A DNA stretch of 37,069 bases from Candidatus Omnitrophota bacterium (GTDB lineage Bacteria; Omnitrophota; Gorgyraeia; 2-01-FULL-45-10). A model generated the notes under the pieces. The model worked only from the letters and a program-made list of their open reading frames with translations, had not been told where the DNA came from and made no database searches. Made by a program: the position numbers and the translations under genes. The stretch is from contig JAUYOL010000031.1 in assembly GCA_030695905.1 (NCBI GenBank), forward strand, positions 1-37,069. Reading direction: 5' to 3'. Below are positions 1 to 37,069 of this stretch, in pieces; the first letter of the stretch is position 1, and each line of letters opens with the position of its first letter.

Positions 1-35
1 GAGGGTCGCCTGTTCGAATCAGGCCAGGGACGCCA
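1..35 (+). tRNA. 3' end of a tRNA (isotype not determinable)
   Basis: The window opens inside a tRNA gene. A 5-bp T stem with loop TTCGAAT (positions 8-24), a 7-base acceptor strand (25-31), discriminator G32 and an encoded CCA (33-35) are visible. The anticodon lies outside the window, so the amino acid cannot be named. tRNA-His follows 27 bases later. Confidence 0.85.
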
Positions 36-62
36 ATTTTATGAAGAAGCAAAGAGTTTTGT

Positions 63-141
63 GGTGGGTGTAGCTCAGCCCGGCTAGAGCACTTGACTGT
101 GGCTCAAGACGTCGCGGGTTCAAATCCCGTCATCCACCCCA
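63..141 (+). tRNA. tRNA-His (anticodon GTG)
   Basis: The cloverleaf is complete. The acceptor strand is 64-70 paired with 131-137, including one G-T pair. The anticodon loop is CTGTGGC with GTG, the T loop is TTCAAAT, and CCA is encoded at 139-141. G63 faces C138, giving the extra G(-1):C73 pair diagnostic of tRNA-His. The gene borders the accessory region to its right and could be an integration target. Confidence 0.96.
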
Positions 142-148
142 GTTTCGA

Positions 149-234
149 GACAGTAGTCGAACCACGAGAGACTTCAATAACTCGTGTGATTTCAAGCAGT
201 TAGAGGATTTGGTTTTTCAGGCTCGACTACTGTC
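149..234. repeat. Palindromic element downstream of tRNA-His
   Basis: GACAGTAGTCGA (149-160) and its exact reverse complement (223-234) form a 12-bp stem enclosing 62 bases. Inside is a second hairpin, CACGAG (163-168) with CTCGTG (181-186). Another copy of the right arm lies at 2337-2351. The element is non-coding and folded, resembling a MITE or a cassette recombination site; its class is unknown. Confidence 0.7.
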
Positions 235-253
235 CTGTTTGAGTTAGTTATTG

Positions 254-272
254 GACGCCACTGCGAACCATA
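254..272 (+). repeat. 19-bp direct repeat, left copy
   Basis: GACGCCACTGCGAACCATA occurs here and again, identically and in the same orientation, at 14439-14457. The two copies bracket about 14.2 kb of accessory-looking genes. It could be an att-type target duplication or two members of a dispersed repeat. Confidence 0.75.
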
Positions 273-307
273 GAGCGCAGAGGTTAACATTCTAGAGGTG
301 CTTAATT

Positions 308-565
308 ATGAATATCTTGATTGCTGTTGTAGCTACCTTTATTGTTACTGCCATATGGCAGTTATTTTCATCAAGAAAAATACGAGCAAATCACAGATTA
401 ATGACTACAGCGTTAATTAAAGAGCTTGATGAGATGGCGATGAAGCTTGGACACAAAGACTTTATAGTATATTTAAGTGCCACTAAGGGGCATGACTATG
501 CAAATACCGCGGCCATTAATCTTAAATCATTTTATGATTCCTTTACTGATAGGGGAGCGGATTAA
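308..565 (+). CDS. Small single-pass membrane protein, unknown function
   Basis: I do not recognise this 85-residue protein. It begins with a hydrophobic segment of about 20 residues (MNILIAVVATFIVTAIWQLF), followed by a basic turn (SSRKIRANHR) and a mainly polar tail, which suggests an N-in anchor with the rest outside or facing the cytoplasm. A GAGGTG ribosome site lies 8 bases before the ATG. The next gene starts about 30 bases downstream in the same direction, so the two may be co-transcribed. The coding sequence is AT-rich like its neighbours and unlike the housekeeping genes after 25 kb, consistent with acquired DNA. Confidence 0.55.
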   Translation: MNILIAVVATFIVTAIWQLFSSRKIRANHRLMTTALIKELDEMAMKLGHKDFIVYLSATKGHDYANTAAINLKSFYDSFTDRGAD

Positions 566-594
566 TAACATTTTTGATTAATAAATGGAGCATA

Positions 595-1473
595 ATGGAT
601 AAAAAACATTTAATAATAGGGTGGATAGTTGTTTTCATTGTATTAAGTATTTCTTCGATATGTTTTTCAGAGATTATCCATACGGCTTTCAACGAACAAG
701 AGGTTAGCGGTTTTGATAAGCAATTAAAGAAACAGGGCATAGATATGCCGGAGGATGGTATTAATGAAATTCATAAAATTGATATAAATAATGATGGAAA
801 CGATGAATATGTTTTAACTAATACCAGTGGTTCTGGGCAATATTTTGATATTATTGGTATTTATAAAAAAGATGACGAGAAAATTCGAGATATATTTGAT
901 GAAATAAAATTACCATTACGGCGCTCAATTAGAGATGCTCGAAAAGAAACTTATGATTTAGAAGAAGGCTATGTAGGTCTTATGCGTGGGGAGGTAATTT
1001 TTGAAAGAGTTGATAAGCAAATATTTTTTACACTCATTGAACGAAGCGAAGATCGTCCATCTCCCTGGGCGTATAAATTTTTATGGAATAAAAATGGTAT
1101 TGAGTTAATAGCTTCCGATTCGCTTGCGAGGGGAAGACCCCTCGAGGGTGAAGCGAAAATGGAATTAATTCTAGTATTAATAATCGCTTTTGCAGCACAT
1201 ACAATAAGCATATTGCTAGCCCTATATATTTATGACGACGCAAGGCGAAGATATGTCGCCAAGATCTGGCCATTTATGTGGGCGGCCTTAGTGTACTGTG
1301 CATGGCTATTTCTTGGTTGGATATACTTTTTATCAAGACCCCCGATTACAATTCGAGATATCAAAAAACGTTCAAAGTTAAAAACAATTGTTATATGGCT
1401 TATATCATATCCCGTGGTTATTATTGTGTTCCTTTTAGTTGTTGCGGCACGTAGTTTTCTAAAAAATATTTAA
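595..1473 (+). CDS. Hypothetical membrane protein with Ca-loop-like soluble domain
   Basis: This is a 292-residue protein of unknown function. The chosen ATG is preceded by TGGAG five bases upstream; a TTG at 574 in frame is possible. The order is: one N-terminal hydrophobic segment (about residues 5-25), a soluble part containing DINNDGNDEY, which resembles the acidic loops of FG-GAP/VCBS repeats, then three hydrophobic segments in the last 100 residues. The junction between the halves (SLARGRPLEGEAK, about residues 176-188) is encoded by a perfect hairpin, and an in-frame ATG follows it at 1159. The gene may therefore be a fusion of two earlier genes through an inserted palindrome. Confidence 0.5.
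   Translation: MDKKHLIIGWIVVFIVLSISSICFSEIIHTAFNEQEVSGFDKQLKKQGIDMPEDGINEIHKIDINNDGNDEYVLTNTSGSGQYFDIIGIYKKDDEKIRDIFDEIKLPLRRSIRDARKETYDLEEGYVGLMRGEVIFERVDKQIFFTLIERSEDRPSPWAYKFLWNKNGIELIASDSLARGRPLEGEAKMELILVLIIAFAAHTISILLALYIYDDARRRYVAKIWPFMWAALVYCAWLFLGWIYFLSRPPITIRDIKKRSKLKTIVIWLISYPVVIIVFLLVVAARSFLKNI
1119..1157. repeat. Palindrome inside a coding region
   Basis: The core CGAGGGG-AAGA-CCCCTCG (1127-1144) is a 7-bp perfect stem with a four-base loop. It is enclosed by an outer TTCGCTT / AAGCGAA pair (1119-1125 and 1151-1157). It lies in frame at the boundary between the soluble and membrane halves of the host gene. Confidence 0.7.
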
Positions 1474-1482
1474 ACTAACCTC

Positions 1483-1511
1483 TTGACAATACAACCATTT
1501 AGTTGTATACT
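1483..1511 (+). promoter_or_regulatory. higBA promoter with embedded operator
   Basis: TTGACA (1483-1488), a 17-base spacer and TATACT (1506-1511) form a near-consensus sigma-70 promoter. A perfect inverted repeat, ATACAAC-6-GTTGTAT (1489-1508), fills the spacer and enters the -10. This is where a HigA-type antitoxin would bind to shut off its own operon. Autoregulation is inferred from the family. Confidence 0.85.
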
Positions 1512-1535
1512 TTATATAGGTGGAGATGAGGCTTT

Positions 1536-1919
1536 GTGGGTAGGATAGTAAGCTATTATTATTTGACAGAATCCGGCAAATGTCCGGTAAGAGAATTTAT
1601 AGATTCTTTGGATTTTAAAACACAACGTAAGTTCTTTTTTGTTAAAGAGTTATTAGAAGAATTTGGCCATAAACTGCCTTATCCGCATGCTAAATATATA
1701 GGAAATGATGTATTTGAGCTAAGATTTAGAGGACAAGAGGGGCATATAAGAGTTTTATATTTCTTTTACCATCAAGATAGGGTTATATTTACTAACGGAT
1801 TTATTAAGAAAACCGGCAAAACGCCAAAGAATGAAATAGAAACAGCAATAGAAAGAAGAAGTAAATATTTAAGCAAAACCAAAGGGGATGATTATAATGA
1901 AGATAGAAAGAGTAGATGA
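1536..1919 (+). CDS. higB: HigB/RelE-type toxin (phage Gp49-like)
   Basis: The 127-residue protein belongs to the Gp49-like branch of RelE/ParE toxins, which in HigB members cleave mRNA on the ribosome. Family signatures visible are the opening strand with PVREFIDSL, a central ELRFRGQEGHIRVLYFF strand pair, and the closing FIKKTGKTPKNEIETAIERR segment. The start is GTG, preceded by GAGG four bases upstream; no nearer ATG suits the family length. The toxin comes first and overlaps the antitoxin start by 23 bases, the usual higBA order. It is driven by a strong promoter with an operator palindrome. RNase activity is family knowledge, not tested here. Confidence 0.88.
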   Translation: MGRIVSYYYLTESGKCPVREFIDSLDFKTQRKFFFVKELLEEFGHKLPYPHAKYIGNDVFELRFRGQEGHIRVLYFFYHQDRVIFTNGFIKKTGKTPKNEIETAIERRSKYLSKTKGDDYNEDRKSR

Positions 1920-2241
1920 ACATTTAAAAGAGAAGTTAAAAGACCCTTATTTTAAAGAACTATATGAGCTTGAAGAGCAAAAATTAAAGATTGTCAAGCA
2001 CATCATTGACTATCGCATCAAAAATGATTTAACACAAGGAGATCTTGCTAAAAAGATAGGGGTGACGCAGCAGCACATATCAAAAATAGAAAATGGCGAA
2101 TTTAGCAGCATGTCTACACTTGAAAAGGTGCTTTTATCCATAGGCTATACTGTAAAGATCCAGGCAACGCCATTACGGGGAAGTATAAGGCATAGAATAG
2201 AGCAGATTATTCATCCCAAGAAAAAAGTTCAGTTCGCGTAA
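1897..2241 (+). CDS. higA: HigA-type antitoxin, XRE helix-turn-helix
   Basis: This is a 114-residue antitoxin partner of the upstream toxin. The helix-turn-helix is clear in the middle of the protein: LTQGDLAKKIGVTQQHISKI, with the typical Q-x3-A-x3-G-V-x4-I-S spacing. It should neutralise the toxin and bind the operator at 1489-1508. The ATG at 1897 is chosen because AAGGGGA lies about ten bases upstream; the in-frame ATG at 1888 sits too close to that site. It overlaps the toxin end, indicating translational coupling. The C-terminus (about 20 residues, basic) extends past the usual HTH end and runs up to a structured intergenic repeat. Confidence 0.88.
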   Translation: MKIERVDEHLKEKLKDPYFKELYELEEQKLKIVKHIIDYRIKNDLTQGDLAKKIGVTQQHISKIENGEFSSMSTLEKVLLSIGYTVKIQATPLRGSIRHRIEQIIHPKKKVQFA

Positions 2242-2413
2242 GTAGTTGGAAAGGGGATGTCGAGAGATATCTCGAGCCGAGCGCGCCTTCTTCGGTAAAA
2301 TGCTATAACTAGCTGTGCTGTAGGCTGTTGTGTGACTCGACTACTGTCTCGTTTGGGACCCCAGTTTTTGGATAGAAGTCGAACCATTTAATTATAACTA
2401 ACAGGAAACCTAT
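2242..2413. repeat. Intergenic structured repeats after higA
   Basis: The gap contains a hairpin TCGAGA-GATA-TCTCGA (2260-2275). It also has a copy of the palindrome arm TCGACTACTGTCTCG (2337-2351), an inverted copy of 146-160. A 28-base block at 2359-2386 matches 137-164, the CCA end of tRNA-His and what follows, at 23 of 28 positions. No gene is seen. Confidence 0.6.
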
Positions 2414-3676
2414 ATGAGATTTAATCCATTTCGTCCTGGTAGTATCGTTCCTCCCGGAATGTTTTGTGGGCGCATCGAAGAAATTATGGCCCTAGAACGT
2501 ATTTTATTCCAGACATCCAAAGGTAATCCTAATCATTTTTTATTGCAAGGTGAAAGGGGGATTGGTAAATCTTCATTGCTGTACTATATGCAATGTGTGG
2601 CGACTGGACAGATACTAGCGCTCGATGGACAGAAGTTTAAATTTATTAAAGTGAATTTGGAATTGACGCCTGCAAATTCGTATGTAGATATCATTAAGAA
2701 GCTAGGTACAGAACTTCAGAGAGAAGTGGCGTCATATAGTGGCGCGAAGGAATTACTTAAAACAGCTTGGAGCTTCCTGAAAAATTGGGAAGTTGCCGGA
2801 GTCAGATATAATACGCCTGCTACATCACTTAATCCTGAGGAATTATTAGATGATTTAACGCATACGATTTCAAAGACTTTGGAAGAATTTGGTGGTGAGA
2901 TAAGCGGAATTATAGTTTTGATTGATGAAGCTGACAAACCAAATGAATCTGCCAGGTTAGGCGAGTTATTAAAAATTTTAACCGAACGTTTAACAAAAAA
3001 AGGTGCAGATAGAATTTGTTTTGGATTATCGGGCTTGCCAGATGTGGTAAGAAAACTAAAAAGTAGTCATGAGTCTTCGCCACGTATCTTTGAAATTTTT
3101 ACTTTGCAATGTTTATCCCTAGAAGAAAGAAAAGAGGTTGTGCGTTCTGGATTAAGACGTGCAGAGAAAGAAAATGGTTTTGCAGTAACAATTACGCCTG
3201 AAGCAGAAAATTGGATTGGATGGTGGTCGGAAGGTTTTCCTCATTTTGTACAACAGTTTGCACATTCTGCTTTTGACACGGATATCGATAATAATATAGA
3301 TGAAAATGATGTTGATAAAGGTGCTTTTAAGGAAAATGGGGCTTTTCAACAACTTGGGGTAAAATATTTTGAAGAAATGTATTTTGATAAAATTAATTCA
3401 GATGAATATAGGGAAGTTCTAAAAGCGATGTCTCAAATAGATATTGAAATAAAAGGAAGCTGGATTTCAAGGCAGCAGATTAGGGATAAATTAGATAAAA
3501 ATGAAATTAAAATGAAGCCGACAACTTTCAATAATGCAGTTAGAACATTATTACAAAGAAAGATTATTGTCCCTAAGCCTGGTTCTAAAGGTCAGTATCG
3601 GTTTCCTACAACTTCTTTTGGTGTATGGATACGGGGATATTCTCAGGCAAAAATACAATCAGCAGCCTTGAAATAA
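2414..3676 (+). CDS. AAA-family ATPase with C-terminal winged helix
   Basis: A 420-residue stand-alone P-loop ATPase resembling the ORC/Cdc6-type archaeal ATPases found as single genes in many bacteria. It starts with FRPGSIVPPGMFCGR, the domain entry typical of that group. Walker A is GERGIGKSS (about 46-54) and Walker B is IVLIDEAD (about 166-173). A sensor-like region follows and the last 100 residues look like a winged helix (SRQQIRDKLDKNEIKMK...). AGGA lies seven bases before the ATG. It stands alone between two repeat-containing gaps with no obvious partner. A role in defence, DNA handling or element maintenance is possible but cannot be chosen from sequence. Confidence 0.75.
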   Translation: MRFNPFRPGSIVPPGMFCGRIEEIMALERILFQTSKGNPNHFLLQGERGIGKSSLLYYMQCVATGQILALDGQKFKFIKVNLELTPANSYVDIIKKLGTELQREVASYSGAKELLKTAWSFLKNWEVAGVRYNTPATSLNPEELLDDLTHTISKTLEEFGGEISGIIVLIDEADKPNESARLGELLKILTERLTKKGADRICFGLSGLPDVVRKLKSSHESSPRIFEIFTLQCLSLEERKEVVRSGLRRAEKENGFAVTITPEAENWIGWWSEGFPHFVQQFAHSAFDTDIDNNIDENDVDKGAFKENGAFQQLGVKYFEEMYFDKINSDEYREVLKAMSQIDIEIKGSWISRQQIRDKLDKNEIKMKPTTFNNAVRTLLQRKIIVPKPGSKGQYRFPTTSFGVWIRGYSQAKIQSAALK

Positions 3677-3779
3677 CCCATTTATTTACGCAATAGGAAA
3701 ATAGTAATAGTATATTTTTTATCTCACCATCCCAGAAATCAGCGAGGAATTGCCTCTCTGAATTGCGGAATGTGGTACA

Positions 3780-3856
3780 TATTAAGGTGTTTGATACATC
3801 AAGTGTCATTTGAGGGTTAGAGAGGTTTCCCCTCGGCTCATACGAGAGGGACCCCA
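3780..3856 (+). repeat. Structured intergenic repeat, copy A
   Basis: Contains GAGAGGTTTCCCCTCGGCT (3820-3838), identical to 14536-14554. Just upstream, TACAT precedes a small hairpin TCAA...TTGA around GTGTC; copy B has the same loop core but a different stem (CATGG/CCATG). It ends with GGGACCCCA and a T-rich stretch also seen at 2355-2370. Non-coding. Confidence 0.65.
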
Positions 3857-3877
3857 TTTTTTGGAATAGAAGAAAAT

Positions 3878-4219
3878 ATGGAAATAGTAGATAAGAAAAT
3901 TACAATAAACGAGCTTAAGAAAACAGCTGCAAATACTTTTGGGGATTTGGTAAAAGCAGTTGTTGATGTGGATAGGGAGTTAATCGCCCTTGATGCCGAG
4001 CTTCATTCGGATTTGGAAGCGCTGCTTATTGAGGATGGATCGAAGCAGAAAAGTTTATGGGGGATTAACCTTTATCCGGAATTAAAAGGAGATGGGTTTA
4101 TTGAATTTGATTCACTGATTAATATACGTCCGTCCGTACCAAATAGAAGTCGCGGCGTGGAAAACGAAGAAATGCAGAAAAGAATAATATTGATAGTCGC
4201 TAAATGGATAATCCTATGA
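3878..4219 (+). CDS. DUF5674 family protein
   Basis: The 113-residue protein matches DUF5674 along its whole length: a start with INELKKTAANTFGDLVKAVVDV, a central LHSDLEALLIEDGS, the signature LWGINLYPE, and a closing INIRPSVPNRSRGVENEEM. The family is soluble and conserved in candidate phyla and other bacteria; its biochemical role is unknown. The next gene starts by an ATGA overlap at its stop, so the two are translationally coupled. This pairing fits my memory of the two families occurring together, not checked here. The last four residues after IVAKW are family-variable. Confidence 0.85.
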   Translation: MEIVDKKITINELKKTAANTFGDLVKAVVDVDRELIALDAELHSDLEALLIEDGSKQKSLWGINLYPELKGDGFIEFDSLINIRPSVPNRSRGVENEEMQKRIILIVAKWIIL

Positions 4220-4548
4220 GTTATCAACATAAGGATCTCGCGTCAGGTCGATGGAATAGTCTATCGTTCCTGGAGCAAATGGCGAATATAGGCAGCGAAG
4301 TCGAGCGTGCTTTAAGCTGGCAGGCAAAAGATAATATTGCATATAGCCAAAAAGCCTTTGAACGTGCTCTTGAGCTTTTGGATTTAACATTGGATAATAG
4401 CGAAGCCCATGCTCGTATTAAAGAGCTTAGCCGTATGCGTGAAGCCATTGTTGATTATTTTATGGGCTCAAATATGTTTAATTCCACAGCGGAGTCCTGG
4501 AGAAGATATTTCTTACCCTTTGCCTATTCAGTTCGTTCCCATAGTTAA
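4216..4548 (+). CDS. Conserved hypothetical protein, partner of DUF5674
   Basis: A 110-residue, soluble, mostly helical protein. The ATG at 4216 overlaps the upstream TGA as ATGA and gives the start MSYQHKDLASGRW, which fits the conserved beginning of this family better than the ATG at 4204. Conserved-looking segments are FLEQMANIGSEVERAL, AFERALELLDLT and the C-terminal SWRRYFLPFAYSVR. The repeated helices resemble a small TPR-like bundle. No function is known to me. Coupling to DUF5674 suggests a two-subunit unit, possibly antitoxin-like or regulatory, but that is speculation. Confidence 0.8.
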   Translation: MSYQHKDLASGRWNSLSFLEQMANIGSEVERALSWQAKDNIAYSQKAFERALELLDLTLDNSEAHARIKELSRMREAIVDYFMGSNMFNSTAESWRRYFLPFAYSVRSHS

Positions 4549-4593
4549 ACCTTAAACATTAATTTAGATAAATCTTAAATTTGATTGCATCTT

Positions 4594-4690
4594 CCGTAGA
4601 GGATTGGTAACCTCAGATTCACCCTGGGCTGTATACGGAGAGGGCGCCCCATCGTTGAATTTGATCGCCCGCCGTGAGGGGAGACGCCCA
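4594..4690. other. Intergenic fold between gene pair and sigma-like gene
   Basis: The 190-base gap holds a stem CCGTA (4594-4598) / TACGG (4634-4638) enclosing GAGG...CCTC, then GGGCG...CGCCC and a GAGGGGAGACGCCC stretch. It resembles the GC-rich structured pieces in the neighbouring gaps but I found no exact repeat. No known riboswitch class was recognised. Confidence 0.4.
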
Positions 4691-4724
4691 ATTATTTTTG
4701 ATTCGGTTTCGGATATCCGGGTTA

Positions 4725-4738
4725 TATAATATACCGCC
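4725..4738 (+). promoter_or_regulatory. -10 box immediately before a start codon
   Basis: TATAAT (4725-4730) is followed by eight bases and then ATG at 4739. No ribosome-binding site fits between them, which implies a leaderless transcript. The -35 is weak (TTCGGT at 4702-4707, 17-base spacer). Confidence 0.6.
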
Positions 4739-5131
4739 ATGTTCGAAACCTATCGCCATCTTAGACACAAATATCCTAAAATCTCCTTATATCAAGAACG
4801 ACGCCTTATCAAGCAAGCGCAGGGGCGCTCCAAGAAAAAGAAGAATGAGCTTGTAGAACGCCATGTCTGGTTTGTAATCTTCCGGATCAATAATATAGCA
4901 TTCCCGGCATATCGCGCTCGTTTCGGGGAAGAGATCCTATCACAAGCCATATTTATCTTATATGAAAAAGTTAAAACTTACGACTTAAGATATAAGGATA
5001 AGAAAGGTAACTTAAAACCCGTCCGGTTTAGCTCTTATATTTGGAAAAGGATAGACGGCTTTATTATCGATTGCTTTAAGAGTGAGCTTAGTAGGGAAAA
5101 AATAAATATAAAAAAGCTTGACAATCTATAA
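4739..5131 (+). CDS. Sigma-70 region-2-only protein
   Basis: This 130-residue basic protein resembles only region 2 of sigma-70 factors. NELVERHVWFVIFRINN corresponds to region 2.1, FGEEILSQAIFILYEKVKTYD to the core-binding helix, and RFSSYIWKRIDGFIIDC to the F-S-x-Y-x-x-x-x-I motif at 2.3. There is no region 4 and the protein ends about 20 residues later. It may be a truncated sigma gene, a stand-alone regulator that binds RNA polymerase, or a remnant. The reading frame is intact with a promoter placed for leaderless translation, which argues for a live gene. The next gene's -35 lies inside its 3' end. Confidence 0.6.
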   Translation: MFETYRHLRHKYPKISLYQERRLIKQAQGRSKKKKNELVERHVWFVIFRINNIAFPAYRARFGEEILSQAIFILYEKVKTYDLRYKDKKGNLKPVRFSSYIWKRIDGFIIDCFKSELSREKINIKKLDNL

Positions 5132-5169
5132 GTTGCATAGTAAAGTAGTTTCGAAATACATAAACTATG
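5118..5169 (+). promoter_or_regulatory. Promoter and possible operator of the arsR-RND operon
   Basis: TTGACA (5118-5123), a 17-base spacer and TAAAGT (5141-5146) form a promoter. Overlapping inverted repeats follow: CATAGT (5136-5141) with ACTATG (5164-5169), and TAGTTT (5146-5151) with AAACTA (5162-5167). This is a plausible ArsR site. Confidence 0.6.
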
Positions 5170-5194
5170 AAAATAACTATAAGGAGGCGTAGCA

Positions 5195-5539
5195 ATGGAT
5201 AAGAATATGGAAGAGCGAATGTTTCAAATGCATGCCGAGGTTTGTAAAAGCATGGCTAACCCAACACGGTTAAAGATCATAAATTTATTGGGCGAAGGAG
5301 AAAAAAGCGTTGAAGAATTAAGGAAAAGTCTCAAATTACCTAAAGCGAATCTTTCTCAACATTTGAGCATACTACGCCAGCGTAGGATCGTTGCCGCAAG
5401 AAGAGAGGGTCTTAATGTTTACTATAAATGCGCAAATCAAAAAATGCTCAAAGCCTGTGCGATCTTACGAGAAGTGTTGATGGAGCAACTCGCAGACAGC
5501 GGCCGTTTAGGTAAATGGATAGATAAGGGGGAGAAATGA
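5195..5539 (+). CDS. ArsR-family winged-helix regulator
   Basis: A 114-residue dimeric repressor of the ArsR/SmtB family. The segment MANPTRLKIINLL, the recognition helix around LPKANLSQHLSIL and the beta wing RRIVAARREGLNVYY are typical. The classic metal-binding CxC in helix 3 is absent; cysteines occur only at the N-terminal helix and near the C-terminus (KCANQK, LKAC), so the signal may not be arsenic. AAGGAGG lies eight bases before the ATG. It heads a tight plus-strand operon of RND exporter, LolA-like and barrel genes, which it probably controls through the palindromes at 5136-5169. Confidence 0.9.
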   Translation: MDKNMEERMFQMHAEVCKSMANPTRLKIINLLGEGEKSVEELRKSLKLPKANLSQHLSILRQRRIVAARREGLNVYYKCANQKMLKACAILREVLMEQLADSGRLGKWIDKGEK

Positions 5540-5541
5540 CC

Positions 5542-5592
5542 CATTCGACAAGCTCAGGGTCATCCTGAGCGACTGAAAGGAGCCGAAGGATG
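5542..5592 (+). repeat. REP-like palindrome ending in the RND start codon
   Basis: The element contains GCTCAGG (5552-5558), a five-base loop and CCTGAGC (5564-5570), flanked by TTCGACA and GCCGAAGGAT. A second copy is at 10051-10105. Its last bases supply the purine-rich ribosome site and overlap the ATG of the RND gene at 5590. Confidence 0.85.
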
Positions 5593-7890
5593 AAACTCGA
5601 ACGTTTAACGCAAATCGGTTTAGACCGCCCTAAGCTTATTATTGGACTCGTAATTGTCATTAGCCTTTTCTTCATGGCGCAGTTTCCAAAGATTACAATC
5701 GATACCGATCCCAAGCATATGCTTCCTGCGGATTCTCCCGTTCGCCAGTATAACGATAAGGTGGAAAAAGACTTTGTCCTTCATCCTGATGTGATTGTAT
5801 TAGGAATAGTCAATACGGATGGGGTTTTTAACCCGCAGACCCTTACCTATATTAAGGATCTGACGAATGCTGTTCGGCAGATCCCCGGCGTAATCGTGCG
5901 GGATGTGGATAGTTTGTCAACCGTAGAGAATGTATTTTCTAATGAGGGTGAGCTTGTTGTCAGGCCTGCTTTAGGTGATATTCCACAGACTGAAAGTACG
6001 CTATCAGCTTTGCGCAAAAGCATTTTAGATAACTCGCTTTTTGCGGGGCGATTTATTTCTTCGGACGGGAAAGCCGTAGCGATCTTTATCCCTATAGAGC
6101 CGACCGCCAACGGTAAGGAAATAGCAGATAAAATCCGTACAGTACTGCCGAAAAATTCAGGTCAGAATCATTTTTATCTTGCAGGAGATCCGGTTGCCCG
6201 CGATACATTCGGAACAGAGATGTTTCGCCAGATGGCACTTTTTTCTCCTATAGCTGGTTTTGTGATGTGTGTCGCGTTATGGTTTATGTTTCGCAATGTC
6301 ACCGTGATTATTGCTAACATGGCTGTTGCAATGATCAGTATCATCTGGAGCATGGGAGGAATGATCGGCTTAGGGCTTCCTGTCCATATCATGAGCTCTA
6401 TGGCCCCGGTATTTTTAATGGCTATTGCAACCGATGCGGTTCACATTTTTAATGAGTTTGCCTTCCGATTAGGTGAAGGGCACGATAAACGCAAGGCCAT
6501 TCTGGAAACAATGAAAGTTGTTGCTCATCCAGTCTTTTATTCGGATGTCACCACAGCCGTGGGTTTTGCCGCGCTTGCGACAGTTACCATCGTTCCGGTC
6601 AAGATTTTCGGGCTTGTTGTTGCGTTTGGGACACTGGTTATCCTTCTTATGAGCTATACCTTTGTTCCGGCTCTACTTATGCTTATTCCCGAAAAGCATA
6701 TTTTAAAGCTTGCATCAGCGCAGGGAAAAGGAGATAAGCTACCCCCGTCGCTTTTACGTTTGGGACGTTTTTGTGTAGAAAAGGCCAAGCCAATCATACT
6801 TGTGGGTATCGTGCTGTTTATAGTGGCGATGGCAGGCCTTACGCGCATTCATGTTAATAACAATATGGTCCATTGGTTTAAATTCAATAGTGAAGTCAGG
6901 TCCGCAGATCGTCTCATGAATAAATATCTCGGTGGAACTTCCACAGCCTATTTGGTCGTTCAGGCCAAAGACGATGGTGCTGTGGGGGATCCCGTGTTTT
7001 TACGTCAAATTGAAGGCCTTCAGCGTGAATTGGAAAAAGACCCCCTTGTTGGGAAGACATTTTCCCTGGCAGACTATATTAAACGCACGAATCTGGTTAT
7101 GCATGATGATGCACCGCTATTCAATCGCATACCGGATTCTAAGCAAGAAGTAGGGCAATACCTGTTTCTTTTACAATCAGCGGCAAAACCTCGGCACCTT
7201 GATAACGTTGCTGATTTTTCTCTTAAAACTGCCAATATAATTATTCAGTTGAAAAGTTGGGATGCTGATACGATGAAGTCAGTAATTAGCCGGGCAAATA
7301 GCTTCTTTGCTTCGCATCCGTTGCCGGAAGGAGCGAATTTTAAACCAGCTGGAATCGCCTATTTTAATATGGTATGGAACCATGAGGTGCTTTGGGGGAT
7401 GGTTAACAGCTTCCTCTGGGGGCTCGTTCTGGTATTGATACTCCTTCTCTTCCAGACCCGTTCGTTTTTGTGGGGGGTATTGAGTTTTCTGCCGCTTCTT
7501 TTCACAATCGCGTTGATTTATGGCGTAGTCGGGTTAATCGGAAAAGACTTTGATATGCCGGTTGCCGTGCTATCCACACTTTCCTTGGGCATGGCTATTG
7601 ATTTTGCTATCCATTTCGTTGGGCGGTTCCATCAGCGGTATAAAGAAGACCCTCGCCTTAAAGAGGCGCTTATTTGGACGGTAGCCAGACCGGGGAAAGG
7701 CATTTTTCTTAATGCCACCCTTTTTGCCACGGGATTTGCAGTAATGGCTTTTGCAGCCTTAACTCCATATATCACCGTTGGAGTATTTATGGCGGCAATT
7801 ATGGTTCTTTCATCGGTAATGAGTGTTATTTATCTACCAGCCCTAATTCAATTAGGGCGTAGAAAACTAATCAAGGAAGGTGGCGTATGA
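5590..7890 (+). CDS. RND-superfamily exporter (MMPL/HpnN-like)
   Basis: A 766-residue inner-membrane transporter with the duplicated RND layout. One transmembrane segment (about 15-32) is followed by a periplasmic domain (about 40-210) and five segments starting near 218, including IATDAVHIFNEF. A second single segment lies near 399-417, then another periplasmic domain, then a final cluster containing the mirrored MAIDFAIHFVGRF. At this length it belongs to the MMPL/HpnN-like branch that moves lipids or other hydrophobic molecules, not the 1000-residue AcrB drug pumps. It overlaps the next gene by ATGA. With LolA-like and barrel genes behind it, lipid trafficking to the outer membrane is the best inference; substrate unknown. 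Confidence 0.85.
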   Translation: MKLERLTQIGLDRPKLIIGLVIVISLFFMAQFPKITIDTDPKHMLPADSPVRQYNDKVEKDFVLHPDVIVLGIVNTDGVFNPQTLTYIKDLTNAVRQIPGVIVRDVDSLSTVENVFSNEGELVVRPALGDIPQTESTLSALRKSILDNSLFAGRFISSDGKAVAIFIPIEPTANGKEIADKIRTVLPKNSGQNHFYLAGDPVARDTFGTEMFRQMALFSPIAGFVMCVALWFMFRNVTVIIANMAVAMISIIWSMGGMIGLGLPVHIMSSMAPVFLMAIATDAVHIFNEFAFRLGEGHDKRKAILETMKVVAHPVFYSDVTTAVGFAALATVTIVPVKIFGLVVAFGTLVILLMSYTFVPALLMLIPEKHILKLASAQGKGDKLPPSLLRLGRFCVEKAKPIILVGIVLFIVAMAGLTRIHVNNNMVHWFKFNSEVRSADRLMNKYLGGTSTAYLVVQAKDDGAVGDPVFLRQIEGLQRELEKDPLVGKTFSLADYIKRTNLVMHDDAPLFNRIPDSKQEVGQYLFLLQSAAKPRHLDNVADFSLKTANIIIQLKSWDADTMKSVISRANSFFASHPLPEGANFKPAGIAYFNMVWNHEVLWGMVNSFLWGLVLVLILLLFQTRSFLWGVLSFLPLLFTIALIYGVVGLIGKDFDMPVAVLSTLSLGMAIDFAIHFVGRFHQRYKEDPRLKEALIWTVARPGKGIFLNATLFATGFAVMAFAALTPYITVGVFMAAIMVLSSVMSVIYLPALIQLGRRKLIKEGGV

Positions 7891-8708
7891 AAAAAATACT
7901 CTATGTTTCAGCTGTTGTTTTTATGTTATTTGTGAGCGGTTTTTACACGAATAATGTTTATGCCGAAGACACGCAAAGCGGAAAGACGGCGATGAGTGAT
8001 ATGCTTTTAGCTTATTACTATCCTCAGATAGATGCTAAAAGCGAGATATCTATGCGCATCGTGAACCGTCAAGGCCAAGTCCGAGAGCGGCGCTTAACCA
8101 TGCTTCGTCTTAATGATACACCCGGCGGCGATCAGTCTTATTACATCTATTTTCACGAACCTGCAGATGTTAAAGGGATGAGTTTTCTGGTATTGAAGCA
8201 CATTGGCCGCGATGATGATCGCTGGATGTATTTACCTGCGATAGATCTGGTCAAGCGCATTGCTTCAAGTGACAAGCGTACTAGCTTTGCGGGATCAGAC
8301 TTTACTTATGAGGATGTTTCAGGACGCGCTCTTGATGAGGACGCTAATGATCTGATGGGCGAAGAAAGTCTTGGCACGCAACCCTGCCTTGTGGTTAAAA
8401 GCACGCCGAAACGTCCGGACGAAGCAGGATTTAGCTATCGGAAATTCTGGATTGATAAAGTAACGCATCTTCCGCTTAAAGTAGAGCACTATGACCTCAA
8501 GGGAAAGCTTTACAAGGTTTATGAAACCCAGGAGATTCAAACTATTCAAGGCACACCGACAATCGCGAAAGCGGTAATGAAGGATCTCGAGGGTGAGCGG
8601 TATACCGAAATTACTATGAAAAAAGTTTCCTATAATGTGGGAGTTACCTCGGATATTTTCCAAGAAAGACTACTACGCAGACCTCCTAGACAATGGATTG
8701 GAGATTAA
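7887..8708 (+). CDS. Periplasmic LolA-like outer-membrane lipoprotein-sorting protein
   Basis: A 273-residue exported protein with a clear signal peptide (MKKILYVSAVVFMLFVSGFY, cleavage expected near VYA-ED). The mature part fits the LolA-like family (outer membrane lipoprotein-sorting protein): alternating strands with RERRLTMLRL, YYIYFHEPADVKGMSFLVLK, DDRWMYLPAIDLVKRIASSDKRTSFAGSDFTYED, then KFWIDKVTHLPLKVEHYD. Such proteins bind acyl chains in a half-barrel and partner with RND exporters. ATGA coupling to the RND gene supports joint function as the periplasmic carrier. Confidence 0.88.
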   Translation: MKKILYVSAVVFMLFVSGFYTNNVYAEDTQSGKTAMSDMLLAYYYPQIDAKSEISMRIVNRQGQVRERRLTMLRLNDTPGGDQSYYIYFHEPADVKGMSFLVLKHIGRDDDRWMYLPAIDLVKRIASSDKRTSFAGSDFTYEDVSGRALDEDANDLMGEESLGTQPCLVVKSTPKRPDEAGFSYRKFWIDKVTHLPLKVEHYDLKGKLYKVYETQEIQTIQGTPTIAKAVMKDLEGERYTEITMKKVSYNVGVTSDIFQERLLRRPPRQWIGD

Positions 8709-8740
8709 AAAGAACTTTATTCTTGTTAAAGCTGATTACC

Positions 8741-10051
8741 ATGACAAAGATGAATATTAATAAAATATTGGCAATTCTGATGGCGATAGCTATGGTAAGT
8801 ATGTGTGTGTCCACCGTAGCGCCTGCCGCCGAAGCGCCAAAGCTCCATGGCTTTGTCGAAACCGACATTGGGCTGAAAGTTAATGATGACAAGCTGGCGT
8901 CGAAGAATGGCTACAATATGGCAGAGCAGCGGGCAGAGTTCAAGCTACGGTATTTTCCTGATGAGCTTGCCATCCTTAAAGAGTGGAACACCGAGATCTT
9001 CTTCAAGACCGATGTCCTCATGGATGAGTATACGGAACAACCAAAGTGGTGGGGGCCACGGGAACTATATATAGCTTTTACGCCCTTCAGTTTCGCGGAT
9101 GTTAAGATCGGCGAACAGATACTGACATGGGGCACGGGGGACTATATATTCATAAACGACCAGTTCCCGAAAGACTACACATCGTTCATCATAGGAAGGG
9201 ACGATGAGTATCTTAAGCTGCCGTCATATGCGGGACGTCTTACGCTCTCTAGTTCGTTCGCATCTCTCGACCTTGTGGCCATACCGGCATTTACGCCTAA
9301 TAATGTGCCGAATGGAAACAGGATCTCCTTCTTTGATCCATTGTTTAACCGGATAGTTGGGACGCAGTCTAACCGATACTTTGTCGAGCCTCCGATGAAG
9401 ATCAGTAATACCGAAGTGGCAGCGCGGCTTTATGGGACAGTGAATAGCTACGAATGGGCTCTCTATTATAACCACGGTTATTATAAGAGTCCCGTAGGTT
9501 ACAAGAACCAACAGACAGGGTTGCTTTATTATCCCGAGCTCGATGTCTACGGAGCAAGCATCCAGGGGCCCGTTCCGGTTGTTGGCGGCATAGTTAATTT
9601 TGAAACAGGCCTCCTGGATTCAAAAGAAGATGATTATGCCAAGAACCGATTAGTGCAAGATTCGACCGTGCAGTATCTCGTTGGGTATAAGCGTGGGTTC
9701 AAGAACGATTTTGAAGTGGGTCTCCAGTACTATATTATACAGATGCTTCACTATGCTGCCTATAAGAACAGCCTTCTACCCGGGGACTCACAAGATGACA
9801 AGGTATATCAGCAGTTCACGTTGCGACTAACAAAGCTCTTCGCGAACCAAACGGTTAACGCGTCCATCTTTGTATTTTATAGTCCCGTAGACCACGATAC
9901 ATACCTCAGGCCTTCACTCTCATGGAAAGCCACAGATGCGTGGAGTATTGTCATTGGCGGTAATATATTTCTCGGAAACCAAAATAATGCGGATTGGGGC
10001 CAGTTTAAGGGCGATTCTAATATTTATTGCCGTTTACGTTACAGTTATTAA
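8741..10051 (+). CDS. Outer-membrane beta-barrel protein, DUF1302-like
   Basis: About 436 residues from the chosen ATG at 8741; an in-frame ATG at 8693 would overlap the previous gene and bury the signal peptide. The signal peptide runs to about VAPAAEA. The rest alternates short amphipathic strands ending in a terminal aromatic strand (NIYCRLRYSY), the hallmark of an outer-membrane barrel. KIGEQILTWGTGDYIFINDQ and VAIPAFTPNNVPNGNR resemble DUF1302-type porin-like proteins often encoded with RND and LolA-fold partners. It is the likely outer-membrane end of the RND-LolA pathway. Family assignment is from memory of motifs and is moderate. Confidence 0.7.
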   Translation: MTKMNINKILAILMAIAMVSMCVSTVAPAAEAPKLHGFVETDIGLKVNDDKLASKNGYNMAEQRAEFKLRYFPDELAILKEWNTEIFFKTDVLMDEYTEQPKWWGPRELYIAFTPFSFADVKIGEQILTWGTGDYIFINDQFPKDYTSFIIGRDDEYLKLPSYAGRLTLSSSFASLDLVAIPAFTPNNVPNGNRISFFDPLFNRIVGTQSNRYFVEPPMKISNTEVAARLYGTVNSYEWALYYNHGYYKSPVGYKNQQTGLLYYPELDVYGASIQGPVPVVGGIVNFETGLLDSKEDDYAKNRLVQDSTVQYLVGYKRGFKNDFEVGLQYYIIQMLHYAAYKNSLLPGDSQDDKVYQQFTLRLTKLFANQTVNASIFVFYSPVDHDTYLRPSLSWKATDAWSIVIGGNIFLGNQNNADWGQFKGDSNIYCRLRYSY

Positions 10052-10105
10052 GCCCTTCGACAGGCTCAGGGCTTAATCCTGAGCGAAGCCGAAGGATTAA
10101 GGAGG
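10051..10105 (+). repeat. REP-like palindrome, second copy
   Basis: GCTCAGG (10064-10070), a seven-base loop and CCTGAGC (10078-10084) lie inside an outer CTTCG/CGAAG pair. The element begins at the porin stop codon and ends at AAGGAGG, the ribosome site of the next gene. Same family as 5542-5592. Confidence 0.85.
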
Positions 10106-10111
10106 AGCGTC

Positions 10112-10294
10112 ATGGTGGATAGAACTTTGCGTGGTATCGCAGGCTCATTCATACTTATAAGTCTCGTGCTGGCTCATTACGTAAGTCCGATATGGCTATG
10201 GTTTACCGCATTCGTAGGGTTTAATCTCTTCCAATCCGCATTTACGAACTGGTGTCCGATGATGTGGGTGTTGAAAAAGTGTGGGGTGAAATAA
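10112..10294 (+). CDS. DUF2892 (YgaP-type) inner-membrane protein
   Basis: A 60-residue protein with two hydrophobic segments and the DUF2892 pattern: an opening VDRTLRGIAGS, a middle LWFTAFVGFNLFQSAFTNWCPMMWVLKKCG. The family is the membrane half of YgaP and is often linked to rhodanese or other sulfur-handling proteins. The two cysteines (NWCP and KKCG) are conserved in the family. An AAGGAGG from the preceding repeat gives a strong start. A TlpA-like gene follows nine bases after the stop, consistent with a thiol/redox unit. Confidence 0.88.
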   Translation: MVDRTLRGIAGSFILISLVLAHYVSPIWLWFTAFVGFNLFQSAFTNWCPMMWVLKKCGVK

Positions 10295-10303
10295 AACAAA
10301 AAT

Positions 10304-10876
10304 ATGAGGCTTGATATGAAACATCATAACCTGCATGGGCTGCTAATAATTATGTTAATTTTGACCTCAGCGGTTTTCACATTGAGACAGGAACAAGCCG
10401 GAGCCGAAGGTGCGTCTAGATTCATTCCTGAGACTGGAAATCAAGTCCCTGATTTTGCCCTGAATGATTTTAATGGCGGAAAATTCGTGCTTTCGGAGCC
10501 TAAAAAAGATACCAGTGCCATCCTTTTATGGTTTACCAATCTCTGTGGTGGTTGTCAGATGAAACTTCCCGAAATAGAAAAGGTTGACAATCTCTATAAA
10601 GAAAAGGGAGTTGAGGTAATCGCTATAAGTGTACTTGGAGAAGACAGAAAAACTGTTGAAAATATAATTCGTGAAAAGGGAATAACATTTAGATTTCTAT
10701 ACGACCCACAGGGTGAAGTGACAGGGCTATTTAGCGGAGAATATTATCCGGGCGCCTGCCCTTTAAAGAATATTTTTCTGATAGATAGAAACAGAAAAAT
10801 CATATATGTAAGCCATTACCCCGGAATAGAAGAATCAGAACTAATTGTACAGTTAGAAAAAATAAAGAAAAAGTAA
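10304..10876 (+). CDS. TlpA/AhpC-type thioredoxin-fold protein, membrane-anchored
   Basis: A 190-residue protein with an N-terminal hydrophobic anchor or signal (about 11-26) and a thioredoxin-like domain. The AhpC/TSA-Redoxin opening is QVPDFALNDFNGGKF; the CxxC is CGGC at residues 81-84 (WFTNLCGGCQMKLPEI). The closing strand-helix is FLIDRNRKIIYVSHYPG. It should act outside the cytoplasmic membrane as a thiol-disulfide reductase, perhaps serving the haem-binding protein encoded next. A start at the second Met (residue 5) is possible. Confidence 0.85.
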   Translation: MRLDMKHHNLHGLLIIMLILTSAVFTLRQEQAGAEGASRFIPETGNQVPDFALNDFNGGKFVLSEPKKDTSAILLWFTNLCGGCQMKLPEIEKVDNLYKEKGVEVIAISVLGEDRKTVENIIREKGITFRFLYDPQGEVTGLFSGEYYPGACPLKNIFLIDRNRKIIYVSHYPGIEESELIVQLEKIKKK

Positions 10877-10916
10877 AACATTGTATAATATCTGCATAAT
10901 TCAAAAGGAGACGAAG

Positions 10917-11522
10917 ATGAAGAAAAAAATAATTGAGATCTCAACGTTGTTGATATTGGTAGCATTTGCAAGGGATGTATGGGCATACCCACCTGCTGTT
11001 GGGATACTCGGAGAGGCGAAAAATTGTCTTTCCTGTCACGTGAATAACGGGCCCTGGAAAGATGATGGGTTGACTATTATTGATATTCTGGACAAGGGGA
11101 CAAAAAAGTCGTTAAAACAGATTGATGGGAGCTTTCTCATTGAGGTCAAGAGGGGTGAGAAAAAAACAATCCTCACAGTAATCGGTCGCTCAAAAGCAGA
11201 CAAAGAGGAATCTCCTTACAGAAATGCTTGGCTTTATGTAGATCCTAGAACCATAGGAACAACTTCTTTGTCAAAGTTCGCGCCCGGATGGGATGTGAAT
11301 TTACCGATGTCATGCAGAATTGTCGGGGATACATTAGAAGGATATGAAGGAACAAAAATTTCTGTTCTTCCAATGACAATTCAACCTTCTGATGCTGCCC
11401 AAGATGCAGAATTGATGCTCCAGGTTATGCCTACAAAAGGTGAATCTGTCAAAGGCAAACCAAAAGAAGGAATGATAGGCAACTATTTTGAACGAAAGGT
11501 TAAGTTAAAAGTCATGGACTAA
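10917..11522 (+). CDS. Periplasmic protein with a single c-type haem motif
   Basis: A 201-residue protein with a signal peptide (MKKKIIEISTLLILVAFARD, cleavage near VWA-YP) and one CxxCH motif, CLSCH at residues 37-41. The ATG at 10917 is chosen because AAGGAG lies nearby; starting at 10881 would disrupt the signal peptide. The rest looks like a beta-sandwich with a conserved NAWLYVDPRTIG and a C-terminal KVKLKV strand. I do not recognise the family. The TlpA-like gene before it could reduce the haem-site cysteines. Whether haem is attached depends on cytochrome-maturation genes not in this window. Confidence 0.7.
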   Translation: MKKKIIEISTLLILVAFARDVWAYPPAVGILGEAKNCLSCHVNNGPWKDDGLTIIDILDKGTKKSLKQIDGSFLIEVKRGEKKTILTVIGRSKADKEESPYRNAWLYVDPRTIGTTSLSKFAPGWDVNLPMSCRIVGDTLEGYEGTKISVLPMTIQPSDAAQDAELMLQVMPTKGESVKGKPKEGMIGNYFERKVKLKVMD

Positions 11523-11629
11523 TGTCGTAAAAAGAGAATATCCAAAGGTCGATTTCATTACGGATACCCAGAAAGACGCCTTATGACATTGACTTATGGA
11601 TAAAGTTACCAAGAAAGAAAGGGTGCATT

Positions 11630-11983
11630 ATGGATAAAATTACAGTTATTTTAAATGAAGGACCAAATACTATGCGTTCATGGAATGGGATACGCCTGGC
11701 CGGGGGCCTGTTGGATGTGAATATAGAGGCAGAGATAATTTTGTTCGATGAAGCGGTTTTCTGCGCTAAGAAAGCACAAAATCCTCCGGAGGAATTGAAA
11801 GGCTTAAACCTCGCCCAAAAATTATCAGAATTAATCAAGCTGGGCGTTAAAGTCTTGGTTTGCGGAAGTTGCTGTGAAGCAAGAGGACTGAAAAAGGAAG
11901 AGTTAATCGAAGGTGCCGAAGTCTGTTGCCTGACAGATGTTGCCAATGCCATAAAAACAAGCAAACAAACGCTGGTATTTTAG
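11630..11983 (+). CDS. DsrE/TusD-like sulfur-relay family protein
   Basis: A 117-residue cytoplasmic protein of the DsrE fold: KITVILNEGPNTMRSWNGIRLAGGLLDV as the first strand-helix, AEIILFDEAVFCAKK, and the active-site region VLVCGSCCEARGL (Cys78, Cys81, Cys82). The cysteine-rich VCGSCCEARG loop is typical of the single-gene group whose members carry persulfide sulfur. It lies 13 bases upstream of the methyltransferase gene. Together with DUF2892 and the TlpA-like protein this points to sulfur or thiol chemistry, though substrate is unknown. Confidence 0.85.
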   Translation: MDKITVILNEGPNTMRSWNGIRLAGGLLDVNIEAEIILFDEAVFCAKKAQNPPEELKGLNLAQKLSELIKLGVKVLVCGSCCEARGLKKEELIEGAEVCCLTDVANAIKTSKQTLVF

Positions 11984-11995
11984 AGGAGGTATCAA

Positions 11996-12739
11996 ATGCT
12001 CAATATAAACCCGGATGAAATCAAGAAATTAGTTAAGAATAAATATAGCGAAGTATCAAAAAACCCTTGTGGTGTATTTAATTTTCCGGTAGGCAAAATG
12101 TTTGCCTTAAAAGTAGGCTATCCTAAAGAGGTATTGGATAAATTGCCCTCTTCCCTGACCGAATCCTTTACCGGAGCGAATAACCCCCAATCCTTTATAG
12201 AATTAAAAAAAGGAGAGGTGGTCTTAGATCTGGGTTGTGGAGCAGGGTTGGATCTTTACTTTTATGCCAAGGCCGTCGGAGAAAAGGGCAAAGCTTATGG
12301 CCTCGACATCTCAGAAGATATGATGAACAAGGCAAAACGAAACATGGAACTGGCAGGGATAAAGAACACGGAAATTTCTGTAGGTGAATCCGACAATCTC
12401 TCCTTTAACGATAATTTTTTTGACGTCGTTGCCAGTAACGGCATATATAACCTTTCTCCTGATAAAGAAGCAGTGATGAAAGAAGTTTACCGCGTATTAA
12501 AACCGGGAGGCCGGACTGTATTTTGTGAGATTGTTTTAAAAGAGCTTTTGTCGGAAGAGGAAAGAAAAAGTCACAGCGATTGGTTCAGGTGCATCGGAGG
12601 CGCGTTAGTGGAAAAGGACTTCCTGGCTCTTATGGAGAAAACGGGATTCAAGAACATAGAAGTCATCTCTAAATGCCGCAATGCCAGAACAGGTCACCTA
12701 TTAGCCCTTTGCGCTAACATCAAGGCTTATAAGATATAA
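11996..12739 (+). CDS. ArsM-like SAM-dependent methyltransferase lacking key cysteines
   Basis: A 247-residue class I methyltransferase with the ArsM-like start (IKKLVKNKYSEVSKNPCG) and SAM motif VLDLGCGAGLDL (about 77-88). SNGIYNLSPDKEAV (about 148-160) corresponds to the ArsM segment that normally reads S-N-C-V-I-N-L, but the cysteine is glycine here. FTGANNP (58-64) replaces the usual cysteine-containing loop before motif I. Cys25 and Cys199 (WFRCIGGAL) remain. Canonical ArsM binds As(III) through the two cysteines equivalent to 149 and 199, so this enzyme may use another substrate. AGGAGG precedes the ATG. Confidence 0.85.
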   Translation: MLNINPDEIKKLVKNKYSEVSKNPCGVFNFPVGKMFALKVGYPKEVLDKLPSSLTESFTGANNPQSFIELKKGEVVLDLGCGAGLDLYFYAKAVGEKGKAYGLDISEDMMNKAKRNMELAGIKNTEISVGESDNLSFNDNFFDVVASNGIYNLSPDKEAVMKEVYRVLKPGGRTVFCEIVLKELLSEEERKSHSDWFRCIGGALVEKDFLALMEKTGFKNIEVISKCRNARTGHLLALCANIKAYKI

Positions 12740-12812
12740 AAATAAAACTTTTTCATGAAAATATTTATTGATAGGTCTTTTTTGTTGCGTTATCATATAT
12801 GCATATACGAAT

Positions 12813-12920
12813 ATGAAAAAGAAAACATATCCCATAAAGTTGTGCACTGGTTTTTTCAGGGCATTATCCGATCTAACGCGGCTTAATATCGTAATGCTGC
12901 TTGTACGAGAAGTCGTTTAA
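12813..12920 (+). pseudogene. Relic of an arsR-type regulator gene
   Basis: A 35-residue stub whose FRALSDLTRLNIVMLL matches the first conserved helices of ArsR repressors (usual form F-K-A-L-S-D-P-T-R-L-R-I). TAA then stops it before the DNA-binding helix; a further stretch in the same frame (ADEEVQALPTRF) is not recognisable. AT-rich palindromes (ATATGCATAT, CATAT-ACGA-ATATG) precede the ATG and may be the old operator. Confidence 0.65.
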
Positions 12921-13037
12921 ACTGACACACGGGCAGATGAAGAAGTGCAGGCACTTCCCACGAGATTCATTTAGAAGAAGTGCCCTCCGAAGCTCCCTCT
13001 CGTTTACGCATAGGGGAGCGTAGGAGGGCAACATGTT
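12921..13037. other. Chain of overlapping hairpins between two gene relics
   Basis: GAAGTGC-AG-GCACTTC (12942-12957) is a perfect hairpin. Its right arm can instead pair with GAAGTGCC (12977-12984), whose end overlaps the left arm of a third hairpin. That third hairpin is TGCCCTCC (12981-12988)/GGAGGGCA (13023-13030) with inner GCTCCC/GGGAGC. The third hairpin ends eight bases before the GIY-YIG relic. The folds are mutually exclusive. Confidence 0.6.
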
Positions 13038-13190
13038 ATGTATTGCGTCTATATCCTCCAGAGCCTAAAAGACAAAAGTTATTGCACGGGCCTTGCTACG
13101 GATGTAGAAGCTCGTCTGAAAAAGCCCTGCATTTTGAGAAATAGCTTAAATCCGATTAGCAGCGGAATACTTGCCATAAGAAGCATTTGA
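13038..13190 (+). pseudogene. Truncated GIY-YIG nuclease domain
   Basis: Translation from ATG 13038 gives 50 residues beginning MYCVYILQSLKDKSYCTGLA and continuing with TDVEARLKK. This matches the first strand pair and helix of stand-alone GIY-YIG proteins (usual V-Y-I-L ... Y-x-G ... RL-x-x-H). After RLKK the sequence no longer fits: the conserved H-N-x-G and the rest of the domain are missing. The gene is a fragment. It lies directly behind a long GC-rich hairpin. Confidence 0.75.
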
Positions 13191-13199
13191 TGATATAAT
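13171..13199 (+). promoter_or_regulatory. Promoter of the fic gene
   Basis: TTGCCA (13171-13176), a 17-base spacer and TATAAT (13194-13199). Transcription would start near 13206, leaving a leader of about 47 bases. It overlaps the end of the GIY-YIG relic. Confidence 0.7.
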
Positions 13200-13252
13200 T
13201 GTATCACATATTGAAGCGATTAATAGCCATAATCGCCTCAGAAAGCATACAT

Positions 13253-14374
13253 ATGAAGTATATTTGGGAACGCAAAAACTGGTTTGATTTCAAATATGAC
13301 AACGCGGTTTTACTTAAACCATTAAGTGAACTACGTGTATTACAAGGTAAGCTATTAGGGCGCCTTGCGTCTTTGGACATCAAGCTTGAAACTGAGGCCC
13401 AAGGTGCTATTCTAGTTGAAGAAACCGTTCGTACCGCAGAAATCGAAGGGCAAAAGCTAAATCGTGATGAAGTCCGATCATCGGTAGCTGTGAAGCTTGG
13501 CCTACCGTATGGCGTAGGTCCACATAATAGGAATATTGACGGCCTCGTAGATGTTTTACTGGACGCCGTTCGTTTTCACGATAAACCTCTAACGCTCGAA
13601 CGGCTTAATGGCTGGCACGCAGCATTGTTCCCTACAGGTTATTCCGGATTAAGAAAGATTAAAACCGGTAAGCCAAGAGGCGATGAGCTTATGCAAATAG
13701 TGTCCGGTCCTGCCGGTAAGGAAAAAGTACATTTTGAGGCATTGCCAAGAGATCGCCTCGATGAGGAGATGCGACTTTTCCTAAAATGGTGGAATTCATC
13801 TCAAGGTAGCTCTGACGGCATACTGCGTGCCGCTGTTGCTCATCTGCGTTTTTTAACGATCCATCCTTATGAAGATGGCAATGGGCGACTTGCACGGGCT
13901 ATAACAGATATGGCGTTAGCGCAGGATGAAAAGATGAGGGTGAGGTTTTACAGCGTCTCTTCCCAGGTTATGCGTTCGAGAAATGAATACTATAATATCC
14001 TCGAAGGTGTACAACGTTGCCGTATTGAGCCAACAGAATGGTTTTTGTGGTTTATTAAATGTATTACTATGTCTATCGAGGATTCACGCGATATCATAGC
14101 AAATGTCTTTATGAAGATCGATTTCTGGAACCAGCACGCCCAAGATGAGCTTAATGATAGGCAGAAGAAGATTATCAATCGTATGTTGGAGCTAGGTCCG
14201 GGTAATTTTACCGACGGGCTGACGACGCGAAAATATGTAAGTATAACAAAAGCAAGCCGTGCTACGGCATTCCGTGAGATTTCAGATATGCTAGATAAAA
14301 AGATACTACACCAATTGTCCGGCAAGGGCCGCAGTGTTCACTATGATTTAATCTGGCCGCAGGTAGGGAAGTAG
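13253..14374 (+). CDS. Fic-domain AMP-transferase with N-terminal autoinhibition
   Basis: A 373-residue Fic protein that likely attaches AMP to target hydroxyls using ATP. The N-terminal MKYIWERKNWFDFKYD is the DUF4172 start, which fixes ATG 13253 over the upstream TTG. The inhibitory motif T-A-E-I-E-G (about 61-66) matches the S/T-x-x-x-E-G/N helix that blocks the active site from the N-terminus. The catalytic motif HPYEDGNGRLARA (about 204-216) is intact, including His and the two arginine-side positions. The C-terminus (ILELGPGNFTDGLTTRKYVSITKASRATAFRE type) looks like a winged helix. It is a single gene with its own promoter and a downstream terminator. Confidence 0.92.
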   Translation: MKYIWERKNWFDFKYDNAVLLKPLSELRVLQGKLLGRLASLDIKLETEAQGAILVEETVRTAEIEGQKLNRDEVRSSVAVKLGLPYGVGPHNRNIDGLVDVLLDAVRFHDKPLTLERLNGWHAALFPTGYSGLRKIKTGKPRGDELMQIVSGPAGKEKVHFEALPRDRLDEEMRLFLKWWNSSQGSSDGILRAAVAHLRFLTIHPYEDGNGRLARAITDMALAQDEKMRVRFYSVSSQVMRSRNEYYNILEGVQRCRIEPTEWFLWFIKCITMSIEDSRDIIANVFMKIDFWNQHAQDELNDRQKKIINRMLELGPGNFTDGLTTRKYVSITKASRATAFREISDMLDKKILHQLSGKGRSVHYDLIWPQVGK

Positions 14375-14438
14375 AGAGGCGGGTCGTTTTGACGCAGAAA
14401 GGCGTCTCTAACGTGCTTGATCCAGCGACCCTAAATTT

Positions 14439-14457
14439 GACGCCACTGCGAACCATA
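14439..14457 (+). repeat. 19-bp direct repeat, right copy
   Basis: Identical to 254-272 and in the same orientation. Here it follows the fic gene and precedes a large hairpin. Confidence 0.75.
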
Positions 14458-14470
14458 AAAGGCTTGAAAT

Positions 14471-14560
14471 GGGGCCATCCCACAAAGTGACATCTTAGTA
14501 CATGGAGTGTCCCCATGTGGGATGGGCCTAATAGCGAGAGGTTTCCCCTCGGCTTATATG
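14471..14560 (+). repeat. Structured intergenic repeat, copy B
   Basis: An outer stem pairs GGGCCATCCCACA-like bases (14471-14484) with TGTGGGATGGGCC (14516-14528). Nested inside is CATGG-AGTGTCC-CCATG (14501-14517). GAGAGGTTTCCCCTCGGCT (14536-14554) repeats 3820-3838 exactly. The gap 14375-14691 holds this, the 19-bp repeat, a terminator and the next promoter; no gene is seen. Confidence 0.65.
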
Positions 14561-14577
14561 ATAAGAACCTCAACATT

Positions 14578-14614
14578 AAAGCCTATGATCGGAACATCAG
14601 TCATAGGCTTTTTC
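14578..14614 (+). terminator. Rho-independent terminator
   Basis: AAAGCCTATGA (14578-14588), a 12-base loop and TCATAGGCTTT (14601-14611) form an 11-bp stem running into a T tract. It would end transcripts from the fic side before the next operon. Confidence 0.8.
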
Positions 14615-14633
14615 ATTATTTTTAATAAAATAC

Positions 14634-14676
14634 TTGAGAAAGTGAAATATATATCGTATTATCCATATAATACGAT
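14634..14676 (+). promoter_or_regulatory. ArsR promoter with palindromic operator
   Basis: TTGAGA (14634-14639), a 17-base spacer and TATTAT (14657-14662). A perfect inverted repeat ATCGTATTAT-CCAT-ATAATACGAT (14653-14676) covers the -10, a typical ArsR repressor site. Confidence 0.8.
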
Positions 14677-14691
14677 TAAGGATATGTGCGC

Positions 14692-14958
14692 ATGATTTCC
14701 GATTATAAAAAAGAAAGCGAGATCTTAAAAGCGCTGGCCCATCCGATACGCCTTAAGATGGTAGAAGGCTTAATGCATAATGAGTGCAATGTAAAAAAAA
14801 TAGTAAAAGCTTTAAGGATCCCGCAGTCCACAGCCTCGCAGCATCTGGCACTCCTTAAGGCCAAGGGAATAGTCCAGATGAGAAAAGAAGGCGTTAAGAC
14901 GTGTTATCGTGTCCTTGATGCCAAGATCTCCGAACTGATAAAAATATTGGGTAAATAA
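14692..14958 (+). CDS. ArsR-family regulator
   Basis: An 88-residue ArsR/SmtB repressor. LKALAHPIRLKMVEGLM, the recognition helix IPQSTASQHLALLKAKG and the wing QMRKEGVKTCYRVLD are all present. Only one cysteine lies in the classic alpha-3 region (NECNVKK) with another at KTCYR, so a metal or redox signal is possible but the canonical CxC is missing. ATG 14692 is chosen over GTG 14686 because AGGA lies nine bases upstream. The palindrome over its promoter implies autoregulation. The C_GCAxxG gene starts 16 bases downstream and is probably its target. Confidence 0.92.
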   Translation: MISDYKKESEILKALAHPIRLKMVEGLMHNECNVKKIVKALRIPQSTASQHLALLKAKGIVQMRKEGVKTCYRVLDAKISELIKILGK

Positions 14959-14974
14959 ATATCACAGGTGAGCC

Positions 14975-15334
14975 ATGAGTGTTGCGAAAGCGAAAGCATA
15001 TTATACTGATAGAAGCGGTCCTAAGAAACTGAATTGCGCCCAGGTGGTAATAGCGGCGTTCAGGGAGAAATTCGATTTAGATGAAAATACTGTTCATCTA
15101 TTTGCGTCTTTTGGCAGCGGCAGAGCTCCGGAAGGCGAATGCGGAGCTCTATACGCCGCAAAATTTATTTTAGACAAGAATTATCAGGATAAAACAGAAG
15201 AATGCCGTAATATATTCATGTCTAAAGCAGGTTCTATAAAGTGCAAGGAGATAAGACGGCTTAAGAAGCTTTCGTGTATCGGTTGTGTCGAAACGGCGGC
15301 GGGTTTTCTTGATAAGGCCGGCAAAAGTTGGTAA
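14975..15334 (+). CDS. C_GCAxxG_C_C family redox protein
   Basis: A 119-residue cytoplasmic protein with the family's spaced cysteines: NCAQVVIAAF, the ECGALYAAKFIL segment carrying C-G-A, then EECRNIF, IKCKEI and the final SCIGCVETAA. The family is described as putative redox-active or metal-cluster binding, often beside oxidoreductases. It is co-transcribed with the ArsR gene, so redox or metal stress is a plausible inducer. Length fits the family's shorter members. It converges with the tiny minus-strand gene that ends at 15365. Confidence 0.9.
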   Translation: MSVAKAKAYYTDRSGPKKLNCAQVVIAAFREKFDLDENTVHLFASFGSGRAPEGECGALYAAKFILDKNYQDKTEECRNIFMSKAGSIKCKEIRRLKKLSCIGCVETAAGFLDKAGKSW

Positions 15335-15364
15335 AGGTACGTGTTCGCTCTTTTTTTAATTGAG

Positions 15365-15523
15365 TTATTGGTTTGTCGCGATACTTTGATCTGGAGCTTG
15401 GCCCTCTTCTTCCTTAGACTGGGCATTCTTCTTTTCTAATTTTTTCTGTTCTTTTTCTTCTCTCTTCTTTTTCTTCGCCAATTCTCTTTGGTATTTCTTA
15501 TACGAATAGTTATCTCTGGCCAC
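15365..15523 (-). CDS. Small Lys/Glu-rich conserved protein
   Basis: Reading the minus strand from GTG at 15523 gives a 52-residue protein starting MARDNYSYKKYQRELAKKKK and continuing with alternating Lys/Glu and a polar tail. This opening (R-D-N-Y-S-x-K-K-x-Q-x-E-L-x-K-K-K-K) is widely conserved among small bacterial proteins of unknown function. AAAGGAGG lies a few bases upstream of the GTG, a strong ribosome site. It is strongly helical and charged, suggesting a nucleic-acid or ribosome partner, but that is a guess. It is the last gene of the nitronate monooxygenase operon. Confidence 0.75.
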   Translation of the reverse strand: MARDNYSYKKYQRELAKKKKREEKEQKKLEKKNAQSKEEEGQAPDQSIATNQ

Positions 15524-15546
15524 GCATCCTCCTTTTGTCTTTAATT

Positions 15547-15699
15547 TTATGCATGTGTTACAGCAGCAGCCTGCTTGGCTAAAGCTATATGCTGATGAAC
15601 ATGACAGTATGCCGAGAAATTATATATGCTTAAAAGCTGCTTACAGCTGCCGAGCTTGCAAAATCTGCGTTTTTTTATAGATCTTACTATCTTAGCCAT
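15547..15699 (-). CDS. Small putative zinc-binding protein
   Basis: A 50-residue protein on the minus strand beginning MAKIVRSIKKRRFCKLGSCK and containing SIYNFSAYCHVHQH. The spaced C-x4-C ... C-H-x-H-Q pattern with the S-I-Y-N core resembles small treble-clef-like zinc proteins found in many bacteria. The start codon lies one base after the stop of the upstream nitronate monooxygenase gene, so the two are translationally coupled. Function unknown; binding of RNA or DNA is possible. Confidence 0.7.
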   Translation of the reverse strand: MAKIVRSIKKRRFCKLGSCKQLLSIYNFSAYCHVHQHIALAKQAAAVTHA

Positions 15700-15700
15700 A

Positions 15701-16798
15701 TTATTGCCTCTTTTCATTATTTAGTTCACGCAGCGCCTCGCCTGCAATTTCATCCACCAGCTCTTTTACCGATACGATTTTTTTAACTCTCGATACATTA
15801 CTACCGGCAAAAACAACAGCATTATCTATGTCGCCCTGCGCCGCGTTACAAAGGGCTTTGGCGATACAGTATGGCGCGGTTGCCGGATCGCATGTCCTAA
15901 GACATTTATAGCGGCAATTGAATGGAACCCTTTCGCCGGAAATAAGTCTGTCCGTGAAGCGGTTTTTAATTGCCCTGGCAGGCATCCCGACAGGGCTGTC
16001 GATTATGATGACGTCATCACTACCGGCTTCCAGGTACTTAGATTTAAATTTTTCTGAAACCGAACACTCAAAAGTCGTGACAAAGCGCGTAGCCATCTGG
16101 ACTGCCCCGGCTCCCATATTTAAAAATCGCGCCATGTCTTTGCCATCAAAAATACCGCCCGCAGGGATTACCGGTATGTGCGCGTTATATTCTTTTTCGT
16201 ATCCACTTGCCATCTTTAAGACCGAAGTAAACAGATCCTCAACCCGCTCTTCCGTATGTCCGAGTAAATCGGCAAGCTTGAATCCTATATGTCCGCCTGC
16301 CATAGAACCCTCTACCACAATCGCGGCGGGCAATATATTGTACCGTTTTTTCCAGGTCTTGATGATTAGGTCGGCTGCCCGCGCCGATGAAACTATAGGA
16401 ATAAGTTTCGTGGATGACCCTTCAGTGTACTCCGGCAGTTTTAGAGGTAATCCCGCCCCCGATACGATGAAATCCGTATGTTCTTTAGCAGCGGTCCTTA
16501 CAAGATCCTCAAAGTTGCTCAATGCTACCATGATGTTGACCCCAACAACGCCTCGGGTCAATCGCTTTGCTTCTCTTATCTCATTGCTAAGGGCTTCATT
16601 AGAAGCCTCAACAAATTCTCTTCCTTGTTCATCTATGCCATATGCTAATCCAACACTGGCAATAGTTCCTGCGCCGCCGCAATTGGCTACTGCGCTTGCC
16701 AGAGACGCAGTCGACACCTGGACTCCCATGCCTCCCTGGACGATAGGCACCTTGACTTCAAGATCACCTATTAAAAGCGGCTTTAACGTATTAATCAT
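15701..16798 (-). CDS. Nitronate monooxygenase / 2-nitropropane dioxygenase family
   Basis: A 365-residue FMN-dependent TIM-barrel enzyme. The N-terminal PLLIGDLEVKVPIVQGGMGV, the VVGVNIMVAL strand, the VEGSMAGGHIGF loop with the catalytic-type histidine, and the phosphate-binding PVIPAGGIFDG are diagnostic. The family oxidises nitronates, and related FabK enzymes reduce enoyl-ACP; these cannot be separated safely here. An unusual feature is a cysteine cluster near the C-terminus (NCRYKCLRTCDPATAPYC) that might hold a metal or disulfide. It is the first gene of a three-gene minus-strand operon with two tiny proteins. GGTGAT precedes the ATG. Confidence 0.88.
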   Translation of the reverse strand: MINTLKPLLIGDLEVKVPIVQGGMGVQVSTASLASAVANCGGAGTIASVGLAYGIDEQGREFVEASNEALSNEIREAKRLTRGVVGVNIMVALSNFEDLVRTAAKEHTDFIVSGAGLPLKLPEYTEGSSTKLIPIVSSARAADLIIKTWKKRYNILPAAIVVEGSMAGGHIGFKLADLLGHTEERVEDLFTSVLKMASGYEKEYNAHIPVIPAGGIFDGKDMARFLNMGAGAVQMATRFVTTFECSVSEKFKSKYLEAGSDDVIIIDSPVGMPARAIKNRFTDRLISGERVPFNCRYKCLRTCDPATAPYCIAKALCNAAQGDIDNAVVFAGSNVSRVKKIVSVKELVDEIAGEALRELNNEKRQ

Positions 16799-16851
16799 GT
16801 AAAATCACCTTTCCAAATAGCCCACGAAGAATTTCTTATGTTTCAAAAAAA

Positions 16852-16882
16852 TTGGGACGTGTTAAAATGTAACACGTCCCAA
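16852..16882 (-). terminator. Rho-independent terminator (minus strand)
   Basis: A perfect 13-bp stem (TTGGGACGTGTTA / TAACACGTCCCAA, five-base loop) is followed on the minus strand by seven T. It ends the CxxC-protein transcript before the nitronate monooxygenase gene. Confidence 0.9.
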
Positions 16883-16914
16883 TAGTTACAATTATGTTTC
16901 AATGAACTTATTAT

Positions 16915-17079
16915 TTAACGCCCGCTATTCTTGCGTTTAGAGAAACAATCCTTGCAATATACCGGACGATCTTCTCTTGGCTTAAACGGCACTTCACATT
17001 CTTTCTTGCAATCTGCGCAGGTCGCTTTATGCATCTCTCTTGGACCTGAACCGAATCCACCGCCGCCTTGATACCCCAT
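16915..17079 (-). CDS. Small CxxC-type zinc-binding protein
   Basis: A 54-residue protein from the ATG at 17079, which has AGGAGG just upstream; longer in-frame starts extend into the rubrerythrin promoter and are rejected. It begins MGYQGGGGFGSGPREMHK and contains C-A-D-C-x3-C-E-V-P-F-x-P and C-K-D-C: two CxxC pairs about 18 residues apart, a zinc-ribbon layout common in candidate-phylum and deltaproteobacterial genomes. The glycine-rich start and basic end suggest nucleic-acid binding, unproven. It is divergent from rubrerythrin and followed by a strong terminator. Confidence 0.88.
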   Translation of the reverse strand: MGYQGGGGFGSGPREMHKATCADCKKECEVPFKPREDRPVYCKDCFSKRKNSGR

Positions 17080-17203
17080 GTTGCCTCCTTTTTTAACCTT
17101 GACTAAGGATCCTTTCACGTTTGAAACGCCCCTCAGCCTTTCGCGTATTATACCTTTAAATGGACAAAAACTCAAGCATAATAAAAATACGGGAAGATTT
17201 TGC

Positions 17204-17231
17204 TTGTCTGGGCCGTTTATTCGGATATAAT
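17204..17231 (+). promoter_or_regulatory. Promoter of the rubrerythrin gene
   Basis: TATAAT (17226-17231) with TTGTCT (17204-17209, 16-base spacer) or TTGCTT (17200-17205, 20-base spacer) upstream. The transcript would have a leader of about 28 bases carrying GGAGGG. Confidence 0.6.
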
Positions 17232-17264
17232 GGACAGCACACAAAATATAGGAGGGTTAAAGGC

Positions 17265-17843
17265 ATGTTAAAATCGATTAAAGGCACCAAGACAGAGAAA
17301 AATCTATTAAAAGCGTTTGCTGGTGAATCGCAGGCAAGAAACAGGTACACATATTTCGCCTCAGCCGCGAAGAAAGAAGGTTTTGAACAGATAGCAAACA
17401 TATTTACCGAGACAGCCGAGAATGAGAAGGAGCATGCCAAGGTATTTTTTAAGCATCTTGAAGGCGGCGACGTCGAAATAACGGCTACGTATCCCGCAGG
17501 CGCGATAAAAGACACAAAAACAAACCTTGGGGAGGCAGCCGCCGGAGAGAATTTAGAATGGACAACGCTATACTCAGATTTTGCGAAGATAGCCAAGGAT
17601 GAGGGTTTCCCGGAAGTGGCAAGGTCATTTGAGCAGATTGCGAAAGTTGAGAAATTTCACGAGTCGCGATATAGGAAGTTGATCAATAACATAGCGAATA
17701 AAGAAATCTTCGGCAAGAAGGTGTCAGTGAAGTGGCACTGTATAAATTGCGGATATGTAACTGAGGGTAGCGAAGCGCCGAAGGAATGTCCGGCCTGCAA
17801 GCATCCGCAAAGCTACTATGAGGTTTTGGCTGAAAACTTTTGA
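17265..17843 (+). CDS. rbr: Rubrerythrin
   Basis: A 192-residue non-haem di-iron peroxidase that removes hydrogen peroxide in anaerobes using electrons from rubredoxin-type partners. The ferritin-like domain has [19 protein letters not shown] and the iron-ligand segments [12 protein letters not shown] and [13 protein letters not shown]. The C-terminal rubredoxin-like domain has C-I-N-C and C-P-A-C. GGAGGG precedes the chosen ATG, giving the standard family length. Its 3' end overlaps the convergent radical SAM gene by 28 bases. Confidence 0.97.
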
Positions 17844-18784
17844 GCGAAGTTAGTTAATAGGTAGTGGCAGAAGAAACAATGGTTCCGGGTCTTGCCGGGG
17901 AAGCGCGCGCCATTTTTTTCAAGAGAGCGTCTTATAGAATGTAGCCCCTTGCCGAATATTGCCGATACAAATCTATTTTTCCCGGCGTTACCAAGAAGTT
18001 TTTTCGGAGTATCTGTTTTAATGGAGCCTATTGTAAGTATATCCGAATCGTTTGCGTACCCGCAGCACGGCTTTACCGTTCCATCCGCAAGCACAAAGAA
18101 TGCGTTTCCCGGCCCACGGCAAAAGTCATCCTTGAACCATTTTCCATCCCATAGGTCTTTTAATTTCGCGGCTTTTCCTACGGCAGACAGATCAAGATAA
18201 AATATTTTTATAAATAATCCAGCTCTTCTTATAGACGCATTTTTTGGTGAACTAAATTTTATATGGGCCTTTAAGACGTGCGCCAGCCGTGCTAAAATCT
18301 TGCGAGTTTGGCCATCTTTCGCGCCTATTACCGCGGCAATAGACACTATGTCAGGCCGGTTAAATATATCTATTGCCGTTTCTATGAATAGAGCAACTTT
18401 CTTAAGGTCCTGGCGGTGGAATGCGTCAACGCTGACGCATATATCGCCATCATAGCCAGCGTCGAATATTTTCTTAAGCTTTACGGTTAACTCATTTTTT
18501 GTGCCAAACCATACAGCGTTTGTCATTATGCGGTTAAAAGATATATTTCGGTGTATAGCTTCTTTTATGATATTACTTAATGAGCCTGTTGCGAGGAAAG
18601 GTTCGCCGCCTGTAAATCCGACACGCTTGATTCCGAAATCTGCGCAAGCGTTAATAAATTTTATGGCGGTTTTGGTATTTAGGGAAGATCGTCCTTTTTT
18701 GACAGCACAATGGGAGCAGGTGAGGTTGCACCGGCCTGTTAGTGAAAATAAAATTTCACTGGGCTTAAATCGAAGCTTCTTCAT
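17816..18784 (-). CDS. Radical SAM protein with cysteine-rich C-terminus
   Basis: A 322-residue radical SAM enzyme. The 4Fe-4S motif is CNLTCSHC (C-x3-C-x2-C) near residue 19, followed by FTGGEPFLA, the SAM-contact glycine-rich segment. The C-terminal third has [14 protein letters not shown] and CFFCHYL, resembling a SPASM-like second cluster region. Such enzymes modify peptides or nucleotides; no precursor peptide is recognisable nearby. Its promoter sits so close to the ATG that the mRNA should be leaderless. Last bases overlap rubrerythrin's end. Confidence 0.88.
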
Positions 18785-18793
18785 AATGGCTAT

Positions 18794-18823
18794 ATTATAG
18801 GAGATAATGGCCTATAAGGTCAA
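18794..18823 (-). promoter_or_regulatory. Leaderless promoter of the minus-strand radical SAM gene
   Basis: On the minus strand: TTGACC (18823-18818), an 18-base spacer, TATAAT (18799-18794), then nine bases to ATG 18784. The start point would fall within about three bases of the start codon. Confidence 0.75.
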
Positions 18824-18842
18824 TAGTCGGCCCGAATTTACT

Positions 18843-18870
18843 TTGATAATAACCGTATTAGGGTTATAAT
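18843..18870 (+). promoter_or_regulatory. Leaderless promoter of the plus-strand radical SAM gene
   Basis: TTGATA (18843-18848), a 16-base spacer and TATAAT (18865-18870), then eight bases to ATG 18879. There is no room for a ribosome site. Confidence 0.75.
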
Positions 18871-18878
18871 TGTCAAAT

Positions 18879-19841
18879 ATGAATGCAAGGCCAAAGATAA
18901 TAAACACCCCGTTTAATTATTACTTCGGGGTATTTTTGAATTTAAACTGCAGCCTGCCGTGTGAATACTGTGTGCAGAAGATAACCCTGCCGGATGTGCA
19001 GATTGCCCATTATCCGATAGTGTCAGGCGCTAAGTGGGTAGAGGCCCTTAATAGCGTAGCGGGCAGGACAAAGAAGCGGTTTTTCAGGTTTCCGAAGAAA
19101 AAGAAGATATCTATTACGGGCGGAGAGCCGACCCTGCACCCCGATTTTGTGTATATACTCAATAATCTGGATAATGACTGGAAGATCACGGTCACGTCAA
19201 ATTTTACATCGCCGTTTTTTGACAAAGGCATAAAGCAGTTAAAAGCCATCAGAAGAAGGCGAAGCCTGAAATTCAATGCCTCGTACCATTTTATGTATAC
19301 GCCTATAGAAAAATTCATAGAAAATGTGCAGAAAGTAAAAAAGGCGGGGCATATGGTGCACAGCCTTTTCATAGTGGCTCACCCGGCGCATATGGAAAAG
19401 ATAGAGGAGTGCAGGCAGAAATTATTGAAGATCCATCCTGTGGTGAAGCTGCAGAGATTTTTTGGCCGGCACGAAGGCAAATTATATCCCTGTGAAGATG
19501 CCTATAATGTTGTTTGCGAACAGGAAGACGGCATAAGAAACTACGAAGCTTACAGGGAGGGGTTTAATCAGAAGGGTAAGCAGGATATATACTGCAGGAT
19601 GAGAAAAGTTCTTTTCGCGCCGAACGGCGATATATATAATTGCCATTATAAGCTTTACACGGCCCACAAAGATAAGTTTGGGAATATCTTTAATGAAGAT
19701 GTTTACATAATAATGCCGGAAGAGTTCTTTTTGTGCCACGATTATGGTTTTTGCAATCCCTGCGATTCCGAAGGGCACTCTTTCAAAAGACTGGATGGCA
19801 GCCAAGTCAACATAGGCGAAAAACCGGCAGTACGCACCTAA
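18879..19841 (+). CDS. Radical SAM protein
   Basis: A 320-residue radical SAM enzyme starting at ATG 18879; a TTG three codons upstream lies inside the -10 box. The cluster motif is CSLPCEYC (C-x3-C-x2-C), followed by ISITGGEPTLHPDF. The barrel continues with ITVTSNF and LKFNASYHF strands. The second half carries scattered cysteines (PCED, CEQE, YCRM, NCHY, LCHDYGFCNPC), which may bind an auxiliary cluster. Substrate unknown. It is divergent from the other radical SAM gene but not closely similar to it. No ribosome site is visible; the promoter geometry predicts leaderless translation. Confidence 0.85.
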   Translation: MNARPKIINTPFNYYFGVFLNLNCSLPCEYCVQKITLPDVQIAHYPIVSGAKWVEALNSVAGRTKKRFFRFPKKKKISITGGEPTLHPDFVYILNNLDNDWKITVTSNFTSPFFDKGIKQLKAIRRRRSLKFNASYHFMYTPIEKFIENVQKVKKAGHMVHSLFIVAHPAHMEKIEECRQKLLKIHPVVKLQRFFGRHEGKLYPCEDAYNVVCEQEDGIRNYEAYREGFNQKGKQDIYCRMRKVLFAPNGDIYNCHYKLYTAHKDKFGNIFNEDVYIIMPEEFFLCHDYGFCNPCDSEGHSFKRLDGSQVNIGEKPAVRT

Positions 19842-19874
19842 TGGAATTGGATAGAAAATAGTTTTTATAATTTT

Positions 19875-19951
19875 GCGCCCGTAGCTCAATTGGATCGAGT
19901 GGCTGGATTCGAACCAGTAGGTTGGGTGTTCGATTCACCCCGGGCGCGCCA
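19875..19951 (+). tRNA. tRNA-Arg (anticodon TCG)
   Basis: Acceptor GCGCCCG pairs with CGGGCGC. The anticodon loop ATTCGAA gives TCG. The T arm is GGGTG-TTCGATT-CACCC and CCA is encoded. Length 77 bases. It lies 17 bases before tRNA-Leu. Confidence 0.95.
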
Positions 19952-19968
19952 CCAAACTACTTTATCGT

Positions 19969-20051
19969 GCGGACGTGGTGGAACTGGCATACACGTACGG
20001 CTTAGGACCGTATGCGAAAGCATGAGAGTTCAACTCTCTCCGTCCGCACCA
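19969..20051 (+). tRNA. tRNA-Leu (anticodon TAG)
   Basis: A class II tRNA of 83 bases with a variable arm. Acceptor GCGGACG pairs with CGTCCGC, the anticodon loop CTTAGGA gives TAG, and CCA is encoded at the end. Confidence 0.95.
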
Positions 20052-20088
20052 TTTGTTCTACATATATTACGCCGCTTTTATCACATCT

Positions 20089-20133
20089 AAACATAACCGT
20101 TTTACCCACCGGGTGGGTAAAACGGTTATGTTT
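20089..20133. terminator. 45-base perfect palindrome, likely terminator of the tRNA pair
   Basis: Two 22-base arms (20089-20110 and 20112-20133) are exact reverse complements with a single base between them. The centre reads CCCACC-G-GGTGGG and the ends are A/T-rich (AAAC...GTTT). It could stop transcription from the tRNA pair or act as a REP-type site. Confidence 0.7.
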
Positions 20134-20164
20134 GTTAAGCAATAAAAAATTTAGAATATTATAG

Positions 20165-20192
20165 TTGTCATTGTAACGTATTATGGTATGAT
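20165..20192 (+). promoter_or_regulatory. Leaderless promoter of the giant protein gene
   Basis: TTGTCA (20165-20170), a 16-base spacer and TATGAT (20187-20192), then eight bases to ATG 20201. No ribosome site fits. Confidence 0.7.
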
Positions 20193-20200
20193 ATTATGGT

Positions 20201-23200
20201 ATGTTAGGATATAAGAATCCAAGATGTATTAAAATTATATCCGTTTTGCTAATAGCCGCATTTTTAGGCACCAATTTCGCTATAGCATCCGATTCCCACG
20301 CTCTTTCCCCAACCTCTGAATTAAAACCAATAGCTCGAATAGTAAAACAAAATGGCGCATATAGCGTTGTCAGCGATGCCGGACAATTGAGTAAGGATGC
20401 GCGTTTCAAGGAAGTGGCGGAAGCGCTCTCTTTAAATACTGCAGCTATCAGAACCATCGGCCGGGCGCTCTATCTTCGTTTAAGCGAGTCCGGAGTCAAA
20501 GAGCTGCTTAGGCGTAGACTTTCCATATACCCACTGGTGGCAACAGGTCGCGTTGAAATTCAGAAGAAAACAGATGACTCTATATTTTTTACCTGCAAAG
20601 ACGCTCGCCAAGGAATAATCTCTTATAGATCTTTTCTGCCGAATAATGAAAAACTTCCACCACGCGCGCAACTCATATCTTTGCCCGATGGGAAAATTTT
20701 TGGACTACAGGTCTTGTCGATAGAAAAAATGCCTGTCAATACGGCTGAAGACACCTTCATGCTCGAAAACTTTTTTACTTTCGAAGAATATATGGCACAG
20801 GCGCTTTATAATCCTGTCTGGGGATTTTATTCCGGAGGCAAAATAAGACTGGGCCATGATTTCGGCACTATGCCTATCATGCTTTCTCCTGTTTTTGGGC
20901 AAATGGCCGCGGAAAGATTCTTCCAGATGTGGAAAGGTATGGTCAAAGCGGGAACCATCGCTAATGATGAAAAATTTTATGTAATTGAATTTGGCGCCGG
21001 CACAGGGATTCTCGCCCGCGATATCCTTTCACATGTATCTGAAAAATCACAACTCGATAGAGAATGGAAAATATTTTACAACCAGTTCCAATATGTAATA
21101 GGCGAAATTGCGCCGCCATTAATACAAAAACAATCCGACAATAATAGAAGATTTATTGAAAACGGAAAATTAGAGATACGACAATCCGATGCCAGAAAAA
21201 TGGATAATCTTTTTGGCGCAGGAAAAAAAATAAAAGGCGTTGTATTCTCTAACGAGCTTATGGACGCCTTCCCGGCTCACCGGATCACTATAGATAGCAA
21301 TGGCAGGGCGCATGTAATAGTCTGTGTGCCCACTCTCGAAGATAAACTCTTTAGCGAAGAAGAGTTTTTTAACGGAGACCAAGTCTTACCCGGATCAGAA
21401 ACTATGAGAAGCGTCGCATCCTTTATAGAGAAAGGGTTGAAAAATACGGGTTTAAGCATGGAAGAATTAAGGAAAAAGAGCAGTAAGGCCGGTTATTATG
21501 GACTCAATTCGCAATTTGTAAGGGATCTTGTCCAGGATCCATTTATAGTAATAGGTAGGGAAGATGCTATGCGATTACAGGATATCCTATCCCGCCCCGG
21601 CATGGAAAGGTACCGCAAAGTTTTAAACGCGTATTTAACGGTTAAAGAGTATGAGGTGCCGATAGAGTCCTTTCCGGAATTAAAAAAATGCTTTGAAGTC
21701 AATAGTAATGAAATAAAAAACGCCCTTGCCGGAGACAATGGACGCATGGGCATATCTTTGGGGTGGTTTGAATTTGTCCGTAGCGCGTCCAGTCTTTTGG
21801 ATAAAGGCTATGTATTTACAATAGATGACGGTTATATGACATCAGAGCTTATGCATCCTGGAAAAGTAAACGGGGACAATATACGCGTATTTCATCGTCA
21901 ATTTGGCAATGTGGGTAATCCCTACCGCCACTGGGGCGAACTAGATATATGCGCGATGCCTGATTACGGAATGATGGAAAAAGAGGGATTGGAGCATGGT
22001 TTAAGGCCGGTTTTTAATGGTGCGTTAGTTTCTCTACAGGAAGATATATCTCTAAAGATAGATTCGGAAGATTCGCATAAGCAGATCGTTAGTTATTTGG
22101 AAAGATTTGAAATCGCGATACATATTGAACCTCTGGTGCTTAAAGCGAGAAAAGATCTTTCCGAAACGGAAAAGTCCGAATTCAGAGCTGCCATAGAAAA
22201 GTATCTCGAAAAAGGCGAATGTCCTCTTGCGGGCAGTATCAGTAAAAAAGCAGAAGAGGTTTTTACCGAGCTCATTACAGGCGCAAAAAAAGCCGCTGAA
22301 GACACCTATTCTGACTGGCGTAAAATGTTTGCTACCGAACATCGTATTCTTATTCAGCAAAAGGAAGGTACGGACCCAGCATACTATTTTGGAACGGCCG
22401 TTTCGGTCGGGCACAAAAAACAGCTTGGCACTTCAAGGTTCGATGAGGAGATTTTTAGGGAGGATACGAGTAGAAATAAGCGCTTAACTACTGTGCCAGG
22501 CAGGGAGGGTAATAGCCAAATATCCGGATCGCGGCCTATCGGCAAAGAGGGAGAAGAGATACCGTTTTTTGAAGAAGCATTAGATTCCACCATTGGAATT
22601 GATATGGATGGAAGCGAGCGCAGGGCCTCGCTGATGATTAACCAGGAATTGATGAGCGAATTAAGCGAGACTGACTTAAGTCGGATTAAAGAAAAAATAG
22701 GTAAAGACCATGCGGCAGAAGAAAATGTACGGTCAGCAAGGCTGGACCTGGAGCATCCCATAACTCATATAAAGGGCGAAAGACTACAGATACCGATAGA
22801 ATCTTTATGGATAAAAGGCATTGTATTTGATAGTAGAAGCGAGCTCTCTTTTCATGAGGGTGACGATGCCCGCGGAAGTGTGCCTTATCTTTTTCTTGCA
22901 GATAAAAATGGCCTTATCCACCGGCGTGATTCGGAAGGAGTTCCGCATGGGGCGGCTTATCTTCGTGATGTGATCAATGAGTATTTAATATCAATGGACA
23001 TAACACACGATGTGAGGTTAAAAGGCAAGGCTGTGCCGAAATATCCAGTGGGATGGGGAGAATTTTTTATTGAAACGCCCTTTCGCGACAAGGACGGCGA
23101 CATAAGGCGCCTTGGGTTTGTTATTTTGGGAAATTCCGCGGAATTGATGAAAAGGTCAAACAATACCACATGGGGAGAAGATACCGCAGCGGCTTTGAAG

Positions 23201-25093
23201 ACACTGCATGATAATGGTTATTTCAGGCATTATACGCATCCAGGCAACATATCCATCTTGCCGGATGGGAGCACTCAGATCCATGACCTCGACATCATGG
23301 TTGACCAGCGGACCGGGATGACACCTGAAGAGATGCTTGCCAATCAATTTTTAGATTTTGATTATGTCTTCGGTAAGCTCGTAGAGATGAGGGCCTTATT
23401 CACAAGCGCCGATGAAGAGATAACGATTGAAGGTGTAGGCATCTTTGAAAAATATTTCCCGGATGAAGACGCGAGCCTGGGTAAGATAACATTTAAAGAA
23501 GTCGAGCGTCTCTTGCGTGAAGCACAATCCGCGCCGGTGAATGAAATCAAACATCCATTGATAGATGCGCTCAAAAGAAACATGGAGCGAGCAGGTTTAG
23601 CTGATTTAGGGATAGAGTTGCATTCAGATGCTAAGGGTGCGAAGGATAATGATCTGCGTATTGAGGTAGAGAGAGAATTTGGCATGTATCTTACAGCAGA
23701 CAAAATGAGTCCGGAAATCAAGACGGATGGCAGGATAGAGTATGTAAGATTCAACGTCAATGATGAAGAAGGCCATAGAGGACCGGCAGACGATATATCA
23801 AGGTTCCGTCTTAGCGAAGGCGACTTCCTGGACATATTTGATACGGAAGAATCGAGTGCGCTTATAGGTCGGGATATGAAGGCAAATGAACGGCTCGCCA
23901 CAGAAAAAATAACAACATGCGTTGGCGTAATGTTCGAGATTGTATCAAAAGGTAGACGTATACCGGGGATATCACATCTTTTGTCCGGATCCGAAGATCA
24001 GGAAGACCTGTTTAACGAGTCGGAAGCCTTTCTTAAAATTCTTACTGAAGAGAATCCGGATGAATTAAAGATTGTTATATATAGTGATGAAATTGGCGAT
24101 GGGGAGTTCAGCCGGAATAAACGGATGGCATATCAAAAACTCATTCAGGAACTGCGCACGTGTTTTCCATTTGCTATCATAAAGGAAGAAGTTTGGCATG
24201 GCCTATACGAAGATACGGCTCTTATGGTATCCAGGGGCGGATGGGCTATATATAGAGGTTATAAGAACATTTCCGGTCCCGGCCAGATCTTATGCGGTAG
24301 TTGGGCTGAAGTAGAGAATCGGATAAACAATCATGCCGAATCGCTCTTAGAAGAAGAGCTCGCAATTGCTCTTGATAAACCTGCCGTAAAAGATCCATGG
24401 GAAATGTATATGGAGGGTGAGACAATTTCTGCAGATTTGAGTAGAGTTGTAGTCAGAGAGCCGAAAGAGATGGCAAGTCTTATTGATACTGAAAGCAGGC
24501 GAGGTGGCATATTCCTGGATGAATTGAAGATCTTGGCCCAGAAAGCTAAAGAGGAGGGCAGAAAAATCCTCATAGCCCTGGAAATAGACGGCCTTGTTTC
24601 GACCGGCCAAAGAAGCATGATGCAGCCGTTATTATCAGAATTGCACAGACTTGAAGACGATCTCAGGAAAATAGGCTTGGATAATGTCATTATAGTGCGC
24701 GGTTCCGGCAGTGAATTTGCAGTGAAAATTACAAAAGCCATGTCGGCGTCATCTATTAAATTACAGGATGTTATAGTGCTTGGCAGAGAAGATACGTTGA
24801 ATTCTTCATCATTTGATAATCTTAAAAGCACTGATTCCATAAACGGCGCGCTACTCGTAGGAATCGATCCAAGGAATCTCTCAGGATATAATTATATGCG
24901 GCTTCTCGAAATGCTTATGATAGCGCTTAGTATAGCCGATGGCAAACAAATCGATCCCAAACAGCACCCGGAGATAATTATAGAGTTTATCGGTAAAAGG
25001 CTAATCAGGCTTATTCCTCTTGCCGAGCCGATGAAATACGAAGAGCTAAAAACTATATATAAAGGCCAATTTAAATCTCTGCAAGCTGCATAA
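20201..25093 (+). CDS. Giant exported protein: MidA-type methyltransferase plus kinase-like and C-terminal domains
   Basis: A 1630-residue protein with an N-terminal export signal (hydrophobic segment about 12-28, then SDSHALSP), a style I associate with large Omnitrophota proteins. Residues about 190-640 match MidA/NDUFAF7 SAM-dependent methyltransferases: FFTFEEYMAQALYNPVWGFY, the SAM loop VIEFGAGTGILARDIL (near 262), VVFSNELMDAFPAHRI (near 350) and WGELDICAMPDYG (near 583). Near 1002-1035, LKTLHDNGYFRHYTHPGNIS followed by IHDLDIM looks like a degenerate kinase catalytic loop. The last 450 residues include VGIDPRNLSGYNYMRLLEML, also familiar from Omnitrophota proteins. MidA enzymes methylate arginine on complex I; why one would be exported and fused is unclear. 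Confidence 0.75.
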   Translation: MLGYKNPRCIKIISVLLIAAFLGTNFAIASDSHALSPTSELKPIARIVKQNGAYSVVSDAGQLSKDARFKEVAEALSLNTAAIRTIGRALYLRLSESGVKELLRRRLSIYPLVATGRVEIQKKTDDSIFFTCKDARQGIISYRSFLPNNEKLPPRAQLISLPDGKIFGLQVLSIEKMPVNTAEDTFMLENFFTFEEYMAQALYNPVWGFYSGGKIRLGHDFGTMPIMLSPVFGQMAAERFFQMWKGMVKAGTIANDEKFYVIEFGAGTGILARDILSHVSEKSQLDREWKIFYNQFQYVIGEIAPPLIQKQSDNNRRFIENGKLEIRQSDARKMDNLFGAGKKIKGVVFSNELMDAFPAHRITIDSNGRAHVIVCVPTLEDKLFSEEEFFNGDQVLPGSETMRSVASFIEKGLKNTGLSMEELRKKSSKAGYYGLNSQFVRDLVQDPFIVIGREDAMRLQDILSRPGMERYRKVLNAYLTVKEYEVPIESFPELKKCFEVNSNEIKNALAGDNGRMGISLGWFEFVRSASSLLDKGYVFTIDDGYMTSELMHPGKVNGDNIRVFHRQFGNVGNPYRHWGELDICAMPDYGMMEKEGLEHGLRPVFNGALVSLQEDISLKIDSEDSHKQIVSYLERFEIAIHIEPLVLKARKDLSETEKSEFRAAIEKYLEKGECPLAGSISKKAEEVFTELITGAKKAAEDTYSDWRKMFATEHRILIQQKEGTDPAYYFGTAVSVGHKKQLGTSRFDEEIFREDTSRNKRLTTVPGREGNSQISGSRPIGKEGEEIPFFEEALDSTIGIDMDGSERRASLMINQELMSELSETDLSRIKEKIGKDHAAEENVRSARLDLEHPITHIKGERLQIPIESLWIKGIVFDSRSELSFHEGDDARGSVPYLFLADKNGLIHRRDSEGVPHGAAYLRDVINEYLISMDITHDVRLKGKAVPKYPVGWGEFFIETPFRDKDGDIRRLGFVILGNSAELMKRSNNTTWGEDTAAALKTLHDNGYFRHYTHPGNISILPDGSTQIHDLDIMVDQRTGMTPEEMLANQFLDFDYVFGKLVEMRALFTSADEEITIEGVGIFEKYFPDEDASLGKITFKEVERLLREAQSAPVNEIKHPLIDALKRNMERAGLADLGIELHSDAKGAKDNDLRIEVEREFGMYLTADKMSPEIKTDGRIEYVRFNVNDEEGHRGPADDISRFRLSEGDFLDIFDTEESSALIGRDMKANERLATEKITTCVGVMFEIVSKGRRIPGISHLLSGSEDQEDLFNESEAFLKILTEENPDELKIVIYSDEIGDGEFSRNKRMAYQKLIQELRTCFPFAIIKEEVWHGLYEDTALMVSRGGWAIYRGYKNISGPGQILCGSWAEVENRINNHAESLLEEELAIALDKPAVKDPWEMYMEGETISADLSRVVVREPKEMASLIDTESRRGGIFLDELKILAQKAKEEGRKILIALEIDGLVSTGQRSMMQPLLSELHRLEDDLRKIGLDNVIIVRGSGSEFAVKITKAMSASSIKLQDVIVLGREDTLNSSSFDNLKSTDSINGALLVGIDPRNLSGYNYMRLLEMLMIALSIADGKQIDPKQHPEIIIEFIGKRLIRLIPLAEPMKYEELKTIYKGQFKSLQAA

Positions 25094-25131
25094 TAAAACA
25101 TTGCATAAACCCTTAAAATTCCTTAAATATA

Positions 25132-25160
25132 TTGATTTTGTTATGTCGGTTTGGTATAAT
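25132..25160 (+). promoter_or_regulatory. Promoter of the tRNA-Lys/tRNA-Gly unit
   Basis: TTGATT (25132-25137), a 17-base spacer and TATAAT (25155-25160), about 54 bases before tRNA-Lys. Confidence 0.65.
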
Positions 25161-25214
25161 TACCACTCTATTTTATTTGATATATTAGGCTGTCTGCCTG
25201 AAGTTACAGGTAGC

Positions 25215-25290
25215 GCCCGCATAGCTCAATTGGCAGAGCAGGACACTCTTAATGTCAAGGTTCCAAGTTCGATTCTTGGTGCGGGCACCA
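25215..25290 (+). tRNA. tRNA-Lys (anticodon CTT)
   Basis: Acceptor GCCCGCA pairs with TGCGGGC. The anticodon loop CTCTTAA gives CTT. The T loop is TTCGATT and CCA is encoded. Length 76 bases. Confidence 0.95.
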
Positions 25291-25373
25291 TGAACCACTC
25301 GCGTTTGCCTGTATGTGGTTCATGCCCTGTACCTGAATTCGCCGAAGGCGAATGAATGGTATAGGGCAAACGC
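25289..25373. repeat. Structured spacer between two tRNAs
   Basis: CATGAACCAC (25289-25298) pairs with GTGGTTCATG (25315-25324). Alternatively GCGTTTGCC (25301-25309) pairs with GGCAAACGC (25365-25373), enclosing ATTCGCC-GAA-GGCGAAT. These two folds compete. The first arm begins in the CCA of tRNA-Lys. Confidence 0.6.
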
Positions 25374-25445
25374 TCAGGTTCATGGCGCAGCCTGCCATGT
25401 ATCTGACGAGCGAAGCGAGAAATAATATAAGACATAAGAAAAACC

Positions 25446-25520
25446 GCGGCGGTAATTCAGTGGTAGAATGCGACCTTGCCAAGGTCGATGTCGTGGGTTC
25501 GAACCCCATCCGCCGCTCCA
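25446..25520 (+). tRNA. tRNA-Gly (anticodon GCC)
   Basis: Acceptor GCGGCGG pairs with CCGCCGC. The anticodon loop TTGCCAA gives GCC. The T loop is TTCGAAC and CCA is encoded. Length 75 bases. Confidence 0.95.
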
Positions 25521-25567
25521 TTTTCCAATATTTTTGCTTGGCAGCAAAAGGAGGAAATAAATAACAT

Positions 25568-26032
25568 ATGAAGATAATGGACTTTTTGAACAAAAAGGCC
25601 ATATCGGTGAATGTAAAAGCGACCGACAAGGAAGGCATAATTCGCGAACTTGTCGACCTTCTCTCTAACGCAACCGAGATAAAGAACAAGGAAGAGTTAA
25701 TAAAGGCCGTCTTGTCCAGGGAAGCGCTGGGTTCCACCGGTATAGGTCAGAGCGTAGGTATTCCACATGCAAAATCTCAGAACGTAAAGGAACTTGTAGC
25801 TGCGTTTGGTCTGTCAAAAAACGGCGTTGATTTCGATTCGCTTGACGGAGAACCGGTCTACATATTTTTCCTTCTCCTGGCCCCCGAGGAATCGGCAGGC
25901 CCTCATCTTAAAGCGCTTGCCAGGATCTCCAGGATGCTCAAAGATAAATATTTCAGAGAACTTCTTAGGAAGGCGAAAGATGAGAATGAGATCTTGCGCA
26001 TAATCCAGGAAGAAGATTCCAAAAAATACTAA
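25568..26032 (+). CDS. ptsN: PTS IIA component, PtsN (nitrogen-type)-like
   Basis: A 154-residue cytoplasmic phosphocarrier of the fructose/nitrogen-type IIA family. The phosphorylated histidine is His67 in GIGQSVGIPHAKS; VYIFFLLLAPEESAGPHLKALARISRML is the usual closing segment. It would accept phosphate from HPr, encoded about 1.3 kb downstream. No IIB or IIC gene is present, so a regulatory role is more likely than sugar uptake. AGGAGG precedes the ATG. It heads a long same-strand run of metabolic genes. Confidence 0.92.
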   Translation: MKIMDFLNKKAISVNVKATDKEGIIRELVDLLSNATEIKNKEELIKAVLSREALGSTGIGQSVGIPHAKSQNVKELVAAFGLSKNGVDFDSLDGEPVYIFFLLLAPEESAGPHLKALARISRMLKDKYFRELLRKAKDENEILRIIQEEDSKKY

Positions 26033-26056
26033 TTAATTTAGGGAACAGGCTAAGTA

Positions 26057-27298
26057 ATGAAGATATTAAGAGCCTTTAAGTGGCTTTATCCGGGGATGAG
26101 GGTCAAGAGATGGAGTCTTTTGGCCGTATTTGGCGTCATCATGGTCTCCATGGGGTTTGTTATGATAATAGCGGAGCAGACCTCAAAGAGCAAGACGTTT
26201 GCCGCGGCGGTAATCATTATAGGTATACTCGGCATAGTTACCGGTATAAAGCGGATCATAAAATCTTTCATTACTGTGTTATTGCCGCAGAGAGAAAGCG
26301 AACTTGTAGACAAGGTCTACCAGAAGCTGATCTTGGAAAAAGGGCCGAAAATAGTAGTCATAGGCGGAGGGACGGGGCTGGCGATGTTATTGCACGGCCT
26401 GAAAGAATTTACCAGTAATATTACCGCCGTTGTGACCGTAGCTGATGATGGCGGATCGAGCGGCAGGCTAAGGCAGGATCTTGACGTATTGCCTCCGGGA
26501 GATATCAGAAGTTGTCTGGTTGCGTTAGCCGATGCCGAACCTCTAATGGCTAAGCTCTTCCAATTCAGGTTTGAGGAGGGGGAAGGGTTAAAAGGGCACA
26601 ATTTTGGAAACCTTTTTATTACCGCGATGTCAAAAGTTACAGGTGATTTTGATGAAGCGATAAGAGAGTCCAGCAAAGTTTTGGCCATAAGAGGGAAGGT
26701 CATACCATCCACATTGGACAAGGTTACGCTGGTCGCCGAGCACAATGACGGCACTCAGAGCGCCGGTGAGAGTAATATACCCAAGGCGCTGAAGCCTATC
26801 AAAAGAATATTTTTAAGGCCCGGGGGAAGTAAGCCTACACATGACGCGATCGAGGCTGTGAAAAAGGCGGATGTGATAGTATTAGGTCCGGGTAGCTTAT
26901 ATACAAGCATAATGCCGAATCTTCTTATAGAGAAATTATATAAGGAGATGATCGCGTCAAAGGCTATCAAAATATACGTGTGCAACGTGATGACGCAGAA
27001 GGGTGAGACGGATGGCTACAAGGCGAGCGATCACCTTAAAGCTATTATAGATCATACCGCGCCGGGTATAGTCGATTATTGTGTCATTAATACCGCAAGG
27101 ATACATGATACGATACTTAACAGGTATAAGGAAGAAGGCGCGGATCAGGTCGCTGCGGATCCGGAAAATTTAAAGAAGATGAAATGCAAAGTCGTCGAGG
27201 CCCATATAGTTAAGATAAAGGACTTTGTCAGGCATGATTCCGAAAAATTGGCCAAGATAATAATAGATCTTGCCAGCAGTTTAAAGAAGGCGCATTAA
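26057..27298 (+). CDS. yvcK: YvcK/CofD-like gluconeogenesis factor, membrane-anchored
   Basis: A 413-residue protein of the YvcK family, which in Bacillus affects cell shape and growth on gluconeogenic carbon. The nucleotide-sugar binding fold shows KIVVIGGGTGLAMLLHGLK, VTVADDGGSSGRLR, GDIRSCLVALA and KGHNFGNLF. Two hydrophobic segments at the N-terminus (about 20-42 and 48-66) precede the domain; similar N-termini occur in some clostridial homologues. It lies four bases before the HPr gene. In Bacillus yvcK also sits beside the HPr-like gene crh, so the pairing is conserved. Confidence 0.92.
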   Translation: MKILRAFKWLYPGMRVKRWSLLAVFGVIMVSMGFVMIIAEQTSKSKTFAAAVIIIGILGIVTGIKRIIKSFITVLLPQRESELVDKVYQKLILEKGPKIVVIGGGTGLAMLLHGLKEFTSNITAVVTVADDGGSSGRLRQDLDVLPPGDIRSCLVALADAEPLMAKLFQFRFEEGEGLKGHNFGNLFITAMSKVTGDFDEAIRESSKVLAIRGKVIPSTLDKVTLVAEHNDGTQSAGESNIPKALKPIKRIFLRPGGSKPTHDAIEAVKKADVIVLGPGSLYTSIMPNLLIEKLYKEMIASKAIKIYVCNVMTQKGETDGYKASDHLKAIIDHTAPGIVDYCVINTARIHDTILNRYKEEGADQVAADPENLKKMKCKVVEAHIVKIKDFVRHDSEKLAKIIIDLASSLKKAH

Positions 27299-27302
27299 GC
27301 AG

Positions 27303-27590
27303 ATGAAAGAGGTAATAGTTGTCGAGAGGGCTGTAATAATAAAAAATAAGCAGGGGCTGCACGCGCGTCCCGCGGCGCTATTTGTCCAGATAGCGAATAA
27401 ATTTGATTCTGATATTACCGTTACCAAGGGTAAGACCAAGGTTAACGGTAAATCTATTATGGGGATAATGATGCTCGAGGCGGGCAGGGGTTCCAAGGTT
27501 ATCATAGTCACAAAAGGAGAAGACGCCGAGAGCGCAATGGCAGAGTTAGAAGCGCTGCTTTTAAGCGATATCGAGGACGTTATAAAATGA
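27303..27590 (+). CDS. ptsH: Phosphocarrier HPr
   Basis: A 95-residue HPr. His20 lies in the active-site motif GLHARPAA. Ser51 lies in KSIMGIMML, exactly 31 residues later, as for His15 and Ser46 of Bacillus HPr. The conserved serine context suggests control by an HPr kinase, which is not in this window. It overlaps the enzyme I gene by ATGA, so the two are made together. Without a permease here it probably feeds the IIA protein and signals carbon state. Confidence 0.96.
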   Translation: MKEVIVVERAVIIKNKQGLHARPAALFVQIANKFDSDITVTKGKTKVNGKSIMGIMMLEAGRGSKVIIVTKGEDAESAMAELEALLLSDIEDVIK

Positions 27591-29353
27591 CAAGAGAAAA
27601 AGAACTTGCATTAAAAGGTATTCCTGCCGCTCCCGGTATAGTAATAGGTAAAGTGCTGCTTTTGGATAGAGAGCAGTATGTAATTCCTAAGAGGCCCGTA
27701 AAAGACGATCAGATTCAGGTAGAGATAAAGCATTTTAGAGATGCTTTAATACAGACTAAGCAGGAGATAATAGATATTAAGAAGCGTATCTCCGAAGAGC
27801 TTGGTACCGAGCATGGCCAGATATTCAGCGCGCATCTTCTTGTTATAGAAGACAGCATGCTGATAGAAGAGGTAATCGCGAAGATTAAGAAAGAAAAACT
27901 TTCCGCCGAATACGTATTCCAGGATGTGCTCAAAAAGTATATAAAAGTATTCTCGGAAATGGATGATGAATATCTCCGTGAGAGAATAAGCGACATAAAC
28001 GATATAGGCAAGAGGATCCTCAAAAACCTTATCGGCGCCAGAGAAGACGCGTTGGCCACATTGAAAGAGAAAGCCATTGTAATATCTTATGACCTTTCGC
28101 CTTCCGATACAGCTACTATGCACAAGAAAAATGTTATAGGTTTCGCTACGGACATAGGCTCAAGGACATCGCATACCGCTATCATGGCGAAATCACTGGA
28201 AATACCCGCGGTAGTCGGACTCGAAACCATTACAAAAGATGTCAAAAATGGCGACAATATAATAGTGGACGGGACGCACGGTCTTGTTATCATCAATCCT
28301 ACCCCTGCTACACTTAAGCATTATGAATTGGCCCGCAAAAAGATGGTTGCTTTCGAAAAGCACCTGCTCGAAACCAAAGAATTGCCGGCGCAAACTCTGG
28401 ATGGCAGAAAAATCGAACTAATGTCCAATATAGAGATACCCGAAGAGGTTCCGTCCGTATTAGCGCATGGCGCTGAAGGCATAGGCCTTTACAGGACAGA
28501 ATATTTTTACATGAACCGCAAAGATCTGCCTACAGAGGAAGAGCAGTTCAAGGCGTATTCATCTGTAGCGAAAAAGATGAAGCCTTATACGGTTATTTTA
28601 AGGACGCTGGATCTTGGCGGAGACAAATTTCTTTCGCAGCTCGATATACCGCAGGAGATGAATCCTTTTATGGGATGGCGCGCGATACGTTTTTGTCTGG
28701 CCAGGCCCGATATATTCAAGACACAGCTGCGCGCTATATTGAGAGCATCGGTATTTGGCAAGCTGAAGATGATGTATCCGATGATTTCAGGCCTTGAGGA
28801 ACTCAGGCAGGCGAACGCTATTTTAGAAGATACAAAGAAGGAGTTAAGAAAGGAAGGCATAGCCTTCGATGATAATATGCAGGTAGGCGCTATGATAGAA
28901 GTTCCTTCCGCCGCTTTGACCGCGGATATGCTGGCAAGAGAAGCGGACTTTTTTTCGATAGGCACCAACGATCTTATACAGTACTCTCTTGCGGTCGACA
29001 GGGTAAATGAGAAGATAGCTTACCTCTATGAGCCCGCGCATCCCGCGGTGCTCATTCTTATAAAAAACATTATTGAGGCCGGTCATAGGGCGGGTATATG
29101 GGTAGGGATGTGCGGAGAGATGGCCGGAGACCTATATATGACCTTGATACTTTTGGGGCTTGGACTGGATGAATTCAGTACTTCGCCGGTGGCTGTGCCC
29201 GAAATAAAGCGCATAATAAGATCCGTTACAATGGATCAGGCTAAGGAGATAGCTCAGCAGGCTCTTACATTATCTACGGGTAAAGAGGTCGAAAGATTCG
29301 CGAGAAGAAAACTTAAAGAGCTGGTGCCTGACGTAGGAATAGAGGTAGAATAA
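27587..29353 (+). CDS. ptsI: PTS enzyme I (PEP-protein phosphotransferase)
   Basis: A 588-residue cytoplasmic enzyme that moves phosphate from phosphoenolpyruvate to HPr. The start shows KGIPAAPGIVIGKVLLL, the phosphohistidine motif is SRTSHTAIMAKSLEIPAVVG (His196), and the PEP-binding barrel has GIGLYRTEYFYMNR, DLGGDKF, MYPMISG, FFSIGTNDLIQYSLAVDR and GMCGEMAGD. Length is standard. It is translationally coupled to HPr. Confidence 0.97.
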   Translation: MTREKELALKGIPAAPGIVIGKVLLLDREQYVIPKRPVKDDQIQVEIKHFRDALIQTKQEIIDIKKRISEELGTEHGQIFSAHLLVIEDSMLIEEVIAKIKKEKLSAEYVFQDVLKKYIKVFSEMDDEYLRERISDINDIGKRILKNLIGAREDALATLKEKAIVISYDLSPSDTATMHKKNVIGFATDIGSRTSHTAIMAKSLEIPAVVGLETITKDVKNGDNIIVDGTHGLVIINPTPATLKHYELARKKMVAFEKHLLETKELPAQTLDGRKIELMSNIEIPEEVPSVLAHGAEGIGLYRTEYFYMNRKDLPTEEEQFKAYSSVAKKMKPYTVILRTLDLGGDKFLSQLDIPQEMNPFMGWRAIRFCLARPDIFKTQLRAILRASVFGKLKMMYPMISGLEELRQANAILEDTKKELRKEGIAFDDNMQVGAMIEVPSAALTADMLAREADFFSIGTNDLIQYSLAVDRVNEKIAYLYEPAHPAVLILIKNIIEAGHRAGIWVGMCGEMAGDLYMTLILLGLGLDEFSTSPVAVPEIKRIIRSVTMDQAKEIAQQALTLSTGKEVERFARRKLKELVPDVGIEVE

Positions 29354-29358
29354 TATCA

Positions 29359-30426
29359 GTGAGAGCCTTAGATAGTATCGCAGGACTAAAAGAATACGAT
29401 AAATCCGGAATGCTCGAAATTATCGAATCATTTCCGGATCAATGTCAAGACGCTAAGCGCATAGGTTACGAGTTCGAGCTGCCGGAAGGGCTTAAGAAGA
29501 GATATAGAAATATAGTATGTGTAGGAATGGGCGGGTCGGCCATAGGCGCGGATCTGATCAGATCTTATATTTTAGACGATATAGATGTGCCGTTCTTTGT
29601 AAACAGGAATTATCTTTTACCCAATTTTGCGGATGACCAGACACTTGTCATAGTGTCAAGTTATTCCGGGAACACCGAAGAGTCTTTAAGCGCTTATCGC
29701 GACGCGAAATCCAGAAGCTGTGAGATTATAGCCATAACATCCGGCGGCAAGCTGTCGAAGATGGCCAAAGATGACGGTGTGGCGATAATAGATATACCGG
29801 CGGGATTGCCTCCTCGTGCCGCATTGGGCTATTCTTTTTTTCCGCTTTTGATACTATTGTCGAAGATAGGGATAATAAACGATCAGGCCATTTTTATAGA
29901 TAATGTTGCGCAGGTTTTGAGAAAATTAAGAAGATCCCGCCTGGATTACAAAATAAAAGGTAAGAATAATCAGGCCAAAAAAATAGCCGTTGAGATCTAT
30001 GGTAAACTTCCGGTTGTATACGGCAGTCAGAGCCACATAGACAGCGTGGTAACCAGATGGCGCGGGCAGCTTGCGGAAAACTCGAAGACTTTGGCTTCGA
30101 GCCACTTGTTCCCCGAGATGAGCCACAATGAAATAGTCGGCTGGGAATATCCTAAGACGGTATTGAAGAATAGCATAGTTATAATGTTGAAAGACGCCGC
30201 GGACCATCCCGGAATTTTAAAGAGGATGGATGCCGTAAAGAAGCTGCTCGGTAAGGATGGCATCGGCGTAATCGAAGTTAACTCTACCGGTAAAGGTCTC
30301 CTGGCGAGGATGTTCTCTTTGGTATACATAGCTGATTATGTAAGTTTTTACCTGTCGATATTAAATAAGACAGATCCGTTGCCGGTGGAAAGAATCACGT
30401 TCCTAAAAAAGGAGCTTTCAAGATGA
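29359..30426 (+). CDS. Bifunctional phosphoglucose/phosphomannose isomerase
   Basis: A 355-residue SIS-domain sugar-phosphate isomerase. CVGMGGSAIGADLIR and IVSSYSGNTEESLSAYRDA are the two SIS signatures, and PPRAALGYSFFPLL and FPEMSHNEIVGWE match the bifunctional PGI/PMI group of archaea and some bacteria, not classic Pgi. It would interconvert fructose-6-P with glucose-6-P and mannose-6-P. The start is GTG, five bases after the enzyme I stop. It overlaps the next gene by ATGA. Confidence 0.88.
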   Translation: MRALDSIAGLKEYDKSGMLEIIESFPDQCQDAKRIGYEFELPEGLKKRYRNIVCVGMGGSAIGADLIRSYILDDIDVPFFVNRNYLLPNFADDQTLVIVSSYSGNTEESLSAYRDAKSRSCEIIAITSGGKLSKMAKDDGVAIIDIPAGLPPRAALGYSFFPLLILLSKIGIINDQAIFIDNVAQVLRKLRRSRLDYKIKGKNNQAKKIAVEIYGKLPVVYGSQSHIDSVVTRWRGQLAENSKTLASSHLFPEMSHNEIVGWEYPKTVLKNSIVIMLKDAADHPGILKRMDAVKKLLGKDGIGVIEVNSTGKGLLARMFSLVYIADYVSFYLSILNKTDPLPVERITFLKKELSR

Positions 30427-31175
30427 AGGCGCTCATACTGGCTGCAGGTTATGCTGTAAGGCTTCAACCGCTTACATTAAATACGCCCAAGCCGCTTCTT
30501 GAAGTGGGCGGTAAGAAGATAATTGACAGAATATTGGCCAAGATAGCCGGTTTGAATAATCTGGACGAAATCTATGTGGTTACAAACAGTAAATTCTGCC
30601 AGAAGTTTGTGCAATGGTCCAAAACCTGCGGCTGCAAAAAAAATATATCCGTGATAGACGATGGCACGCTGACCAACGATACAAGGCTGGGAGCTATACG
30701 CGATATGGACCTTGCGATTAAAAATAGGAAGATTAACGACGACTTGTTGGTGATAGCGGGAGATAACCTTTTTGAAGTGGATATGGATATATTCATGAAT
30801 TTTGCCTCATCAAAAGGTGACGGAGTATCCGTAGCGTTACATGATGTAGGAAGCCTTGAAGCGGCAAAAAAATATGGTGTGGTTAGTATAGATAAATCCG
30901 GCCGCGTTGTAGAGTTTGAGGAGAAGCCTCAAAGCCCTAAGTCGACGCTTATATCTACCGGTATATATTATTTTCCGAAAAAACAAGTAAGCGGTATAGG
31001 TAAGTATCTAAAGATGGAAGGCGTAAAAAATGACGCGCCCGGTTATTATATAAAATGGTTGAGCGCGAATGGTAATGTTTATGGTTTTCCTTTTTCGCAG
31101 AAGTGGTACGATATAGGGGATATCGAATCATACAAGATAGCGGATGAGGAATATAAAAAAGGGGAGAATAAGTAA
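30423..31175 (+). CDS. Sugar-phosphate nucleotidyltransferase
   Basis: A 250-residue NTP transferase with the family opening [19 protein letters not shown] and [19 protein letters not shown], a metal-site segment [13 protein letters not shown], and [20 protein letters not shown]. The fold is that of glucose-1-P or mannose-1-P nucleotidyltransferases; which sugar cannot be decided. It lies directly after the isomerase, consistent with making an activated hexose for envelope polysaccharide. The MetK gene starts two bases after its stop. Confidence 0.9.
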
Positions 31176-31177
31176 AG

Positions 31178-32359
31178 ATGGAGAAGAATAAATTTTTATT
31201 TACTTCGGAAAGTGTTACGGAGGGCCATCCTGATAAAGTATGCGACCAGGTATCTGATGGCGTTCTTGATGAAGTGTTGAGGCAGCATCCGGATGATCCT
31301 TCGGAAAGAGTTGCGTGTGAGACATATGTTACTATGGGGCTTCTTATAATAGGCGGAGAGATAACTACAAAAGCTTATGTGGATATACATAAGATGTGCC
31401 GCAATATATTAAAAGAGATAGGATATACACACACCAAATACGGATTCGACTATCACACGTGCGCGATACTTAACGCGATACATACGCAGTCTCCTGACAT
31501 AGCGATGGGTGTAGACGCCGGAGGCGCTGGAGACCAGGGTATGATGTTCGGCTATGCGTGCAAAGAGACACCGGAGCTCATGCCGCTGCCGATAATGCTT
31601 GCTCATAAATTATGCCAGAGGCTTGCCCAGGTGCGCAAAGAGGGCATTCTCGACTACTTGGGGCCGGATGGGAAATCACAAGTAACTATAGAATATGTGA
31701 ACGGTAAACCTGCAAGAGCCACTTCAGTGGTATTAGCGTCACAGCATACCGAGGCGGTAGTTGATAAAAAGACGGACATGATGTCCGATGCCGCGCGGCG
31801 CGAAATAATAGCGAAAGTAGCGAAGCCCGTATTAAAAGAGTATCTTGATAAGAACACAAAGTTTTATATTAATCAAACCGGAAAGTTTTTGGTCGGCGGG
31901 CCGCAGTCCGATACAGGTATGACAGGACGCAAGATAATAGTAGATACATATGGCGGGATGATACCGCATGGCGGCGGCGCGTTCTCTGGCAAAGACCCCA
32001 CTAAGGTGGATCGTTCAGCGGCTTATATGTCCCGATATGTAGCCAAAAACCTTGTTGCGGCCGGTATAGCTGAAAAGTTAATGATACAACTCGCTTATGT
32101 AATAGGTAAGGCTGAACCTCTATCCATAATGGTTGAGACATATGGCACCGGACGCATGAGTGATGAAAAGATAGTGAAACTGATAGAAGATAATTTTGAT
32201 CTTACGCCCGGCGGGATAATTCATACGTTAAAACTGCGTAATTCTTCGAATGGCAGATATCGTAAAACAGCTGCCTATGGACATTTTGGAAGAGACGAAG
32301 AAGGTTTTACATGGGAGCGTACGGATCAGGCGAAGGCTTTGGCCAAAAACATAAAATAA
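31178..32359 (+). CDS. metK: S-adenosylmethionine synthetase
   Basis: A 393-residue MetK, making SAM from methionine and ATP. Visible signatures are [28 protein letters not shown] and the glycine-rich [16 protein letters not shown]. Length is standard. It is immediately followed by AhcY, which recycles the product of SAM-dependent methylation. The window encodes several likely SAM users. Confidence 0.98.
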
Positions 32360-32373
32360 AGGATAAGAATACA

Positions 32374-33630
32374 ATGAAATATGACGTAAAGAACCTTGGT
32401 TTGGCAGAGAAGGGGAGGCTCAGGATAGAGTGGGCTAATGAATATATGAAGGTGCTTTCTTTGATCCGCAAACATTTCAAAAAAGAAAAACCTCTAAAAG
32501 GGCTCAAGATCGCCTGCTGCCTTCATGTCACAACAGAGACGGCGAACCTCGCTTACACATTAAAGGAAGGCGGCGCTGAAGTGGTCGTCTGCGCTTCAAA
32601 TCCCTTGAGCACACAGGATGATGTCGCGGCATCGATGGTGAAAAATTTTGGCATTGCGACATTCGCGATAAAGGGCGAGGATAATAAGACATACTATAAG
32701 CATATCGAAAGCGTTTTAGACGCCAAGCCTAATATTACGATGGATGACGGCGCCGATCTCGTTTCAATGATACATAAATCAAAAAAACATCTGGCCAAAT
32801 ATATAATAGGCGGTACCGAAGAGACCACGACCGGAGTTATAAGGCTGAAGAATCTTGATAGAAAAGGCATATTGATGTATCCGATCATCGCGGTAAATGA
32901 CGCGAGCACGAAGCACTTTTTCGATAACCGCTATGGTACCGGTCAATCAACTATAGACGGTATAGTGCGTGCCACAAATGTTCTTCTTTCTGGAAGCCTT
33001 TTTGTAGTCGCCGGTTATGGCTGGTGCGGCAGGGGGGTGGCCATGCGCGCTCGTGGTATGGGCGCGAATGTCATAGTTACCGAGATAGATCCGCTTAAAG
33101 CGCTTGAGGCTGTGATGGACGGTTATCAGGTAATGCCGATGAAAGACGCGGCAGCGATCGGAGACATATTTGTAACGCTGACCGGGGATATAAACGTGAT
33201 ACGTAAAGAGCATTTTGAAGCGATGAAGGACGGCGCGATAGTTGCTAATTCCGGGCATTTTAACGTGGAGATAGATATAACCGGTCTCGAAAAAATTTCG
33301 AAGAAGAAGCGGCTGGTGCGTGAGTTTGTAGAGGAGTATACTCTTAATAGCGGACGCCGCATAAATCTTCTGGGCGAAGGCAGACTTATTAATCTCGCGG
33401 CGGCCGAAGGGCACCCCGCCAGTGTAATGGATATGAGTTTTGCGAACCAGGCGCTTTCATCCGAATATATCGCCAAAAATTATAAGAAACTCGATAAAAA
33501 GGTTTATAAAGTGCCGGAGGTCCTTGATAATAATATAGCAAAGCTGAAACTGGAGTCTCTGGGGGTAAATATAGATGCGCTGACAAAAGAGCAGAAACAT
33601 TATTTAGAGAGCTGGGAACTGGGAACATAA
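32374..33630 (+). CDS. ahcY: Adenosylhomocysteinase
   Basis: A 418-residue NAD-dependent enzyme that splits S-adenosylhomocysteine into adenosine and homocysteine. Motifs include [52 protein letters not shown] and the NAD loop [21 protein letters not shown] 32374 is chosen: AAGGAT precedes it and it gives the family start; an upstream in-frame start would overlap metK. It follows metK by 14 bases, so SAM synthesis and recycling are one unit. Confidence 0.97.
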
Positions 33631-33654
33631 CAAATAAAAGGGAGGCGTAGTAAG

Positions 33655-34983
33655 ATGGGCAGGAAAGCGGTAGATATGGATAGTATTGTATCAGACTTAG
33701 TTTTGGCACCTAGTATGGATGAAAAGATCAGAGTAGCGAAAAAGATAACCGACATCGCTTATAAAAAAGGTATCTATTCTTCAAGTATAAACGGCCTTTA
33801 TATGGCTAGGGGTAAGAATGAATTCCCCTGCACGTTTACTGTGCCCGCAATTAATTTAAGGACATTGACATATGATCTCGCAAGGGCGATATTCCGCGTC
33901 GCAAAGCGCAATAATGCCGGAGCGTTCATATTCGAAATAGCGAAGTCGGAGATGGGGTATACCGACCAGCCGCCGGTTGAATACGTTGCCGTATGTCTTG
34001 CCGCCGCGGTGAAAGAAGGCTGGACAGGCCCCGTATTTATACAGGGTGACCATTTCCAGGTAAGCGCCAAAAACTATAGGGATAATCCTACAAAGGAGAT
34101 AGACAGTCTTAAGGCCCTGATGTCCAAAGCCATAGAGGCGGGATTTTATAACATAGATATAGACTCATCTACCCTGGTTGACCTTTCAAAGCCGTCCATA
34201 AAGAAGCAGCAGAAAGACAATTATGAGGTGTGCGCTCTTCTTACCAACTTCATAAGGCAGAATCAGCCTCGCGGGATAGAGATATCTGTGGGCGGAGAGA
34301 TAGGAGAAGTCGGGCACCAAAATTCCACGCCGGAAGATTTAAGGGCATTCATGGACGGGTACAAAGATAAGCTGCGTAAGGGCAGAGTGGGCATAAGCAA
34401 GATAAGCATCCAGACCGGCACATCTCACGGCGGCGTCGTGCTGCCGGACGGCACAATAGCCAAAGTCAAGCTTGATTTTGACACGTTAAAAAATCTGTCG
34501 AAGATAGCGAAAGAGGAGTATGGCATGGCCGGCGCGGTTCAGCACGGAGCGAGCACACTTCCTTCGGAGGCGTTCGGGAAGTTCCCGGAGAATAACGCGG
34601 CAGAAGTGCATCTGGCGACCGAATTCCAGAATATGGTATATGACAGCGCTCATTTCCCCAAAGAGCTTAAAGATAGAATGTATGATTGGGTAAGAAAGAA
34701 CCTGGCTTCGGAAAGAAAGCCCAATGATACCGACGAGCAGTTTATATACAGCGCCAGAAAAAAAGCTTTGGGCGCGTTCAAAAAGGATATAATGAACCTT
34801 CCCAAAGAAACGAGGGACGCTATAGCGGCGGAGTTGGAAAAGAAATTCGAGTTTCTCTTTGAAAAACTTAATGTGAAGAATACCAGGGATCTTACTTCCA
34901 AGTATATAACTTTGAAGAGGGTTATATCCAGGAAGAGAGAGCCTTCTGCTCACGTAGAATTGACAGGAGAGGGCGCGGATTAA
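33655..34983 (+). CDS. Class II fructose-bisphosphate aldolase family protein
   Basis: A 442-residue TIM-barrel aldolase-like protein. FTVPAINLRTLTYDLARAIF, FIQGDHFQVSAKNY (with the D-H metal-site pair), IEISVGGEIGEVGHQNS, QTGTSHGGVVLPDGT and VQHGASTLPSEAF correspond to class II aldolase strands, the last two histidine segments being zinc ligands. It is longer than typical FbaA (about 350) because of N- and C-terminal additions, as in the tagatose-bisphosphate or type-B groups. It completes the sugar-phosphate theme of the operon. It converges with the permease gene, overlapping its stop by four bases. Confidence 0.85.
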   Translation: MGRKAVDMDSIVSDLVLAPSMDEKIRVAKKITDIAYKKGIYSSSINGLYMARGKNEFPCTFTVPAINLRTLTYDLARAIFRVAKRNNAGAFIFEIAKSEMGYTDQPPVEYVAVCLAAAVKEGWTGPVFIQGDHFQVSAKNYRDNPTKEIDSLKALMSKAIEAGFYNIDIDSSTLVDLSKPSIKKQQKDNYEVCALLTNFIRQNQPRGIEISVGGEIGEVGHQNSTPEDLRAFMDGYKDKLRKGRVGISKISIQTGTSHGGVVLPDGTIAKVKLDFDTLKNLSKIAKEEYGMAGAVQHGASTLPSEAFGKFPENNAAEVHLATEFQNMVYDSAHFPKELKDRMYDWVRKNLASERKPNDTDEQFIYSARKKALGAFKKDIMNLPKETRDAIAAELEKKFEFLFEKLNVKNTRDLTSKYITLKRVISRKREPSAHVELTGEGAD

Positions 34984-36074
34984 GCTCTTTTATTTAGTAG
35001 ATATATCCCCAGCCCGGCGAAGACTATGTTGCCGAGCCATGCGGCGATGAATGGAGGGAGGGCTCCGTTTTTTCCCAGAGCCAGTGATACTGCTATTACG
35101 GCGTAGTATAGAAGGCCTATTACTATGCTCATGCCTATGCCTATCATGACACCTCCGCGCATAGTCAGAAGCGCGAATGGCGCCGCTACCATTATTATTA
35201 TAAGGCTGATAAACGGAAAGGCGACCTTGTAGTGCAGGTCGACAAGGAAGTTTCTGGCTATCTTGAGGTCCGAACCGCGGAAGTTTTTAATATAGTTGCT
35301 TAGTTCCCCGTAACTCATGAAATCTGATTTCCATTCTCCATACGCGAAATCCCTGGGCCTTTCCTTAAGAGGTATTATCATTTCGGTATGAAATTCCGGC
35401 GCGCTCATTATTTTACCCGCATTATCAATCTTGGTCTTTATGACTTTATAAAATTTCCAGCCGGAGCCTGTCCAGACGGCGCTTTGGGCCGTGACCTTTG
35501 ATATGAGGCTTTCCGACATGTCGTGCTCATGTATGATTATGTCGTTAAGCTTCTTATTTCCGACCTCATAATTTCTCGCGAAGACTATCCTGTTTCCGGT
35601 TCCATATACCGCGACATTTTCTATGACCCTTGATTTATTGTCCGAAACCTTATGTTTTTCCAGCTCTTCGCGCCTTATCATCTGCGATACCTTCGATGTT
35701 ACAGGTATTATCCTGTCATTTGCCACATATACGAAAATGCTGATCAGAAAACCGATTGCGAGCAGAGGCGTCAATATGCGCCATAATCCTATGCCGCTCG
35801 ATTTCATCGCTATAATTTCGTTATTCTTATTCAGATTGCTCAACATATATATAGTGGATAGCAGGACCGCCATAGGGATGACCTGCTGTATTATTATTGT
35901 GGGCGTATAATAGAAATAGAACGCGAATATGGACTGAAGCGGAATCTTAAATTTTACTATATCGTCTATAAAAGAGAATATATCTATTATTACCGCCATT
36001 ATCACGAATACGAAGAGGCACCATATGAAGGATGAGGCGAAACTTTTTGACATATATCTGTCTATTATCTTCAT
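34980..36074 (-). CDS. LptF/LptG-type permease (YjgP/YjgQ family)
   Basis: A 364-residue inner-membrane protein with three hydrophobic segments near the N-terminus (starting FIWCLFVFVIMAVIIDIFSF), a periplasmic jelly-roll-like middle (about 130-270) and three near the end (FISLIIIMVAAPFALL ... WLGNIVFAGLGIYLL). This is the LptF/LptG layout; the pair with LptB2 extracts lipopolysaccharide from the inner membrane. Only one such gene is present, so F versus G is undecided. ATG 36074 is chosen because AGAGGA lies about ten bases upstream; a TTG at 36095 would overlap comF. Confidence 0.9.
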   Translation of the reverse strand: MKIIDRYMSKSFASSFIWCLFVFVIMAVIIDIFSFIDDIVKFKIPLQSIFAFYFYYTPTIIIQQVIPMAVLLSTIYMLSNLNKNNEIIAMKSSGIGLWRILTPLLAIGFLISIFVYVANDRIIPVTSKVSQMIRREELEKHKVSDNKSRVIENVAVYGTGNRIVFARNYEVGNKKLNDIIIHEHDMSESLISKVTAQSAVWTGSGWKFYKVIKTKIDNAGKIMSAPEFHTEMIIPLKERPRDFAYGEWKSDFMSYGELSNYIKNFRGSDLKIARNFLVDLHYKVAFPFISLIIIMVAAPFALLTMRGGVMIGIGMSIVIGLLYYAVIAVSLALGKNGALPPFIAAWLGNIVFAGLGIYLLNKRA

Positions 36075-36078
36075 TGCG

Positions 36079-36744
36079 CTAAATTCCTCTTGCAAGTGTT
36101 AAGCATGTTACTCTTTTTGCGTCGCCCGACAGGAGAATGCCCGCGCACTCATTTAATGTCGCGCCAGTAGTCATAACATCGTCTATCAGAAGGATGCTTT
36201 TTCCGCTTATGTTGGTATTTTTGTATACTCTAAAAGCATTTTTGAGATTAACAAGCCTGTCGGATTTTGATAATTCGTTCTGGTATCTCGTCTTTACCGT
36301 CTTCTCAAGAGTATGTTTAATTGGCATACTGAATTCTTTAGCTATTTTATTCGCAAGCAGTAGCGATTGATTGAATTCGCGCTCTTTTAACCTTGCTTTG
36401 TGTAATGGTACGGCCGTTATCATGTCAACTTCCGTGATTTCTGGATTTTCCCTAATATAATTTATCATAATTTTCGCAAATATACCCGTGAGGGCCGTTT
36501 TGCCTTTGTATTTAAAGCTGTGTATAAGATCTTTCGTTATGCCCTCGTATAGACATGCCGAATATGCTATCACAGACGATGTTTCAAGCTCAAATGGCGG
36601 CATTGCATTGCATTTTATTGAGCCTATGCACTGGCCGCAGAGGTGAAACTTGTTAAGCGCGTCGAGCTGCTTAGCGCAACCAAGGCAGTGTAAGGGATAG
36701 AAGAGGTTTATGAAATTTTTAGCGATCGTTTTCAGCTCCTGCAT
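36079..36744 (-). CDS. comF: ComF family phosphoribosyltransferase-like protein
   Basis: A 221-residue ComF protein. It has an N-terminal zinc-binding pair (HCLGC and LCGQC), the conserved YEGITKDLIHSFKYKG, VPLHKARLKEREFNQS and the phosphoribosyl-pyrophosphate loop ILLIDDVMTTGATL. ComF proteins act in DNA uptake and recombination in competent bacteria. It is preceded by a consensus promoter eight bases from the ATG, predicting a leaderless message, and is followed with a four-base gap by the LptF/G gene. Confidence 0.93.
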   Translation of the reverse strand: MQELKTIAKNFINLFYPLHCLGCAKQLDALNKFHLCGQCIGSIKCNAMPPFELETSSVIAYSACLYEGITKDLIHSFKYKGKTALTGIFAKIMINYIRENPEITEVDMITAVPLHKARLKEREFNQSLLLANKIAKEFSMPIKHTLEKTVKTRYQNELSKSDRLVNLKNAFRVYKNTNISGKSILLIDDVMTTGATLNECAGILLSGDAKRVTCLTLARGI

Positions 36745-36752
36745 AGAGAGCT

Positions 36753-36781
36753 ATTATATACCGCCTTACCGCAAGGGTCAA
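36753..36781 (-). promoter_or_regulatory. Leaderless promoter of comF
   Basis: On the minus strand: TTGACC (36781-36776), a 17-base spacer, TATAAT (36758-36753), then eight bases to ATG 36744. The clearest example of the pattern in this window. Confidence 0.82.
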
Positions 36782-36915
36782 GGGCAGTAATTTCTCACTT
36801 CAACCTGTAGGCGGTTACTTTGGCGGCCGCCTTCCGCTTGTCATCCATACCTAAGCCTTTAGTTACGGTCAGCGCAAGCCACCTAAATAGACATATAAAT
36901 TTTCTCCACCCACAA

Positions 36916-36987
36916 GAGTCCCCGAGGAATGGGGTACCTCGCGGGAACGCTTACTTTTCCCCTGCGAGGAAAAGTAAGCTCGGACTC
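36916..36987. repeat. Three-way-junction-like structured element
   Basis: GAGTCC (36916-36921) pairs with GGACTC (36982-36987). Inside are CCGAGG...CCTCG and a 12-bp perfect hairpin GCTTACTTTTCC (36949-36960)/GGAAAAGTAAGC (36968-36979). No convincing gene lies in 36782-37069; a minus-strand open stretch (36795-36918) lacks a usable start. Confidence 0.65.
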
Positions 36988-36998
36988 ATTGCTCGCTC

Positions 36999-37068
36999 TC
37001 CCGCCAAATAGTGTAGAATAGCCCTATATGTTATGCGGTAGCCTTGTTTTTAAAGGTATTTGGCGGGA
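36999..37068. repeat. Inverted repeat at the window end
   Basis: TCCCGCCAAATA (36999-37010) and TATTTGGCGGGA (37057-37068) are exact reverse complements 46 bases apart. They could be paired operators or arms of an element continuing past the window. Confidence 0.6.
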
Positions 37069-37069
37069 A

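What the first reader, a model, noticed from the sequence alone, without database searches (positions are those of the whole stretch)
20201..25093. Exported 1630-residue fusion of MidA-type methyltransferase and kinase-like domain
MidA enzymes are normally about 400-residue cytoplasmic or mitochondrial proteins that methylate complex I. Here the domain follows an export signal and is joined to a segment with L-H-D-N-G ... H-P-G-N-I ... H-D-L-D, like a degenerate kinase loop, and to a C-terminal domain of unknown role. An exported modifier acting on the envelope or on another cell is possible.
Basis: inference. Interest (0 to 1): 0.66.

Follow-up and report, generated by a model that had tools for sequence, protein, structure and literature searches.

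The report
Exported multi-enzyme protein with shared ends
This is a long protein of an uncultured bacterium (phylum Omnitrophota) that begins with an export-type signal, carries three different protein-modifying-type modules in its middle, and ends in a previously undescribed domain shared by dozens of other large proteins, which suggests a system that ships interchangeable enzymes out of the cell.

Summary
The ORF is real: 20201-25093 (+), 1630 aa, in an Omnitrophota genome. Three things were missed. (1) Residues 1154-1380 carry the Thr-x5-Cys...His signature of CheD-type glutamine deamidases: Cys and His are the only invariant columns in 16 rows, and the profile-profile score against CheD is 36.5 versus at most 19.0 in 100 shuffles. 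(2) The last ~196 residues are a new family (no Pfam, PDB-sequence or significant fold match), found in 34 of 384 phylum genomes; all 71 copies checked end within 6 residues of the stop codon. (3) The ~155 residues after the signal are shared with other such proteins whose middles differ. So it belongs to a family: signal, shared N-domain, swappable payload, shared C-domain. MidA in Omnitrophota sits mostly in long, signal-bearing frames, so complex I assembly is an unlikely role. Most likely this is an exported effector-like protein whose C-domain is a sorting or anchoring tag. Export, sorting and activity are inferred, not shown.

The parts
20201..25093 (+). whole ORF, 1630 aa (P0001)
   Evidence: codon-position GC
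20201..20293 (+). signal-peptide-type N-terminus, residues 1-31 (K/R, hydrophobic core 12-26, A-I-A-S)
   Evidence: sequence and hydropathy; no SignalP available
20285..20758 (+). shared N-terminal domain 'type B', residues 29-186, opening with A-L-S-P-T-S
   Evidence: 10 ORFs share it, alignment A8, search
20756..22030 (+). MidA-type methyltransferase domain, residues 186-610 (motif I EFGAGTG 263-269; SNELMDAFP 350-358; IDDG 541-544 where relatives have IDYG)
22556..23659 (+). kinase-like domain, residues 786-1153; K872, E927, N1016, D1029/D1031 kept, catalytic-loop Asp position is Y1011
23660..24340 (+). CheD-like domain, residues 1154-1380; putative site T1234, C1240, H1259
24503..25090 (+). 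new C-terminal domain, residues 1435-1630, ending at the stop codon (...SLQAA)
20165..20192 (+). promoter-like site TTGTCA-16-TATGAT with TG, 8 bases before the start codon (no better than chance in the scan)

Best explanation
The gene encodes a modular, exported, effector-like protein. The N-terminal signal takes it across the inner membrane (Sec-type). The shared N-terminal domain and above all the strictly terminal C-domain act as sorting or anchoring tags common to a family of such proteins. The middle is cargo: a MidA-type methyltransferase, a kinase-fold domain without the catalytic Asp, and a CheD-like deamidase-type domain, all of kinds that modify or bind proteins. Because S-adenosylmethionine and ATP are cytosolic, the cargo most likely works in or on another cell (prey, host or rival) and less likely on the producer's own envelope. 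Shown by computation: the ORF, the domain homologies, shared ends with differing middles, conservation of the putative Cys-His(-Thr) site. Inferred: export, the sorting role of the C-domain, catalysis, target, place of action.
For: C-domain strictly terminal: 71 of 71 distinct copies end 0-6 residues before the stop, in 34 of 384 phylum genomes, all of one class. Signal-like starts in 35 of 42 ORFs with an upstream stop, against 21 of 78 control ORFs. Middles differ while ends are shared: HEAT/TPR, methyltransferase 11, GH130, TreT/GT4, NAGPA, M20 peptidase, kinase-like. N-domain searched on its own rang only in C-domain-positive genomes (4 of 105), and 5 of 7 ORFs found end in the C-domain. 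MidA + C-domain recur in one frame in another family (G181:C44). MidA across the phylum sits in long frames with signal-like starts. CheD-type signature and profile match with shuffle control. Omnitrophota are proposed predators or parasites (PMC10066038).
Against: No secretion gene adjacent. No SignalP or experiment. The kinase lacks its catalytic Asp and MidA has IDDG for IDYG, so some cargo may be inactive. The C-domain has no known fold, so its sorting role is an analogy with type IX cargo. Seven of 42 C-domain ORFs lack a visible signal (some may be truncated or misframed).
Confidence: 0.45

Rival explanations
1. Exported, but acts on the producer's own envelope: a periplasmic or surface-anchored multi-domain protein that modifies or scaffolds envelope proteins, with the C-domain as the anchor.
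For: Signal-type start; solitary chromosomal gene beside housekeeping genes; an outer membrane is likely (LptF/G at 34980-36095; five secretins in the genome).
Against: SAM and ATP are not normally available outside the cytosol (general knowledge). The payload set of the family is far wider than envelope maintenance needs.
Confidence: 0.27
2. A scaffold or adhesin made of decayed enzymes: the domains bind ligands or proteins but catalyse nothing.
For: All kinase-like members lack the catalytic Asp; IDDG for IDYG in MidA; HEAT and TPR arrays in sister proteins; giant Omnitrophota proteins have been proposed as adhesins (PMC10066038).
Against: Cys and His of the CheD-like site are invariant in 16 divergent rows, and MidA motif I and NELxDAxP are kept here, which points to catalysis.
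Confidence: 0.2
3. An ordinary cytosolic MidA that serves complex I-type proteins, with a chance hydrophobic start and fused passengers.
For: The MidA domain is real, and the genome has four 49-kDa-type genes, so a substrate type exists.
Against: Signal-like N-termini on all six MidA proteins in view; shared N-domain of other signal-bearing proteins; most MidA frames are several times longer than the enzyme.
Confidence: 0.05
4. Chimeric assembly that joined unrelated genes.
For: Only that the source is a 43-contig draft genome.
Against: One frame without stops; MidA + C-domain in one frame in G181 and N-domain + kinase-like + C-domain in one frame in G015; 71 C-domain copies obey the same terminal placement.
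Confidence: 0.02

Closest known systems
MidA / NDUFAF7 (Pfam PF02636 Methyltransf_28, COG1565)
   Same: Residues 186-610 match the family and keep the SAM motif and NELxDAxP
   Different: Here exported-type, inside a 1630-aa protein with four other domains; known members are ~400-aa cytosolic or mitochondrial proteins, and NDUFAF7 methylates complex I NDUFS2 (PMC3829151)
CheD and the CNF1/YfiH-like cysteine hydrolases (CheD, NTAN1 and relatives)
   Same: Thr six before an invariant Cys and an invariant His 19 after it (17 in CheD); profile alignment in register
   Different: No Pfam PF03975 hit; sits in large exported-type proteins instead of a ~165-aa chemotaxis protein; fold model of low confidence
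Pseudokinases (SelO, ROP5 and others)
   Same: Kinase fold with Lys, Glu, Asn and metal-site Asp kept and catalytic-loop Asp lost (SelO also lacks it, PMC12409994)
   Different: No family assignment in Pfam; membership in SelO or any pseudokinase family was not tested
Type IX secretion cargo with C-terminal domain (CTD)
   Same: Signal peptide at the start, conserved sorting-type domain strictly at the end, variable middle
   Different: Type IX CTD is a compact Ig-like beta-sandwich (PMC11285876); this one is ~196 aa alpha/beta
Omnitrophota giant ORFs (PMC10066038)
   Same: Same phylum; kinase-like, CheD-like and MidA modules recur in very long frames there; C-domain also ends a 7260-codon frame of this genome
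   Different: 4.9 kb here, below the >20 kb definition; has conserved ends, whereas giant ORFs are described as poorly conserved
Polymorphic toxins
   Same: Constant trafficking parts with swapped effector parts
   Different: Payload in the middle, constant parts at both ends, no neighbouring immunity-type gene (tRNA follows)

Membership tests
MidA / Methyltransf_28 | Profile match above the curated cut-off | tested here: met
   74.6 bits against 23.3
MidA / Methyltransf_28 | SAM-binding GxGxG motif and NELxDAxP motif | tested here: met
   EFGAGTG 263, SNELMDAFP 350; IDYG is IDDG
MidA / Methyltransf_28 | Stand-alone protein of about 400 aa without export signal | tested here: not met
   1630 aa, signal-type start
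MidA / Methyltransf_28 | Methylates a complex I subunit | not testable with these tools
   substrate unknown; 49-kDa-type genes present in the genome
Protein kinase-like fold | Kinase fold | tested here: met
   PDB sequence profile, model, fold search all kinases, best E 1.4e-4
Protein kinase-like fold | Catalytic-loop Asp (HRD/HGD) of active kinases | tested here: not met
   Y1011 here; Y, F, R, A or S in the relatives
CheD / CNF1-YfiH-like hydrolase | Cys-His catalytic pair with Thr/Ser six before Cys | tested here: met
   T1234, C1240, H1259; C and H invariant in 16 rows, Thr in all but two; CheD Thr21/Cys27/His44
CheD / CNF1-YfiH-like hydrolase | Sequence homology to CheD | tested here: inconclusive
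   hhalign score 36.5, probability 59%, P 9e-5, shuffles at most 19.0; no Pfam hit
CheD / CNF1-YfiH-like hydrolase | alpha-beta-beta sandwich fold | tested here: inconclusive
   model pLDDT about 40-68 in this part; strand-strand-helix order is compatible
Type IX secretion CTD | Strictly C-terminal placement after a signal-bearing, variable cargo | tested here: met
   71 of 71 copies end within 6 residues of the stop
Type IX secretion CTD | Ig-like beta-sandwich of the CTD | tested here: not met
   alpha/beta model, pLDDT 89.6
Omnitrophota giant ORFs | ORF longer than 20 kb | tested here: not met
   4.9 kb
Polymorphic toxin | Adjacent immunity gene | tested here: not met
   next annotated features are tRNA-Lys and tRNA-Gly, then a PTS EIIA-type gene; a small unrecognised ORF cannot be excluded

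The most novel reading that the evidence does not exclude
A lineage of Omnitrophota has its own export-and-delivery system in which a strictly terminal, previously undescribed domain (with matching N-terminal domains) tags a large swappable set of cytosol-type enzymes for delivery to or into other cells; this member delivers a methyltransferase, a pseudokinase that may transfer another group, and a CheD-type deamidase in one chain.
Probability: 0.27. Interest if true: 0.86.

Novelty: new variant of a known kind. Interest (0 to 1): 0.68.

Why it matters
Giant and large Omnitrophota proteins have been called poorly conserved and hard to interpret (PMC10066038). A conserved C-terminal domain gives a handle: it marks the cargo set, lets the payload repertoire be listed, and makes the sorting question testable with reporter fusions. 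An exported protein that pairs a methyltransferase with a CheD-type deamidase and a pseudokinase would be an unusual effector and a candidate tool of a predatory or parasitic lifestyle.

Tried and rejected
An ssrA-like degron reading of the Ala-rich tail (65 of 71 copies end in Ala against 9 of 78 control ORFs): the genome's tmRNA tag as called is AAPLASVAL, which does not match. A PDB or viral fold match for the C-domain: nothing at E<=0.001, and no PDB sequence match. Pfam RLL at 616-714: 23.4 bits, below its cut-off, treated as chance; the aminotransferase match at 1397-1470 (E 0.6) likewise. PDB profile search with the CheD-like domain found nothing meaningful. A scan of named genomes with the whole protein found nothing; with close C-domain relatives it found 17 loci, all Omnitrophota. 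A 70,450-codon frame with a MidA domain (G142:C2) turned out to include 72 kb of masked N, so frame lengths reported by the genome search are upper bounds. Absence of complex I as an argument failed: 49-kDa-type genes are present. Promoter scan no better than chance.

Full report
Observation. The ORF at 20201-25093 (+) is intact, starts with ATG and encodes 1630 aa. It stands alone: tRNA-Arg and tRNA-Leu genes lie just upstream, tRNA-Lys and tRNA-Gly just downstream. Beyond them are unrelated metabolic genes such as PTS EIIA, CofD-type, PEP-utilising enzyme, phosphoglucose isomerase-type, SAM synthetase and SAH hydrolase. The genome is 1.82 Mb in 43 contigs, 97.5% complete. Named genome records holding the C-terminal domain are all Omnitrophota, so the phylum is taken as Omnitrophota.

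Domain map (residues). 1-31 signal-type start with the only strong hydrophobic window of the protein. 29-186 shared N-terminal domain. 186-610 MidA methyltransferase. 611-785 unassigned. 786-1153 kinase-like. 1154-1380 CheD-like. 1381-1434 linker. 1435-1630 C-terminal domain.

MidA. Pfam and PDB relatives agree. In 384 phylum genomes the family gives 33 matching stretches in 31 genomes. The open frames are long: only one is under 500 codons (351, a partial match). Frame lengths from this tool can include masked stretches and are upper bounds. All six members with a visible N-terminus, this protein included, have signal-like starts; two of the short ones continue with a C-L-S-P-A motif. Motif I and NELxDAxP are intact; IDYG is IDDG here.

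Kinase-like domain. A profile made from relatives, many of them in very long frames, hits PDB protein kinases at the catalytic loop. AlphaFold2 gives pLDDT mostly above 85-90, and the fold hits are protein kinases, led by pseudokinase and divergent kinase structures (TM-scores are low because the query also held a poorly modelled second half). The alignment keeps the beta-3 Lys (872), an alpha-C Glu (927), the loop Asn (1016) and the HDLD Asp, but no member has the catalytic-loop Asp. SelO also lacks this Asp yet transfers AMP (PMC12409994). That is an analogy only; membership was not tested.

CheD-like domain. In six relatives the only invariant columns were Thr81, Cys87, Gly103, His106, Leu136 and Pro170. 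With 16 rows only Cys and His stayed invariant, with Thr six before the Cys in all but two. CheD has Thr21, Cys27 and His44 as its triad, and Cys and His are strictly conserved in the CNF1/YfiH-like group while the third residue varies (PMC7022378). Fifteen CheD proteins of the same phylum show the same pattern, T/S-x5-C. Profile-profile comparison aligns the three residues in register: score 36.5, P 9e-5, probability 59%; a broader alignment gives 34.8. One hundred column shuffles reach at most 19.0 and the reversed profile 12.9; the unrelated C-terminal domain gives 15.1. The fold model is weak here, so membership is likely but not settled.

C-terminal domain. First seen at the end of two other ORFs of the same genome, one in a 7260-codon frame, then in relatives, then in 34 of 384 phylum genomes, all of one class. 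All 71 distinct copies whose stop codon was in view end 0-6 residues before it. The model (pLDDT 89.6) is alpha/beta with no significant fold match. A domain that is invariably terminal while everything before it changes is best read as a sorting, anchoring or processing tag. That is inference.

Shared N-terminal domains. Sister ORFs fall into two types by their first ~200 residues. Type B, which this protein has, was searched on its own: it rang in 4 of 105 genomes, all C-domain-positive, and 5 of 7 ORFs carrying it end in the C-domain. The two others are a long frame in G085 and a 702-codon ORF of the same genome with two phospholipase-D-like HKD repeats.

Payload variety. Middles of C-domain proteins include HEAT and TPR arrays, methyltransferase 11, GH130, TreT/GT4, NAGPA, M20 peptidase, GNAT, MbnB-like, transglutaminase, mannitol dehydrogenase, DegT aminotransferase and radical SAM. 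One sister (L074, 775 aa) is N-domain + the same kinase-like domain + C-domain; G181:C44 has MidA + C-domain in one frame.

Interpretation. The best reading is an exported effector-like protein of a family with constant ends and swapped middles. Cofactor logic (SAM, ATP) favours action in a cytosol, hence in another cell, but envelope action and a pure scaffold role remain open. Confidence in the anatomy is high (about 0.85); in the stated mechanism moderate (0.45).

Literature. Omnitrophota giant ORFs are known and described as poorly conserved with few annotated domains (PMC10066038). Proteins up to 85,800 aa are reported for PVC relatives (PMC12057145). The papers found did not describe this C-domain; unheld literature, including preprints, may.

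Noticed in passing
L203-L215 (G142:C2:7949-219298): A frame reported as 70,450 codons holds a MidA domain; it contains about 72 kb of masked N, but about 46,400 codons after the mask are free of stops, still longer than the published 39,678-aa ORF.
   Followed up: partly
L073 (G257:C24:28800-42605): Four consecutive ORFs of about 900-1275 aa, each ending in the same C-terminal domain and sharing repeated middles: a tandem family.
   Followed up: partly
L200 (G000:C1, about 27550-27891): Signal-bearing ORF of the same genome with the same N-terminal domain type and two phospholipase-D-like HKD motifs, found without a C-domain hit.
   Followed up: partly
L003 (G000:C34): A 7260-codon frame of the same genome ends in a von Willebrand A-like segment (DESGSMGS) and the C-terminal domain.
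   Followed up: no
L127 (G000:C10:8008-8426): tmRNA whose called tag peptide AAPLASVAL does not end in the usual Ala-Ala; may be a miscall.
   Followed up: no
window 13199-14374: DUF4172-Fic domain protein, an AMPylation-type enzyme.
   Followed up: no
window 20100-20131: Near-perfect hairpin CCGTTTTACCCACCGGGTGGGTAAAACGG between tRNA-Leu and the ORF, perhaps the end of the tRNA unit.
   Followed up: no
G132:C12:27848-28147: A Pfam CheD match above cut-off lies in a 3277-codon open frame, so true CheD domains also occur in large frames of this phylum.
   Followed up: no
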